This document shows positions 1-64,000 of a stretch of 64,000 nucleotides of DNA, one piece after another (position 1 is the stretch's first letter; each line of letters opens with the position of its first letter). The stretch covers positions 1 through 64,000 of the forward strand of contig JAHECD010000001.1 of NCBI GenBank assembly GCA_024641945.1, read 5' to 3'. Origin of the DNA: Rubrivivax sp. GTDB lineage: Bacteria; Pseudomonadota; Gammaproteobacteria; Burkholderiales; Burkholderiaceae_C. Under the pieces are notes generated by a model. That model did not search any database. It was given only the letters and a program-made list of their open reading frames with translations, and had not been told where the DNA came from. A program made the translations under genes and the position numbers.

Positions 1-314
1 TAGCAGATCGCCGGGCGGAAATTGGCGAACAGTCCCAGGTGTTTGCGCAGCCCGAGGATCGCCTGCTCGGGGCGGAACTGTCGTTCGAGCTTGTCGTACT
101 TCCAGTCGCCCACAGCGCCGAACAGCACGGCGTCGGCCGACCGCGCCAGATTCAAGGTCGAATCCGGCAAGGGGTGCCCATGGGCGTCGAACGCGGCACC
201 CCCGACCAGCGCCGTCTCGGTGTCGAATGTCAGGTCGAGCACGTCGAGCACCTTCACGGCCTCGGCCATGATTTCGGTGCCGATGCCGTCGCCCGGAAGG
301 ATTGCGATCTTCAT
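1..314 (-). CDS. leuB: 3-isopropylmalate dehydrogenase, N-terminal part (truncated by window edge)
   Basis: Reverse-strand reading from ATG at 314 gives [26 protein letters not shown]..., the LeuB N-terminus; follows leuC/leuD. Confidence 0.9.
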
Positions 315-604
315 GATGGTGGGGGTTCCTTGTGGATCAGCCAGTGGACCAGGCGGTTTTCGCAGGCCTTGAAGAGGACATAGGCGGCCATGCTGGCCGA
401 CCCGGTGAAGATGATTTCGGCGAGCTGCGTCAAGGCACCTTCCATGACGGCCTGCCACCCATGGTTGACGATCAGTTCGATGTTGGCCTGAAGCAGAAAG
501 AACAGGTTGAGCGTGCCGCAGCCGAAGGCAAGGAAACTCGCCACGAGCAGCACGAAGACGAGCCCCGGCCGACGCAGCACTACCCGCTGGAACCAGCCAC
601 GCAT
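311..604 (-). CDS. small membrane protein in leu operon (97 aa), unknown function
   Basis: ORF with two hydrophobic segments; 4-nt overlap with leuB start; lies between leuD and leuB. Confidence 0.7.
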
Positions 605-613
605 GGCCTCGTG

Positions 614-1261
614 TCAGAGGCTGCGGTGCGCCAGCCAGGGCATGCGCGCAAGCCGCTCGGCCTCGAAAGCGCGGATCTTGTCGGCATGGCGCAGCGTCAG
701 GCCGATATCGTCGAAACCGTTGACGAGGCAGTACTTGCGGAACGGCTGCACGTCGAACGGCCACTCGCTACCGTCGGGCTTGACGACGACCTGGCGCGGC
801 AGGTCCACCGTCAGCGAGTAACCCGGGAAAGCCGCCACCTCGTCGAACAGCCTGGCCACCTGCTCCTCGGGCAGCACGATGGGCAGCAGCCCGTTCTTGA
901 AGCAGTTGTTGAAGAAGATGTCGGCATAACTCGGCGCGATGACGGCGCGAAAGCCGTACTGGTCGAGCGCCCACGGCGCATGTTCGCGACTAGAGCCGCA
1001 GCCAAAATTGCGACGCGCGATCAGTACCGATGCCCCCTTGTAGCGCGCCTGGTTGAGCACGAAGTCGGGGTTCGGTTTGCGCGAAGACGGATCCTGGCCG
1101 GGCTCACCCTTGTCGAGGTAGCGCCATTCGTCGAACAGGTTGGGGCCGAAGCCTGAACGCTGGATCGACTTGAGGAACTGCTTCGGAATGATCGCGTCGG
1201 TGTCGACGTTTTCGCGGTCCATGGGTGCCACGAGGCCCGTATGGATGGTGAAGGCTTGCAT
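614..1261 (-). CDS. leuD: 3-isopropylmalate dehydratase small subunit
   Basis: [33 protein letters not shown]... typical LeuD N-terminus; start set to internal Met. Confidence 0.95.
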
Positions 1262-1329
1262 GGGTGGGGCTCCTGGCTCTCGAACCCCGGAGGGCTGCAC
1301 CGCGGTACAGCCACCCGGGGCGGGCATCG

Positions 1330-1464
1330 TCACTTCTTCTTGGCCGCGTCTTCGATCTTGTCGCCGGCCTTGGAAATATCCTTGCCCACGCCTTCCATCG
1401 TGTTGCAGGCCTGAAGGCCCAGCACGGCGGCGACGGTGGCAAGAACGATGAACAGCTTATTCAT
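1330..1464 (-). CDS. entericidin A/B family small lipoprotein (44 aa)
   Basis: Not in supplied ORF track; reverse strand from ATG 1464 reads [44 protein letters not shown], lipobox plus entericidin-type tail. Confidence 0.88.
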
Positions 1465-1476
1465 AAACAGACTCCT

Positions 1477-2901
1477 TCAGGATAGGCGGCGAACATCAAC
1501 AAAATGCCCGTTCAGCGCGGCGGCCGCGGCCATCGCCGGGCTGACCAGGTGGGTACGGCCGCCAGCACCCTGGCGGCCCTCGAAATTGCGATTGCTGGTC
1601 GAGGCGCAGCGCTCGCCGGGCTCCAGGCGGTCGGCATTCATCGCCAGACACATGCTGCAACCGGGTTCTCGCCACTCGAAGCCGGCGGCGACGAAGACCT
1701 TGTCCAGGCCTTCGCGCTCGGCTTGCACCTTCACGAGGCCGGAACCGGGCACGACCATCGCGACCTTGACGTTGCCAGCGACCTTGCCACCCACCTTGCG
1801 CACGACGGCTGCGGCCTCACGCAGGTCCTCGATGCGGCTGTTGGTGCAAGAGCCGATGAAGACCTTGTCGATCGTGATGTCGGCCAGCGGCTTGTTCGGC
1901 GTCAGGCCCATGTACGTCAGTGCACGTTCGATGGCGCCGCGCTTGACGGCGTCCTTCTCCTTGTCGGGGTCGGGCACCCGGTCCTCGATCGACAGCACCA
2001 TCTCCGGCGACGTGCCCCACGTGACCTGCGGCTTGAGTTGGGCCGCGTCGATGTCGACCACGGCGTCGAATGTCGCGCCGGGGTCGGAGTGCAACGTGCG
2101 CCACATCGCCACCGCGTGCTCCCACTCCACGCCGCTGGGCGCAAACGGGCGGCCCTTGACGTACTCGATGGTCTTGTCGTCCACGGCGACCAGTCCGGCA
2201 CGTGCGCCGGCCTCGATGGCCATGTTGCACACGGTCATGCGGCCTTCCATGCTGAGCGCACGGATCGCCGACCCGCCGAACTCGATCGTGTAGCCGGTAC
2301 CTCCGGCCGTGCCGATGCGACCGATGATCGCGAGCACGATGTCCTTGGCCGTGACACCGCGCTGGAGCTGCCCGTCCACCTTGACCAGCATGTTCTTCGC
2401 CTTCTTGGCCAGCAGCGTCTGCGTGGCCATCACGTGCTCGACCTCGCTCGTGCCGATGCCGTGTGCAAGCGCACCAAAGGCGCCGTGCGTCGAGGTATGC
2501 GAGTCGCCGCACACGACGGTCATGCCCGGCAGCGTGGCCCCCTGTTCCGGCCCGATCACGTGCACGATGCCCTGTCGCTTGTCTAGAAACGGGAAATACG
2601 CCGCCGCCCCGAACGATTTGATATTCGAATCCAGCGTGGTGACCTGCAGCTTGCTGATCGGATCCTTGATCCCGTCGTAGCCGTCCTGCCACCCCGTCGT
2701 CGGCGTGTTGTGGTCGGCCGTGGCGACGATGGAGCTCGTGCGCCAGATCTTGCGGCCGGACAGGCGCAGACCCTCGAACGCTTGCGGGCTGGTGACCTCG
2801 TGCACCAGGTGGCGGTCGATGTAAAGCACGGCAGTGCCGTCGTCTTCGGTATGGACGACGTGGTCGTCCCAGAGTTTGTCGTAGAGCGTACGTGCAGTCA
2901 T
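1477..2901 (-). CDS. leuC: 3-isopropylmalate dehydratase large subunit
   Basis: [45 protein letters not shown]...; [12 protein letters not shown] motif. Confidence 0.97.
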
Positions 2902-3091
2902 GAGGAGGCGTGCCGGCAAGACCGGCGCGAGGCCGTGAGCCCGGCATTTTCCCGCAGATTGGCGTTGCCGGATCGGAGGGAGGCCGAATACCGCCACGGC
3001 GCCCCCGACCAAAGGAGGGGTCGATGCCATCCGGATGGGCGGCGCGCGCGCCCGACCGGCTGCCTATCGTCCCTCCGACAGGAGACGCCCC

Positions 3092-3568
3092 ATGTGGACC
3101 AGGATCATCGCCATCGCCGCCATCATCCCCTTCCTGTTGCTGGCCGCGCTGGTGAGCGCACTTCCGCGCACCCCCTCTGCCACTAGCACGCCGACTTCTC
3201 CGGTGCAACTGTCGATGCCGTCGGTACGTGTCGTGTTCGCGGCCGACGCCGTCGAGTTGTCCGGGGTCGTTCCCGACCGGCTCGAGCACGACGCGCTGAT
3301 GCGGCGCGCGGTTTCCATCTACGGCCGTGCGAAGGTGACCGACCGGCTGCGTGTCGGCGTCGTTGCCAACCCGGCGTGGCTCGACGCCGCGCTGCTGCCG
3401 GATCTGCGCGGCCTGTCACGCGCCACGGTCACGCTCGACGACGCCCATCTCCAGGTCGACGGAATCGCGCCGAGCGTTGCGGCCAGCGACCTCCTCGCCG
3501 CGCGGCTGCGCTTGCTCTCGCGACACGGGATCCGCATCACCAACCGCGTCGTCGTCGACCCGGGTTGA
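3092..3568 (+). CDS. hypothetical membrane-anchored protein with BON/OmpA-N-like repeats
   Basis: N-terminal hydrophobic segment MWTRIIAIAAIIPFLLLAALV; two repeats resembling periplasmic BON-like segments (VELSGVVPDRLEHDALMRRAVSIYG...). Confidence 0.5.
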   Translation: MWTRIIAIAAIIPFLLLAALVSALPRTPSATSTPTSPVQLSMPSVRVVFAADAVELSGVVPDRLEHDALMRRAVSIYGRAKVTDRLRVGVVANPAWLDAALLPDLRGLSRATVTLDDAHLQVDGIAPSVAASDLLAARLRLLSRHGIRITNRVVVDPG

Positions 3569-3733
3569 AGGCGCCGCCTGCCTGGACCGGGCAGCCCCGC
3601 ACGAGGTGCACGGGCCGGCTTTGCGATGGCCCTGCGGCCTTGGCGGGCCCTTCGGCACTGCGGTCGAGCCGCCAGGGCGGCCCGTGCGCACACCGGTAGC
3701 ATCGGGGCCTTCATTCCCTCTCATCGCAGCGCC

Positions 3734-4495
3734 ATGAACCAGATCGATCTTTCCGGCCGTGTGGCCATCATCACCGGCGGCGCACGTGGCATCGGCTACG
3801 CCATCGCACAGCGCTTCCTGCAGTCGGGCGCCGACGTATCGCTCTGGGACATGGACGGCGATCGCCTGGTGGCCGCCCGTTCGGCCTTGGCGGACGCATT
3901 CCCGGCGCGCCGCATCGAGACTGCCACGCTCGATCTCACCGATGCGGACAAGGTCGGCGCCGCGGCAGCGGCGGTCGTTTCACAGATGGGACGCCTGGAC
4001 ATTCTGGTCAACAACGCGGGCATCACGGGCGGCAACGGTCCGACCTGGGAACTCGAGCCCGACGTGTGGCGGCAAGTCATCGACATCAACCTCGTCGCAC
4101 CGTATCTCACGTGCCGCGCCGTAGTGCCGTACCTGTTGAAGAACGGCTGGGGCCGCATCGTCAACATCGCTTCGATCGCCGGCAAGGAAGGCAACCCCAA
4201 CGCGTCGCACTACAGCGCCAGCAAGGCGGGGCTGATCGCGCTGACCAAGTCGCTCGGCAAGGAACTTGCGACGCGTGGCGTGCTCGTCAACGCCATCACC
4301 CCGGCAGCCGCGCGCACCGAGATGTTCGACCAGATGAAACAGGAACATATCGACTACATGCTGTCGAAGATCCCGATGGGGCGTTTTCTGGCGGTCGACG
4401 AGGCCGCGGCGATGGTGGCCTGGCTGTCGTCGGACGACTGCGCGTTCACCACCGGAAGCGTGTTCGACATTTCCGGAGGGCGCGCGACCTACTGA
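3734..4495 (+). CDS. SDR family NAD(P)-dependent oxidoreductase
   Basis: GGARGIGYAIA Rossmann motif, NNAG, YSASKAG catalytic motif. Confidence 0.92.
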   Translation: MNQIDLSGRVAIITGGARGIGYAIAQRFLQSGADVSLWDMDGDRLVAARSALADAFPARRIETATLDLTDADKVGAAAAAVVSQMGRLDILVNNAGITGGNGPTWELEPDVWRQVIDINLVAPYLTCRAVVPYLLKNGWGRIVNIASIAGKEGNPNASHYSASKAGLIALTKSLGKELATRGVLVNAITPAAARTEMFDQMKQEHIDYMLSKIPMGRFLAVDEAAAMVAWLSSDDCAFTTGSVFDISGGRATY

Positions 4496-4516
4496 CTGGC
4501 CGGACTGCCGGCCGGG

Positions 4517-5236
4517 CTAACGGCCAGGCCAACGGCCGGGCGCCTCGCGCTCGACCTCGGAAAGGAAGTCCGCCGCCTGAAGAGCCGAAGCGCCCGTGAG
4601 CCAACCGGGATAGGCCTTGCCGAAGTCGTCCACGATGTGCTGCAGCGGCACGTCGTCGTAGGCGCCGCGCTGGCGCACGTATTCCATGTGCCGCTGGCCG
4701 GCGCGGTCGAACGGGTGGTACAGCGAATCGGCATGCCCGTCGAATTCCAGCGGTAGCAGCCCGAAACGCTCGCACAACGACAGGTTGAAGGCCGGCGTGG
4801 CCTTGACCCAGGCCCCGTCGATCCACAGGTCGGTATAGCCGTGCCAGATGAAGAGGTCGGTCTGCATCGTCTGGCGCATGCGCTCGGTGCTCAGGTGGTT
4901 GCGCACGTCCGCGTAGCCGACGCGCGCCGGTATGCCGGCGGCACGTGCGGCCGCCGCAAGCAGCGCCGCCTTCGGCACGCACCAGCCGATGCCCGACTCG
5001 ATGACCCGGCTCGCGCGCATGCCGGCCGGCGACAGGTCGATGCGGTAGGGGTCGTAGCGGAATCCGTCGCGCACGGCCAAGTACAGCGCGACGGCGCGCG
5101 CCCGATCGTCTGGGCCCCGTGCGTGCTTGGTCGCGAAGGCCACCACCGACGGGTGATCGCTGTCGATCAACGCGGTTGGCGCCAGTGAGGCCGGGCCCGG
5201 TGCGCTGCCTGCCACGGCTGGATGCGGTTGGGCCAC
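4517..5236 (-). CDS. transglutaminase-like domain protein
   Basis: GIGWCVPKAALLAAAARAAGIPARVGYADVRNH...WHGYTDLWIDGAWVKATPAFN: Cys/His/Asp transglutaminase-like core; GTG start. Confidence 0.85.
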   Translation of the reverse strand: MAQPHPAVAGSAPGPASLAPTALIDSDHPSVVAFATKHARGPDDRARAVALYLAVRDGFRYDPYRIDLSPAGMRASRVIESGIGWCVPKAALLAAAARAAGIPARVGYADVRNHLSTERMRQTMQTDLFIWHGYTDLWIDGAWVKATPAFNLSLCERFGLLPLEFDGHADSLYHPFDRAGQRHMEYVRQRGAYDDVPLQHIVDDFGKAYPGWLTGASALQAADFLSEVEREAPGRWPGR

Positions 5237-5238
5237 GG

Positions 5239-5699
5239 TCAGCCCAGTGCAACGACCACGTCCGGTGGGGCCTGCACGAGTTCGATCAACACGCCCTCGC
5301 CCCCGAGCGGGAAATCGTCATTGCCTTTCGGGTGAATGAAGCAGATGTCATGGCCGGCCGCACCCTTGCGGATACCGCCCGGTGCAAAACGCACGCCCTG
5401 TGCGGTCATCCAGTCGACTGCCTTGGGAAGGTCGTCGACCCAAAGCCCCACGTGGTTCAGCGGCGTCGTGTGCACCGCGGGCTTCTTCGCCGGGTCGAGC
5501 GGTTGCATCAGATCCACTTCGACCGCGGTCGGTCCGCTGCCAAGGGCGCAGATGTCCTCGTCGACGTTCTCGCGCTCGCTGACGAACGTGCTCTTGACGG
5601 TCAGGCCAAGCATGTCGACCCAGAGTGACTTCAGCCGCTGTTTGTCGGCGCCCCCGATGGCGATCTGCTGGATGCCGAGTATGCGGAAGGGTTTGCTGC

Positions 5700-5703
<4 letters not shown>
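5239..5703 (-). CDS. VOC family protein, candidate methylmalonyl-CoA epimerase
   Basis: VOC fold motifs ([26 protein letters not shown]...[10 protein letters not shown]); 4-nt overlap with pccA stop in the propionyl-CoA/methylmalonyl-CoA cluster. Confidence 0.75.
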
Positions 5704-7751
<2,048 letters not shown>

Positions 7752-7771
7752 GGGTCAGCTCCTCGGCCCGG

Positions 7772-9304
7772 TCACAGCGGAATGTTGCCGTGCTTGCGCC
7801 ACGGGTTCTCGAGTTGTTTGTCCTTCAGCATCACGAGCGAACGGCAGATGCGCTTTCGTGTCTCGTGCGGCTGGATCACGTCATCGATGTAGCCCCGCGC
7901 GCCAGCCACGAACGGATTCGCGAAGCGGTCCTTGTACTCGGCTTCTTTCGCGGCGAGCTTGGCGGGGTCGCCCTTGTCCTCGCGGAAGATGATCTCGACC
8001 GCACCCTTGGCGCCCATCACCGCGATCTCTGCGTTCGGCCAGGCGAAATTGACGTCGCCACGCAGGTGCTTGGAGCTCATCACGTCGTAGGCGCCGCCAT
8101 AGGCCTTGCGGGTGATCACCGTGACCTTGGGCACCGTGCACTCGGCGTAGGCGTAGAGCAGCTTCGCGCCGTGCTTGATGATGCCGCCGAACTCCTGGCT
8201 CGTGCCGGGCATGAAACCCGGCACGTCGACGAACGTGACGACCGGGATGTTGAAGGCGTCGCAGAAGCGCACGAATCGCGCAGCCTTGATGCTGCTTCGG
8301 ATGTCCAGGCAACCCGCCAGCACCATCGGGTTGTTGGCGACGATGCCCACGCTCTGGCCTTCCATGCGCGCGAAGCCGATGACGATGTTCTTGGCATAGT
8401 CCGGCTGCAGTTCGAAGAAGTCGCCGTCGTCGACGACCTTGCCGATCAACTCCTTCATGTCGTACGGCTTGTTTGGGTTGTCGGGCACCAGCGTATCGAG
8501 CGACATGTCGATGCGGTCGGCGCGGTCGCCGCTCGGCCGCAGCGGCGGCTTCTCGCGGTTGTTCAGCGGCAGGTAGTTGAAGAACCGGCGAAGCATCAGG
8601 ATCGCCTCGACGTCGTTCTCGAACGAGAGGTCGGCCACGCCGCTCTTCGTCGTGTGTGTCGTGGCGCCGCCCAGGTCCTCGGCCGTCACGGACTCGTGTG
8701 TCACGGTCTTCACGACCTCGGGGCCGGTGACGAACATGTAGCTCGAATCCTTCACCATGAAGATGAAGTCGGTCATCGCCGGCGAATACACGGCGCCGCC
8801 GGCACACGGCCCCATGATCATGCTGATCTGCGGGATCACCCCACTCGCCATCACGTTGCGCTGGAAGACATCGGCATACCCGCCGAGCGAAGCCACGCCT
8901 TCCTGAATGCGTGCGCCGCCCGAGTCGTTCAGCCCGATCACCGGCGCGCCGACCTTCATCGCCTGGTCCATGACCTTGCAGATCTTCTCGGCATGCGCCT
9001 CGCTCAGCGCGCCGCCGAAGACGGTGAAGTCCTGGCTGAACACGAAGACGAGGCGGCCGTTGATCATGCCGTAGCCGGTGACGACGCCGTCGCCCGGGAT
9101 CTTGTTGTCCTGCATCCCAAAGTCGGCACAGCGGTGCTCGACGAACATGTCCCATTCCTCGAACGTGCCTTGGTCGAGCAGCAACTCGAGCCGTTCACGC
9201 GCACTCAGCTTGCCCTTGGCATGCTGCGCATCGACGCGCTTCTGGCCGCCGCCCAGCCGCGCCGCGGCGCGCTTGCGTTCGAGTTGTTCGATGATGTCGT
9301 GCAT
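7772..9304 (-). CDS. pccB: propionyl-CoA carboxylase beta subunit (carboxyltransferase)
   Basis: [44 protein letters not shown]...; typical PccB. Confidence 0.94.
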
Positions 9305-9333
9305 GGAGATCTCTCCTTGTTCCTCGTTCGATG

Positions 9334-10377
9334 TCAGGCCATCAGATCCAGCAGGCGGCGCGCAGCCACGGAGGCGGCCAGGCGCCCCGCGTGCACGTCG
9401 TCGGTGATTCGGGGCAGTGCGTCCCGCACGGCCGGGTGGTTCTTGAACCGTTGGCGCAGACCGGCCTCGATGCGCTCCCACATCCACGCCTGGTCCTGCG
9501 CGTGCCGGCGCGCCATGAGGCGGCCGTTGGCGGACTGCAGACGCTTGAAGTGGCTCACGGCCTGCCAGAAGTCGACCAGCCCCGTCGCCTTGAGCGCACT
9601 CAGCTGAAGCACGCGCGGGTGCCAGATGCTCTCGTCGTGATGTGCATGGTCGGGCCGGCCATGCAGACCCAACAACCGCAAGGCGCTCGTGATCTGTGCC
9701 CGGGCGCGAGTGGCCGCGGACTCGTCAAGGTCGGCCTTGTTGATGACGACCAGGTCCGCGAGTTCCATCACGCCTTTCTTGATCGCCTGGAGGTCGTCGC
9801 CGGCGTTCGGCAACTGCAGCAGCACGAACATGTCGGTCATGCCGGCCACCGCCGTCTCGCTCTGGCCCACGCCCACGGTTTCGACGATCACGATGTCGTG
9901 GCCCGCGGCCTCGCACACCAGCATCGACTCGCGGGTCTTCTCGGCCACGCCACCGAGCGTGCCACTCGCCGGACTCGGGCGAATGAAGGCACGCTCTTGC
10001 ACGCTCAGACGCTCCATGCGTGTCTTGTCGCCGAGGATCGATCCGCCAGACACGGTGGACGACGGGTCGACGGCCAGAACCGCCACCCGGTGCCCTTGCG
10101 CCAACAGATGCAGTCCGAGCCCTTCGATGAAGGTGCTCTTGCCCACGCCGGGCACACCGCTGATGCCCAGGCGGAACGATCGACCCGTGTGCGGCAACAG
10201 TGCATTGAGCAGATCGTCGGCAAGCGCGCGGTGGTCGGCACGCGTCGATTCCAGCAGCGTGATCGCCTTCGCCACCGCACGCCGCTGCGAGGCGCCGGTG
10301 CCGGCGACGATGCGTTGGACCATGTCGTCGGCGCTCGTGTGGTCGACGTTCGTGTGGGCACGCGCGGCGTCACTCAC
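9334..10377 (-). CDS. meaB: methylmalonyl-CoA mutase-associated GTPase MeaB (ArgK family)
   Basis: [19 protein letters not shown]-loop, [20 protein letters not shown] start overlaps upstream stop. Confidence 0.95.
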
Positions 10378-11243
10378 GGTGCCACCGCGCGCGGGTTGTC
10401 CATCGGATCGAAACGTGCCAGGCCCGGGACCGCGCCGTCGGAGCGCCAAGCGGCCGGTACTTCGGCGGTCGCCCAATATTCGTCGATGCCCACGATCCGC
10501 CCATCGTCGACCCGGAAGCAGGACGTGGCATAGAACACCGCGGGCGGATGGTCCACGCGCACCAGCGACATGACGCGGCCGTCTTCGAGCCGCTCGCATT
10601 CGATCAGCAGGATCGTCCAGCCTTCGGGGTACTTCTGCTGCACGGCGATAAAGGCATCGGCGCTGTCGAACCGCTCGCCGCTGGTCCACCACACCACTTG
10701 CAGGTCGTCCTTCAATAGTGCGCGCGCGGCCTTCCAGTCGCGCGCCTGGAAGGCCGCCCACATCGACCGCACCGCGCGCACGCTGGGCCACAGCGGCGTG
10801 CGGACATAGTCGATGTCCCACTCGCCTTCGCCGGTCGGTACGAAACCATGTCGAAGGTAGAACCGATTCGATTCGCTGCCCTTCAGCGCGACCAGTTCCA
10901 CCGGCAACTGGGCACGATCCGCCTGCTCGCAGATCCAGGCCAGCACGCCGCGCCCCGTGCCGCACCCCTGGAAGGGGGGGTCCACGTAGAAGTGGTCCAG
11001 CCGCATCGTGTGCGACAGCGTCTTCAGCACGATGAAGCCGACGCGCCGGCCTTCGACGACGATGTGCTGGGTGCGCGCCGGGTCGAATCCATGGGCCAGC
11101 CGCTCCCGTGCCCGCTTTTCGTCATAGCGCCCGAGCCGCTCCAGGCTGGCGCGCATCGCCCGCAGGCGCAATGCGAGCAAATCCTCGAAGTCGCCGGCGG
11201 CCGCACGTTCGAGCGCGAAGCCGGCGGGCGGACTGACGATCAC
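10374..11243 (-). CDS. GNAT N-acetyltransferase fused to an NTF2/SnoaL-like domain
   Basis: N-terminal GNAT-like region ([23 protein letters not shown]...[11 protein letters not shown]), C-terminal SnoaL-like region ([45 protein letters not shown]). Confidence 0.75.
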
Positions 11244-13402
11244 GCGAGCGCCTTGCGAATGTTCTCGAGCACGTCCTTCGCGCTCGCCGGGATCGGCGTG
11301 CCGGGGCCGTAGATGCCCCTGACGCCCGCCTCATGGAGGAATGCGTAGTCCTGCTTCGGCACCACGCCCCCGACGAAGACAATGATGTCGTCCGCTCCCT
11401 GCTTCTTCAGCTCCGCGATGATCGCCGGCACCAGTGTCTTGTGCCCGGCCGCGAGGGTGCTGATGCCCACGGCATGCACGTCGTTTTCGATGGCCTGGCG
11501 GGCGCATTCCTCGGGTGTCTGGAACAGCGGCCCCATGTCGACGTCGAATCCGAGGTCCGCAAAGGCCGTGGCGACGACCTTGGCACCCCGGTCATGCCCA
11601 TCCTGCCCGAGCTTGGCGATCATCACTCGCGGGCGCCTTCCATGCTCGTCGCCGAAGGCGGCGATCTCGGCCTTGAGCTTGTCCCATCCTTCTGCGCTGT
11701 CGTAGGCGGCTGCATACACACCGGTCACCTTCTGGATATCGGCGCGGTGGCGCCCGTAGACCACTTCGAGCGAATCGCTCACCTCGCCGACCGTGGCCCG
11801 CAGGCGGACCGCTTCGATGCTCAGCGCCAGCAGGTTGCCCTGCTTCGATTCTGCCGCCGCGGTGAGCGCATCGAGCGCACGCTTCACAGCCGCGTTGTCT
11901 CTCTCCTGCCTGATCTTCGCCAGGCGTGCGATCTGTCCATCGCGCACCTTGACGTTGTCCACTTCGAGAATGTCGATCGGGTCGTGCTGCGTCAGCTTGT
12001 ATTTGTTGACGCCGACGATCACGTCCTTGCCCGAATCGATGCGCGCCTGCTTTTCGGCTGCGCTCGCCTCGATCTTGAGCTTGGCCCAGCCGCTGTCGAC
12101 GGCCTTGGTCATGCCGCCCAGCGCGTCGACCTCCTCGATGATGGCCCAGGCCTTCTGCGCCATTTCCTGCGTCAGGCTCTCCATCATGTAGCTGCCTGCC
12201 CAGGGGTCGACCACGTTCGTGATGTGCGTCTCTTCCTGGATGATGAGCTGCGTATTGCGGGCGATGCGGGCGCTGAATTCGGTGGGCAATGCGATCGCCT
12301 CGTCGAACGAGTTGGTGTGCAGCGACTGCGTGCCGCCGAAGACCGCCGCCATGGCCTCGATCGCCGTGCGCACGACGTTGTTGTACGGGTCCTGCTCGGT
12401 CAGGCTCCAGCCCGACGTCTGGCAGTGCGTGCGCAGCATCAGGCTCTTCGGATTCTTCGCGCCGAAGCTCTTCATGATGCGTGTCCACAGCAACCTGGCC
12501 GCGCGCATCTTGGCGATCTCGAGATAGAAGTTCATCCCGATCGCCCAGAAGAAACTCAGCCGGCCGGCAAAGTCGTCCACGTCCAGGCCCTTGGCGAGCG
12601 CGGTCTTCACGTATTCCTTGCCGTCGGCCAGCGTAAAGGCGAGTTCCAGCGCCTGGTTGGCGCCGGCCTCCTGCATGTGATAACCGCTGATCGAGATCGA
12701 ATTGAACTTCGGCATGTGTTTTGCCGTGTACTCGATGATGTCGCCAATGATCCGCATGCTCGGTTCGGGCGGATAGATATACGTGTTGCGGACCATGAAC
12801 TCCTTGAGGATGTCGTTCTGGATGGTCCCGCTGAGCTTGTCCTGCGACACACCCTGCTCCTCCGCCGCGACGACGTAGCCCGCCAGCACCGGCAGCACCG
12901 CGCCATTCATCGTCATGCTCACGCTCACCTTGTCGAGCGGGATGCGGTCGAACAGGATCTTCATGTCCTCGACCGAATCGATCGCCACCCCCGCCTTTCC
13001 GACATCACCGGTCACGCGGGGGTGGTCGCTGTCGTAGCCACGGTGCGTCGCGAGATCGAACGCGACACTCACGCCCTGCCCGCCGGCGGCCAGAGCCTTG
13101 CGATAGAACGCGTTGGACTCCTCGGCGGTGGAGAAGCCGGCGTACTGGCGGATCGTCCACGGCCGCACGGCGTACATCGTGGCCTGCGGTCCACGAAGGT
13201 AGGGCTCGAAGCCCGGTAACGTGTTCGCAAGGGACGGATCTGCCAGCAACGCCGTGTCGGCGGCGGTATACAGCGGCTTGACGGTGATGCCCTCGGGCGT
13301 GACCCAATTGAGCGCATCGACGTCGCCCCCAGGCGCGGACTTGGCCGCGGCCCGGACCCATTGTTCCAGGCTGGTGGCGGCGAACTCGGGTTGTTTGCTC
13401 AT
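11240..13402 (-). CDS. scpA: methylmalonyl-CoA mutase
   Basis: 720 aa; catalytic domain ([22 protein letters not shown]) and C-terminal B12-binding motif ([24 protein letters not shown]). Confidence 0.97.
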
Positions 13403-13436
13403 GACGATGCTCCGTGGGCCTTGCGGGCTGCTCTCG

Positions 13437-13448
13437 ATTATGCATAAT
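13437..13448. promoter_or_regulatory. candidate GntR operator, perfect 12-bp palindrome ATTATGCATAAT in the mcm/gntR divergent region
   Basis: Sequence ATTATGCATAAT equals its reverse complement; AT-rich island followed by ATAATTAT. Confidence 0.55.
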
Positions 13449-13501
13449 TATGAATTCAAAACCAACACCGACCTGACGTCGTCCTGCGTTTGCCCACCTC
13501 C

Positions 13502-14152
13502 ATGGCCATTGCCGAATCTGCGTCACGCCCGCTGAGCCCGCGCGCCCTTTACCAGGACGTCGCAGAACGCCTGCGCCAGCAGATATTCAGCCGCGACCTC
13601 GAACCCGGCAGTTGGATCGATGAAATGCGGCTGGCCGCCGAGTACGGCATCAGCCGAACCCCGCTGCGCGAGGCGCTCAAGGTCCTGGCCGCCGAGGGCC
13701 TGGTGACGATGAAAGTGCGGCGAGGCGCCTACGTTACCGAGGTGTCGAAGGATGATGTGTCACAGGTCTACCACGTGCTCGGGCTGCTTGAAAGCGACGC
13801 CGCAGCCCAGGTAGCGGCTCATGCCACCGACGTACAACGTGCCGAACTCCAGCGCCTGCACGACAGGCTGGAGAAGCAGGTGCGCCAGCGAGACGCCTTC
13901 TTTGCCGCCAACGAACAGTTCCACATGGCCTTGCTCGACATCGCGGGCAACCGTTGGGCGGCGCAGATGGTGGCCGACCTGCGCAAGGTGATGAAACTCA
14001 ACCGTCACCACTCCCTGTTCAAGCAGGGTCGGCTCGCGGACTCGCTGGCGGAACACCGCGAGGTGATGCGCGCCATCGACGCCAAGGACGCCGAGAGGGC
14101 GCGCGCCTTGATGCGCGCCCACTTCGACAGCGGCCTCGAAGCCGCGGCCTAA
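13502..14152 (+). CDS. GntR family (FadR/FCD-type) transcriptional regulator
   Basis: wHTH DEMRLAAEYGISRTPLREALKVLAAEGLV and C-terminal FCD-like helices; divergent from mcm. Confidence 0.93.
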   Translation: MAIAESASRPLSPRALYQDVAERLRQQIFSRDLEPGSWIDEMRLAAEYGISRTPLREALKVLAAEGLVTMKVRRGAYVTEVSKDDVSQVYHVLGLLESDAAAQVAAHATDVQRAELQRLHDRLEKQVRQRDAFFAANEQFHMALLDIAGNRWAAQMVADLRKVMKLNRHHSLFKQGRLADSLAEHREVMRAIDAKDAERARALMRAHFDSGLEAAA

Positions 14153-14208
14153 GCACCGCGCCCGCTGGCGCAGCGCCAATGCTGGCGGGCGCCGCTCTGG
14201 CGGGTGGG

Positions 14209-15153
14209 TCAGCGACCGCGGCGCCGGACCAGGGCACCGATGCCTGCGAGACCCGCCAGCATGAGCGCGTAGGTGCTTGGCTCGGGAACGCCGGGGATCA
14301 CCCCGCCACCGCCCTCGCCGACGCCCGTACCCGCGGCCGTGAGGCCTGCCACCGCATCGATCTCGTCCTCGATATCCGAGAGCGGGCGCAATGCCTGCGA
14401 TCCCACGCCCTGTACCGACACGTAGCGGAAGGTGTCCGATGCGGACGCCAGCGTCCATACGGTCGTATAGCCATCGGCGATCGAGACGGCGTCGGGCTCC
14501 CAACCCTGGAGGTAGACCTCAGAAAGCTTGGCCAGGTGCCAGTCGGACAACGTCGTGGAGCCCGGCTTGTCGGTCAGGTAGACGGTGTATTCGAGCGCCT
14601 CGTTGGGCAGCGGGCCATGGTCGACGACAGGGAATACGACCGCTTGATTGGCTGCGCCCCCGAGATCGAAGATGGTGCCGCGCCACGGTGTGTCGAGCGC
14701 CGGATTCGTGGTGGTATTGGTGCCGTAGTTCTGGCCCCAGGCGTAGTCGCGCGCGTTCACCGACGCCGTGCTGGTGGCGTCGATGGCATACCCGTAAGTC
14801 ATCTTGTTGGTGGTGTGGCCGGATGCGGAGAGATTGCCCGTGCCGAGCGCCGTGCCGAAGATCAGCCCCGCAGGATCGGAGTAGGTACCCGTGCTGACGT
14901 GCAGTTCGCCTGGCCCGGTGCCTACGGTGAACCCAAAAGTGTCTGCAAACGTCTTGGCGCTGGCGCCTTGGAACGTCGTCGTGTAGTCGGGGTCGCCCGG
15001 CCCGGAAATGAAAGGCCCGGCCGCCAGCGCGCCCGCGCTGAGCGAGAGCAGGCTTGCGAGACCCAGGCCGGCCCTCGCGATCGATGCAAGTCCCGTGGTT
15101 GCCACCATGCGCGTACTCCAGTGCCGCGTGCTGATCAGGTCGAGAGGTGTCAC
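14209..15153 (-). CDS. PEP-CTERM sorting domain-containing secreted protein
   Basis: C-terminus VPEPSTYALMLAGLAGIGALVRRRGR: PEP motif, TM helix, Arg cluster; N-terminal signal peptide (true start may be the downstream Met MVATTG). Confidence 0.85.
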   Translation of the reverse strand: MTPLDLISTRHWSTRMVATTGLASIARAGLGLASLLSLSAGALAAGPFISGPGDPDYTTTFQGASAKTFADTFGFTVGTGPGELHVSTGTYSDPAGLIFGTALGTGNLSASGHTTNKMTYGYAIDATSTASVNARDYAWGQNYGTNTTTNPALDTPWRGTIFDLGGAANQAVVFPVVDHGPLPNEALEYTVYLTDKPGSTTLSDWHLAKLSEVYLQGWEPDAVSIADGYTTVWTLASASDTFRYVSVQGVGSQALRPLSDIEDEIDAVAGLTAAGTGVGEGGGGVIPGVPEPSTYALMLAGLAGIGALVRRRGR

Positions 15154-15621
15154 GCGGACCGTCCTGTCGCCCAGCCGGCCCCGACCGGGGCTGCCATATG
15201 TGTAGACGCGGCAGACATTGCGCCGGGCGGAGCCCGCCTACAACCCCCCTGGATGAGGGTCTGGTCGCGCGAGTTCCTCCCGTGCCGAGGACAGCGCCGC
15301 GCTCGAACCGACGAGCGCCCCCCTAACCGTTGGGGGGCGGTAATCCCGCCCTGCCGCTCGCGCCTCGGACGTCCGCTCAGCCTCGACCATCGGTGCCGAT
15401 GCTCGTGGCGCGGGTGCCCTCCGGCAAGCCACCTCGGAATACTGCAAGACCGGCCGGAGACTGCGATGAACGCAAATCAGAATCCCGTCCACCGAACCGG
15501 CGTCGTCATCGGCGCCAGGCGGCGCGATTGCCGGCAGGGTGGGTGTGCAGCGCGCCGCTGGCCCGCAGTGGTGGTGGACCGGAGCGCGGCCAGCCGCTCG
15601 ACGGGGTGGCGGCCGTCCCGC

Positions 15622-16692
15622 TCAGCGCACCTGCAGGCGCTTTGCGCCGGGTGCCGATGCCGAGATCTCGCCGATATCGGCCACCGCGTCGAACCCGTGA
15701 CGGCGGAAGACGGCGATGACGGCGTCGACGCTGCCTGCATCGCAAGAGACGAGCAACCCGCCGCTGGTCTGGGGGTCGGTGAGCAGGGCTTGGTCCTCGG
15801 GCGCAAATCCGGCCGGCAGCCCGATATCGGCGCCATATCCCGCCCAGTTGCGGCCTGACGCGCCAGTGACCATGCCCTGCGACGCGAGCTCACGCACGCC
15901 GGCGAGCAATGGCACGCGGGCCCAGTCGATCACCACCGTGGCCCGTGCCCCGCGCGCGACTTCGAGCGCGTGCCCGGCCAATCCGAAGCCAGTGACGTCG
16001 GTCAGCGCGTGCACACCGGGCAGCGCCGCCAGTTCGGGGCCGGGCGTGTTCAGCCGGGTCGTGCTGGCGATCATCTGCGCATAACCGGCGGCGCTCAGTT
16101 GCTCCTTCTTCAGCGCGGCGGACAGCACGCCCACGCCGAGCGGCTTGCCCAGGACGAGGCGGTCGCCCACCCGCGCATCCGCATTGCGCTTGACACGCTT
16201 GGGATGCACCAGCCCCAGTGCCACGAGGCCGTAGATGGCCTCGACGGAGTCGATCGTGTGTCCACCGGCGATCGGGATGCCGGCGGCGCGGCAGACGGCA
16301 TTGCCACCTTCGAGCACACGCCCGATAGTGGCCGTGGACAGCACGTTGATCGGCATGCCCACGAGCGCCAGCGCCATGATCGGCGTGCCGCCCATCGCAT
16401 ACACGTCGCTGATCGCATTGGTCGCCGCAATGCGGCCGAACTCGTACGGGTCGTCGACGATCGGCATGAAAAAATCCGTCGTCGCGATCAGCGCCTGCTC
16501 GTCATTGAGCTGGTAGACCGCCGCATCGTCCGCGGTCTCGATGCCCACCAGCAATTGGGGCGGGATGGGCATGTTGGTCGTGCCCTTCAGGATCTCGCTG
16601 AGGACGCCCGGCGCAATCTTGCAGCCGCAACCGCCCCCATGCGAAAGCGACGTGAGGCGGGGTTCGGTCAGGGGCTTGTCTGGGGCATTCAT
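15622..16692 (-). CDS. selD: selenide, water dikinase (SelD/SenC-type, Cys form)
   Basis: LSHGGGCGCKIAPGVLSEIL N-terminal signature with Cys at the catalytic site, TTDFFMPIVDDPYEFGRIAATNAISDVYAMGG; linked to senB/senA. Confidence 0.93.
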   Translation of the reverse strand: MNAPDKPLTEPRLTSLSHGGGCGCKIAPGVLSEILKGTTNMPIPPQLLVGIETADDAAVYQLNDEQALIATTDFFMPIVDDPYEFGRIAATNAISDVYAMGGTPIMALALVGMPINVLSTATIGRVLEGGNAVCRAAGIPIAGGHTIDSVEAIYGLVALGLVHPKRVKRNADARVGDRLVLGKPLGVGVLSAALKKEQLSAAGYAQMIASTTRLNTPGPELAALPGVHALTDVTGFGLAGHALEVARGARATVVIDWARVPLLAGVRELASQGMVTGASGRNWAGYGADIGLPAGFAPEDQALLTDPQTSGGLLVSCDAGSVDAVIAVFRRHGFDAVADIGEISASAPGAKRLQVR

Positions 16693-17675
16693 CGGGGCGT
16701 CTCCGTTGGGCGGGGCATCGGGCCGGTCAGCAGGTTGCGCATCAGTTGGCGCAGCGTCGATCGTTCGTGCGCCGGCTCGAAAAGCGGCGCTCGACGCGCA
16801 CATTGCGCGGCCAGTCCTCGCAGCATAGCCGCATCGTCTCGGGCGCGCATGAGCAGCGACGCAAGGCCTGCCGCGTCACCGGGCTCGAAGTAGCCGCGAT
16901 AGCCGTGCCCGAGCATGCCCACATTGCCCGGGATGCGCGAGGCGATGACCGGCGTGCCGCTGCGTACCGCTTCCATCACCACGTGGGCGCCGCCCTCCAT
17001 GCGGCTGCAATGCACGAGCACATGGGCGCGCTGGATGCCGGCACGGGTGTCGCGGTGCGACCGGGAGCCAACCCAGCGGTAGGTGCGCTGTGAGCGTGCG
17101 AGGGCGATCGCCTGGGCGCCGAGGGATTCGTCGAGCGCCGCGCCGATGTGGTCCAGCACGATGTCGGCGCGCCCCGCGAGTGCGCGGGCCGCAGCGAAGA
17201 ACGTCTGCGGGTCTTTCTCTTCGCGCAGATGGCCCACCATCAGGGCGCGCAACCGGCGCGATGTCTTTTCCAGCGTCTGCCACGCCGTGCACGACTGAAA
17301 GCACACGACGGTTTTGGCTCGGTAGGCTGCAGGCACGTCCTGCGGTGCCCCCTCGTGCAGCACGACCAGACGGTCGGCGAGTTCGAGCGAGCGCTGGGCG
17401 GCGGCGTCGCCGAGGATGTCGCGGTACAGGTCGGTGCCGGTGAGGGCGACGACGAGCGGGCGGCGAACGATCTGTCGCGACCATTGCGCGATGGATTCGG
17501 CGGAGCGGCGCGCGTGCAGCGCGATCATGGCGTCATCGGGCTGGCCGTCCCACCGTGCCACCAGGCGCACCCGATAATCGGCCGCCAACATGCGCGCCCA
17601 GCGCGACGCTGTCTGCCAGTTGCCGTTGTTGGCGCTGGCGAATGCAGGCGTCACAAGGCACAAGCTGGGCTTCAT
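16689..17675 (-). CDS. senB: glycosyltransferase, selenosugar synthase SenB-like
   Basis: GT4/GT-B-like MKPSLCLVTPAFASANNGNWQTASRWARML...; 4-nt overlap with selD start; divergent from EgtB-like gene, matching published sen cluster content. Confidence 0.8.
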   Translation of the reverse strand: MKPSLCLVTPAFASANNGNWQTASRWARMLAADYRVRLVARWDGQPDDAMIALHARRSAESIAQWSRQIVRRPLVVALTGTDLYRDILGDAAAQRSLELADRLVVLHEGAPQDVPAAYRAKTVVCFQSCTAWQTLEKTSRRLRALMVGHLREEKDPQTFFAAARALAGRADIVLDHIGAALDESLGAQAIALARSQRTYRWVGSRSHRDTRAGIQRAHVLVHCSRMEGGAHVVMEAVRSGTPVIASRIPGNVGMLGHGYRGYFEPGDAAGLASLLMRARDDAAMLRGLAAQCARRAPLFEPAHERSTLRQLMRNLLTGPMPRPTETPR

Positions 17676-17695
17676 CGGACGGGTTTATAGCGCCA

Positions 17696-18916
17696 ATGTC
17701 GACTTCGATGGTTCACCCTGCGACCGCCTTGCGACACGCCGACCCTGCGGCGATCAGCCGCGCCCGCCGCACGGCCCGCGCAAGGCTGCTGCGGTTGTTC
17801 GAGGGCTACGAGCAGGCATTGCCGCACGGGCTGCCGGTGCCGTACGCGCCGGAATTGAATCCCCCGCTTTGGGAACTGGGTCACATCGGGTGGTTCGAGG
17901 AATTCTGGCTCGCACGCAATCCGCAGCGCCTGGGCGGCACCGCTGCCGACCCCGACGTCGCCCGCGCGGACAGTGCACTGCGCGGCGCCGACGCGCTCTA
18001 CCACTCGTCCAAGGTGGCGCACACAACACGCTGGCACCTTCCGCTGCCCGACGCGACACGCACGCGCCGCTATCTGCAGCAGGTGCGCGACCGGTCCGAC
18101 ACGCTGCTGGCGCAGACGCCCGCGGACGACAGCGCGCTGTACTTCCACCGTCTGGCGCTGGTGCACGAACTCATGCACCTCGAAGCATGGACCTACATGG
18201 CGCAGCACCTGGCGCTCGACATCGCATCGGCGATCGACGTGGTCCAACCGCCACCGACAACCCGGGACGGCGAGCAAACGTTCGAGGGCGGGTCGCACGT
18301 GATGGGCCAGGCGGATTCGGGTTTCGCCTTCGACAACGAAGGGGGCGAGCACCTGGTCGAGGTCGACCCCTTCACGGTCGACAACGCCCCGGTGACCTGG
18401 GCACGCTACCTGCCGTTCGTGGAGTCCGGTGGCTACGGTGACGAGTCGCTGTGGTCAAGCGAAGGCTGGGCGTGGCGCAAACGATCGAGCACGGGTCGGC
18501 CGCGCTACCTGATCCAGGACGACGGCCTCTGGCAGCGTGCCTGCTTCGGGCGCTGGGAACCGATCGACCCGACGCGGCCCGCGGTCAACCTCAGCCTGCA
18601 CGAGGCCCAGGCCTGGTGCCGCTGGGCAGGGCGACGACTTCCGACCGAAACCGAATGGGAATTCGCGGCGATACAACAGGGCGGCGCCTTCGAGTGGGGC
18701 CAGGTGTGGGAATGGACGGCCAGCCCGTTCTCGCCCTATCCCGGTTTCGTGGCGCACCCGTACCGCGACTACTCGCAGCCCTGGTTCGATGGCCGCCCAG
18801 TCCTGCGTGGCGCATCGTTCGCCACCGCGCCCGAGATGAAACATCCGCGGTACCGCAACTATTTCACCGCCGATCGCACGGACATCTTCGCGGGCTTTCG
18901 CAGCTGCGCCTGCTGA
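17696..18916 (+). CDS. senA: EgtB-like DinB/FGE-sulfatase fusion enzyme, selenoneine synthase SenA-like
   Basis: DinB-like metal motifs (LWELGHIGWFEEFW, LVHELMHLEAW) and FGE domain (WCRWAGRRLPTETEWEFAA, VWEWTASPF, GFRSC) typical of EgtB/SenA family; next to senB and selD. Confidence 0.82.
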   Translation: MSTSMVHPATALRHADPAAISRARRTARARLLRLFEGYEQALPHGLPVPYAPELNPPLWELGHIGWFEEFWLARNPQRLGGTAADPDVARADSALRGADALYHSSKVAHTTRWHLPLPDATRTRRYLQQVRDRSDTLLAQTPADDSALYFHRLALVHELMHLEAWTYMAQHLALDIASAIDVVQPPPTTRDGEQTFEGGSHVMGQADSGFAFDNEGGEHLVEVDPFTVDNAPVTWARYLPFVESGGYGDESLWSSEGWAWRKRSSTGRPRYLIQDDGLWQRACFGRWEPIDPTRPAVNLSLHEAQAWCRWAGRRLPTETEWEFAAIQQGGAFEWGQVWEWTASPFSPYPGFVAHPYRDYSQPWFDGRPVLRGASFATAPEMKHPRYRNYFTADRTDIFAGFRSCAC

Positions 18917-18927
18917 AGACTTTTTTT
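18894..18927 (+). terminator. possible weak terminator at end of senA
   Basis: Imperfect hairpin CTTTCGCAG...CTGCTGAAG followed by T7 tract. Confidence 0.4.
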
Positions 18928-19035
18928 CGCCGCGTCGATCTGCGGTGCATCCGGCGCGGCCCCTCGTGGCTAGTAGATGAGGACTCGATCCGCCATCCGG
19001 GCGAACCGAGGACCACGACACACGAAGGAGCCTTC

Positions 19036-19920
19036 ATGAACTTGCACCCACGCCACCTCGTTTCGGCAACCGCGCTGGCAGCCGCCGTGCTGGCCCTGCC
19101 CGCCAGCGCCGTGACGCTCGTCGGGTTGACCGCGGATGGACGCATTGCCGCGTTCGACAGTGCCACGCCGTCGTCGGCCGCCACGGTGTCGATCACTGGC
19201 CTGATGGCCGGCGATTCGCTGGTGGGGATCGACGTGCGCCCGGCCAACAATACGATCTACGGTGTCAGCCTGTCCAACCGCATCTACACGCTCGACAAGG
19301 CCACGGGCGCCGCGACCATGGTGGCGGCACTCGACGTTCCCGTGGTCAACGCGGATCTGAGCTACGGCGTGGACTTCAATCCGTCGGCCGACTTCGCCGG
19401 CGGCAGCTCGCTGCGGCTCGTCAGTTCGGCGGGCAGCAACTTTGCGATCAATTCGGTCACCGGCGTGGTGGGCAATGCGGCCAGCAACATTGGCACGGGC
19501 ATCACCAGCGTGGCCTACAGCAACTCGAAACCCAACCCGATGGCCGCACCGACATCGACGCAGCTGTACTACGTGGACAGCACACGCGACGTGCTGCGCG
19601 TGGCCACGGCCGCGTTCAACGCCCCGGTCATCAACGACGTCGGACCGCTGGGCCTGGACGTCGCGGACATCGGCGGGTTCGACCTGTCGGCCGGTGGCAT
19701 GGGCTATGGCGCCTTCGGGATGGCGGGCTCGTCCACGACCGGCATCTATGGTGTCGACATCGCGACCGGCGCAACCGCGCTGCTGGGCACCTACGACGGC
19801 AAGTTGACGGGCCTGACGATCGCCCCGGTGCCCGAGCCCGCGACCTACGCGCTGATGCTGGCCGGCTTGCTGACCGTCGGCATGGCGGGCCGCGCGCGCC
19901 GCACTCGCCGCGCCCGCTGA
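19036..19920 (+). CDS. DUF4394-like beta-propeller protein with PEP-CTERM sorting signal
   Basis: LVGLTADGRIAAFDSATPSSAATVSITGL...; C-terminus VPEPATYALMLAGLLTVGMAGRARRTRRAR. Confidence 0.85.
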   Translation: MNLHPRHLVSATALAAAVLALPASAVTLVGLTADGRIAAFDSATPSSAATVSITGLMAGDSLVGIDVRPANNTIYGVSLSNRIYTLDKATGAATMVAALDVPVVNADLSYGVDFNPSADFAGGSSLRLVSSAGSNFAINSVTGVVGNAASNIGTGITSVAYSNSKPNPMAAPTSTQLYYVDSTRDVLRVATAAFNAPVINDVGPLGLDVADIGGFDLSAGGMGYGAFGMAGSSTTGIYGVDIATGATALLGTYDGKLTGLTIAPVPEPATYALMLAGLLTVGMAGRARRTRRAR

Positions 19921-19966
19921 TTCGGCGGTTGGCGTGCGGCTCCACGGCATGGGCCTTGGAGCCGCC

Positions 19967-20929
19967 TCACGTGGCGGCAAAAACGGCGAACCGGCTTTCG
20001 GCATCGGTCCAGCATTGAACCGTGCCGTAGCCGGCGTCGCGCAACATCGCTTCGAAATCGGCCCGCCGGTACTTGTAGGAATTCTCGGTGTGCATGCGCT
20101 CGCCTGCGCCGAATCGCCGCTCGCCGCCGGGCCAACGCACGGTCGTGTCGACCCGCGCCTGCAAGTGCATCTCCACGCGCGACGCCTCGGCATTGAAGAG
20201 CGCCACGTGTTGCCACTGTCGGACCTGGAAATCCGACCCGAGCAGATCGTTCACGTGGTTCAGCAGGTTCAGATTGAATGCTGCGGTGACGCCGAGCGAA
20301 TCGTCGTACGCGGGCACCAGCACGTCGGCCGGTTTGGCCAGGTCGACGCCGATGAGAAGGTTCCCGCCCTGGGACTCGCGCCGCACCTGAATCAGGAAAT
20401 CGACCGCCTTGTCCGGCATGAAGTTGCCGATGCTCGAGCCCGGGTAAAAAACCGTGTGCGGGCCGTCGCCCGCCTGGGCGGGCAGGTTCAGGTGCGACGA
20501 GAAGTCGAGCCCGACACCCACCATGTCGATGGTCGGATGTTCGCGCTGCAGCGCATCAAGCGCCTGGCGCAGGAACTCGACCGAAATGTCCACGGCGACG
20601 TAACGGCGCGGTTGCAGCGCCGCGAACAAGCGGCCGGCCTTGGCGCAATTGCCCGCGCCCAGGTCGACGAGCGTGCGGCCGGTACCGAGCGTGCGCGCCA
20701 TCTCCGGCGCATGCGCAGCCAGGATCGCGGCCTCCGTGCGCGTGGGGTAGTACTCCCGCAGCTCGGTGATCGCGTCGAACAGGCGCGAGCCGAGTGGATC
20801 GTAGAAAAATTTGGGCGACACCGACGCACGATCGTCGAGCAGGCCTGCGGCGAGTTCTTCGCGCAACGCAGCCCTGTCCTCGTGATGAAGCTGGACAAAG
20901 CCAGGGCTGCGCACTGCGGACAGGTTCAT
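19967..20929 (-). CDS. egtD: L-histidine N(alpha)-methyltransferase
   Basis: 320 aa; FFYDPLGSRLFDAITELREYYPTRTEAAIL, DLGAGNCAKA, FYPGSSIGNF: EgtD motifs. Confidence 0.93.
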   Translation of the reverse strand: MNLSAVRSPGFVQLHHEDRAALREELAAGLLDDRASVSPKFFYDPLGSRLFDAITELREYYPTRTEAAILAAHAPEMARTLGTGRTLVDLGAGNCAKAGRLFAALQPRRYVAVDISVEFLRQALDALQREHPTIDMVGVGLDFSSHLNLPAQAGDGPHTVFYPGSSIGNFMPDKAVDFLIQVRRESQGGNLLIGVDLAKPADVLVPAYDDSLGVTAAFNLNLLNHVNDLLGSDFQVRQWQHVALFNAEASRVEMHLQARVDTTVRWPGGERRFGAGERMHTENSYKYRRADFEAMLRDAGYGTVQCWTDAESRFAVFAAT

Positions 20930-21017
20930 CGAAATGACTTTATCAGCGGCCCGACACGGCCGCGCGGGATGCGTTTTAATCCCGGATCACCATGATTGCC
21001 ACATTGGAGAAACATCG

Positions 21018-21881
21018 ATGACCGACCTGTCCCCCTCGCGCACCCTCAAGGCCCTGATGACCTGCGCGCTCGTCGCCTTTGGTGCGATGGCACACGCCCA
21101 GCAGGTTTTCCGCATCTCCGCCATTCCCGACGAATCGCCCACCGAACTGGCTCGCAAGGCCGCGCCGTTGATGAAGTACCTCGAAGCCAAGCTCGGGATG
21201 AAGGTGGAATACACACCCGTCACCGACTACGCCGCCTCGGTCGAGGCGCTGGTGAACAAGAAGATCGACATGGCATGGTTCGGCGGATTCACGTTTGTGC
21301 AGGCCAATGCTCGCTCGGGCGGCAAGGTGATCCCGATCGTGCAGCGTGAAGAAGACGAGAAGTTCAAGTCGGTGTTCATCACCTCGGACCCCGCGATCAA
21401 GACGCTCGCCGACCTCAAGGGCAAGGACGTGAGCTTCGGATCGCAAAGCAGCACCTCCGGCCACCTGATGCCGCGCAGCTTCCTGCTGCAAGCCGGCGTC
21501 GACCCCGACAAGGACTTCAAGCGCGTCGCTTTCAGCGGCGCGCACGACGCGACGATCGCCGCCGTGGCCTCAGGCAAGGTGCAGGCCGGCGCGTTGAACA
21601 TTTCGGTGTGGAACAAGTTCGTCGCCGACAAGAAGGTCGACACCGACAAGGTGACGGTTTTCTACACGACACCGCCTTACTACGATTACAACTGGTCGGT
21701 GCATGCCGACATGCCGGCGGCCGTTCGCGAGAAGCTGACCCAGGCGTTCCTGGCTCTCAGCAAGGACACCCCGGAAGGCAAGGAGATCCTCGACCTCCAG
21801 CGTGCCACGCGCTTCGTGCCGACCAAGGCCGAGAACTACAAGGGCATCGAGGCCGCTGCCAAGAGCGCCGGGCTGCTCTGA
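21018..21881 (+). CDS. PhnD-like ABC transporter substrate-binding protein, putative selenium oxyanion binding
   Basis: Signal peptide plus PhnD-family sequence (RISAIPDESPTELARKAAPLMKYLEAKLGMKVEYTPVTDYAASVEAL); genomic linkage to sen genes. Confidence 0.85.
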   Translation: MTDLSPSRTLKALMTCALVAFGAMAHAQQVFRISAIPDESPTELARKAAPLMKYLEAKLGMKVEYTPVTDYAASVEALVNKKIDMAWFGGFTFVQANARSGGKVIPIVQREEDEKFKSVFITSDPAIKTLADLKGKDVSFGSQSSTSGHLMPRSFLLQAGVDPDKDFKRVAFSGAHDATIAAVASGKVQAGALNISVWNKFVADKKVDTDKVTVFYTTPPYYDYNWSVHADMPAAVREKLTQAFLALSKDTPEGKEILDLQRATRFVPTKAENYKGIEAAAKSAGLL

Positions 21882-21891
21882 GCGCGCCCCG

Positions 21892-22731
21892 TTGAAGCTC
21901 GAGTTCCGCAACGCCAGCGCGCGGCATCCCGCTGCGCGCGCGGGCGCGCCGCCTGCGCTGCGTGGCGTCTCGTTCACGGTCGAGCGCGGCGAGCAGGTGG
22001 CGGTCATCGGACCGTCGGGTGCAGGCAAGACGACGCTGCTGCACGTGGCCGCAGCGGCGTTGCCGCCCGACGGCGGCCACGTGGCGCTCGACGGCCAGGT
22101 GCCCTGGGACGCGGCTGCCTCGGCGCTGAAGGCTTTGCGCGCGCGCCTGTTCCTCGCGCCACAGGTGCCGCCGCTCCCGCCACGCCAGCGCGTGGTCACC
22201 TCGGTGCTGGCCGGGCGGCTCCCGACCCAGCCGCTGTGGGCCAGCCTGCGGTCACTCTTCTACCCCGACGACATCCCGGCGGCATTCGACGCGCTGGAGC
22301 ACTTCGGGCTCGGCGACAAGCTCTTCGACCGCGTCGACCGTCTTTCCGGCGGCGAGCGCCAGCGCGTCGGATTGGCGCGGGCCCTGGTCTCGCCAGCCAC
22401 GCTGTGGCTGATCGACGAACCGCTGTCGGCACTCGATCCGACACGCGCCGCGCAGGCGCTGGCGGCGCTCACCGACGAGGCCCATGCCCGCAGCGCCACG
22501 CTGGTCGCCACGCTGCACCAGGTGGACGCCGCACTGGCCAACTTCCCCCGCATCGTCGGTCTGCGCGACGGTGCGCTGGCCTTCGACCTGCCGACCGCGC
22601 AAGTGACACGCGAGACGCTGCGCCAGCTCTACGCGCAGCATGAAGACGAGCTTGAAGGCGGCCACGCACGACCTGCCGCCGACACACCCGACGCCGCTGC
22701 ACCACGGCCTGCGGTCATGCATTGCCGCTGA
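21892..22731 (+). CDS. ABC transporter ATP-binding protein (PhnC-like)
   Basis: Walker A GPSGAGKTT, signature LSGGERQRVGLARAL, Walker B LWLIDEPLSALD; TTG start inferred after the binding-protein stop. Confidence 0.88.
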   Translation: MKLEFRNASARHPAARAGAPPALRGVSFTVERGEQVAVIGPSGAGKTTLLHVAAAALPPDGGHVALDGQVPWDAAASALKALRARLFLAPQVPPLPPRQRVVTSVLAGRLPTQPLWASLRSLFYPDDIPAAFDALEHFGLGDKLFDRVDRLSGGERQRVGLARALVSPATLWLIDEPLSALDPTRAAQALAALTDEAHARSATLVATLHQVDAALANFPRIVGLRDGALAFDLPTAQVTRETLRQLYAQHEDELEGGHARPAADTPDAAAPRPAVMHCR

Positions 22732-22735
22732 GACG

Positions 22736-23563
22736 ATGAGCGCCACCGCAGCGCCCTCACGCGACCCCGCCTGGATGCCGAGGGTCTTCTGGCTCGGCGC
22801 GGGATTGGTGCTGTTGTGGCCTGCCCTCGTGGCCACCGAGTTCAGGCCCTGGGTTCTGTTCGACGACAGTTCGCTGCAATCCACCCGGCGCTTTCTAGGC
22901 AGCTTTCTGCCGCCAGCCACCGGCACGGAATTCTTGGCGCTGGTCGCACGCGAGACCTGGCGCACCGTGGCCATCGCCACCGCCGGCATCACGCTGGCCC
23001 TGTTCATTGCGGTGCCGCTCACATTGCTGTCGACACGCGTGTTGTCGATATCCGCCCTGTCGGGACGCATGGCACGTGGCCCGTTTGCGTTGCGGCAGTT
23101 GCTGCGCTGGATGCTGATCGTGTTGCGCTCGATCCCCGAACTCGTGTGGGCGCTGGTCTTCGTGCGTGTGGTCGGCCTCGGGCCGACGGCAGGCGTTCTC
23201 GCCATCGCACTCACCTACGGAGGCATGCTGGGCAAGGTCTATGGCGAGATCCTCGAGTCGGGTGACGACCATGCCTCGGCGACGCTGTTGCGCCACGGCA
23301 GCGGCCGCCTGCAGGCGTTCTTCTATGGCGTGCTTCCCGGCAATGCTGCCGAGCTGACGAGCTACACCGTCTACCGTTGGGAGTGCGCGATCCGGTCGTC
23401 CGTGGTGCTCGGCTTCGTTGGCGCCGGGGGTCTAGGGCAGCAGATGGACAACTCGATGAAGATGTTCAACGGCGGCGAGGTCGCGACCATGCTGCTGGTC
23501 TTCATGGCGCTCGTGGCATTGGCCGACCACGTGAGCGCCTGGTTGAGACGCGGACTCGGTTGA
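22736..23563 (+). CDS. ABC transporter permease (PhnE-like) 1
   Basis: Multiple TM segments, RSIPELVWALVFVRVVGLGPTAG, ELTSYTVYRWECAIRSSVVLGFVGAGGLG (EAA-like loop). Confidence 0.88.
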   Translation: MSATAAPSRDPAWMPRVFWLGAGLVLLWPALVATEFRPWVLFDDSSLQSTRRFLGSFLPPATGTEFLALVARETWRTVAIATAGITLALFIAVPLTLLSTRVLSISALSGRMARGPFALRQLLRWMLIVLRSIPELVWALVFVRVVGLGPTAGVLAIALTYGGMLGKVYGEILESGDDHASATLLRHGSGRLQAFFYGVLPGNAAELTSYTVYRWECAIRSSVVLGFVGAGGLGQQMDNSMKMFNGGEVATMLLVFMALVALADHVSAWLRRGLG

Positions 23564-23565
23564 CG

Positions 23566-24387
23566 ATGCGCCCTGCCGCCAACGCACCCTACCGCCTGCC
23601 CCCGCCGCTGTTCGATGCGCGCTGCAAGGCCTGCTGGTTCACTGCCGGCATCGGGGCGCTCGTGGTCGCCAGCTTCTGGAGTCTCGACCTTCAATGGAGT
23701 GCCTTCTTCTCCGGCGACGCTGCGCGCAGCATGGGTCGCTTCCTCGGTGAATTCTTTCCGCCCGACCTCTCGGCGCCGTTTCTGGCCAAGGTGCGCACCG
23801 CCATGTGGGAAACGCTTGCGATGTCGGCCCTGGGCACGCTGCTGGCTGCGGCCGGCGGGCTGCTGCTTGCGGTGCCGGCCGCGCGCACGCACGACGGTGA
23901 CCGGGCCACCGCGCGGGCACCGACCCGCCTGCTGCTCAACGCCCTGCGCGCGGTGCCCGAACTCGTCTGGGCCGCGCTCCTGCTCATCTCCGCCGGTCTC
24001 GGCCCTTTTGCGGGCACGCTGGCGCTGGCTCTACACACGACGGGGGTTCTGGGTCGCCTCTTTGCGGAAGCCATCGAAAACGCACCACCGGGCCCCGGCT
24101 TCGCGCTGCGTACACAAGGGGTACCGAGCGGCCGCGTGCTGCTGTACGCCACCCTGCCGCAGGTGCTGCCGCAGCTGATGAGCTACACGCTCTACCGCTG
24201 GGAAAACAACATCCGGGCCGCCGCTGTGCTGGGCGTGGTGGGCGCTGGCGGCCTGGGGCAGCTGCTCGCCTTTCACATGGGTCTCTTCCACATGGGCAAG
24301 ACCTGCACGGTCCTGGGCGCCATGGTGTTTCTCGTGGCCATCGTCGATATCGCGAGCTACGCCAGCCGGCGCTGGATGACACGCTGA
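23566..24387 (+). CDS. ABC transporter permease (PhnE-like) 2
   Basis: RAVPELVWAALLLISAGLGPFAGTLAL, QLMSYTLYRWENNIRAAAVLGVVGAGGLGQLL. Confidence 0.88.
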   Translation: MRPAANAPYRLPPPLFDARCKACWFTAGIGALVVASFWSLDLQWSAFFSGDAARSMGRFLGEFFPPDLSAPFLAKVRTAMWETLAMSALGTLLAAAGGLLLAVPAARTHDGDRATARAPTRLLLNALRAVPELVWAALLLISAGLGPFAGTLALALHTTGVLGRLFAEAIENAPPGPGFALRTQGVPSGRVLLYATLPQVLPQLMSYTLYRWENNIRAAAVLGVVGAGGLGQLLAFHMGLFHMGKTCTVLGAMVFLVAIVDIASYASRRWMTR

Positions 24388-24398
24388 ACGCGTGGTCG

Positions 24399-25316
24399 TC
24401 AACCCGCGTGCAGCGCACGCAGTCGATCGGCCGCGTCCATCGCCGCGAGATAACCGATCTCGATCGACCGCTGCCGGTATTGCGCGGACATGCCGGCGTA
24501 GTAGCCGGTATCAGGGTGCAGCAAAAGATCGGCCGCGCTGGCGTCAGGCGCCGTCAATGCACGTTTGCGCAGGTCGTTGGCGCGCCACGCTTCGGTGCCC
24601 GCCGGCGCCTTGTCTTCGTACGCTGAGGCGTCGACCGCCAGCACGCGCAGGGCGCCCATCGAACGCGCCAGTCGCACGGGCAGGGGCATCTGCAGATCGG
24701 CATCCACGTATTGGTCACCTCGGATACGCACCGGCGCAAATTCGCCCTCGATGGCACTCGAGGCCTGGACCGCAAGGCCGGCGTCGCCGAAATTGAATGC
24801 CGCCACCTCGTTGCTTGATTTCCTTTGCGCCACACAGGCCACGGCGGTGGGCAGGGCCTGCAGCGTGCGATCGCCGGTCAACTCACGTACCCACTGCGCC
24901 AGGCCGCTGCCGTCCAGCCTGACTTCAGACCCAATCGCCACGCTGGCCAGCCGCCAGGGCTGCAGATCCATCGACAGTTGCTCGAGCTGCGGCCCGCGCA
25001 GGCCGGCGGCGCGCAACACGCCCACCATCGCGCCAACAGACGCACCGACGATCAGATCGGGCACCAGGCCCAGTTCGTCGAGCGCCTTGACGACACCAAC
25101 ATGCACGAAGCCGCGCGGCCCGCCGGAACTGAAGACCCAGGCCGTGCCAAACGTGCGGCCAAAGGGACGAAAGTCGGGCGCACCCGCACCGCGATGGTCG
25201 ACATCCGCGTTCAGCGTACAGGCGCCGAACAACGGCGCGGCGCACAGTGACAGCACGTTTCGGCGGGAGACACCGGTCCGTGTTTGAATGGATGCGGATC
25301 GAAGGAGAGTTTCCAT
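24399..25316 (-). CDS. patatin-like phospholipase, Tat-like/lipoprotein N-terminus
   Basis: SSGGPRGFVHVGVVKALDELGLVPDLIVGASVGAMVG (GxSxG-like GASVG), SRRNVLSLCAAPLFGAC N-terminus. Confidence 0.85.
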   Translation of the reverse strand: METLLRSASIQTRTGVSRRNVLSLCAAPLFGACTLNADVDHRGAGAPDFRPFGRTFGTAWVFSSGGPRGFVHVGVVKALDELGLVPDLIVGASVGAMVGVLRAAGLRGPQLEQLSMDLQPWRLASVAIGSEVRLDGSGLAQWVRELTGDRTLQALPTAVACVAQRKSSNEVAAFNFGDAGLAVQASSAIEGEFAPVRIRGDQYVDADLQMPLPVRLARSMGALRVLAVDASAYEDKAPAGTEAWRANDLRKRALTAPDASAADLLLHPDTGYYAGMSAQYRQRSIEIGYLAAMDAADRLRALHAG

Positions 25317-25977
25317 GCGACGCTGGATTGTCTGGTGCTGTCTGGGCGGCCTGGCCGCACTGCTGAGTGCGTGCGGAACGCCGTATGCGACCGTGACCAA
25401 TGCCACCGGAGAACCGGTCATGTTGCTCGGCAGAGACCCCGTAGCCTACTTCACGCGCGGTGAACCGGTGCGCGGAAAGCCCGAATTCAAGGCCGTTCTG
25501 CCCGATCGGGTCTATTACTTCGAATCAGCCGAGCACCGCACCAAATTCCTGGCCGACCCGCTGAAATACGAGCCGCAATACGGAGGGTTCTGCGCGAGCG
25601 GCGCGGCCTTCGCACTCAAGTTGGGGAGCGACCCGAGTGCGTGGCAAATCGAGAACGGGCGCCTGTTCATCTTTGGAGACGTCCTCGGAAAGACCGCATG
25701 GCAACTCGACCCTGCCTGGAACATCGCCCACGCCGACCGCCTTTGGCCCGAAGCCCGCGAACGCGGCTGGCGTCTGCAGACGCTCACGCGCTATGTCGAC
25801 AAGGTGCCGCACTACCTGACCGGCGCGCAGATTCGAGCGGAATACGAACGCCAATATCCTGGCCGGCCATGGCCCGCCTACGACACTGGCGGCATGTTGA
25901 CCAACCTTTTCTTGAAGCCGCCTGGCTGGCGAGCCGCTGAAGGATTCGGGCAACCTGCGATGGGCTATCCACCGTAG
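25315..25977 (+). CDS. YHS domain-containing lipoprotein 1
   Basis: Lipobox LLSACG; YHS core LLGRDPVAYFTRGEPVRGKPEF...YYFESAEHRTKFLADPLKYEPQYGGFCA. Confidence 0.85.
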   Translation: MRRWIVWCCLGGLAALLSACGTPYATVTNATGEPVMLLGRDPVAYFTRGEPVRGKPEFKAVLPDRVYYFESAEHRTKFLADPLKYEPQYGGFCASGAAFALKLGSDPSAWQIENGRLFIFGDVLGKTAWQLDPAWNIAHADRLWPEARERGWRLQTLTRYVDKVPHYLTGAQIRAEYERQYPGRPWPAYDTGGMLTNLFLKPPGWRAAEGFGQPAMGYPP

Positions 25978-25993
25978 TCCGCCCATTTGCGAC

Positions 25994-26611
25994 TCAGGGT
26001 GCCTTGGCCTTGGCCGCGGCGACCGCGCGCGCCAGTTCCTCGCCGCTCTTGTAGTGCGGCACACGAAAGATCAGACGCTTCGTGCGCTGAACAAAGCTGT
26101 TGCTGCCGGCCACCTCGTCGGCCCAGTAGCGGTCGGCCAGTACCGTGTTGCCCTTGACGTCGAGTTCAAACGCCGCCTTCGACCCGGCGCCGCCGAAGAT
26201 GAACAGTCGGCCGCCATCGATGCGCCAGGTATCGGCATCACCGCCCCAGGGAATGCCGTAGACGATGCCATCGGCGCAAAAGCCCCCGTACTGTGGGAGG
26301 TACTTCTTGGGGTCGCGGTCGAACATCGCCTTGTGCTCCGCACTCGCAAAGCGGAAGGTCACGCCTTCGTAGACGCTGCTGAATTGCGGCAACCCGACCG
26401 CGTGGTGGCCGAGTGTCCAGTACGCCACGACGTCGTGGCCAGCCAGCATCACGCGGTCGTCGCCGCCCATGGCGATGGCATTGACGGGCTTGAGCGCCGT
26501 CGAGGGGTTCTGCGCCATCATCGCACTGCAACCCGAAAGGGCCAACGCCGCCACGGCCGCCAAACACGTGGCGCGGGCCAGGCGAACCAGGGCTGTCGAA
26601 GTCGGGGTCAT
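25994..26611 (-). CDS. YHS domain-containing lipoprotein 2
   Basis: Lipobox LALSGCS; LAGHDVVAYWTLGHHAVGLPQF...FRFASAEHKAMFDRDPKKYLPQYGGFCADG. Confidence 0.85.
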   Translation of the reverse strand: MTPTSTALVRLARATCLAAVAALALSGCSAMMAQNPSTALKPVNAIAMGGDDRVMLAGHDVVAYWTLGHHAVGLPQFSSVYEGVTFRFASAEHKAMFDRDPKKYLPQYGGFCADGIVYGIPWGGDADTWRIDGGRLFIFGGAGSKAAFELDVKGNTVLADRYWADEVAGSNSFVQRTKRLIFRVPHYKSGEELARAVAAAKAKAP

Positions 26612-27951
26612 GCGGGTACTCCTTCTGACAAGTGATTGTGCGGCGTGAGGTTGGCCGGCGAAACAGGCTCGTCCGTAAACGGCGATGGCCATCCGAGCAG
26701 TGCGCTCGCCTGCTCGAACCGGCGGCGCAGATCGTCGCGGTCGCGACCGCCCAGGTGCAGGATGCCGTAGCGGTAGCTGCCGAGCCACTTGAAGTCGCGC
26801 TCGAGCGCGTGGCCGGCCTTCGGCATCACGAACAGCAACGCGTCGGGAAAGGCGTCGTACAGGGCGCGTTGCTGCGCCGACGTCGGCATGGCGGGCACCT
26901 CGTGCGGCCCGAAGGCGCGGTACACGAAGCTGGCCGCCGCACCGGCAGTTGGGGCACCGCGCGTCAAGGCCGCCGGGTCGCCGCCCGTGGCGAGTTCGAG
27001 CGCCATGGCGTGCGGGTCAAGGCCCTGCACGCGGCGGTAAAGATCGCCGAACTGGGAGGCCAGACGCGGATTGAATTCGATCACCGACAGCTTGCCGCTG
27101 CGGGCGTCGTGGAAGAACTCCATGTTGAAGAAGCCATGGTCGAATCCGATCGCCGCCAGGAAACGCTGCGCGACCGCGGCCGCCTGGTCCACCACGGGCT
27201 TGGGCAAACGCCCCGGCAATTCGAAACGCATGAAAGCCTGGGTGCCGGGAAACATGTGCGCATCCACCACGCCCAGCACGTGCACCCGGCCCTTGCGGAC
27301 CCAACCGTCGAGGTTGTACTGGGCCGCCTTCACGGGCTCCTCGAGCATCAGCCGATGGGCGGTACCGGCCTCAGGCAAGAGTCGGCGAGAAACCCTTTCG
27401 AAGGGTTCGACGAGACGCCGGATGACCCACAATTCACGTCGTCCGAAGCGGGTGTGCGCGGTCAGGTCGGCATGGTCGTCCACGCAGCGCGCCAGTACCG
27501 AGAAGGCCGCCTTCACCGGCTTGACAAAGCTCGGGTACTCGATGACTTCGGGAATCGGCCCGCCATATTCCGCGTCGAGCGCGGCAAAGCGAATGTTCGC
27601 CTCTGGGCAGACCTGTTGAAGGACGTGGCGCGCATGGAGCTTGTGCTGGCAGGCGACCACGGCCTCGGGCGCGGTGCCGGGCAGCCCGGCGGACCGTGCC
27701 GTGAGGGCTGCCGCAAGAGCCCCGAACTGTTCGTGGTGCGACAACACCCCCGCCCATCGACGGCGTCGTGCGCGCGCGGCTTGCCGGCTGGCGAATCGAT
27801 CGAGGTCGAAACCGATCAGGCGCGCATTGCTCGGAAAGGTGAAGAGATCGAACCCGGCACGGTCATGCCCGTACCGGCGCTGCAGCCGCGCATGCGCGAG
27901 CGCGTCCCAGTCGTAGTCGAACAACAGCCCCACACGGGGAGCAGCGGTCAT
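26608..27951 (-). CDS. ATP-grasp domain protein
   Basis: SFVKPVKAAFSV, GFFNMEFFHDARSGKLSVIEFNPRLASQFGDLYRRV: ATP-grasp ligase motifs; 4-nt overlaps with both neighbours. Confidence 0.82.
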   Translation of the reverse strand: MTAAPRVGLLFDYDWDALAHARLQRRYGHDRAGFDLFTFPSNARLIGFDLDRFASRQAARARRRRWAGVLSHHEQFGALAAALTARSAGLPGTAPEAVVACQHKLHARHVLQQVCPEANIRFAALDAEYGGPIPEVIEYPSFVKPVKAAFSVLARCVDDHADLTAHTRFGRRELWVIRRLVEPFERVSRRLLPEAGTAHRLMLEEPVKAAQYNLDGWVRKGRVHVLGVVDAHMFPGTQAFMRFELPGRLPKPVVDQAAAVAQRFLAAIGFDHGFFNMEFFHDARSGKLSVIEFNPRLASQFGDLYRRVQGLDPHAMALELATGGDPAALTRGAPTAGAAASFVYRAFGPHEVPAMPTSAQQRALYDAFPDALLFVMPKAGHALERDFKWLGSYRYGILHLGGRDRDDLRRRFEQASALLGWPSPFTDEPVSPANLTPHNHLSEGVPA

Positions 27952-28682
27952 GGCGACCTCGACCCGCGCCGACGCCAGGACCGGATGCACCAGCGGCCGA
28001 CCCATGGCAACAGTGCCAGCGCCGTCAGGCCGGCCGCAACCTGCCAAGCGGGCACGCCGGACGCCGAGCCAAGAGACCAGTCGGCGAGACCGGCGCCCGC
28101 GGTGGCGTAGAGCGCGCTGCCCGCCAGCATCCCGAGTGCGCTGACCCAGAAGAACGACCAGGCCGACATGGACGAAAGGCCCATCAATGGATTGACCAGC
28201 GCGTAGGGGATCACCGGCGCCAGTCGGAGCGAGAACAGGTACAGATGGCCGTCTTGCTTCAGGCCCGCATCGACCGCCGCCAGGCGCGCACCGAGGCGCG
28301 TGCGCACCCGGTCGCGGAGCACGTGGCGCGCCAATCCGAACGACAACGTGGCGCCCGCGGCCGACATCACCGCCACGAGCAGTGTTCCCCACCAGGCGCC
28401 GAAAACCGCTCCGGCGCCAAGGGCAAGTACTGAACACCCCGGCATGGCGAGTGCGGACATCAATCCGAAGGCCAGGCAGAACGCACAGACTGCCGCCAGC
28501 GGATCACGGCGGTGCCAGGCGCGCGCGTCCTCGTGGCCGGAGCGAAGCAGCGACGACAGGCTGTCCGCCGACGGCAGGTGGGGCATCAGCAGCCAAAGCG
28601 CCGCGCCGATCACCAGCAACAGAGCCGCTCCCGCCATGAGAGCACGGCGGTGCGGTGTGGGTCGGCATGCAGGCATGTGCAT
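27948..28682 (-). CDS. TVP38/TMEM64 (VTT/DedA-like) membrane protein
   Basis: Hydrophobic protein; MSALAMPGCSVLALGAGAVFGAWWGTLLVAVMSAAGATLSFGLAR, LRLAPVIPYALVNPLMGLSSM. Confidence 0.85.
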   Translation of the reverse strand: MHMPACRPTPHRRALMAGAALLLVIGAALWLLMPHLPSADSLSSLLRSGHEDARAWHRRDPLAAVCAFCLAFGLMSALAMPGCSVLALGAGAVFGAWWGTLLVAVMSAAGATLSFGLARHVLRDRVRTRLGARLAAVDAGLKQDGHLYLFSLRLAPVIPYALVNPLMGLSSMSAWSFFWVSALGMLAGSALYATAGAGLADWSLGSASGVPAWQVAAGLTALALLPWVGRWCIRSWRRRGSRSP

Positions 28683-28746
28683 CGGGGTCACAGTGTCACA
28701 GGAACCGGGATTCGCTGCGCTGGCGTGGCGGCAAGGACCCCTGGGC

Positions 28747-28774
28747 AAAAAAAGAAGAGCCGCTCGCAGGCGGC
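28747..28774 (-). terminator. Rho-independent terminator downstream of gltA
   Basis: Reverse strand GCCGC-CTGCGA-GCGGC-TCTTC-TTTTTTT. Confidence 0.75.
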
Positions 28775-28798
28775 CCTGGTGTCCCTGGGACGCCTGGG

Positions 28799-30109
28799 TC
28801 AGCGTTGCGTCACCGGCTTCACGTCGCGGCGCACGGCGCCCGAATAAAGCTGCCGCGGCCGGCCGATCTTGTACTCGGGATCCCCGATCATCTCGTTGAG
28901 TTGAGCGATCCAGCCCACCGTGCGCGCGAGCGCGAAGATGGCCGTGAACAAACTCACGGGAATGCCGATCGCGCGCTGCACGATGCCGGAATAGAAATCG
29001 ACGTTCGGATACAGCTTGCGCGACACGAAGTAGTCGTCCTCGAGGGCGATCTTCTCGAGCGCCATCGCGAGCTTGAACAACGGGTCGTCGTGCAGACCCA
29101 GCGCGGTGAGCACTTCGTGGCAGGTTTCGCGCATCAGCTTGGCCCGCGGGTCGTAGTTCTTGTAGACACGATGCCCGAAGCCCATCAGCTTGACGCTGGA
29201 GTTCTTGTCCTTCACCTGCTTGATGAACTCGCCGATCTTCTCGACCCCGCCATTGCGCTGGATCTCCTCGAGCATGTTGAGTGCGGCCTCGTTGGCGCCC
29301 CCGTGTGCGGGGCCCCAGAGGCAAGCGACGCCGGCCGCAATGGCGGCGAACGGATTGGTGCCCGACGAACCGCACAGGCGCACCGTCGAGGTGGAGGCGT
29401 TCTGCTCGTGGTCGGCATGCAGGATGAAGATGCGGTCCATGGCGCGCACGAGCACGTCGTTGGGTTCGTACTCTTCACAAGGCGTGCCGAACATCATGCG
29501 CATGAAGTTCGCGGTGTAGGACAGCGAATTCTTCGGGTAGATGTAGGGCTGGCCGATGCCGTATTTGTAAGCCATCGACACCAGCGTCGGCATCTTGGCG
29601 ATCAGGCGGATCGCCGAGATCTCGCGGTGGCGTGGATTGTTGATGTCGGTGCTGTCGTGATAGAAGGCCGACATGCCGCCCACGAGGCCGGTCATCACCG
29701 CCATCGGGTGCGCATCGCGTCGGAACCCGCGCAGGAAGAACTGCATCTGCTCGTTGACCATGGTGTGGTTGGTCACGAGCTTGTGGAAATCGATCTGTTG
29801 CTGTGCGTTGGGCAGGTCGCCCTTCAACAGCAGATAACACGTGTCAAGAAAGTCGCACTGCGAGGCGAGCTGCTCGATCGGGTAGCCGCGATACAGCAAC
29901 TCACCCTTGTCGCCGTCGATGTACGTGATGGCCGACTGGCACGCCGCAGTCGACAGGAAGCCGGGGTCGTAGGTGAACTTTCCGGTTTGCGCGTAGAGCT
30001 TGCGGATGTCGATCACATCCGGCCCCACGGAGCCCTTGTAGAGCGGCAAGTCCATGCTGGGGCTGCCGTCGGAGAACGACAGGGTGGCTTTCACGTCGGA
30101 GGGGTTCAT
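28799..30109 (-). CDS. gltA: citrate synthase
   Basis: [51 protein letters not shown]...; [30 protein letters not shown]. Confidence 0.97.
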
Positions 30110-30122
30110 GGGAGTGCCTTTC

Positions 30123-30404
30123 TCAGTGGTCGCTCGGCGAGGCGCCGGCGCGCAGGAGCGCAAGCACCTCGTGGATCTCTGGCCGGTCCTGCTCGCCCTG
30201 CGGCTCGCGGCGTGCGAGCAGCAGGTCCAGCAGGTCGTTGTCCGGCAGGTCCATCAGGGCCGTCAGCCCATCGGCCTGCCGTGTCGTGATCGTCTCCTCG
30301 TGGCGGCGAAAAAATCTCTCGATGAACAGGTCGTTCTCGAGCAACCCGCGCCGGCAACGCCAGCGCAGCTTGCTCAAGCTCCGATCGTCGAGGCGAGTCT
30401 CCAT
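30123..30404 (-). CDS. sdhE: succinate dehydrogenase assembly factor 2
   Basis: 93 aa; [22 protein letters not shown] motif between sdhB and gltA. Confidence 0.92.
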
Positions 30405-30435
30405 GGCTCGGCTTCAATGACACTGCATCCCGCGG

Positions 30436-31140
30436 TCAGACCGCGCGGCGCACCATCAATTCCTTGATCTTGCCGATCGCCTTGGTGGGGTTAAGTCCCT
30501 TTGGGCAGACATCGACGCAGTTCATGATCGTGTGGCAGCGGAACAGCCGGTAAGGATCCTCGAGGTTGTCGAGGCGATCCGCCGTGTCGTGGTCGCGGCT
30601 GTCGGCAATGAAGCGGTAAGCCTGCAGCAGACCGGCCGGGCCGACGAACTTGTCCGGGTTCCACCAGAAGCTCGGGCAACTGGTCGAGCAACTCGCACAC
30701 AGGATGCACTCGTAGAGGCCGTTCAGCTCGTCGCGCTCCTCGGGCGACTGGAGCCGCTCTTTCTCGGGCGGCCGCTCGTCGTTCACCAGGTACGGCTTGA
30801 TCGAGTGGTACTGCTTGAAGAACTGCGTCATGTCCACGATCAGGTCGCGGATCACCGGCAACCCCGGCAAAGGCTTGAGCACGACCGTACCCGGCAACGT
30901 GCGCATGTTGGTCAGGCACGCGAGTCCGTTCTTGCCATTGATGTTCATCGCGTCCGAGCCGCACACGCCCTCGCGGCAGCTCCGACGGAAGCTCAGCGTG
31001 GGATCCACGGCCTTGAGCTTCATCAGTGCGTCGAGCAGCATGCGCTCGGAGCCGTCGAGATCGACCTCGATCGTCTGCATGCGCGGCTTGGCGTCGGTGT
31101 CGGGGTCGTAGCGATAGATCTGGAAGGTGCGCATCGTCAT
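30436..31140 (-). CDS. sdhB: succinate dehydrogenase iron-sulfur subunit
   Basis: RRSCREGVCGSDAMNINGKNGLAC; CILCASCSTSCPSFWWN; CHTIMNCVDVCPKGLNP. Confidence 0.97.
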   Translation of the reverse strand: MTMRTFQIYRYDPDTDAKPRMQTIEVDLDGSERMLLDALMKLKAVDPTLSFRRSCREGVCGSDAMNINGKNGLACLTNMRTLPGTVVLKPLPGLPVIRDLIVDMTQFFKQYHSIKPYLVNDERPPEKERLQSPEERDELNGLYECILCASCSTSCPSFWWNPDKFVGPAGLLQAYRFIADSRDHDTADRLDNLEDPYRLFRCHTIMNCVDVCPKGLNPTKAIGKIKELMVRRAV

Positions 31141-31153
31141 AGGAGGGTCTCTT

Positions 31154-32947
31154 TCAGAACGTCCGCACCTTGGGCGGCACGCTGTCCACGGTCAGCGGCT
31201 TCAGCTTCACGGGCTTGTAGTCGAGGCGACCACCGTCCGAATACCACAAAGTGTGCTTCATCCATTCGGCGTCGTTGCGGCCGAGCGGGAATTCGGGGCA
31301 GTCGGCGTAGTCATCGACCGTGTGGGCACCGCGGCTCTCGCGACGGGCCGCCGCGGACGTCATGGTCGCGCGTGCCGCCTCGATCAGGTTCTCGACCTCG
31401 AGTGCCTCGATACGCGCCGTATTGAAGATCTTGCTCTTGTCCTTCAGGCCGATGGCCTTGACGCGCTCGGCCAGCGCTTCGATCTTGCGCACACCCTCGT
31501 CCATCACGTCCTGCTGACGGAAGACACCGGCATGTTGCTGCATCGTGGCGCGGATGTCGTTGGCCACGTCCTGGGCGTATTCGCCGTTGGCAGACGAATC
31601 GAGCCGCGCCAGGCGGGCGAGAGACGCGTCGGCCGCATCGTCCGGCAGCGGCTTGTGGTTCTTGGCGCCCTTCACGTGGTCGACGATGTGCAGACCGGCC
31701 GCGCGGCCGAAGACCAGCAGATCGAGCAATGAATTCGTGCCCAGCCGGTTGGCACCGTGCACGCTGACACAGGAGCACTCGCCGACCGCGTAGAAGCCGT
31801 TGACGACGCTGTTCGGGTCGCCGTTCTTCGGCGCCACGACCTGCCCGTGGATGTTGGTCGGGATGCCGCCCATCTGGTAGTGGATGGTCGGCACCACGGG
31901 GATCGGCTCCTTGGTGATGTCGACGTTGGCGAAGTTGTGACCGATCTCGAACACGCTGGGCAGGCGCTTCATGATCGTCTCGGCGCCCAGGTGGGTCATG
32001 TCCAGCTGGATGTAGTCCTTGTTCGGACCGCAGCCGCGCCCTTCCTTGATTTCCTGGTCCATGCAACGCGAAACAAAGTCGCGCGGAGCCAGGTCCTTGA
32101 GCGTCGGCGCATAGCGCTCCATGAACCGCTCGCCGTTGCTGTTGCGCAGGATCGCGCCCTCGCCGCGGCAGCCTTCGGTCAGCAATACCCCGGCGTTGTG
32201 CACGCCCGTCGGGTGGAATTGCCAGAACTCCATGTCCTCGAGAGGGATGCCAGCGCGCGCAGCCATGCCCAGGCCGTCGCCGGTATTGATGAATGCGTTG
32301 GTGCTGGCAGCATAGATCCGTCCGGCACCGCCGGTGGCGAACAAAGTGACCTTGCCCTCGAGGATGTGGACGTCCCCCGTCTCCATCTCGAGCGCAGTGA
32401 CGCCGAGCACGTCGCCGTCTGCGTCGCGGATGAGGTCCAGTGCCATCCACTCGACGAAGAAATTGGTTCGCGCCTTGACGTTCTGCTGGTACAGCGTATG
32501 CAGCATCGCATGGCCGGTTCGGTCGGCTGCGGCGCAGGCCCGCTGCACCGGCTTCTCGCCATAGTTGGCCGTGTGTCCGCCGAACGGTCGCTGGTAGATC
32601 GTGCCGTCGGGGTTGCGGTCGAACGGCATCCCGAAGTGCTCGAGTTCGTACACGACCTTGGGCGCCTCGCGGCACATGAATTCGATGGCGTCCTGGTCGC
32701 CGAGCCAGTCGGAGCCCTTGATCGTGTCGTAGAAGTGGTAGTGCCAGTTGTCCTCGCTCATGTTGCCGAGCGAGGCGCCGATGCCGCCCTGCGCGGCCAC
32801 GGTATGCGAACGGGTCGGAAAGACCTTGGAGAGCACCGCCACGTTGAGGCCGGCCTGCGCGAGGCGCAGCGACGCCTGCATGCCGGAGCCGCCGGCACCG
32901 ACGATGACGACGTCGAACTTGCGCTTGGGGAGATTCGCGTGGGACAT
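31154..32947 (-). CDS. sdhA: succinate dehydrogenase flavoprotein subunit
   Basis: FDVVIVGAGGSGMQASLRLAQAGL; SHTVAAQGGIGASLGN. Confidence 0.97.
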   Translation of the reverse strand: MSHANLPKRKFDVVIVGAGGSGMQASLRLAQAGLNVAVLSKVFPTRSHTVAAQGGIGASLGNMSEDNWHYHFYDTIKGSDWLGDQDAIEFMCREAPKVVYELEHFGMPFDRNPDGTIYQRPFGGHTANYGEKPVQRACAAADRTGHAMLHTLYQQNVKARTNFFVEWMALDLIRDADGDVLGVTALEMETGDVHILEGKVTLFATGGAGRIYAASTNAFINTGDGLGMAARAGIPLEDMEFWQFHPTGVHNAGVLLTEGCRGEGAILRNSNGERFMERYAPTLKDLAPRDFVSRCMDQEIKEGRGCGPNKDYIQLDMTHLGAETIMKRLPSVFEIGHNFANVDITKEPIPVVPTIHYQMGGIPTNIHGQVVAPKNGDPNSVVNGFYAVGECSCVSVHGANRLGTNSLLDLLVFGRAAGLHIVDHVKGAKNHKPLPDDAADASLARLARLDSSANGEYAQDVANDIRATMQQHAGVFRQQDVMDEGVRKIEALAERVKAIGLKDKSKIFNTARIEALEVENLIEAARATMTSAAARRESRGAHTVDDYADCPEFPLGRNDAEWMKHTLWYSDGGRLDYKPVKLKPLTVDSVPPKVRTF

Positions 32948-32951
32948 GGGA

Positions 32952-33314
32952 TCAGAGTCTCCAGAGCACTTGGACGGCCCAGCCGGCACAGCCGACCAGC
33001 CAGACGAGGGTGAATACCTGCAGCGCCAGGCGTACACCGACCGGCTTGATGTAGTCCATCCAGATGTCGCGCATGCCCACCCAGACGTGCCAGGCCAGCG
33101 AGACGACGACGACGAAAGTCAGCACCTTCATCCACTGGGCCGAGAAGATCGCCGACCACCGGTAGTAGTCGAGCTTGCCGGGCATCAGCAACTGCGCGAG
33201 CACCACGAGAGTGAAGAGTGCCATCAGCACGGCGGTGATGCGCTGCGCCAGCCAGTCGCGCAGGCCATAGTGGGCGCCGACGACGATGCGCTTGGATCCG
33301 TAGTTCTTTTCCAT
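32952..33314 (-). CDS. sdhD: succinate dehydrogenase hydrophobic membrane anchor
   Basis: MEKNYGSKRIVVGAHYGLRDWLAQRITAVLMALFTLVV..., upstream of sdhA. Confidence 0.93.
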   Translation of the reverse strand: MEKNYGSKRIVVGAHYGLRDWLAQRITAVLMALFTLVVLAQLLMPGKLDYYRWSAIFSAQWMKVLTFVVVVSLAWHVWVGMRDIWMDYIKPVGVRLALQVFTLVWLVGCAGWAVQVLWRL

Positions 33315-33328
33315 CGTGTGTCCCGGGC

Positions 33329-33757
33329 TCAGTACAGGCCGAAAAGCTTGGCGCCGAGCGCCAGCGTCAGCAAGACGCTCAGCACAAGGGTCACGAGCGC
33401 GGAACTGTGCCCCTGTTCCTTGGTGACGCTGTGCGTGGCGTCCATCCAGAGATGCCTCACGCCGGCGATCAGGTGGTGCAGATAGCCCCAGATCAGGGCC
33501 AGCACGACGAGCTTGACGAACCAACCCGGCAAGAACCCGATGCCGGCCACGAAGGCGCTGCTGAAACGCTCGTACGACATCTCGGACGTGACGCTGGTGT
33601 CGAACAGCCAGATCACGAACGGCAACAACAGGAACATCATGGCGCCGCTCACGCGGTGCAGGATCGACACGATGCCCGCCGGCGGCAGGCGGTACGCCCG
33701 GATCTGGCTGATGTGGATGTTTCGGTATACCGGGCGCGGCATGGTGGGTTCGGCCAT
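33329..33757 (-). CDS. sdhC: succinate dehydrogenase cytochrome b556 subunit
   Basis: RPVYRNIHISQIRAYRLPPAGIVSILHRVSGAMMFLLLP. Confidence 0.93.
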   Translation of the reverse strand: MAEPTMPRPVYRNIHISQIRAYRLPPAGIVSILHRVSGAMMFLLLPFVIWLFDTSVTSEMSYERFSSAFVAGIGFLPGWFVKLVVLALIWGYLHHLIAGVRHLWMDATHSVTKEQGHSSALVTLVLSVLLTLALGAKLFGLY

Positions 33758-33880
33758 CTGGAATCCTTGGGGCATTTCTTGGGGCATTCGCGGCGTGCCG
33801 GCCGCACGGTATATCGGTGTCCTGGGTGTAACCAACAGAGTTTATTGCATCGCAGCAAGCTGACGTGACGGCTACACGAC

Positions 33881-34672
33881 CTACATCAGTTCGTTGCGGT
33901 AATGGTGGCGGTCGGTGCGGTAAAGGCCGCGGCGAAGTTCCACCGGACGGTCGCCGTAGGTGAGCGACAACCGCTCCACCGACAGCAGCGGCGCGCCGGG
34001 CGCCACCTGCAGCGCAGCCGCCTGCACCTCGTCGGCGGCGAGCGCGCGAATCTTTTCCTCGGCGCGAATCATGCGAACCCCGAACTCCGACTCGAACAGG
34101 CGATACATCGGCCCGCGGTAGCCGCCCATGCGCTCGGCGGTAAGGCCCTTGAAAAGGGCGCCGGGCAGGAAGATGTCGTCCAGCACCACGGGCTGGCCAT
34201 CCCCCAGCAGAAGCCGCCGAACGAAGATGACGGGGTCGCCACTTTTCAGGCCGAGGGCCCGCGCCACGTCGGCCGCTGCGCGCATCCGGCGGCAATCGAG
34301 CAGGCGACGCTGCATCCCGCCGGAGGCACCTTCGTCGGGTGTCAGTCGCAGAAAGCGGTATTGCGTCTGCTCCTCCGCATGGGTGGCGACAAAAGTGCCC
34401 TTGCCCTGCCTGCGTACCAACAAGTTTTCGGTCGCGAGCTCGTCCACCGCCTTGCGCACCGTGCCCTGGCTCACCTTGTACCGCGCGGCCAGCTCCATCT
34501 CGCTGGGGATCGCCTCGCCGGGTTTCCACTCGCCGCCCTGCAAGCTGCGGGTGAGGAGGTCCTTGATCTGGCGATACAACGGGCTGAATGCAGGGCCCGC
34601 TTCGCCCGGCGCGGCGGCGGAATCGGCACTGCCGGAGGGCGGAAAAACCGAGGAGGCAGACAGGGCCGGCAT
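33881..34672 (-). CDS. GntR family (HutC/UTRA-type) transcriptional regulator of TCA region
   Basis: w[43 protein letters not shown] plus UTRA-like C-terminal domain; divergent from mdh. Confidence 0.93.
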
Positions 34673-34712
34673 GGCTGGATTGCAGCACAAGGGCCCCCTG
34701 CGCGGCAAGAGG

Positions 34713-34726
34713 TCTTGTAGAAGACA
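34713..34726. promoter_or_regulatory. candidate GntR operator GTCTTGTAGAAGAC in gntR/mdh divergent region
   Basis: GTCTT-N4-AAGAC inverted repeat, same arms as perfect palindrome upstream of acnB. Confidence 0.6.
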
Positions 34727-34827
34727 TAAGAGTTGACCAGCTTTTGTCAGTCCGGCGCAGGGTGGCCCGCCGTACACTCGCATTCGAGCGCTTTCAAGCA
34801 TTTCCTCGTCCCTTTCAGGAGCCTGCC

Positions 34828-35814
34828 ATGAGCAAGAAGCCCGTTCGAGTTGCCGTCACCGGCGCCGCCGGCCAGATCGGTTACGCACTGCTGTTCCGCA
34901 TCGCCAGCGGAGAAATGCTGGGCAAGGACCAGCCCGTCATCCTGCAACTGCTCGAAGTGCCGGTCGAAGGCCCGCAGAAGGCGCTGAAGGGGGTGATGAT
35001 GGAGTTGGAAGACTGCGCATTCCCGCTCCTGGCCGGCATGGAGGCCCACGGCGACCCGATGACCGCCTTCAAGGACGCTGACTACGCCCTGCTCGTCGGC
35101 TCCATGCCGCGCAAGGCCGGAATGGAACGTGCCGAACTGCTGTCGATCAACGGCAAGATCTTCATCGGCCAGGGCCAGGCCCTCAATGCCGTGGCCTCGC
35201 GCAATGTCAAGGTGCTGGTGGTCGGCAATCCGGCCAATACCAACGCCTACATCGCCATGAAGAGCGCGCCCGATCTGCCGCGCGAGAACTTCACCGCGAT
35301 GCTTCGCCTGGACCACAACCGCGCGCTGAGCCAGATCGCCGCCAAGACCGGCAAGCCGGTCGCTGCGATCAAGAATCTGGCCGTCTGGGGCAATCACTCG
35401 CCCACGATGTATGCCGACTACCGCTTCGCCACGATCGACGGCGCGTCGGTCAAGGACATGATCAACGACCAGGTGTGGAACAAGGACACGTTCCTCCCCA
35501 CGGTAGGCAAGCGCGGTGCGGCCATCATCGAGGCCCGCGGCCTGTCGTCAGCAGCTTCGGCGGCCAACGCCGCGATCGATCACATGCGCGACTGGGCGCT
35601 GGGCACGAACGGCGCCTGGGTCACGATGGGGGTACCCAGCAACGGCGAATACGGCATCCCGAAGGACACCATGTTCGGCTTTCCGGTCACCACCGACGGC
35701 GGGAAATACAAGATCGTGGAGGGCCTGGCCATCGACGCGTTCTCGCAGGAGTGCATCGACAAGACCCTGGCCGAACTCAAGGGCGAGCAGGACGGCGTGA
35801 AGCACCTGCTGTAA
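34828..35814 (+). CDS. mdh: malate dehydrogenase
   Basis: [43 protein letters not shown]. Confidence 0.97.
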
Positions 35815-35848
35815 CGCGACGGCACCACTGTCCAAACGCTCCATCCAC

Positions 35849-35887
35849 GGGGCCGGCGACCGCGCGGAGCCGGCCCCGTCCGTTTTT
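35849..35887 (+). terminator. Rho-independent terminator after mdh
   Basis: GGGGCCGGC-N11-GCCGGCCCC followed by GTCCGTTTTT. Confidence 0.75.
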
Positions 35888-36615
35888 CAGCGGTGGTGGC
35901 GGTAGCCGTGGCCTCGCCAGCCGCGGACCTGCGTGGCACCGATCAATGCGCCGCCGATGAGCACGTAGGGCCACGGATTGGCGTACACGACCTGCGCCGG
36001 CGGATAGGCCGGCGTCGGGGCGTAGTCCTCAAGAGGCGGGGCGCCGTCGACGTAAGGCGAGTCCACGGGCGAGCGATAGACCGGCGCCCGGGCCGCCGGC
36101 GGCGAAGCACCACGGACCGGCGCCGGCGCGCCGGCCGGCACCACCTGAACGTCGAGTGCGATACGGTCGCCCGGATCCTGGGCCAGACGTACGCTGCGGC
36201 GCACACCCTGGTAGTCGTACACGACATCGTAGGCCACGGTTCGCTGCTCGTAATGGGTCACGTTGCGGCAACGCTGTGTGGTGGTCGAACCTTGGGGCGA
36301 TGCATCGGCCTCGGCGTGGTCGCCGATGGCCGCCCCGGCAATCATGCCGATGCCGGTGGCGACGGCGCGGCCAGAGCCCCCGCCGAACGCATTGCCGACC
36401 GCGGCACCGATCAGTGCCCCGACGAGCGCGCCGCCGCCAGTGCTGCGCTGCGGTGCGCTGATCACCTCGTCCTGGCATTGGCGCTGCGCGACCGGCACGT
36501 TCGACACGACGGGCGTGCTGGACACCACGGTGCCGTATTCGACGGCCCAGGCGCCGGTGGCGGCACTGCTCAGCAAGGCGGCGAAGGCGGCGGCTTTGGC
36601 GGTGTACATCGACAT
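35887..36615 (-). CDS. glycine zipper 2TM domain-containing envelope protein
   Basis: GGGALVGALIGAAVGNAFGGGSGRAVATGIGMIAGAAIGD; signal peptide; His/Arg-rich C-terminus. Confidence 0.85.
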   Translation of the reverse strand: MSMYTAKAAAFAALLSSAATGAWAVEYGTVVSSTPVVSNVPVAQRQCQDEVISAPQRSTGGGALVGALIGAAVGNAFGGGSGRAVATGIGMIAGAAIGDHAEADASPQGSTTTQRCRNVTHYEQRTVAYDVVYDYQGVRRSVRLAQDPGDRIALDVQVVPAGAPAPVRGASPPAARAPVYRSPVDSPYVDGAPPLEDYAPTPAYPPAQVVYANPWPYVLIGGALIGATQVRGWRGHGYRHHR

Positions 36616-36740
36616 GGTCGGGCTCCTGGTGGACGGCATGCGCAACGCCGCTGAACCCCCAACGCACCAGGCACGCCTGGCGTTGAACCCCCGGCACGCA
36701 AACAAACGTAAAGCTGCGGCCGCCCGCAAGACATTGCCGA

Positions 36741-38162
<1,422 letters not shown>

Positions 38163-38175
38163 GGTGTCCCTTGTC

Positions 38176-39663
38176 TCATCGAGGGGCCAGGCGGCGCAGG
38201 ACGCTGCGCCCGGCCGGCCAGAGCCAGATCATCAGCGTGAGCCCGCCGAGCGCCGCCGCGATGGGCCGCTCGAAGAAGACGACGAAATTGCCGTCCGCCT
38301 TGACCAGGCTGCTGAAGAAGTGCTCCTCGAGCATCGTACCCAGCACCACGCCCAGGATCGTCGGCGCGACCGGGAAGCCCCAGCGCTCCATGAAGAAGGC
38401 TGCGATGCCCGCAACGAGCATCACGATCACGCCGAACATGCTGTTGTTGATGGCAAAGCTGCCCACCACGCAGAACAGCAGGATCATCGGCATCAGCACG
38501 CCTGCCGGGATGCGCAGGATCTGCTTGGCGACCTTGATCGCCATCCAGCCCAGCGGCAGCATCAGCAACTGCGCCAGGATGAAGACGATGAAGACTGCAT
38601 AGATGTTCTGCGGATGGTCGACGAACAGCGTCGGCCCCGGATTCATGTTCTTCATGTACAGCACGCCGATCGCGATCGCGGTGATCGAGTCGCCAGGGAT
38701 CCCGAAGACGAGTGCGGGTATCCACGCGCCGCCGAGTGCCGAGTTGTTGGCCGCGCCGGATTCCACGATGCCTTCGACGTGCCCGGTGCCGAACTTTTCC
38801 GGCTCCTTGGAGAACCGCTTGGACATCGCGTAGGACATCCATGCCGCGATGTCGGCGCCGGCGCCGGGCAGCGCCCCCACCACGGTGCCGAGCACCGACC
38901 CGCGCAGCAACTGCAACGGGTACTTGCGCAGCAGCGCCCACATGCCCCCGAACACGTTGCCGAAGGGCCGGTCGATCGCCATTTCGGGGCGGATCACCAC
39001 ACTCGCGAATCGCAGGACCTCGGACACCGCGAACATGCCGATCATCAAAGGGATCAGCGGGATGCCGCCCATCAGCTCGGCATTGCCGAGTGTGTACCGC
39101 GGTGCGGCGGCCGGGTTCTCCAGGCCCACGCACGAGATCAACAAGCCGAGCAGCAGCGAGACCACGCCTTTCAGCGGGTCGTTGCCGGCGATGAAGATCG
39201 CGCAGGTGAAGCCGAGCATCACGAGCCAGAAGTACTCGAACGAGCTGAACTTGAGTGCGATTTCGGCAAGCGCTGGCGCCGCCACGATCAGCACGATCAC
39301 GCCGAAGATGCCACCGAGCACCGAGAACACGAGGCCTGCGCCCAGCGCCAGTTCGGCCTGGCCCCGCTTGGTCAGCAGATAGGCCTCGTCGGTGTACGCG
39401 GCGCTCGCTGGCGTGCCAGGCATGCGCAGCAGCGCACTCGGGATGTCGCCCGAGAAAATGGCCATCGCCGTCGCGGTGACGATGGCCGCCACGGCCGGCA
39501 CCGGCGCCATGAAGAACGTCACCGGCACGAGCAGCGCCGTGGCCATCGTTGCCGTGAGCCCCGGAATCGCCCCGACGAACAGGCCGTACATCGCCGACAA
39601 CACGATGACCATCAGCACATAGGGCTGGAAGACGAGGCCGAAGGCCGTGATGACGGGATCCAT
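38176..39663 (-). CDS. tctA: tripartite tricarboxylate transporter permease TctA
   Basis: LFVGAIPGLTATMATALLVPVTFFM; GSVLGTVVGALPGAGADIAAWMSYAMSKRFSKEPEKFGTGHVEGIVESGAANNSALGGAWIPALVFGIPGD. Confidence 0.95.
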   Translation of the reverse strand: MDPVITAFGLVFQPYVLMVIVLSAMYGLFVGAIPGLTATMATALLVPVTFFMAPVPAVAAIVTATAMAIFSGDIPSALLRMPGTPASAAYTDEAYLLTKRGQAELALGAGLVFSVLGGIFGVIVLIVAAPALAEIALKFSSFEYFWLVMLGFTCAIFIAGNDPLKGVVSLLLGLLISCVGLENPAAAPRYTLGNAELMGGIPLIPLMIGMFAVSEVLRFASVVIRPEMAIDRPFGNVFGGMWALLRKYPLQLLRGSVLGTVVGALPGAGADIAAWMSYAMSKRFSKEPEKFGTGHVEGIVESGAANNSALGGAWIPALVFGIPGDSITAIAIGVLYMKNMNPGPTLFVDHPQNIYAVFIVFILAQLLMLPLGWMAIKVAKQILRIPAGVLMPMILLFCVVGSFAINNSMFGVIVMLVAGIAAFFMERWGFPVAPTILGVVLGTMLEEHFFSSLVKADGNFVVFFERPIAAALGGLTLMIWLWPAGRSVLRRLAPR

Positions 39664-39678
39664 GCCGCGACCCTGGAC

Positions 39679-40134
39679 TCAGAACAACGGGCGGATCACG
39701 CCCCAGGGCAGGGGCACGCGCAGCAACTTGTAGAACGCCAGGTGCACGACCAGCGTGCCGCCGATGGCCCACAGCACCGACGGCCGCCAGCCCACGCGCA
39801 TGGCGCGGAACACGGCCACCAGGCACAACGGCGCGACGATCAGGAAACCCAGCCGGTCTGCCAGCAGGATGTACGCCGCGACGGCAGCGACCACCACCAT
39901 CGGCGCCCCGAAGTGCTCGGCCTCGCGCACCGCGTCACCGTCCGTGTAGGCCGCCCGCCAGCTGCGCAGCACGAGCACGACGCCGCACACCAGCAGCCCC
40001 GCGCCCACGATCATCGGCAGGAAGCCCGCTCCGACCTTCTGCCCCGGCACGTCCGGGAACGCCCTGGCCGACCACAGAACGGCAGCGGCCAGCACGGCCA
40101 GCGCCACGCCCAGCCAGCGATCGACTCGTTGCAC
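39679..40134 (-). CDS. tctB: tripartite tricarboxylate transporter TctB family protein
   Basis: Small 4-TM protein directly upstream of tctA; ALWSARAFPDVPGQKVGAGFLPMIVGAGLL. Confidence 0.9.
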   Translation of the reverse strand: MQRVDRWLGVALAVLAAAVLWSARAFPDVPGQKVGAGFLPMIVGAGLLVCGVVLVLRSWRAAYTDGDAVREAEHFGAPMVVVAAVAAYILLADRLGFLIVAPLCLVAVFRAMRVGWRPSVLWAIGGTLVVHLAFYKLLRVPLPWGVIRPLF

Positions 40135-40164
40135 GAAAGGGACCTGCGCTCGGATTCGGCCCGC

Positions 40165-41160
40165 CTACTTGGCGATGCCCACGGCGGTCATCACCGCCTT
40201 CATGTCGGCATCGGCCTTGGCCATGAAACCGGCGAACTCCCCCGAGTTGCCCCACAGCATGCCGAAGCCGCGCTGGGCCATGAAGTCTTTGTATTCCTTG
40301 CTCTCGTACGCCTTCTTCACCGAGGCTTCGAGGCGCGTCGCGATCGCCGGCGGCAGGCCCTTCGGCGCGGCAATGCCGCGCCACGCGCCGGTCGCCCAGT
40401 CGGAGCCCGTCGACTCCTTGAGCGTGGGCACGTTCGGGAACAGCGCCGAGCGCGAGGACGCCATCACGGCCAGCGAGCGCACCTTGCCGGCATCGATGAG
40501 CGAGCGCGCCTCGGGCAGCGAACAAGGTGCGAACTCCACGCCACCGGCGACCAGATCCTGCAAGCCCGGCGCGGCGCCGTTCGACGGCACCCACGGCACA
40601 CTGGCCGGGTCCACCTTGGCGTCGCGCAGCCAACCCGCGAGCGCGAGGTGCCAGATGCCGCCCTGGCCGGTGCCCGACGCCTTGAACTTGCCGGGGTTCG
40701 CCTTGACCGCTGCCAACACGTCGTTCATTGACTTGTACGGCGAATCGGCGCGCACCTGGAAGCCGGCCGGGTCGAGATTGACGAGGGCGATCGGCGTGTA
40801 GCTCGTGCCATCGAGCTCGGTGAGTTTCTGGTGATGCATCATGGTGATCTCCACCGTGATCATCCCGATCGTGAACCCGTCGGGCGCCGCCGATGCGATG
40901 GCCGAATGGCCCACGACGCCGGAGCCACCGGTGCGGTTGACCACGTTCACCGGTTGGCCGAGGTCCTTCTCCATCAGGCTGGCGATCATGCGTGCCACGG
41001 CGTCGGTGCCGCCGCCGGCGCCCCAGGGAACGATCAGCGTGATCGGCCGGTCGGGATACTGCTGCGCAAAGGCGCCCACGGACGCCACGGTCAGCGCCAG
41101 GCCGATGACGGCGCGTCGGGCCAGGCGGGGCATGCGGAACAGTCGATCGACGGCATTCAT
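40165..41160 (-). CDS. tctC: tripartite tricarboxylate transporter substrate-binding (Bug) protein TctC
   Basis: QQYPDRPITLIVPWGAGGGTDAVARMIASLMEKDLGQPVNVVNRTGGSGVVGH. Confidence 0.95.
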   Translation of the reverse strand: MNAVDRLFRMPRLARRAVIGLALTVASVGAFAQQYPDRPITLIVPWGAGGGTDAVARMIASLMEKDLGQPVNVVNRTGGSGVVGHSAIASAAPDGFTIGMITVEITMMHHQKLTELDGTSYTPIALVNLDPAGFQVRADSPYKSMNDVLAAVKANPGKFKASGTGQGGIWHLALAGWLRDAKVDPASVPWVPSNGAAPGLQDLVAGGVEFAPCSLPEARSLIDAGKVRSLAVMASSRSALFPNVPTLKESTGSDWATGAWRGIAAPKGLPPAIATRLEASVKKAYESKEYKDFMAQRGFGMLWGNSGEFAGFMAKADADMKAVMTAVGIAK

Positions 41161-41174
41161 GGGGGCAGCTCCTA

Positions 41175-41187
41175 ATCGTCATACGAT
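41175..41187. promoter_or_regulatory. candidate FadR-type GntR operator ATCGTCATACGAT in tctC/aldolase divergent region
   Basis: ATCGT-CAT-ACGAT inverted repeat fits FadR-subfamily consensus TNGTNNNACNA. Confidence 0.55.
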
Positions 41188-41260
41188 ATGAATGAGGCCC
41201 GGAATCTCGCATTGGCACCGTACGTGGACAATGCGGACAAACCCAAGCCGCCGCCGCCGC

Positions 41261-42277
41261 ATGTCCACCACGCCCTTCGTTCACCCACACCAGGCCCTGT
41301 TCGATCCCGGCGAGCCCGTGGCCGTGCCACTCCCTGTTTGCGACCACTATTCGGGGGTCGAGGCGCGCATGCGCAAGAGCCTCGAGCTGCAGGCCGAAAT
41401 GGGGCCGGTATTCGACGTCACGCTCGACGGCGAGGACGGCGCCCCGGTGGGCGGCGAAGTCGAGCACGCGCACCTGATCGCCGAGCTCGTGAATGGTGCC
41501 GCCAACCGCTTCGGCCGCGTGGGTGCACGCGTGCAGCCGGTGGACCACGCCCGATTCGAGGAGGTCGTCGATGTCGTCGCCGGACAAGCCGGCGCACGCC
41601 TTGCGTACATCATGGTGCCCAAGCCACGCGGCGTGGCCGACGTGCAGCGCGCCGCCGAGGCGGTGGACGACGCCGCACGGCGACACGGCGTTGCACGCAA
41701 GATCCCACTGCACGCGCTGGTAGAGACCCACGGCGCGCTGCGCGAGGTCGACGCGCTGGCCGCGCATCCGCGCATCGAGTCGCTGTCGTTCGGCCTGATG
41801 GACTTCGTGTCGGCACACCGCGGTGCGATCCCGCAGTCGGCGATGGGCGTGCAGGGCCAGTTCGAGCACCCGTTGGTGCTGCGCGCCAAGGTCGAGATCT
41901 CCGCCGCGTGTCACGCCCACGGCAAGACGCCGTCGCATTGTGTGGTGACGGAATTCCGGCACGCCGGCGCGATCCAGGCCGCCGCGGAAAAGGCCGGGCG
42001 GCTGCTCGGCTATACCCGCATGTGGAGCATCCATCCCGCGCAGATCCGCCCGATCGTGGACGCCTTCGCGCCCACCGTGGCCGAGGTCGACCGGGCGATC
42101 GAGATCATCCTGGCGGCACAAGCGGCGCACTGGGCACCGATCCAGCATCACGAGACGCTGCACGACCGTGCGAGCTACCGCTACTACTGGCATGTGCTTG
42201 AGCGGGCGCACCGAACGTCCTTTTCGGGCGGGCTTCAACTGCCCGAGGAGGTGCGCCTTGCGTTCTTTGCGTCATAG
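41261..42277 (+). CDS. HpcH/HpaI aldolase/citrate lyase family protein
   Basis: FDVTLDGEDGAP; KIPLHALVETHGALREVDALAAHPRIESLSFGLMDF; MWSIHPAQIRPI. Confidence 0.9.
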   Translation: MSTTPFVHPHQALFDPGEPVAVPLPVCDHYSGVEARMRKSLELQAEMGPVFDVTLDGEDGAPVGGEVEHAHLIAELVNGAANRFGRVGARVQPVDHARFEEVVDVVAGQAGARLAYIMVPKPRGVADVQRAAEAVDDAARRHGVARKIPLHALVETHGALREVDALAAHPRIESLSFGLMDFVSAHRGAIPQSAMGVQGQFEHPLVLRAKVEISAACHAHGKTPSHCVVTEFRHAGAIQAAAEKAGRLLGYTRMWSIHPAQIRPIVDAFAPTVAEVDRAIEIILAAQAAHWAPIQHHETLHDRASYRYYWHVLERAHRTSFSGGLQLPEEVRLAFFAS

Positions 42278-42383
42278 TCCACACGCTGCAACGGGCGCGC
42301 TTTCGTCTGGTTGCAATCCCCTACCCCCAACCGGGCCGCCGGAAACAACAATTCGCGGATCCGATTCACGCTGGAGTTTCCGC

Positions 42384-42890
42384 ATGATGCGAACCACCGT
42401 CTTGCTCGCCGCCGCGGCCGTGCTGGCCTTGCCCGTCTTCGCAGCCGAGGCGCCGAAGAAGGCGACGACCAAGCAGTTCAGGCTCGTCAAGGCCAAGCCG
42501 TCGGCGCATGCCGCGACCCCGGCACCGGCCGTTGTGGACGAGCCACTGACACAGGCGCAGCTCGACATCGCCACCCGGGTCTTTGTGGGTGAGGTGGCCT
42601 GCGAATTCGATCAGACCGTCAACGTGACGCCCGTCGACGGCCACCCCGGGCATTTCAATCTGGCCTACAAGAAGGCGAAATACGACCTCGTTCCGATGGA
42701 AACGACCACCGGCGCCGTGCGCCTGGAAGACCGCAAGGCGGGCGTCGTGTGGCTTCAGATTCCTGCCAAGTCGATGCTGATGAACGCCAAGATCGGCCAG
42801 CGCATGATCGACAGCTGCCAGCATTCCGAGCAGCGCAATGCCGTGGCAGTCACGGACGGCGCCATCGGCATCGAGACCGCCAAGCGCTGA
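42384..42890 (+). CDS. conserved hypothetical secreted protein
   Basis: Signal peptide MMRTTVLLAAAAVLALPVFAAEA; coherent ORF followed by terminator. Confidence 0.7.
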   Translation: MMRTTVLLAAAAVLALPVFAAEAPKKATTKQFRLVKAKPSAHAATPAPAVVDEPLTQAQLDIATRVFVGEVACEFDQTVNVTPVDGHPGHFNLAYKKAKYDLVPMETTTGAVRLEDRKAGVVWLQIPAKSMLMNAKIGQRMIDSCQHSEQRNAVAVTDGAIGIETAKR

Positions 42891-42925
42891 CCCGCCCGCT
42901 GGAGGCGGTGAGCGCCGGCACGAAG

Positions 42926-42949
42926 AGCCCGCACACGCGGGCTTTTTTT
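42926..42949 (+). terminator. Rho-independent terminator
   Basis: AGCCCGC-ACAC-GCGGGCT followed by T7. Confidence 0.9.
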
Positions 42950-42981
42950 CGTTCCGGCCCTGCCGGCAGCGCGGCAACCCC

Positions 42982-43009
42982 TTGGCAAGTCTTATATAAG
43001 ACCTAGAAT
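42982..43009 (+). promoter_or_regulatory. acnB promoter with embedded operator GTCTTATATAAGAC
   Basis: TTGGCA (42982-42987)-N16-TAGAAT (43004-43009); perfect 14-bp palindrome GTCTTATATAAGAC at 42989-43002 lies in the spacer. Confidence 0.7.
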
Positions 43010-43038
43010 GCGGGAGAACCCCAACAGGAGCCTTCCCG

Positions 43039-45630
43039 ATGCTTGCTGCCTACCGCCAACATGCCGCCGAACGTGCCGCGCTCGGTATTCCGCCCCTGCC
43101 CCTCGACGCCAAGCAGACGGCGGCGCTGATCGAGTTGATCAAGGCCCCCCCGGCCGGCGAAGAGGCCTTCCTGCTGGACCTGCTGACCCACCGCGTGCCC
43201 CCGGGCGTCGACGACGCCGCCAAGGTCAAGGCGAGTTTCCTGGCCGCCGTCGCACACGGCGAACTCAAGACGGCCCTGATTTCCAAGGCCAAGGCGACCG
43301 AGCTGCTGGGCACCATGGTCGGCGGCTACAACGTGCATCCGCTGATCGAACTGCTCGACGACACCGAAGTGGCGGACGTCGCCGCCGCGGCGCTGAAGAA
43401 GACGTTGCTGATGTTCGACTTCTTCAACGACGTCGCCGAGAAGGCCAAGGCCGGCAACGCCAAGGCGAAGGAAGTGATGAAGTCGTGGGCCGACGCCGAG
43501 TGGTTCACTTCACGCCCCGAGGTCGAGAAGAAGATCACTGTCACCGTCTTCAAGGTGCCCGGCGAGACCAATACGGACGACCTGTCCCCTGCACCCGATG
43601 CCTGGAGCCGCCCGGACATTCCGCTGCACTATCTGGCGATGCTGAAGAACACGCGTGCCGGTGCGCCCTTCAAGCCCGAGGAAGACGGCAAGCGGGGCCC
43701 GATGCAGTTGATCGAGGACCTGAAGAAGAAGGGTCACCTCGTCGCCTACGTGGGCGACGTGGTCGGCACCGGCTCCAGCCGCAAGAGCGCGACCAACTCC
43801 ACCATCTGGGCCACCGGGCAGGACATTCCGTTCGTGCCGAACAAGCGCTTCGGCGGCGTCACGCTCGGCGGCAAGATCGCCCCGATCTACTTCAACACGC
43901 AGGAAGATGCGGGCGCGTTGCCGATCGAGGTCGACGTGAGCCAGCTCGACATGGGCGATGTCATCGATATCCATCCCTACGACGGCAAGATCACCAAGGG
44001 CGGCGCCACGGTGGCCGAGTTCCAGCTGCGCAGCGACGTGCTGTTCGACGAGGTCCGTGCCGGCGGTCGCATCAACCTGATCATCGGCCGCTCGCTCACT
44101 GCCAAGGCGCGCGAATACCTGGGCCTGCCCGCGAGCTCGGCCTTCCGCCTGCCGCAGAACCCGGCTGCCACGAAGGCCGGATTTACGCTGGCGCAGAAGA
44201 TGGTCGGCCGCGCCGTCGGCCTGCCCGAGGGCCAGGGCGTGCGCCCGGGCACCTACTGCGAGCCGCGCATGACCAGCGTCGGCAGCCAGGACACGACCGG
44301 CCCGATGACACGCGACGAGCTGAAGGACCTGGCCTGCCTGGGCTTCAGCGCCGACCTCGTGATGCAGAGCTTCTGCCACACCGCGGCCTACCCCAAGCCG
44401 GTCGACGTCAAGACCCACCGCGAGTTGCCCGCCTTCATCAGCAACCGCGGCGGCATCGCGCTCAAGCCGGGCGACGGTGTCATCCATTCGTGGCTCAACC
44501 GCATGCTGCTGCCCGACACCGTGGGCACCGGCGGTGACTCGCATACCCGGTTCCCGATCGGCATCAGCTTCCCGGCCGGCTCGGGCCTCGTCGCCTTCGG
44601 CGCCGCCACTGGCGTGATGCCGCTGGACATGCCCGAGAGCGTGCTGGTGCGCTTCACCGGCAAGATGCAGCCCGGCATCACGCTGCGCGACCTGGTGCAT
44701 GCGATCCCGCTCTACGGCATCAAGAAGGGCCTGCTGACGGTCGCCAAGGCCGGCAAGATCAACGAGTTCTCGGGCCGCATCCTCGAGATCGAGGGCCTGC
44801 CGGACCTCAAGGTCGAACAGGCCTTCGAACTCAGCGACGCCAGCGCCGAGCGCTCGGCCGCCGGCTGCACGATCAAGCTCGACAAGGCCCCGGTGATCGA
44901 GTACCTCAACAGCAACGTCGTGCTGTTGAAGAACATGATCGCGCAGGGCTATGCAGACAAGCGCAGCCTCGAGCGCCGCATCCAGAAGATGCAGGAATGG
45001 CTCGCCGCGCCGACGCTGCTCGAGGCGGACAAGAATGCCGAATACGCGCACGTGCTCGAGATCGACATGAACGAGATCAAGGAGCCGATCCTGTGCTGCC
45101 CGAACGACCCGGACGACGCCAAGTTCCTGTCCGAAGTCGCCGGCACCAAGATCGACGAGGCTTTCATCGGCTCGTGCATGACCAATATCGGCCACTTCCG
45201 TGCTGCCAGCACGCTGCTCGCCGGCAAGCGCGACATCCCGGTCAAGCTGTGGGTCGCGCCGCCGACCAAGATGGACCAGGACGAACTCGTCAAGGAAGGT
45301 CACTACGCCAACTTCGGCAGTGCCGGTGCGCGCACCGAGATGCCGGGCTGCAGCCTGTGCATGGGCAATCAGGCGCAGGTGCGCGAAGGCGCGACGGTCG
45401 TGTCCACCTCCACGCGCAACTTCCCGAACCGCCTGGGCAAGAACACCAACGTGTTCCTCGCCTCGGCCGAGCTGGCGGCCATCGCCTCCAAGTTGGGGCA
45501 CCTGCCGACCGTGGCCGAGTACCACGCCGACATGGGTGTCATCAACAAGGACGGCGACAAGGTCTACCGCTACATGAACTTCGACCAGATCGACGAATAC
45601 GCCGACGTCGCGAAGGAAGTCACAGTCTGA
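43039..45630 (+). CDS. acnB: bifunctional aconitate hydratase 2/2-methylisocitrate dehydratase
   Basis: 863 aa; [35 protein letters not shown]...; [26 protein letters not shown]. Confidence 0.97.
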
Positions 45631-45686
45631 CGGGCTGAACGCACCGCACCCCCGCATGGCGGCCCGCTTAGGCGGGGCCGCGGCCC

Positions 45687-45710
45687 AACGGCCCGCTTCG
45701 GCGGGCCGTT
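45687..45710. terminator. strong hairpin after acnB, possible terminator
   Basis: AACGGCCCGC-TTCG-GCGGGCCGTT perfect stem; poor U-tract. Confidence 0.55.
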
Positions 45711-45851
45711 GCCGTTTCGGCCCGGCATACGGCATCTAGGCGGCGCCGCGCACCAGCATGGGGCCCCGAATATCAAGAAGCCCCCGCCCCGACCGATATC
45801 CACCGAGGGAGAAAGAGTGTCGCCACCGGCGGCTTTGAGTGGGAGTCGTCG

Positions 45852-48800
45852 TTGACGATCGACAACAGCGCGTCGCAGCGGGCATTGCAGGCCGAGCGTG
45901 TGCGACTTCACGGGCAGATCGCGGCCAGTTCGGTCGGCGCCAGCCTGCTCGCCGCGCTGGCGCTCTCGGCCGCCCTGTCCAACGTGGTGGCGACCGGCGC
46001 TTTCCGCGTGTGGGCCCTGTCGCTGGGCGCCGCGCTCGCCTTGCGGCTCGCCGTGGCCTGGTCGCATCGGCGTGCCGGCAGGGTCCGCGACAACGGGCGG
46101 TGGCTGACGGCCTACCGGTTGTGCTTTTCGGCCCACGGGCTGGCGTGGGCCCTGGCAGGCACCATCCTGATGCCCGGCCTTGCACAAGACCAATACGGGT
46201 TGCTTCTCTTCGGCCTCACCGCGATCACGACCGGTTCTCTGATCATCACGTCCTTCGATGTGGTCGCCGCCGCGGTCTTCGGAATCCCGGCATTTGCACC
46301 GGTCGTGCTCAATGCCATGGACGGGCAAGGCAAGGTCTCGGGGGCGATGGGCGCCATCCTGGCGCTGTTCCTGCTGATCACCGTCGTTGGCGCGCTGCGC
46401 GCGCAACGCACGGTGCGCGAGGCCGTGCGGCTGCGCGTCGCCGCGGCCGAGCGCGCAGACGAGGCGAGAGCCCATGCCGCGCACGCCGAACAGGCACACG
46501 GCGAACTGGCCGAGCAGCACCACCTGCTGAGCCAGTTGCTGCAGTCGACGAGCCAGGGTTTCTGGTTCATCGACAACGACGGCATCACGACCGAGGTCAA
46601 CCCGGCCATGTGCATCCTGCTCGGGCGCCCGCGCGAGGCCGTCGTGGGGCACGAGGTCGGGGAATTCTTCGGCGGCGACGACCTGGCGGTGCTGCAGGCA
46701 CAGCGGGCCCTGCGCGCCCGTGGACTGAACGGCGCCTACGAGATCGGCATCGTGCGCCCCGACGGTACACGCGTGCACTGCATGAACAACGCCACGCCGA
46801 TCAGCGACACCCACGGACGGCAGATCGGATCGATCGGCCTGTGGACCGACCTGACGGCACGCCGCGAGGCCGAGACCGTGCTGCGCACCTACGAAGTCGT
46901 CGCCAACTCGATGACCGACCCGGTGAGCGTGACCGGCGAAGACGACATCTACCGCATGGTCAACGATGCCTGGTGCCGGGCCACCGGTGTCGACCGGGCG
47001 CAGGCGCTGGGGCGGCCGACCCGCGACGTGCTGCCCGCCGATGCCACGGTGCCCCAGCGACTGGCGCTCATCGAATGCCTGGAATCGAACGCGCCGCGCA
47101 CCGTGCGCAGCATCTCACCCCTGCCCGGGCTGCTGGGACGGACCACGGATACCACCTACTACCCATACGGCGAGGACGTGGCCGGCGTGCGATGTGTCGT
47201 CATGGTGACGCGCGACGTCACCGAGCAGGAACAATCGCGCTCAGCACTGGCCGCCGGCGCGGAATACCTTCGCGGCACGCTCAATGCCACCGGCGACGCG
47301 ATCTTCGCGTCCGATTCCCAGACGCCGAACGAGCCCCTGCGCTTCGTGAACGAGCAGATGCTCGGGATGTGGGGCATCCCGGCCGGGAAGGCCGGATCGC
47401 TGACACCGGGCGACATCATGGCGTACGCCATGCCGCTGTTCGTCGACGCCGAGGCCGAGGCGCGGCGCGTGGCCGAGATCATTGCGTGCGACGAACCCCA
47501 CGAGTCGCATGTCCACCTGCGGGACGGACGGGTCCTGCTGCGCCGCTGCATCCCGGCGCAGATCCAGGGGCGCACGGCGCGTGTCTGGAGCTTTCGAGAC
47601 ATCACCGCGCAGGAGCGCGCGGCACAGACGCTGCGCGACAGCGAGTCCGAGGTGCGCCGCCTGCTGGACGCCTTCCCTGGCTACATCGCCGCCATCGACC
47701 AGGACTACACCTACACCTACGTCAACGACCGGCTGGCGGTGGTGCTGGGTGCGCCCGCCGAGCAGACGGTGGGCCGGCATGTGCGCGACGTCATCGGCGA
47801 CGACCGGTTCCAGATGATCGAGGACGAGACGCACCGCGCGCGAGCGACCGGGAAAGTGGTCTCGGAGCGCACCTATCCAGCCACCGGGTCCCGGCCACGC
47901 CTGGACCTGGAGGTCACTCACGTCATCGGCCCGAAGCAACCCGATGGCCAGCAGATCACCTTCGTCTTCGGGCAGGACATCACGGAGCGCAAGCGGGCCA
48001 AGGAGGCGCTGATCGCGGCGCGCGACGAGGCCGAGCGCGCGAGCCACGCCAAGACGCAGTTCCTTTCGCAGATGTCGCACGAACTGCGAACGCCGATGAA
48101 CGCGATCATCGGCTTCGGCCAGCTGCTCGAATCGGACCCGGAACATCCACTGTCCGACGGTCAGAACCGCTATGTGCAGGAGCTGTTGCGCGGGGCGCGC
48201 TACCTTCTCAACCTGATCAACGAGGTCCTGGACCTCGGCCGCATCGAGGCCGGCAAGATGCAGATCGACCGCGTGCCGGTGGCGATGTGCCCGCTCGTCG
48301 AGTCGAGCCTCAACCTCGTGCATCCGCTGGCGGTGCAGCGCGGCATCGTGCTCGTGCCACCGGACTTCAGCGTGTTCGACCACGACGTGCTGGCCGACCG
48401 CACGCGCCTGAAGCAGGTGCTGATCAATCTGCTGACCAATGCCATCAAGTACAACCGCGACGGCGGGCGTGTCACGATGACCAGCCGGGTGGACGACGGC
48501 ATGCTGCGCATCGAGGTCTCCGACGAGGGGCGGGGGCTCAGCCTCGAACAACGCCGGCGCCTGTTCCAGCCGTTCGAACGGCTGGACGCCGACCGCAAGG
48601 GCATCGAGGGTACCGGCATCGGCCTCGCATTGAGCCGACGCCTCACCGAAATGATGCGTGGAGAGATCGGCGTCGACAGCACGCCTGGCGAAGGCAGCAC
48701 CTTCTGGGTGCGCCTGCCGCTGGCCACGACGCGACAGTCGTCGCCGCATGTCACCACGATGTCGGGCGCGCTCGACCTGCTCGAAACGGGTAGCCACCAG

Positions 48801-49214
48801 ACCGTGCTCTATATCGAGGACAACGCCGTCAACATCGTCCTGATGGAAGCGATGCTGGCGCGCCTGGGTGGCGTGAATCTGGTCACCGCCAACCTGCCGC
48901 AGGAAGGCCTGGACGTCGCACGGCGCGAGCTGCCCGCACTCGTGCTGCTCGACATCCAGTTGCCGGGCATGGACGGTTTCGAGGTGCTGCGCCGGCTGCG
49001 CGCCGACGCCTCCACGCGCGAGATCCCGGTGATCGCCGTGAGTGCGAACGCGATGGAATCCGACCTCGCGGCCGGCCTGGCCGCCGGTTTCGATGCCTAC
49101 CTGACCAAGCCGCTGGACATGCCCGTGCTGCATGCTGCGGTGCGCCAGGCGCTGGCGCAACAGTCACCTCGCCACAGCGGCTTTCACACGCCGGTGGATG
49201 CAATCCCGGCGTAG
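45852..49214 (+). CDS. membrane hybrid sensor histidine kinase/response regulator with multiple PAS domains
   Basis: N-terminal TM segments, several PAS-like modules, HisKA FLSQMSHELRTPMNAIIGFGQLLE, HATPase GTGIGLALSRRL, C-terminal REC VLLDIQLPGMDGFEVLRRLRAD; TTG start inferred. Confidence 0.93.
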   Translation: MTIDNSASQRALQAERVRLHGQIAASSVGASLLAALALSAALSNVVATGAFRVWALSLGAALALRLAVAWSHRRAGRVRDNGRWLTAYRLCFSAHGLAWALAGTILMPGLAQDQYGLLLFGLTAITTGSLIITSFDVVAAAVFGIPAFAPVVLNAMDGQGKVSGAMGAILALFLLITVVGALRAQRTVREAVRLRVAAAERADEARAHAAHAEQAHGELAEQHHLLSQLLQSTSQGFWFIDNDGITTEVNPAMCILLGRPREAVVGHEVGEFFGGDDLAVLQAQRALRARGLNGAYEIGIVRPDGTRVHCMNNATPISDTHGRQIGSIGLWTDLTARREAETVLRTYEVVANSMTDPVSVTGEDDIYRMVNDAWCRATGVDRAQALGRPTRDVLPADATVPQRLALIECLESNAPRTVRSISPLPGLLGRTTDTTYYPYGEDVAGVRCVVMVTRDVTEQEQSRSALAAGAEYLRGTLNATGDAIFASDSQTPNEPLRFVNEQMLGMWGIPAGKAGSLTPGDIMAYAMPLFVDAEAEARRVAEIIACDEPHESHVHLRDGRVLLRRCIPAQIQGRTARVWSFRDITAQERAAQTLRDSESEVRRLLDAFPGYIAAIDQDYTYTYVNDRLAVVLGAPAEQTVGRHVRDVIGDDRFQMIEDETHRARATGKVVSERTYPATGSRPRLDLEVTHVIGPKQPDGQQITFVFGQDITERKRAKEALIAARDEAERASHAKTQFLSQMSHELRTPMNAIIGFGQLLESDPEHPLSDGQNRYVQELLRGARYLLNLINEVLDLGRIEAGKMQIDRVPVAMCPLVESSLNLVHPLAVQRGIVLVPPDFSVFDHDVLADRTRLKQVLINLLTNAIKYNRDGGRVTMTSRVDDGMLRIEVSDEGRGLSLEQRRRLFQPFERLDADRKGIEGTGIGLALSRRLTEMMRGEIGVDSTPGEGSTFWVRLPLATTRQSSPHVTTMSGALDLLETGSHQTVLYIEDNAVNIVLMEAMLARLGGVNLVTANLPQEGLDVARRELPALVLLDIQLPGMDGFEVLRRLRADASTREIPVIAVSANAMESDLAAGLAAGFDAYLTKPLDMPVLHAAVRQALAQQSPRHSGFHTPVDAIPA

Positions 49215-49963
49215 GCGTTGTTCAGCCACAGGCGCAGGCGCTGGCGTTCCATCAAGCCGAGCGCGGCGCCGTCGGCATTGTTCTTGGCCGACCAGAAGCT
49301 CGCATTGCGGGCGTCGATCTTCTGCACCACGGTGTCGTGCAGGCGCTTGATGTCGACGACCCGGGCGCCCAGTTCCACCGCACGCTCGAGTTCACCCGAA
49401 CGCTCGAGCATGCCGAAGTCGTCGCCACGCAGGTGGTTGCGCACGATCACATAACGCAGGCGCTGGCCGAACCGGTCGAGCAAGCGCTTGAGCAGGTCGA
49501 CCGAATCGCGGCCCGAGTCCATCACGTGCCAGTAGTGCACGGCAATGCCGGAAACGTCGGCCATGTCGAGCACGCCGGATTCGTCCATCCAGAGCACCAG
49601 CGGGTCATGCGTCTGCGCCGCCAGGTCCACGAGCACGCGTCGGCCCGGTTGCTCGACCGCCGCCTCGACGATCTTGTCGAGCGCCTCGTAGCGGTCCACC
49701 AGCACGGGCGACGCGTAGTCGGCATAAAAGCGCAACAGCGAACCGTGGGAGCGGTCGGTATCGAAGCCGAGGAACGGGATCTGGTGGTCGATCATGTACT
49801 GCGCGATCAGGCGCGACAACATCGACTTTCCGACACCGCCCTTCTCGCCCCCGACGAGGTGGATGTGGGACAAGGTCTGGTTCTCGAGCGTAGGGACTTC
49901 CATGGTGGCCGTTTCAGGTTCGGGTTCAGGTTCGGGTGGGATCGTTCGATTCTGCCCCGCCAT
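49184..49963 (-). CDS. ParA/MinD-like P-loop protein
   Basis: HLVGGEKGGVGKSMLSRLIAQYMI deviant Walker A; EPEPEPE-rich N-terminus. Confidence 0.82.
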   Translation of the reverse strand: MAGQNRTIPPEPEPEPETATMEVPTLENQTLSHIHLVGGEKGGVGKSMLSRLIAQYMIDHQIPFLGFDTDRSHGSLLRFYADYASPVLVDRYEALDKIVEAAVEQPGRRVLVDLAAQTHDPLVLWMDESGVLDMADVSGIAVHYWHVMDSGRDSVDLLKRLLDRFGQRLRYVIVRNHLRGDDFGMLERSGELERAVELGARVVDIKRLHDTVVQKIDARNASFWSAKNNADGAALGLMERQRLRLWLNNAYAGIASTGV

Positions 49964-51204
49964 CAGGCCGGCGCCGTCTGCGCGGCGGGCGTTTGCGGCG
50001 GGCGGCTGCGATACAGCAGGTAGCCGGCGATCGACAGATTAAGCAGGTTCCACGCCACGCCGTTCAAGAACGCGGCGTCGTAGGAACCGGTCAGGTCGAA
50101 CACCTTGCCCGACATCCAGCCACCCAGCGCCATGCCGAACAGCGTGGCCATCAGCACCGTGCCGACCCGCGCCCCGGCCTCGGCAGGTGGGAAATGCTCG
50201 CGCACGATGATCGCGTAGCTCGGCACGATGCCTCCCTGGAACAGGCCGAACAGCGCCGAGATCACGTACAGCGACAGCAACGAGTCGAACGGGATGAACA
50301 GCAGCAGCGCCACGCCCTGCAGCACCGAGCCCATCAGCAGCGTGCGCAGGCCGCCGATGCGGTCGCAGATGGCGCCCGAGATGAGCCGGCTCGCAATGCC
50401 CGCGGCCAGCATCAGCGACAGCATCTGCGCGCCGCGCGCGGCACCGAAACCGAGGTCGGTGCAGTACGCCACGATGTGCACCTGCGGCATCGACATCGCG
50501 ACACAGCAGGCCACGCCGGCCACACACAGCAACGCCTGCGCATGCCCCATCGACAGGCCGAACGGCCGCTGCGACGGCGTCGCCGACCCGGACCGCCGCG
50601 CGGTCGCGGCAACGGCCAGCGGCGGGCGTGGCCGCATCAGCAGCGCCAGCAGCGGCAATGTCAGCGCGCAGAAGATGCCCAGCCCCAGGTAAGCCTGGCG
50701 CCAGCCCGCGGTCTCGACGAAGTGCTGCACGATCGGCGGCCAGACCGCGCCGGCGACGTAATTGCCACTGGCGCAGATGGCCACGGCGATGCCGCGCCGG
50801 CGCACGAACCACAGCGACGTGTCGGCCACCAGCGGCGCAAACGTGGCCGAACTGCCGGCCAGTCCCAGCAGCAGCCCGTGCACGAGCGCGAAGATCCAGA
50901 TGTTGGGCGCCATCGACGCCAGGCTGAACCCCAGGCCGAGCCCCGCGGCGCCGATCATCAGCGGCAGCATGACGCCGAAGCGGTCAGCCAGCCGCCCCAT
51001 CACGATGCCCCCGATGCCAAACCCGAGCATCAGCAGCGTGTACGGCAGCGCCGCGTCGGACCGGGTGACGCCGAACTCGGCCTGCACCGCGGGCAGCACC
51101 ACCGACACCACGTACATCGCATTGCTGCCGATCGTCATCAGGGCCAGGGTGACGACCAGGCGCGTCCACGCGTAGCGGCTGTCGGCAGCAGGCCCCTGGC
51201 TCAT
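49963..51204 (-). CDS. MFS transporter
   Basis: Multi-TM protein, GRLADRFGVMLPLMIGAAGLGLG MFS loop motif. Confidence 0.92.
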   Translation of the reverse strand: MSQGPAADSRYAWTRLVVTLALMTIGSNAMYVVSVVLPAVQAEFGVTRSDAALPYTLLMLGFGIGGIVMGRLADRFGVMLPLMIGAAGLGLGFSLASMAPNIWIFALVHGLLLGLAGSSATFAPLVADTSLWFVRRRGIAVAICASGNYVAGAVWPPIVQHFVETAGWRQAYLGLGIFCALTLPLLALLMRPRPPLAVAATARRSGSATPSQRPFGLSMGHAQALLCVAGVACCVAMSMPQVHIVAYCTDLGFGAARGAQMLSLMLAAGIASRLISGAICDRIGGLRTLLMGSVLQGVALLLFIPFDSLLSLYVISALFGLFQGGIVPSYAIIVREHFPPAEAGARVGTVLMATLFGMALGGWMSGKVFDLTGSYDAAFLNGVAWNLLNLSIAGYLLYRSRPPQTPAAQTAPA

Positions 51205-52199
51205 CGCAGGGCCTGCAGTGCGTCACTTTCACGCTCCGGCGTCAGACCGGCCAGCGTGAACGCCTGCTCGGCCGGCGGCAGCGCACGGTGCCATGCCAGT
51301 GTGTCGGCGACCGTGCCCCCGAGTGGCCGGATCTGCAGGCCTGCCGACAGCGCGGCGGACACGTCGCTGCGCATGAAGGCCGCGTACGCGCCCTGCGGCG
51401 GCAGCCACAGCGGCAGATCGACCCAGGCCTTCAGTCCGAGACGCTCGATCGTGGGCGCGTCGGCCCACACGCGCCGCAGCCGTCGCCCTGACACGGCCGT
51501 GCACGCCTCGACCACATCGCCGAAGCACCACTGTCCTGGCGGCGACGCTGCATTGAAGATGCCGCCGCGTCCGGCCTCCAGCAGACCGAGCATGAAGGCC
51601 GCCAGGTCGCGCGCATCGATGAACTGCACCGCGTCGCCCGGGTCGCCCGGCATCAGCACCGGCTCGCCCCCGGTGGCGCGGGCGATGCGGGCCGGCCAGT
51701 AGGTGAAGCGCTGCGTCGGGTCGAGCGGCCCGACCACCAGACCCGGGCGCACGATCGTGCTGCGCGCGGCACCGAGGCGCGACAGCAGCGCCTGTTCGCA
51801 CAGCGCCTTCAGCGGTCCGTAGGTGCGTCCGTCGACGACTTCGGTATCGGGATCCTCGATCGTGCCCGTCGCCGAAGATTCGTCGTTCGGCGACGCGAAC
51901 GACGCATAGACCGACACGCTGGAGACGAAGAGGTAGCGACCCACCGCCGCGTCGAGCGCCGCGGCCATCGCGGCCACCTCGCGCGGCAGGTAGCCGCACG
52001 TGTCGACCGCGGCATCCCAGCGGCCGCCGCGCAGGGCCGACAGATCCTGGCGCCGGTCGCCGGCGAGTGCGGTCACGCCGGGCGGCGGCGGGGCACTGAG
52101 CCCGCGGTTGAACACCGTGACCTCGTGCCCGCGCGCGAGCGCGGCTTCCACCAGGTGCCGGCCGACGAACCGCCCCCCGCCGATGACGAGGAGTTTCAT
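51201..52199 (-). CDS. NAD-dependent epimerase/reductase family protein
   Basis: MKLLVIGGGRFVGRHLVEAALARGHEVTVFNRG; extended-SDR-like. Confidence 0.88.
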   Translation of the reverse strand: MKLLVIGGGRFVGRHLVEAALARGHEVTVFNRGLSAPPPPGVTALAGDRRQDLSALRGGRWDAAVDTCGYLPREVAAMAAALDAAVGRYLFVSSVSVYASFASPNDESSATGTIEDPDTEVVDGRTYGPLKALCEQALLSRLGAARSTIVRPGLVVGPLDPTQRFTYWPARIARATGGEPVLMPGDPGDAVQFIDARDLAAFMLGLLEAGRGGIFNAASPPGQWCFGDVVEACTAVSGRRLRRVWADAPTIERLGLKAWVDLPLWLPPQGAYAAFMRSDVSAALSAGLQIRPLGGTVADTLAWHRALPPAEQAFTLAGLTPERESDALQALR

Positions 52200-53629
52200 G
52201 CTTCGGGCGCGATCTGTTCGGCCCAGTCGTAGAGCGCGGACAGGATGCCCTGCGCACGTTCGTCGGCACCTTCGTTGAGCAGGTCGATGCGGTCGAAGAA
52301 GGCCTGCAGCGTCTGCGCGCCGGCCTCGCCATCGATCAGCCGGGCACGACGGTGCTCCTCCCAGCGCCGCGTCTCGTCGGCCGACAGCGTGGCCGGGAAA
52401 TTGCGCGCGCGGTAGCGAAAGAGCAATTCGTCCAGGCGCGCGTCGTGCAAGGTCGGCCGCTCGCGCGCCAGCGCCTCGGGTGCGAGTTCGCGCAGGCGCT
52501 GCAGCTTGCGCCGGTCGTCGTTGCCGACGAAGCCACCGTAAAGGTCTTCGTCCACATCGGGCGTTGCAGTGTCGCGATCGCGCGCGAACACACCGTCCCA
52601 CACACCGGCCATCGCGCCGACCATGCGCGACGCCGCCTCCGCGTGCTTGTGCGCCAGCGCCAGATCGACGCCCCAGCGCTCGGCCATTCCGGGTGCGAGG
52701 GTCTTCAGGTTTGCGATCACGACGGGCGACTTGTTGATGTGGATCGTCTTGATCGGCAGCCGGGTCTTGCCCTCCTCGGCGAGTTCCTCGCTGCGCCGGA
52801 ACATCCGGTCACGGATCTCGGCGGCGTTCAGCGCCATCAGTTCCGCCGGGTCGTGGGCGAGGTCCCACACGATGACCTCGTTCTTGTTCGTCGGGTGAGG
52901 TGCAAAAGGCCAGACGACCGCGAGGCAGCCGCGCTCGGCCGGGTACATGCCGGAGACATGCAGCACGGGCTTGCCGAGCACCAGCTCGCCCTGCACCGCG
53001 GCCTTGCTGCGCAGCTTGAGGCAGAACTCCCACAGCTTGGGCTGCGCGGTCTTGACGAGGCGCGCCAGCGAGACCGTCGCACGCACGTCGGACAACGCAT
53101 CGTGCGCGGACTCGTGGCCCACGTCGTTGGCGGCGGTCAGGTGCTCGAGCTTGAAGCTCTGCCGACCGTCGTCGTGCTTCGGCCAGACGATGCCGTCGGG
53201 CCGCAGGGCATACGCGCAGCGCACGGTGTCGAGCAGGTCCCAGCGGCCGCACTCGTTCTGCCACTCGCGGGCATACGGGTCGATCAGGTTGCGCCAGAAC
53301 AGGAAGCGCGTGACCTCGTCGTCGAAGCGGATGCTGTTGTAGCCCACGCCCACGGTGCCGGGCTGCGCAAGCTGGCGTTCGATTTCGGCCGCGAAGGCGT
53401 GTTCGGGCACGCCGACTTCGAGACAATGCTGCGGCACGATGCCGGTGAGCAGGCAGCTTTCGGGATCCGGCAACTGGTCGGTGGGTGGCTGGCAATGCAG
53501 CATCACCGGCGCGTCGATCTCGTTCAGCTCGGCGTCGGTGCGCAGACCTGCGAACTGCGCCGGCCGGTCGCGCCGCGGCACACGCCCGAACGTCTCGTAG
53601 TCGTGCCAGAGGAAGCTGAAATCGGCCAT
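52196..53629 (-). CDS. sbcB: exodeoxyribonuclease I
   Basis: FLWHDYETFGRVPRRDRPAQFAGLRTDAELNEI; DEDD exonuclease motifs; ExoI C-terminal features. Confidence 0.95.
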   Translation of the reverse strand: MADFSFLWHDYETFGRVPRRDRPAQFAGLRTDAELNEIDAPVMLHCQPPTDQLPDPESCLLTGIVPQHCLEVGVPEHAFAAEIERQLAQPGTVGVGYNSIRFDDEVTRFLFWRNLIDPYAREWQNECGRWDLLDTVRCAYALRPDGIVWPKHDDGRQSFKLEHLTAANDVGHESAHDALSDVRATVSLARLVKTAQPKLWEFCLKLRSKAAVQGELVLGKPVLHVSGMYPAERGCLAVVWPFAPHPTNKNEVIVWDLAHDPAELMALNAAEIRDRMFRRSEELAEEGKTRLPIKTIHINKSPVVIANLKTLAPGMAERWGVDLALAHKHAEAASRMVGAMAGVWDGVFARDRDTATPDVDEDLYGGFVGNDDRRKLQRLRELAPEALARERPTLHDARLDELLFRYRARNFPATLSADETRRWEEHRRARLIDGEAGAQTLQAFFDRIDLLNEGADERAQGILSALYDWAEQIAPEA

Positions 53630-53699
53630 CGGGCGACGATAGCGCAAGTGCCCGCAGCGGCAGCGCGACCGCGCACCCGCATCCTGTTCGATCAGCGGG

Positions 53700-55448
53700 T
53701 TAGGGGGCGCCGGGAATGCGCTTCGAGCGATCCGCCGGCATCAGGAAGTCGAAGTCGACACCCTGGTCCGCCTGCGTCACCGTCTGCAGGAACAGCCGGC
53801 GGTAACCGCGTTCGGCCGTCGGCTCCACCACCGGCCTTGCTGCGGCGCGCGAGGCCAGTTCCTCCGCGCTCACCAGCAGGGCGATTTCGCGCTGCGCGAC
53901 GCTCAGGCGGATGCGATCGCCATCACGCACATGCGCCAGCGGGCCGCCCACCGCCGCCTCGGGCGTCACGTGCAGGACGATCGTGCCGAAGGCGGTGCCG
54001 CTCATGCGGCCGTCGCTGATGCGCACCATGTCCTTCACGCCGGCCCGGGCGAGCTTCAGCGGGATTGGCAAGTAGCCCGCCTCGGGCATGCCGGGCGCGC
54101 CTTTCGGGCCGATGCGCTTGAGCACCAGCACGTCGTCGGCCGTCACGTCGAGGGCGGGGTCGTCGATGCGCGAGGCGAGGTCGGCGGCGTCCTCGAAGAC
54201 CACCGCGCGGCCCTCGTGTTCCATCAGCGCCGGGCTCGCTGCCGACTGCTTGATGATCGCCCCGCCGGGGGCCAGGTTGCCCTGCAGCACGGCGATGCCG
54301 CCTTGCGGATAGATCGGGTTGGACAGTGGCCGCACGACGGTCTGCGCAAACGCGGGGCCGGCGGCGTCGAGCTCCTCGCCGAGCGTGCGGCCGGTGACCG
54401 TGAGGGCGTCCAGGTGCAGCAGCGGGCGCAGCGCGCGCAGCAGCGTCGCCATGCCGCCGGCGTGGTGGAAGTCCTCCATGTAGTGGTCGCCGCTCGGCTT
54501 GAGGTCGAGCAGCACCGGCGTCTCGCGCCCCATGCGGTCGAGTGCCGGCAGGTCCATCTCGAAACCGAGCCGGCCGGCGATCGCGGTGAGGTGCACCACG
54601 GCATTCGTCGAGCCGCCGATCGCGAGCAGCACCCGCATTGCGTTCTCGAACGCCTTGGCCGTGAGCACCCGGTCGATCGTGAGGCGCTCGCGCGCGATGC
54701 GCACCGCCTGCCCGCCGGTGCGCTCGGCGATGCGCATGCGGTCGGCCGTCACGGCCGGCGGGCTGGCGCCGCCCGGCACCGTCATGCCCAGCGCCTCGGC
54801 GATGCAGGCCATCGTGCTGGCCGTGCCCATCACGGAACAGGTGCCCACGCTCGCGACGAGCTGGTCGTTGACGGCCGCGATCTCGTCGGCGCCGATGTCC
54901 TGCGCGCGATAGCGCGCCCAGTAGCGCCGGCAATCGGTGCAGGCGCCGACACGTTCGCCGCGGTGCGAGCCGGTGAGCATCGAGCCCGTGATGAGCTGGA
55001 TCGCCGGGATGCCCGCCGATGCCGCGCCCATCAGCTGCGCCGGCACGGTCTTGTCGCAGCCGCCGATCAGCACCACCGCGTCCATCGGCTGCGCGCGGAT
55101 CAGCTCCTCGGTGTCCATCGACATGAGGTTGCGCAGGTACATGCTCGTCGGCGCAGAGAAACTCTCGTGCAGCGAGATCGTCGGGAAGTCCATCGGCAGC
55201 CCGCCCGCCAGCATCACGCCGCGCTTGACCGCCTCGATCAGCTGCGGCGCATTGCCGTGGCACGGGTTGTAGGCGCTGCCGGTGCTGGTGATGCCGATGA
55301 CCGGGCGATCGAGCGCGTTGTCGGAGAAGCCCGCACCCTTGATGAAGGCCTTGCGCAGGAAGAGCGAAAAACCGGCATCGCCGTAGCTCGTGAGCCCCTT
55401 GTGCATGCCCGAAGGCGCTTCGTCTCTGTCGGCAGGCTGGTCACTCAT
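53700..55448 (-). CDS. IlvD/Edd family dehydratase (probable sugar-acid dehydratase)
   Basis: IGITSTGSAYNPCHGNAPQLIEAVKRGVMLAGGLPMDFPTISLHE; CDKTVPAQLMGA; ISDGRMSGTAFG. Confidence 0.92.
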   Translation of the reverse strand: MSDQPADRDEAPSGMHKGLTSYGDAGFSLFLRKAFIKGAGFSDNALDRPVIGITSTGSAYNPCHGNAPQLIEAVKRGVMLAGGLPMDFPTISLHESFSAPTSMYLRNLMSMDTEELIRAQPMDAVVLIGGCDKTVPAQLMGAASAGIPAIQLITGSMLTGSHRGERVGACTDCRRYWARYRAQDIGADEIAAVNDQLVASVGTCSVMGTASTMACIAEALGMTVPGGASPPAVTADRMRIAERTGGQAVRIARERLTIDRVLTAKAFENAMRVLLAIGGSTNAVVHLTAIAGRLGFEMDLPALDRMGRETPVLLDLKPSGDHYMEDFHHAGGMATLLRALRPLLHLDALTVTGRTLGEELDAAGPAFAQTVVRPLSNPIYPQGGIAVLQGNLAPGGAIIKQSAASPALMEHEGRAVVFEDAADLASRIDDPALDVTADDVLVLKRIGPKGAPGMPEAGYLPIPLKLARAGVKDMVRISDGRMSGTAFGTIVLHVTPEAAVGGPLAHVRDGDRIRLSVAQREIALLVSAEELASRAAARPVVEPTAERGYRRLFLQTVTQADQGVDFDFLMPADRSKRIPGAP

Positions 55449-55618
55449 GGGCGGTCCGTTGGCGTCGTGGCTGCGGCACAGCGTATCAGGTGCAACCCCG
55501 ACAGGATGTCGCGCGGCGTGATGGAAAGTCTGTAGCGCACGGCGGGCCCCTGGATGGAAGAATGAACCGAGCGGTCTCTCGCTCGGAGCGGCGCACCTCA
55601 CTCTTCAACGGAGCTCCC

Positions 55619-56578
55619 ATGAAGAACCTCAGGTCTGCATTCGGTTTGTTGCTCGGCGGCGTGGTGCTGTCTTTGAGCGCACAAGCACAGAACATCTCCA
55701 TCGCCACCGGTGGCACCGGTGGTGTGTACTACCCGATGGGCGGCGGCATCGCCGCGGTGCTGTCCAAGCACATGCCCGGCATGCAGGCGACCGCCGAGGT
55801 GACTGGCGGCTCGGTCGACAACCTCAAGCTCGTCGGCAGCGGCAAGCCCTATGTCGGCTTCTCGATGACGGATGCCGGCCAGGACGCCTATCAGGGCGTG
55901 GGCAAGTTCAACGGCAACAAGGTCGCGCTGAAGACGCTGATGATCCTGTACCCGAACCGCATGCACGTCGTCAGCGTCGAAGGCCGTGGCGTCAACACGA
56001 TGGCCGACCTGAAGGGCAAGCGCGTCTCCACCGGCTCGCCGGGCAGCGCGACGGAGGTCATGGCGTTCCGGCTGATCGAGGCGGTGGGCCTCGACAAGGA
56101 CAAGGACCTCAAGCGCGAGCGCCTCGGCGTGGCCGAGTCCGTCAACGCGATGAAGGACGGCAAGATCGATGCGTTCTTCTGGGTCGGCGGGCTGCCCACC
56201 GCCGGTGTCACCGACCTCGCCAACACCCCGGGCACCAAGCTCAAGATGATCGACCACGCCGACGCGGTGGCCGCGATGAACAAGAAGTACGGCAACCTCT
56301 ACGTGGAGGATTCGATCCCGAAGAGCACCTACCGCGGCATGGACAGCGACAACAAGCAGGCCACGGTGATGAACATCCTCGTTGCGCACGAAAGCATGGA
56401 CGACAAGACGGCGCACGACATCGTCAAGACGATCTTCGAGCGCCGCGACGACCTGATCGCCGTGCACAAGGAAGCCGCCAACTTCAAGCTCGAGAACCAG
56501 AAGAGCGCGGCCACGCCGATCCCGTTCCACCCGGGCGCGGCGAAGTACTTTGCCGAAAAGGGCGTCAAGCTCGACTGA
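55619..56578 (+). CDS. TAXI family TRAP transporter solute-binding protein
   Basis: NISIATGGTGGVYYPMGGGIAAVLSKHMPGMQATAEVTGGSVDNLKL. Confidence 0.94.
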   Translation: MKNLRSAFGLLLGGVVLSLSAQAQNISIATGGTGGVYYPMGGGIAAVLSKHMPGMQATAEVTGGSVDNLKLVGSGKPYVGFSMTDAGQDAYQGVGKFNGNKVALKTLMILYPNRMHVVSVEGRGVNTMADLKGKRVSTGSPGSATEVMAFRLIEAVGLDKDKDLKRERLGVAESVNAMKDGKIDAFFWVGGLPTAGVTDLANTPGTKLKMIDHADAVAAMNKKYGNLYVEDSIPKSTYRGMDSDNKQATVMNILVAHESMDDKTAHDIVKTIFERRDDLIAVHKEAANFKLENQKSAATPIPFHPGAAKYFAEKGVKLD

Positions 56579-56602
56579 GCCGGCACGCCGCAGCGCCACG
56601 TA

Positions 56603-56640
56603 CGGGCCCCCGCCGCCCCGCTCGGGGGCCCGCTTCTTTC
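56603..56640. terminator. strong GC hairpin between TRAP binding-protein and permease genes (attenuator/mRNA stabiliser candidate)
   Basis: CGGGCCCCCG-N10-CGGGGGCCCG followed by CTTCTTTC. Confidence 0.6.
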
Positions 56641-56679
56641 GCACCCTGACCCGGCCCCGGTCAAGCGCGGCCCGATACC

Positions 56680-58707
56680 ATGACCGAAACCTCCCGAACG
56701 CCCCCGCCTGACGTCGTCGTCAGCGAAGACGCGCTGCACAAGGCCGAGGAGTTCATCGAGGCCGAGGAAGGCGCGGCGAACAAGCTCAAGGGCTGGCTCA
56801 ACGTCTTCGTCGTGGCCGTCGCGTTCGTGATGTCGGCGTTCCATCTGTACACCGCCTACGGCATCGTGCCGACCCAGACGCTGCGCCCGATCCACGTCGG
56901 CTTCGTGCTGTTCCTGTGTTTCCTGGTGTTCCCGGTCGCACCGCGCTTCCGCCACCGCATCATGTGGTGGGACTGGCTGGCCGCGGCGCTCTCGATCGCG
57001 ATCGTCGTCTACCTGGTCCAGGGTGGCGACGACTTCACCGACCGCAACACCTCGCCCAACCCCTGGGACATCGCCTTCGGCCTGGCCCTCATCGCGATGG
57101 TGCTCGAAGCGATGCGACGCACGAACGGCTGGATCATGCCGGTCATCACGTCGGCCTTCATCGCCTACGCCCTGTTCGGGCCCTGGCTGCCCGCGCCCTG
57201 GACCCACAAGGGCTACGAGATCGGGCGCCTGGTGGGTGTCATGTACATGACGCTCGAAGGCATCTACGGCGTGGCGGTCGATGTGTCGTCGTCGCTCATC
57301 ATCCTGTTCACGATCTTCGGCGCCTTTCTGCAGTATTCGGGCGCGGGCAAGTTCTACATCGACTTCTCGTTCTCTGCGATGGGCGGCAAGCCCACCGGCG
57401 CCGGCCGCACGGTGGTGCTGGCGTCGTTCCTGCTCGGCGGGCCGTCGGGCTCGGGCGTGGCGACCACGGTGACGCTGGGTGCGGTGGCCTACCCGATGCT
57501 GGCCAAGGCCGGCTACGAGAGAAACGCCGCCGGTGGTCTGCTGGCCGCCGGCGGCCTGGGCGCCATCATCTCGCCGCCGGTGCTCGGCGCGGCCGCCTTC
57601 CTGATCGCGGAATTCCTGAAGATTTCGTACCTCGACGTGCTGCTGATGGCCGTCATCCCGACGCTGATGTTCTACCTCGCGCTCTTCCTGATGGTGGAGA
57701 TCGACGCGCGCAAGTACGGCATGGGCAATACCGTCTTCGAGAAGGTCGACACGGTGTGGAACCTCACGCGCCACTACTGGTTCCACTTCCTGTCGCTGGT
57801 CTCGATCGTGGTCTTCATGATGTGGGGCTACTCGCCGGTGTTGTCGGTGTTCTGGGCCACCGTGGTGTCGTTCGTCACGAGCTTCCTGCGGCGCGACACC
57901 GCCCTCTTCTCGTACGACCTGTTCCAGGGCAGGGGCTCGTTCGTCAAGAACGTGTTCCAGTCGCCGTTCGTCAAGGCCATGGAAGGCGGCTCGATCGGCG
58001 TGCTCAACGTGGCCGCCACCTGCGCCGGCGCCGGCATCATCGTGGGCGTCGTCACGCTCACCGGGCTGGGCCTCAAGTTCAGCACCATCGTCATCGACTA
58101 CGCCGGCGGCTCGCTGCTGCTCACGGCGATCTACACGTCGCTGGTGGTGTGGATCGTCGGCCTGGCGGTGCCGGTGACGGCGTCGTACATCATCTGCGCG
58201 GTGATCGCGGCACCGGCCCTCATCAAGCTGGGCGTGCCCGACTTCGCGGCGCACATGTTCATCTTCTACTACGCCGTGCTGTCGGAGGTCTCGCCGCCGA
58301 CGGCGCTGTCGCCCTTCGCCGCCGCGGCCATCACCGGCGGCGACCCCTACAAGACCACGTTGCAGTGCTGGAAGTACACCGTGCCGGCGTTCCTGGTGCC
58401 ATTCATGTTCGTACTCGACCCCGCCGGACAGGGGCTGCTGCTGATGGGCTCGACCAAGGCACTGGCGACTGCCAACTGGTGGTCGATCGCCGAGGTCGCC
58501 GTCACCTGCGCCGTAGGCGTGGCGGCGCTGGCCGCAGGCTTCCAGGGCTGGGCCCTGAAACGCACGACCACGCTCGAGCGCTGGATGTTCATCGTCGCCG
58601 GCTTCGCGCTGGTCTACCCCAGCGCCACGGCCGACCTCGTCGGGTTCGGACTGGTGGCCGCCGTCTTGGCCCGCCAATATTTCCGGCGCGAGTTGGCACC
58701 CGCCTGA
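56680..58707 (+). CDS. TRAP transporter fused permease
   Basis: 675 aa multi-TM; GAVAYPMLAKAGYERNAAGGLLAAGGLGAIISPPVLGAAAFLIAEFL. Confidence 0.94.
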   Translation: MTETSRTPPPDVVVSEDALHKAEEFIEAEEGAANKLKGWLNVFVVAVAFVMSAFHLYTAYGIVPTQTLRPIHVGFVLFLCFLVFPVAPRFRHRIMWWDWLAAALSIAIVVYLVQGGDDFTDRNTSPNPWDIAFGLALIAMVLEAMRRTNGWIMPVITSAFIAYALFGPWLPAPWTHKGYEIGRLVGVMYMTLEGIYGVAVDVSSSLIILFTIFGAFLQYSGAGKFYIDFSFSAMGGKPTGAGRTVVLASFLLGGPSGSGVATTVTLGAVAYPMLAKAGYERNAAGGLLAAGGLGAIISPPVLGAAAFLIAEFLKISYLDVLLMAVIPTLMFYLALFLMVEIDARKYGMGNTVFEKVDTVWNLTRHYWFHFLSLVSIVVFMMWGYSPVLSVFWATVVSFVTSFLRRDTALFSYDLFQGRGSFVKNVFQSPFVKAMEGGSIGVLNVAATCAGAGIIVGVVTLTGLGLKFSTIVIDYAGGSLLLTAIYTSLVVWIVGLAVPVTASYIICAVIAAPALIKLGVPDFAAHMFIFYYAVLSEVSPPTALSPFAAAAITGGDPYKTTLQCWKYTVPAFLVPFMFVLDPAGQGLLLMGSTKALATANWWSIAEVAVTCAVGVAALAAGFQGWALKRTTTLERWMFIVAGFALVYPSATADLVGFGLVAAVLARQYFRRELAPA

Positions 58708-58749
58708 GCGCCACCGGACACCCTGCGCACACGGCACGATGGGACCGCC

Positions 58750-59685
58750 ATGACACGACTCGACGAATCCGCCACCGGCGTCTACCTGATCACCGTCACG
58801 CCGTTCACCGACGACGGCGCACTCGACCTTTCGAGTACCGACCGCATGGTCGATTTCTGCCTCGACAGCGGCGTGGCCGGCCTGACCGTGCTCGGCATCA
58901 TGGGCGAGGCCACCAAGCTCACGGCCGAGGAGTCGCGCATCTTCGTCGAGCGCGTGCTCACTCGCGTGGCCGGGCGTGTGCCGGTGGTCGTGGGCGCGTC
59001 GGCGCCCGGCTTCGCGCCGATGCGCGAACTCACCGAGAACGTGATGGCGCTGGGCGCAGCCGGTGTGATGGTGGCGCCGCCCTCCACCCTGCGCACCGAC
59101 GACCAGATCGCGGCCTACTTCGAGATGGTGCAGGAGACACTCGGCCCGCGCGTGCCGTGGGTGCTGCAGGACCACCCGGTCGCCACTGGCGTGCAGATGA
59201 CCGCCGGCACGATCCTGCGCGTGCTGCGCAACAGCCCCGGCTGCGTGATGCTCAAGCACGAGGACTGCCCCGGCCTGGCCAAGCTGGCGGCGCTGCGTGC
59301 GGCCAGCGGGCGCGGCGAGGTGCGCCGCGTGTCCATCCTCACCGGCAATGGCGGCGGCCTCTTCCTGCCGGAAGAGCTCTCGCGTGGCGCGGACGGTGCG
59401 ATGACGGGCTTTGCCTACCCCGAGATGATGGTCGGCGTGTGCCGTGCACATGCCGCCGGTGACGTCGAACGTGCGCACGACCTCTTCGACGCCTACCTGC
59501 CGCTGGCACGCTACGAACAGCAGCCCGGCATCGGCCTCGCCGTGCGCAAGCACCTGCTGGCCGAGCGTGGCGTGATCGCGTCCAGCGCCGTGCGCAAGCC
59601 CGGGCCGAAACTCGGCCCGGCCGATATCACCGACATTGCGCGCCTGGTGGCGCGCCAGCAGCGGCGGCTGGCCGAACTCGGCTGA
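58750..59685 (+). CDS. dihydrodipicolinate synthase family protein (DapA-like aldolase)
   Basis: GVYLITVTPFTDDGALDLSSTDRMVDFCLDSGVAGLTVLGIMGEATKLTAEE; VMLKHED lysine region. Confidence 0.92.
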   Translation: MTRLDESATGVYLITVTPFTDDGALDLSSTDRMVDFCLDSGVAGLTVLGIMGEATKLTAEESRIFVERVLTRVAGRVPVVVGASAPGFAPMRELTENVMALGAAGVMVAPPSTLRTDDQIAAYFEMVQETLGPRVPWVLQDHPVATGVQMTAGTILRVLRNSPGCVMLKHEDCPGLAKLAALRAASGRGEVRRVSILTGNGGGLFLPEELSRGADGAMTGFAYPEMMVGVCRAHAAGDVERAHDLFDAYLPLARYEQQPGIGLAVRKHLLAERGVIASSAVRKPGPKLGPADITDIARLVARQQRRLAELG

Positions 59686-59723
59686 CCGCCGCCACGCAAC
59701 ACCTCCAGACCGAAGGACCCGAC

Positions 59724-60446
59724 ATGACCGATGCCGCGCCGATGCAACTCGACCCGAAAGCGATCGAGATCCTCTCGCAGGTGACCACCGCCACGTTGAC
59801 GACGATCCTGCTCAAGAAGGGTCTGCGCAATGTCTGGTTGCGCGGCACGCGGCCGCTGCGGCCGGGGCAGCCACGGCTGGTCGGGCGGGCCTTTACGCTG
59901 CGCTTCGTGCCCGCGCGCGAAGACCTGGCCACCCCGGAATCCTGGGCCTCTCCCATCTCCACGCGGGCCGCGATCGAGGACATGCCGGCGGGCTGCATCG
60001 CCGTCGTCGATTCGATGGGCGTGACCGACGCCGGCATCTTCGGCGACATCCTGTGTGCCCGCATGGCCCGGCGCGGGGTGGCCGCGCTCGTGACCGACGG
60101 CGTCGTGCGCGACGTGCAGGGAGTCACAGCCACCTCGCTGCCGGTGTGGTGCAGCGGTGCGGCCGCGCCGCCCTCGGTGGCCGGCCTCACGTTCGTCGCC
60201 TGGCAGCAGCCGATCGGCTGCGGCGGTGTGGCGGTCTTTCCCGGCGACGTGGTCGTGGTCGACGACGACGGCGCGGTGCTCATTCCCGCGAAACTGCTCG
60301 ACGAAATGCTCGTGCTCGCGCCCGAGCAGGAGCGGCTCGAGTCCTGGATCATGAGCGAGGTCGAGCAAGGCGCGTCGTTGCCCGGCCTGTACCCGCCCAA
60401 CGCCGAAAACAAGGCGCGGTATCTCGCGGCATCGAAACCGAAGTAG
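59724..60446 (+). CDS. RraA family protein (HMG/CHA-aldolase-like)
   Basis: GCIAVVDSMGVTDAGIFGDILCARMARRGVAALVTDGVVRDVQGV; FPGDVVVVDDDGAVLIP. Confidence 0.9.
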   Translation: MTDAAPMQLDPKAIEILSQVTTATLTTILLKKGLRNVWLRGTRPLRPGQPRLVGRAFTLRFVPAREDLATPESWASPISTRAAIEDMPAGCIAVVDSMGVTDAGIFGDILCARMARRGVAALVTDGVVRDVQGVTATSLPVWCSGAAAPPSVAGLTFVAWQQPIGCGGVAVFPGDVVVVDDDGAVLIPAKLLDEMLVLAPEQERLESWIMSEVEQGASLPGLYPPNAENKARYLAASKPK

Positions 60447-60519
60447 GGATCCCGGGCGGCCACCGGATGCGGCTGCGGCAGAGGTGCCCGATACACTGCG
60501 GGCTCAACATGCCCCGCGA

Positions 60520-61581
60520 ATGAACGCCCGTACAAACAAGCCAGCGGGAAAGCGACCAGCACCCGGCACCCAGTCCACCGCGGTCACGCTCGGCATGGTC
60601 GCCGAAGCCGCGGGTGTGTCGCCCAGCACCGTCTCGCGCATCCTCAACGGCACGGCGGTGGTGGCGGACGAGAAGCGGCAGGCCGTCGACGCCGCCATTG
60701 CACGCCTGGGTTTTGTGCCGAACCCGGTGGCACGCGGGCTGGCGGGTGGCCGAACGCTGAGCATCGGCGTGGTCACGCAGGCGATCGACAGCCCGTTCTA
60801 CGGCGTGGCGCTGCGCGGCATCGAGGACGAACTGGACAAGGCCGGATACAGCCCGCTGTTCGTCAGCGGCCACTGGAATGCGGTCGAGGAGGCACGCTGC
60901 ATCGAGATGCTTCGCGCGCGCCGGGTGGACGGCATCGTCGTGCTCGGTGGCCGTCTCAGCGACGCCGCGCTGCGCGCCTGCGCCAAGGCGTTGCCCACGG
61001 TGGTGACCGGCCGCATGATGAAGGCGCCCAACCTGTTTGCCCTCAATTTCGACAACTTCTCCGGCGCTCGGTTGGCGACCGAGCACCTGCTGGCGCTCGG
61101 CCATCGGCGCATTGCCTTCATCGCGGGCGACCCCGGCCACCCGGACGCCATGGAGCGCGAACGCGGCTACCGTGAAGCGCTCGAGTCGGCCGGCATCGCC
61201 TATTCGAGTGCTCTTGTGGCTCCGGGACTCTTCCATGAAGACGGCGGACTGGCGGCGGCTGAGCAACTGCTGGAGGCGCGGCAGCGCTTCACCGCCCTCT
61301 TTGCCGCCAACGACCAGATGGCGGTGGGTGCCTGCCTGGCGCTGCACCGGCGCGCCCTGCGCGTACCGGACGACGTTTCGGTCGTCGGCTTCGACGACCT
61401 GCTCGTCTCCCGGCATGCCCTGCCGCCCCTGACCACGGTGCACCAGCCAGCGTACGAACTGGGACAGATCGCCTCGCAGGCGATCCTGCAGATGCTGCGC
61501 GGCGAGAAGCCGACGTCCACCATGCCGGCGCCGCGGCTGGTCGTTCGCGAATCGACGCAGCGACCGTCCCCACGGCCCTGA
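60520..61581 (+). CDS. LacI family transcriptional regulator
   Basis: TLGMVAEAAGVSPSTVSRILNGTAVV HTH; GFVPNPVARGLAGGRTLSIGVVT. Confidence 0.96.
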   Translation: MNARTNKPAGKRPAPGTQSTAVTLGMVAEAAGVSPSTVSRILNGTAVVADEKRQAVDAAIARLGFVPNPVARGLAGGRTLSIGVVTQAIDSPFYGVALRGIEDELDKAGYSPLFVSGHWNAVEEARCIEMLRARRVDGIVVLGGRLSDAALRACAKALPTVVTGRMMKAPNLFALNFDNFSGARLATEHLLALGHRRIAFIAGDPGHPDAMERERGYREALESAGIAYSSALVAPGLFHEDGGLAAAEQLLEARQRFTALFAANDQMAVGACLALHRRALRVPDDVSVVGFDDLLVSRHALPPLTTVHQPAYELGQIASQAILQMLRGEKPTSTMPAPRLVVRESTQRPSPRP

Positions 61582-61604
61582 GGCCCCCCCGAAGTTACCC
61601 TCGA

Positions 61605-61648
61605 TTGACAGCGCCGTAGCCGCCATCTATATTTTGAAAGCGCTTTCA
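61605..61648 (+). promoter_or_regulatory. near-consensus sigma70 promoter with overlapping LacI-family operator
   Basis: TTGACA (61605-61610)-N17-TATATT (61628-61633), then perfect 14-bp palindrome TGAAAGCGCTTTCA (61635-61648). Confidence 0.85.
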
Positions 61649-61686
61649 CGCTGTTCGTGACGGCGCTCTTTCAACCGCGGGACGGG

Positions 61687-62955
61687 ATGGGAACTTCGAC
61701 GCGCCGACGTGGACTCCGGCAACCGCTGCTGGGCACGGCCTTGCTGTGTGCGGCCATGGCCGCACACGCGCAGCAGGTGCTGACGGTGGCCGCCTACCCG
61801 GCCATCGACAAGATCGTCGAAGCCGCGATTCCGGCCTGGAAGCAGCGCCATCCGAATGTCGAAGTCAAGGTCGTGAGCCGGCAGTTCGCCGACCACCACA
61901 CCGCCATGACGACCGCACTGTCGACCTCCGTCTACCTGCCCGACGTGATGGCGCTCGAAGTCGGCTACGTCGGCCGCTTTGCACAGGGCGCCGGGCTCGA
62001 AGACCTGACACGTGAACCCTATGGCATCCGAAGTGTCGCCGACCGCTTCGTGCCCTATGCCATCACGCAGGCCACCGGCCGCAACGGCGCCATCGTCGCC
62101 GTGCCAGCCGACATCGGCCCCGGCACGCTGCTGTTCCGCACCGATGTGCTGGCGCGCGCCGGCGTGACCGAAGCGGAGCTGACGGCATCTTGGAGCAGCT
62201 ATGTCGCTGCAGGCGTGAAGATCAAGGCGACGACCGGCGCCTATCTGCTGGCCCATGCGCGCAACCTGAAGGACATCGTCATCCGCACCGGCATCCAGCC
62301 GGGCGAAGGGTTGTATTTCGATGGCCAGTCGCATGCGCTCGTCACGTCGCCACGTTTTGTGCGCGCGTTCGAACTCGCGCGCGAGGTACGTCGCAACAAG
62401 CTCGACGCGAAGGTGGCCGCGTGGTCCAACGAATGGGCCGAAGGCTTCAAGCGCGGCACGCTCGCCACCGAAATGTCCGGCGCCTGGCTGACCGGCCAGC
62501 TGAAAAACTGGCTCGCCCCGGATACACGCGGCCTGTGGCGCGCCGCACCGCTGCCCGAGGGCACTTTCGTGGCCTACGGGGGCAGCTTCCTGGCGATCCC
62601 GCGGGCCGCGCCGCAGGCCAACAAGCGGTTGTCGTGGGAGTTCATCCAGATGATGACGCTGGACCGCGAACGCCAGCTCGCGGCGTTCAAATCGGAAGAC
62701 GCCTTCCCCGCGCTGCTGGCCACCTACGACGATCCGTTCTTCGAGCAGCCGATCGACTTTCTCGCCGGCCAGAAGGCCCGGCTGCTGTGGCGCGACGTGG
62801 CCCGTCGCACGACCGCGGTCGCCGTGCACAAGCAGGACGCCTTTGCCAGCGAGGTCATCGACACCGAACTCGACAAGGTGCTCGACCGCGGCAAGGACAT
62901 TGCCCAGGCCCTGGCCGACGCGCAGCGCCTGCTCGAGCGGCGCGCCCGCCGCTGA
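61687..62955 (+). CDS. ABC transporter sugar-type substrate-binding protein
   Basis: Signal peptide MGTSTRRRGLRQPLLGTALLCAAMAAHAQQ; family-1 SBP features; followed by MalF-like permease; ORF track start 61657 judged too close to operator. Confidence 0.88.
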   Translation: MGTSTRRRGLRQPLLGTALLCAAMAAHAQQVLTVAAYPAIDKIVEAAIPAWKQRHPNVEVKVVSRQFADHHTAMTTALSTSVYLPDVMALEVGYVGRFAQGAGLEDLTREPYGIRSVADRFVPYAITQATGRNGAIVAVPADIGPGTLLFRTDVLARAGVTEAELTASWSSYVAAGVKIKATTGAYLLAHARNLKDIVIRTGIQPGEGLYFDGQSHALVTSPRFVRAFELAREVRRNKLDAKVAAWSNEWAEGFKRGTLATEMSGAWLTGQLKNWLAPDTRGLWRAAPLPEGTFVAYGGSFLAIPRAAPQANKRLSWEFIQMMTLDRERQLAAFKSEDAFPALLATYDDPFFEQPIDFLAGQKARLLWRDVARRTTAVAVHKQDAFASEVIDTELDKVLDRGKDIAQALADAQRLLERRARR

Positions 62956-62997
62956 TTCCCCCGCACGACGCACCGCACCGCACCGAGCCCCCGCACC

Positions 62998-63915
62998 ATG
63001 CCGCTGCCCGCATCCCTGCGCCTGTCGCCCCGCTGGACACCGTACGTGCTGCTCAGTCCGTTCGTGATCCTGTTTTTCGTCTTCGGGTTGTTCCCGCTGG
63101 TGTTCTCGCTCTACCTCGCCTTCCAGACCTGGGAGCCGACGAGCGGGCTGTCGGCAATGCAGTTCGTCGGGCTGGAGAACTTCGCGTTTGCGCTCGAAGA
63201 CGAATGGTTCTGGAAGTCGCTCAAGAATACCGGCTGGCTCGCCGTCGCCTCCGGGGTGCCGCAGCACCTGGTGGCGATCCCGCTCGCGGTGTTCATCCAC
63301 ACCTCGTTCAAGCGGCTGCGCGATGGCGTGATCGGCGCCTATTTCCTGCCGTACATCACCTCCACGGTGGCGATCGCGATCATGTTCAGCTCGCTCTTCT
63401 CCACCGACTACGGGCTGGTCAATCTGGGATTGGGCAGCCTGTTCGGCACTGCGCCGATCGACTGGTTGAACGACCCCGACCACATCAAGCCGGCCATCGC
63501 GATCATCGTCTTCTGGCGCTACGTGGGCTTCAACGTGGTGCTGTACCTGGCCGCGCTGCAGACGATCCCGAAGGACCTGTACGAAGCCGCGACGATGGAC
63601 GGCGCCGGGCGCTTCCAACAGTTCTGGTACATCACGCTGCCGAGCCTGAAGCCGATGATCTTCTTCGGCGTCACGCTGAGCGTGATCGGCGGGCTGCAAC
63701 TGTTCGAGGAGCCGTTCATCCTGACCGGTGGGCGCGGCGGCTCCGACCAGTCGGGCATGACGACCGCCATCTACCTCTACCGCATGGCGTTCGACTTCAA
63801 CGACTTCGGCGCCGCCAGCGCGATGTCGTGGCTGCTGTTCTTCGTCGTCGCGGCACTCACCTGGGCGACGAACCGCGCCTTCGCGCCGAAGAAGCACAAG
63901 GCTCGGAGCGCATGA
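62998..63915 (+). CDS. sugar ABC transporter permease (MalF/UgpA-like)
   Basis: TPYVLLSPFVILFFVFGLFPLVFSLYLAFQ; EAATMDGAGRFQQFWYITLPSLKP EAA loop. Confidence 0.93.
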   Translation: MPLPASLRLSPRWTPYVLLSPFVILFFVFGLFPLVFSLYLAFQTWEPTSGLSAMQFVGLENFAFALEDEWFWKSLKNTGWLAVASGVPQHLVAIPLAVFIHTSFKRLRDGVIGAYFLPYITSTVAIAIMFSSLFSTDYGLVNLGLGSLFGTAPIDWLNDPDHIKPAIAIIVFWRYVGFNVVLYLAALQTIPKDLYEAATMDGAGRFQQFWYITLPSLKPMIFFGVTLSVIGGLQLFEEPFILTGGRGGSDQSGMTTAIYLYRMAFDFNDFGAASAMSWLLFFVVAALTWATNRAFAPKKHKARSA

Positions 63916-64000
63916 ACACCGAACGCCTCGCTCCCTGGGCCGCGTATGTGCTGGTCGGCATCGGCGCGCTGATCATGCTGGCGCCGTTCTACTTCATGTT
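63912..64000 (+). CDS. carbohydrate ABC transporter permease (MalG-like), N-terminus truncated by window edge
   Basis: 4-nt overlap with preceding CDS; MNTERLAPWAAYVLVGIGALIMLAPFYFMF. Confidence 0.8.
   Translation, partial: MNTERLAPWAAYVLVGIGALIMLAPFYFM

Follow-up and report, generated by a model that had tools for sequence, protein, structure and literature searches.

The relatives of an ATP-grasp enzyme encoded near the selenoneine genes of Rubrivivax sp. are almost confined to bacteria that carry senB, a distribution suggestive of a step in small-molecule selenium metabolism that has yet to be described. Selenoneine is an antioxidant containing selenium. We put at roughly even the chances that the ATP-grasp and the YHS-domain lipoprotein encoded next to it form an accessory module that either tailors selenoneine-type metabolites or depends on them.

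Genomic context

The window, by which we mean the whole 64,000-nucleotide stretch of DNA that was analysed, was searched with protein family profiles and contains a complete selenoneine cluster (SenA, SenB, SenC and EgtD) together with genes for putative selenium transport:

15622..16692, minus strand: SenC / SelD selenophosphate synthetase (TIGR00476, 422 bits; PRK00943, 537 bits)
16689..17675, minus strand: SenB selenosugar synthase (TIGR04348, 440 bits; cut-off 300)
17795..18916, plus strand: SenA selenoneine synthase, start uncertain (NF041186, 499 bits; cut-off 420)
19967..20929, minus strand: EgtD histidine trimethylase, hercynine-forming (TIGR03438, 368 bits; cut-off 291)
21018..21881, plus strand: putative selenate ABC transporter substrate-binding protein (TIGR04553, 413 bits; cut-off 250)
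21880..24387, plus strand: PhnC-like ATPase and two PhnE-like permeases, putative Se transporter (TIGR02315 and TIGR01097 matches)

All four components of the Variovorax paradoxus sen cluster, SenA-C with EgtD, are therefore also found in the Rubrivivax window above curated cut-offs. SenA-C and hercynine suffice for the published selenoneine pathway (PMC9814287, PMC10891094). Unlike the Rubrivivax neighbourhood, the V. paradoxus pathway does not include an ATP-grasp, YHS, patatin or VTT protein. Published accounts cover SenA-C and do not describe an ATP-grasp/YHS module as part of the pathway, and our search of the open literature found neither an article containing both "selenoneine" and "ATP-grasp" nor a description of the module. 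The genes of interest and a nearby hairpin are as follows:

24399..25316, minus strand: patatin-like phospholipase lipoprotein (PF01734, 76.4 bits; cut-off 27.7)
25315..25977, plus strand: YHS1 lipoprotein, a YHS2 paralogue with a longer C-terminus (NF041384)
25994..26611, minus strand: YHS2 lipoprotein with a conserved Cys112 in GGFC and a C-terminal VPHY (NF041384)
26608..27951, minus strand: ATP-grasp ligase with an L-amino-acid-ligase-like predicted fold, the module core (PF13535)
27948..28682, minus strand: VTT/TVP38 (DedA superfamily) inner-membrane protein, at the head of the operon (PF09335, 76 bits; cut-off 33.9)
28756..28777, minus strand: intrinsic terminator-like hairpin 3' of gltA

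When the five genes were rechecked, the gene order given by the sequence-only reading proved exact, as did the 4-nt overlaps of VTT with ATP-grasp and of ATP-grasp with YHS2 and the 16-bp gap between the convergent YHS1 and YHS2 genes (25978-25993). The same reading had placed YHS1 opposite the patatin gene, and this arrangement can be refined to a divergent pair whose longest likely starts share one CATG, so that patatin translation may in fact begin at a more internal site. The VTT-ATP-grasp-YHS2 operon is probably a transcription unit of its own, apart from gltA-sdh, because the upstream gltA ends in the terminator-like hairpin. Rfam and tRNA scans of the 64-kb window gave no matches.

The ATP-grasp enzyme

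The ATP-grasp gene is present as one copy in the genome. The AlphaFold2 model of its product has a pLDDT of 89.6, and the top Foldseek matches of this model are L-amino-acid ligases with TM scores of 0.61-0.66 (3vot, BacD 3vmm, RizA; 4wd3), the match to 3vot having an E value of 1.6e-18 and a TMq of 0.66. Sequence searches gave less: the protein has no match to a curated L-amino-acid-ligase profile, reaching only 28.8 bits with PF13535 (cut-off 27) and 57.9 bits with PRK02186 (cut-off 625), and a single-sequence search against the PDB returned only weak carbamoyl-phosphate synthase matches. In an alignment of 71 relatives K104, K144, E278 and the E292-x-N294-x-R296 motif are conserved, so that the ATP-grasp fold is combined with invariant ATP/Mg residues and ExNxR, as in the L-amino-acid ligases BacD/YwfE, BL00235 and RizA. 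The Rubrivivax enzyme differs from these ligases in its low identity (about 15%), in its phosphate loop (KPVKAAFS) and in R242, Q300 and K388, which are typical of its own family but not of a distant outgroup. Structure prediction, which had been proposed as a way to the substrate pocket, therefore places the fold nearest to L-amino-acid ligases with the catalytic residues kept, but the likeness, at 15% identity, reaches also to PurK, PurT and biotin carboxylase.

A distant ATP-grasp family (L174-L179) has the same catalytic core residues, but scores only 150-176 bits, has a different N-terminal region and lacks Q300 and K388. Its constant partner is a predicted CocE/NonD-like hydrolase of about 680 amino acids, and it was set aside as another system.

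The YHS lipoproteins

Both YHS proteins belong to NF041384, "YHS domain-containing (seleno)protein" (cut-off 70), YHS1 with 106.5 bits and YHS2 with 94.2 bits, and the two are about 38% identical, which bears out their earlier description as paralogues. The AlphaFold2 model of YHS2 has a pLDDT of 81.7, and a fold search with it found no PDB match with E ≤ 0.001. NF041384 includes selenocysteine (Sec) members with the motif GxU (PMC13188914), which fits the GGF-C site (Cys112 in YHS2) of the Rubrivivax proteins. The latter differ from the Sec members in having Cys for Sec, in being lipoproteins, in their extra C-terminal VPHY and in the coupling of the gene to an ATP-grasp.

The fit of GxU to the Cys112 position favours a selenoprotein system, with selenium carried by the YHS lipoproteins and the ATP-grasp acting on them, and the sequence-only reading had likewise raised a Cys/Sec position and proposed a search of orthologues for U at the QYGGFC site. 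That search found Cys at this position in every YHS relative examined, as in both proteins of the window (codon TGC). In-frame stops in the YHS matches of the genome search were gene ends and not internal TGA codons, and no SelB match above cut-off was found in the Rubrivivax genome. Since the YHS proteins also bear export signals, any action of a cytosolic ligase on them would have to precede secretion. A selenoprotein system is thus largely refuted for Sec, and we regard it as very improbable.

Composition of the module across genomes

Across 49 subfamily-1 loci, from which the fragments L156 and L164 were left out, the conserved core of the module is ATP-grasp plus YHS, while VTT is optional or interchangeable. 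YHS2 lies directly 3' of the ATP-grasp in 32 of these loci, and YHS1 occupies the same convergent place in L002, L004, L005 and L024. VTT is directly upstream of the ATP-grasp in 15/49, with a 4-nt overlap in eight; otherwise its place is taken by DUF547, EgtB, a methyltransferase or an oxidoreductase. The module is therefore kept well beyond close relatives and so survives the refuting condition that the sequence-only reading had set, but not as a conserved YHS-(ATP-grasp)-TVP38 triad, which we reject because VTT is optional.

For comparison we used 24 sen loci from ATP-grasp-negative genomes, leaving out L193, which comes from an ATP-grasp-positive genome. None of these control loci contains YHS2, patatin, the methyltransferase or SMR, whereas 20 loci have patatin no more than 10.5 kb from the ATP-grasp (0/24 in the controls) and the methyltransferase, at an identity of at least 49%, is found in 14/23 against 0/20 genomes. 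A block of TIGR03169, DUF3047, DUF547 and VTT-reductase was considered as part of the module, but is also found beside sen genes without an ATP-grasp and is therefore treated as a separate selenium/arsenosugar-associated block.

Arsenosugar genes bear on whether the module has a general metalloid function, mainly in arsenosugar or arsenolipid metabolism. Such genes (ArsS, TIGR04283, TIGR04282, MTAP) adjoin the module in L022 and L134, some of them adjoin subfamily-2 ATP-grasps in L154 and L160, and ArsS is present in 8/23 ATP-grasp genomes compared with 15/178 (P 0.0014). However, ArsS is missing from 15 of the 23 ATP-grasp genomes whereas SenB is present in 22, and the VTT-reductase/DUF547/DUF3047 part of the block near the arsenosugar genes also occurs beside sen in ATP-grasp-negative genomes, which makes it separate from the ATP-grasp/YHS module. 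We consider a mainly metalloid function quite improbable.

Association with selenoneine genes

Among 201 genomes of the same family SenB is found in 22/23 with the ATP-grasp and 52/178 without it (P 5e-10, a value that ignores shared ancestry), and counted by genus in 16/16 and 38/110 respectively (P 3e-7, again ignoring shared ancestry). An order-wide comparison, spanning about 12 families and both ATP-grasp subfamilies, gave SenB in 33/35 genomes with the ATP-grasp and 66/265 without (Fisher 7e-16, uncorrected for phylogeny), or 19/20 and 32/114 genera. All 17 genomes with YHS2-type proteins have SenB and 16 of them have the ATP-grasp.

The genes are also physically linked. Sen or Se-ABC genes lie within 10.5 kb in 26 of the 49 subfamily-1 loci, through at least six types of junction; a subfamily-2 ATP-grasp (G457) is 17 bp from SenB and adjoins SelD, and in L022 the gene for TIGR03169, an oxidoreductase linked to SelD, shares 4 nt with the ATP-grasp gene. 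In many loci (e.g. G089, G181, G030 and G168) the ATP-grasp is unlinked to sen, and no Se or egt gene can be seen close to most of the subfamily-2 loci. The module is present in only some 30% of the sen genomes, and selenoneine production therefore does not depend on it. The link to selenium that the sequence-only reading had called possible but unproven now has strong support, as a genomic connection with the selenoneine pathway, from SenB co-occurrence, repeated linkage and the sen cluster of the window.

In four loci the gene immediately upstream of the ATP-grasp encodes a true EgtB (TIGR03440, 548 bits). Gamma-glutamylcysteine is the substrate of some EgtB enzymes, and the ATP-grasp might make a sulfur or selenium precursor of this kind, such as a gamma-glutamyl-cysteine-like peptide, for EgtB/SenA-type enzymes instead of modifying their product. 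However, EgtB is near only 12/49 loci and absent from the Rubrivivax window, and the selenium used by SenA comes from a selenosugar (PMC10891094, PMC9814287), so that no peptide is needed. A precursor role seems improbable.

Several partners of the ATP-grasp are compatible with the envelope or lipid-linked modification that the sequence-only reading suggested. Beside the 20 loci with patatin, MCE/Mla transporter genes are found in ten, an LtaS-like sulfatase in seven and a CDP-alcohol phosphatidyltransferase in three. VTT belongs with the Rubrivivax protein's PF09335 domain to the DedA superfamily, which has lipid flippases and scramblases (PMC10127716); one DedA protein has been associated with resistance to selenite (Ledgham 2005, as cited in PMC10127716). 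The module could thus be an envelope or lipid modification system chemically unrelated to selenium, in which the ATP-grasp would aminoacylate a lipid or head group, VTT would flip it and patatin and YHS would act in the envelope. The overlap with sen would then come from lineages held in common and from residence on the same genomic island. The absence of sen genes near most subfamily-2 loci agrees with this, and the patatin, VTT, Mla and sulfatase partners, which fit a lipid function without selenium, count against a selenoneine module. However, a lipid system leaves unexplained both the co-occurrence with SenB, in one family and across many, and the recurrent proximity, in different arrangements, to sen and Se-ABC genes, and no lipid gene is universal among the loci. 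We consider it unlikely, though the most substantial of the alternatives.

Proposed role

We infer that a metabolite of selenium or of the ergothioneine type is fairly probably the target of the module, while our proposals for the exact substrate and for what VTT and YHS do are guesses that we would not favour. The cytosolic ATP-grasp would activate a carboxylate as an acyl phosphate and then couple it to an amine, giving an amide or dipeptide conjugate. The most likely carboxylate would belong to selenoneine or to its near relatives ergothioneine and hercynine, in which trimethylation blocks the amine and leaves only the carboxylate free to react. VTT, or the partner that replaces it elsewhere, would carry either the product or a lipid partner through the inner membrane; the YHS lipoproteins, with their one conserved Cys, may bind or process the product in the periplasm or outer membrane. 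The product could accordingly be an amide- or peptide-linked selenoneine derivative, put into or exported through the envelope by VTT and YHS as a tailoring branch in a minority of producers, a proposal that we make tentatively and hold to be rather doubtful in this specific form.

To our knowledge very few selenium-containing small molecules of bacteria have been described, namely selenoneine and ovoselenol. A ligase family almost confined to SenB genomes is a concrete gene for finding further selenometabolites, and it ties a YHS lipoprotein family with known selenoprotein members to small-molecule selenium metabolism. The module also bears on the fate of selenoneine in bacteria once it has been made.

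Gene content and operon structure

The module comprises five genes, found at the positions proposed in the sequence-only reading:

28682-27948, minus strand, VTT, a TVP38-type membrane protein (PF09335)
27951-26608, minus strand, ATP-grasp protein (PF13535)
26611-25994, minus strand, YHS2, a YHS-domain protein (NF041384)
25315-25977, plus strand, YHS1, its paralog (NF041384)
25316-24399, minus strand, patatin (PF01734)

Families were assigned by profile search, both YHS proteins scoring above the curated cut-off. The 4-nt overlaps at 26608/26611 and 27948/27951 and the 16 bp separating the convergent YHS genes, described in the same reading, were borne out. The order is VTT, ATP-grasp, YHS2, downstream of gltA, and because a terminator-like hairpin lies in between, the operon is probably transcribed separately. 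The 5.0-Mb genome has one copy of the ATP-grasp gene. At 25314-25316 the divergent YHS1 and patatin genes seem to share one CATG as start; gene calls in two related loci (L004:12663-12664 and L005:12735-12736) show this 2-bp overlap too. Either the start is genuinely shared or that of patatin has been called wrongly.

Predicted properties of the proteins

The AlphaFold2 model of the ATP-grasp protein is confident (pLDDT 89.6, pTM 0.89) and its best matches in the PDB are the L-amino-acid ligases 3vot, BacD and RizA; PurK, biotin carboxylase and PurT rank next. Across 71 sequences, residues K104, K144, E278, E292, N294 and R296 are invariant or almost so; R242, Q300 and K388 set the family apart from a distant outgroup. 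R296 is presumably the counterpart of the BacD arginine that stabilizes the tetrahedral intermediate. The matching fold and conserved catalytic residues make it very likely that the protein works as an ATP-dependent carboxylate ligase. Its identity to the L-amino-acid ligases, about 15%, is too low for substrate inference.

YHS1 and YHS2 are predicted lipoproteins by lipobox inspection, and the YHS2 model (pLDDT 81.7) had no solved structural relative in the PDB at E <= 0.001. The YHS family includes selenocysteine members with a GxU motif (PMC13188914). The suggestion that selenocysteine might occupy the GGFC site is not supported here: the GGF/Y-C motif is invariant among aligned relatives, with cysteine in all those examined, and SelB in this genome is below cut-off.

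Conservation and gene partners

A single scan of GTDB genome contigs found 33 ATP-grasp relatives at 53-73% identity. Genome searches extended the set, among others by a second subfamily that scores about 275-370 bits against the ATP-grasp of the window. Some deep nodes of the tree are weakly supported. In the 49 subfamily-1 (window-type) loci left after removing duplicates, YHS2 directly follows the ATP-grasp gene in 32 (4-nt overlap in 12), VTT directly precedes it in 15 (overlap in 8) and patatin lies within 10.5 kb in 20. Other upstream partners are DUF547, EgtB, a class I methyltransferase, the SelD-associated oxidoreductase TIGR03169 and DUF3047. The same methyltransferase is the commonest named direct upstream partner in subfamily 2 (5 loci), where a YHS protein or LtaS-like sulfatase lies downstream in single cases.

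A block of SMR exporter, this methyltransferase and true EgtB (TIGR03440) is inserted beside the ATP-grasp gene in many relatives (L004:7633-9960, L010, L019, L022), and its methyltransferase is also paired directly with subfamily-2 ATP-grasps. Five loci (L012, L015, L026, L119, L152) lack YHS but combine the ATP-grasp and methyltransferase genes with one for a membrane protein of LtaS/sulfatase type; this may be a version of the module directed at lipids or the envelope. A distant ATP-grasp family from other orders (L174-L179) has as its constant downstream neighbor a protein of ~680 aa with an N-terminus resembling a CocE/NonD-type hydrolase, giving a putative ligase-hydrolase pair.

Association with selenoneine genes

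Beyond patatin the window carries a PhnE/PhnE/PhnC/SBP transporter, EgtD, a PEP-CTERM-like protein, SenA (499 bits), SenB (440 bits) and SenC/SelD: a full selenoneine locus of the type characterized in Variovorax paradoxus (PMC9814287, PMC10891094). The PEP-CTERM-type gene (19036-19920, between SenA and EgtD) was not seen as a conserved member of other sen loci in gene maps. The transporter (21018-24387), whose binding protein matches TIGR04553, "putative selenate ABC transporter", at 413 bits, is often a neighbor of SenB; in 201 genomes of the family, TIGR04553 occurs in 57/74 with SenB versus 34/127 without (p 4e-12).

In 26 of the 49 subfamily-1 loci, sen or Se-transporter genes are no more than 10.5 kb away from the ATP-grasp gene; for a random site in a 4-Mb genome we estimate about half a per cent.

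Junctions of ATP-grasp loci (L, locus; G, genome) with sen or transporter genes
PhnE2 > SMR-methyltransferase(-EgtB) > ATP-grasp: L004, L010
PhnE2 > VTT > ATP-grasp: L024, L034
PhnE2 > ATP-grasp: L029, L128
EgtD divergent from VTT > ATP-grasp > YHS2: L014, L117, L121
gltA > ATP-grasp > YHS2, transporter inverted: window, L002, L019
YHS2 convergent with PhnE2: L134
YHS2 convergent with SenA-SenB: L136
Subfamily 2, ATP-grasp convergent with SenB and adjoining SelD: G457, L151

That the genes were joined repeatedly and in different ways speaks against a merely inherited neighborhood.

Of the 201 family genomes, 23 have the ATP-grasp, 74 SenB and 91 TIGR04553. SenB occurs in 22/23 ATP-grasp genomes versus 52/178 others in this one family, and in 33/35 versus 66/265 among 300 genomes of the order, spanning about a dozen families, both statistics ignoring kinship. 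SenB or the transporter is present in all 23 family ATP-grasp genomes. By genus the SenB counts are 16/16 versus 38/110 (family) and 19/20 versus 32/114 (order); counting only SenB above the curated cut-off leaves 31/35 ATP-grasp genomes in the order (1e-14). The two ATP-grasp genomes outside the 33/35 are G257 and G486, the latter matching only as a distant family member.

As controls we used 24 sen loci in genomes that lack the ATP-grasp. YHS2, patatin, methyltransferase and SMR are absent from all 24, so these genes accompany the ATP-grasp. At a threshold of >=49% identity, 14/23 ATP-grasp genomes have the methyltransferase, versus 0/20 sen genomes that lack the ATP-grasp; the gene is missing from the window's genome, so it is not essential to the module. 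Parts of a VTT-reductase/DUF547/DUF3047/TIGR03169 block occur in 5/24 control loci, making this block a separate neighbor. Its VTT-flavoprotein-reductase fusion is about 720 aa, and the block lies beside arsenosugar genes (ArsS, TIGR04283, TIGR04282, MTAP) as well as sen loci (L022:1718-10004; L134:10189-18514; L154; L160; L206, the last on contig C171 of the window's own genome, with DUF547, VTT-reductase and ArsS).

Proposed function

We found no open-licence paper pairing "selenoneine" with "ATP-grasp", and searching the open-licence literature for selenoneine with YHS, TVP38 or DUF547 turned up no account of the module; subscription journals may hold a prior mention. We hypothesize that the ligase would activate selenoneine, or a close analog, at its carboxylate to yield an amide, which the VTT and YHS proteins would then handle at the envelope, as this is consistent with the fold, the blocked betaine amine, the EgtB, EgtD and SenA neighbors and the envelope partners. 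In more general terms, what the evidence supports best is that small-molecule metabolism of the selenium/ergothioneine type is either the target of the module or something it depends on.
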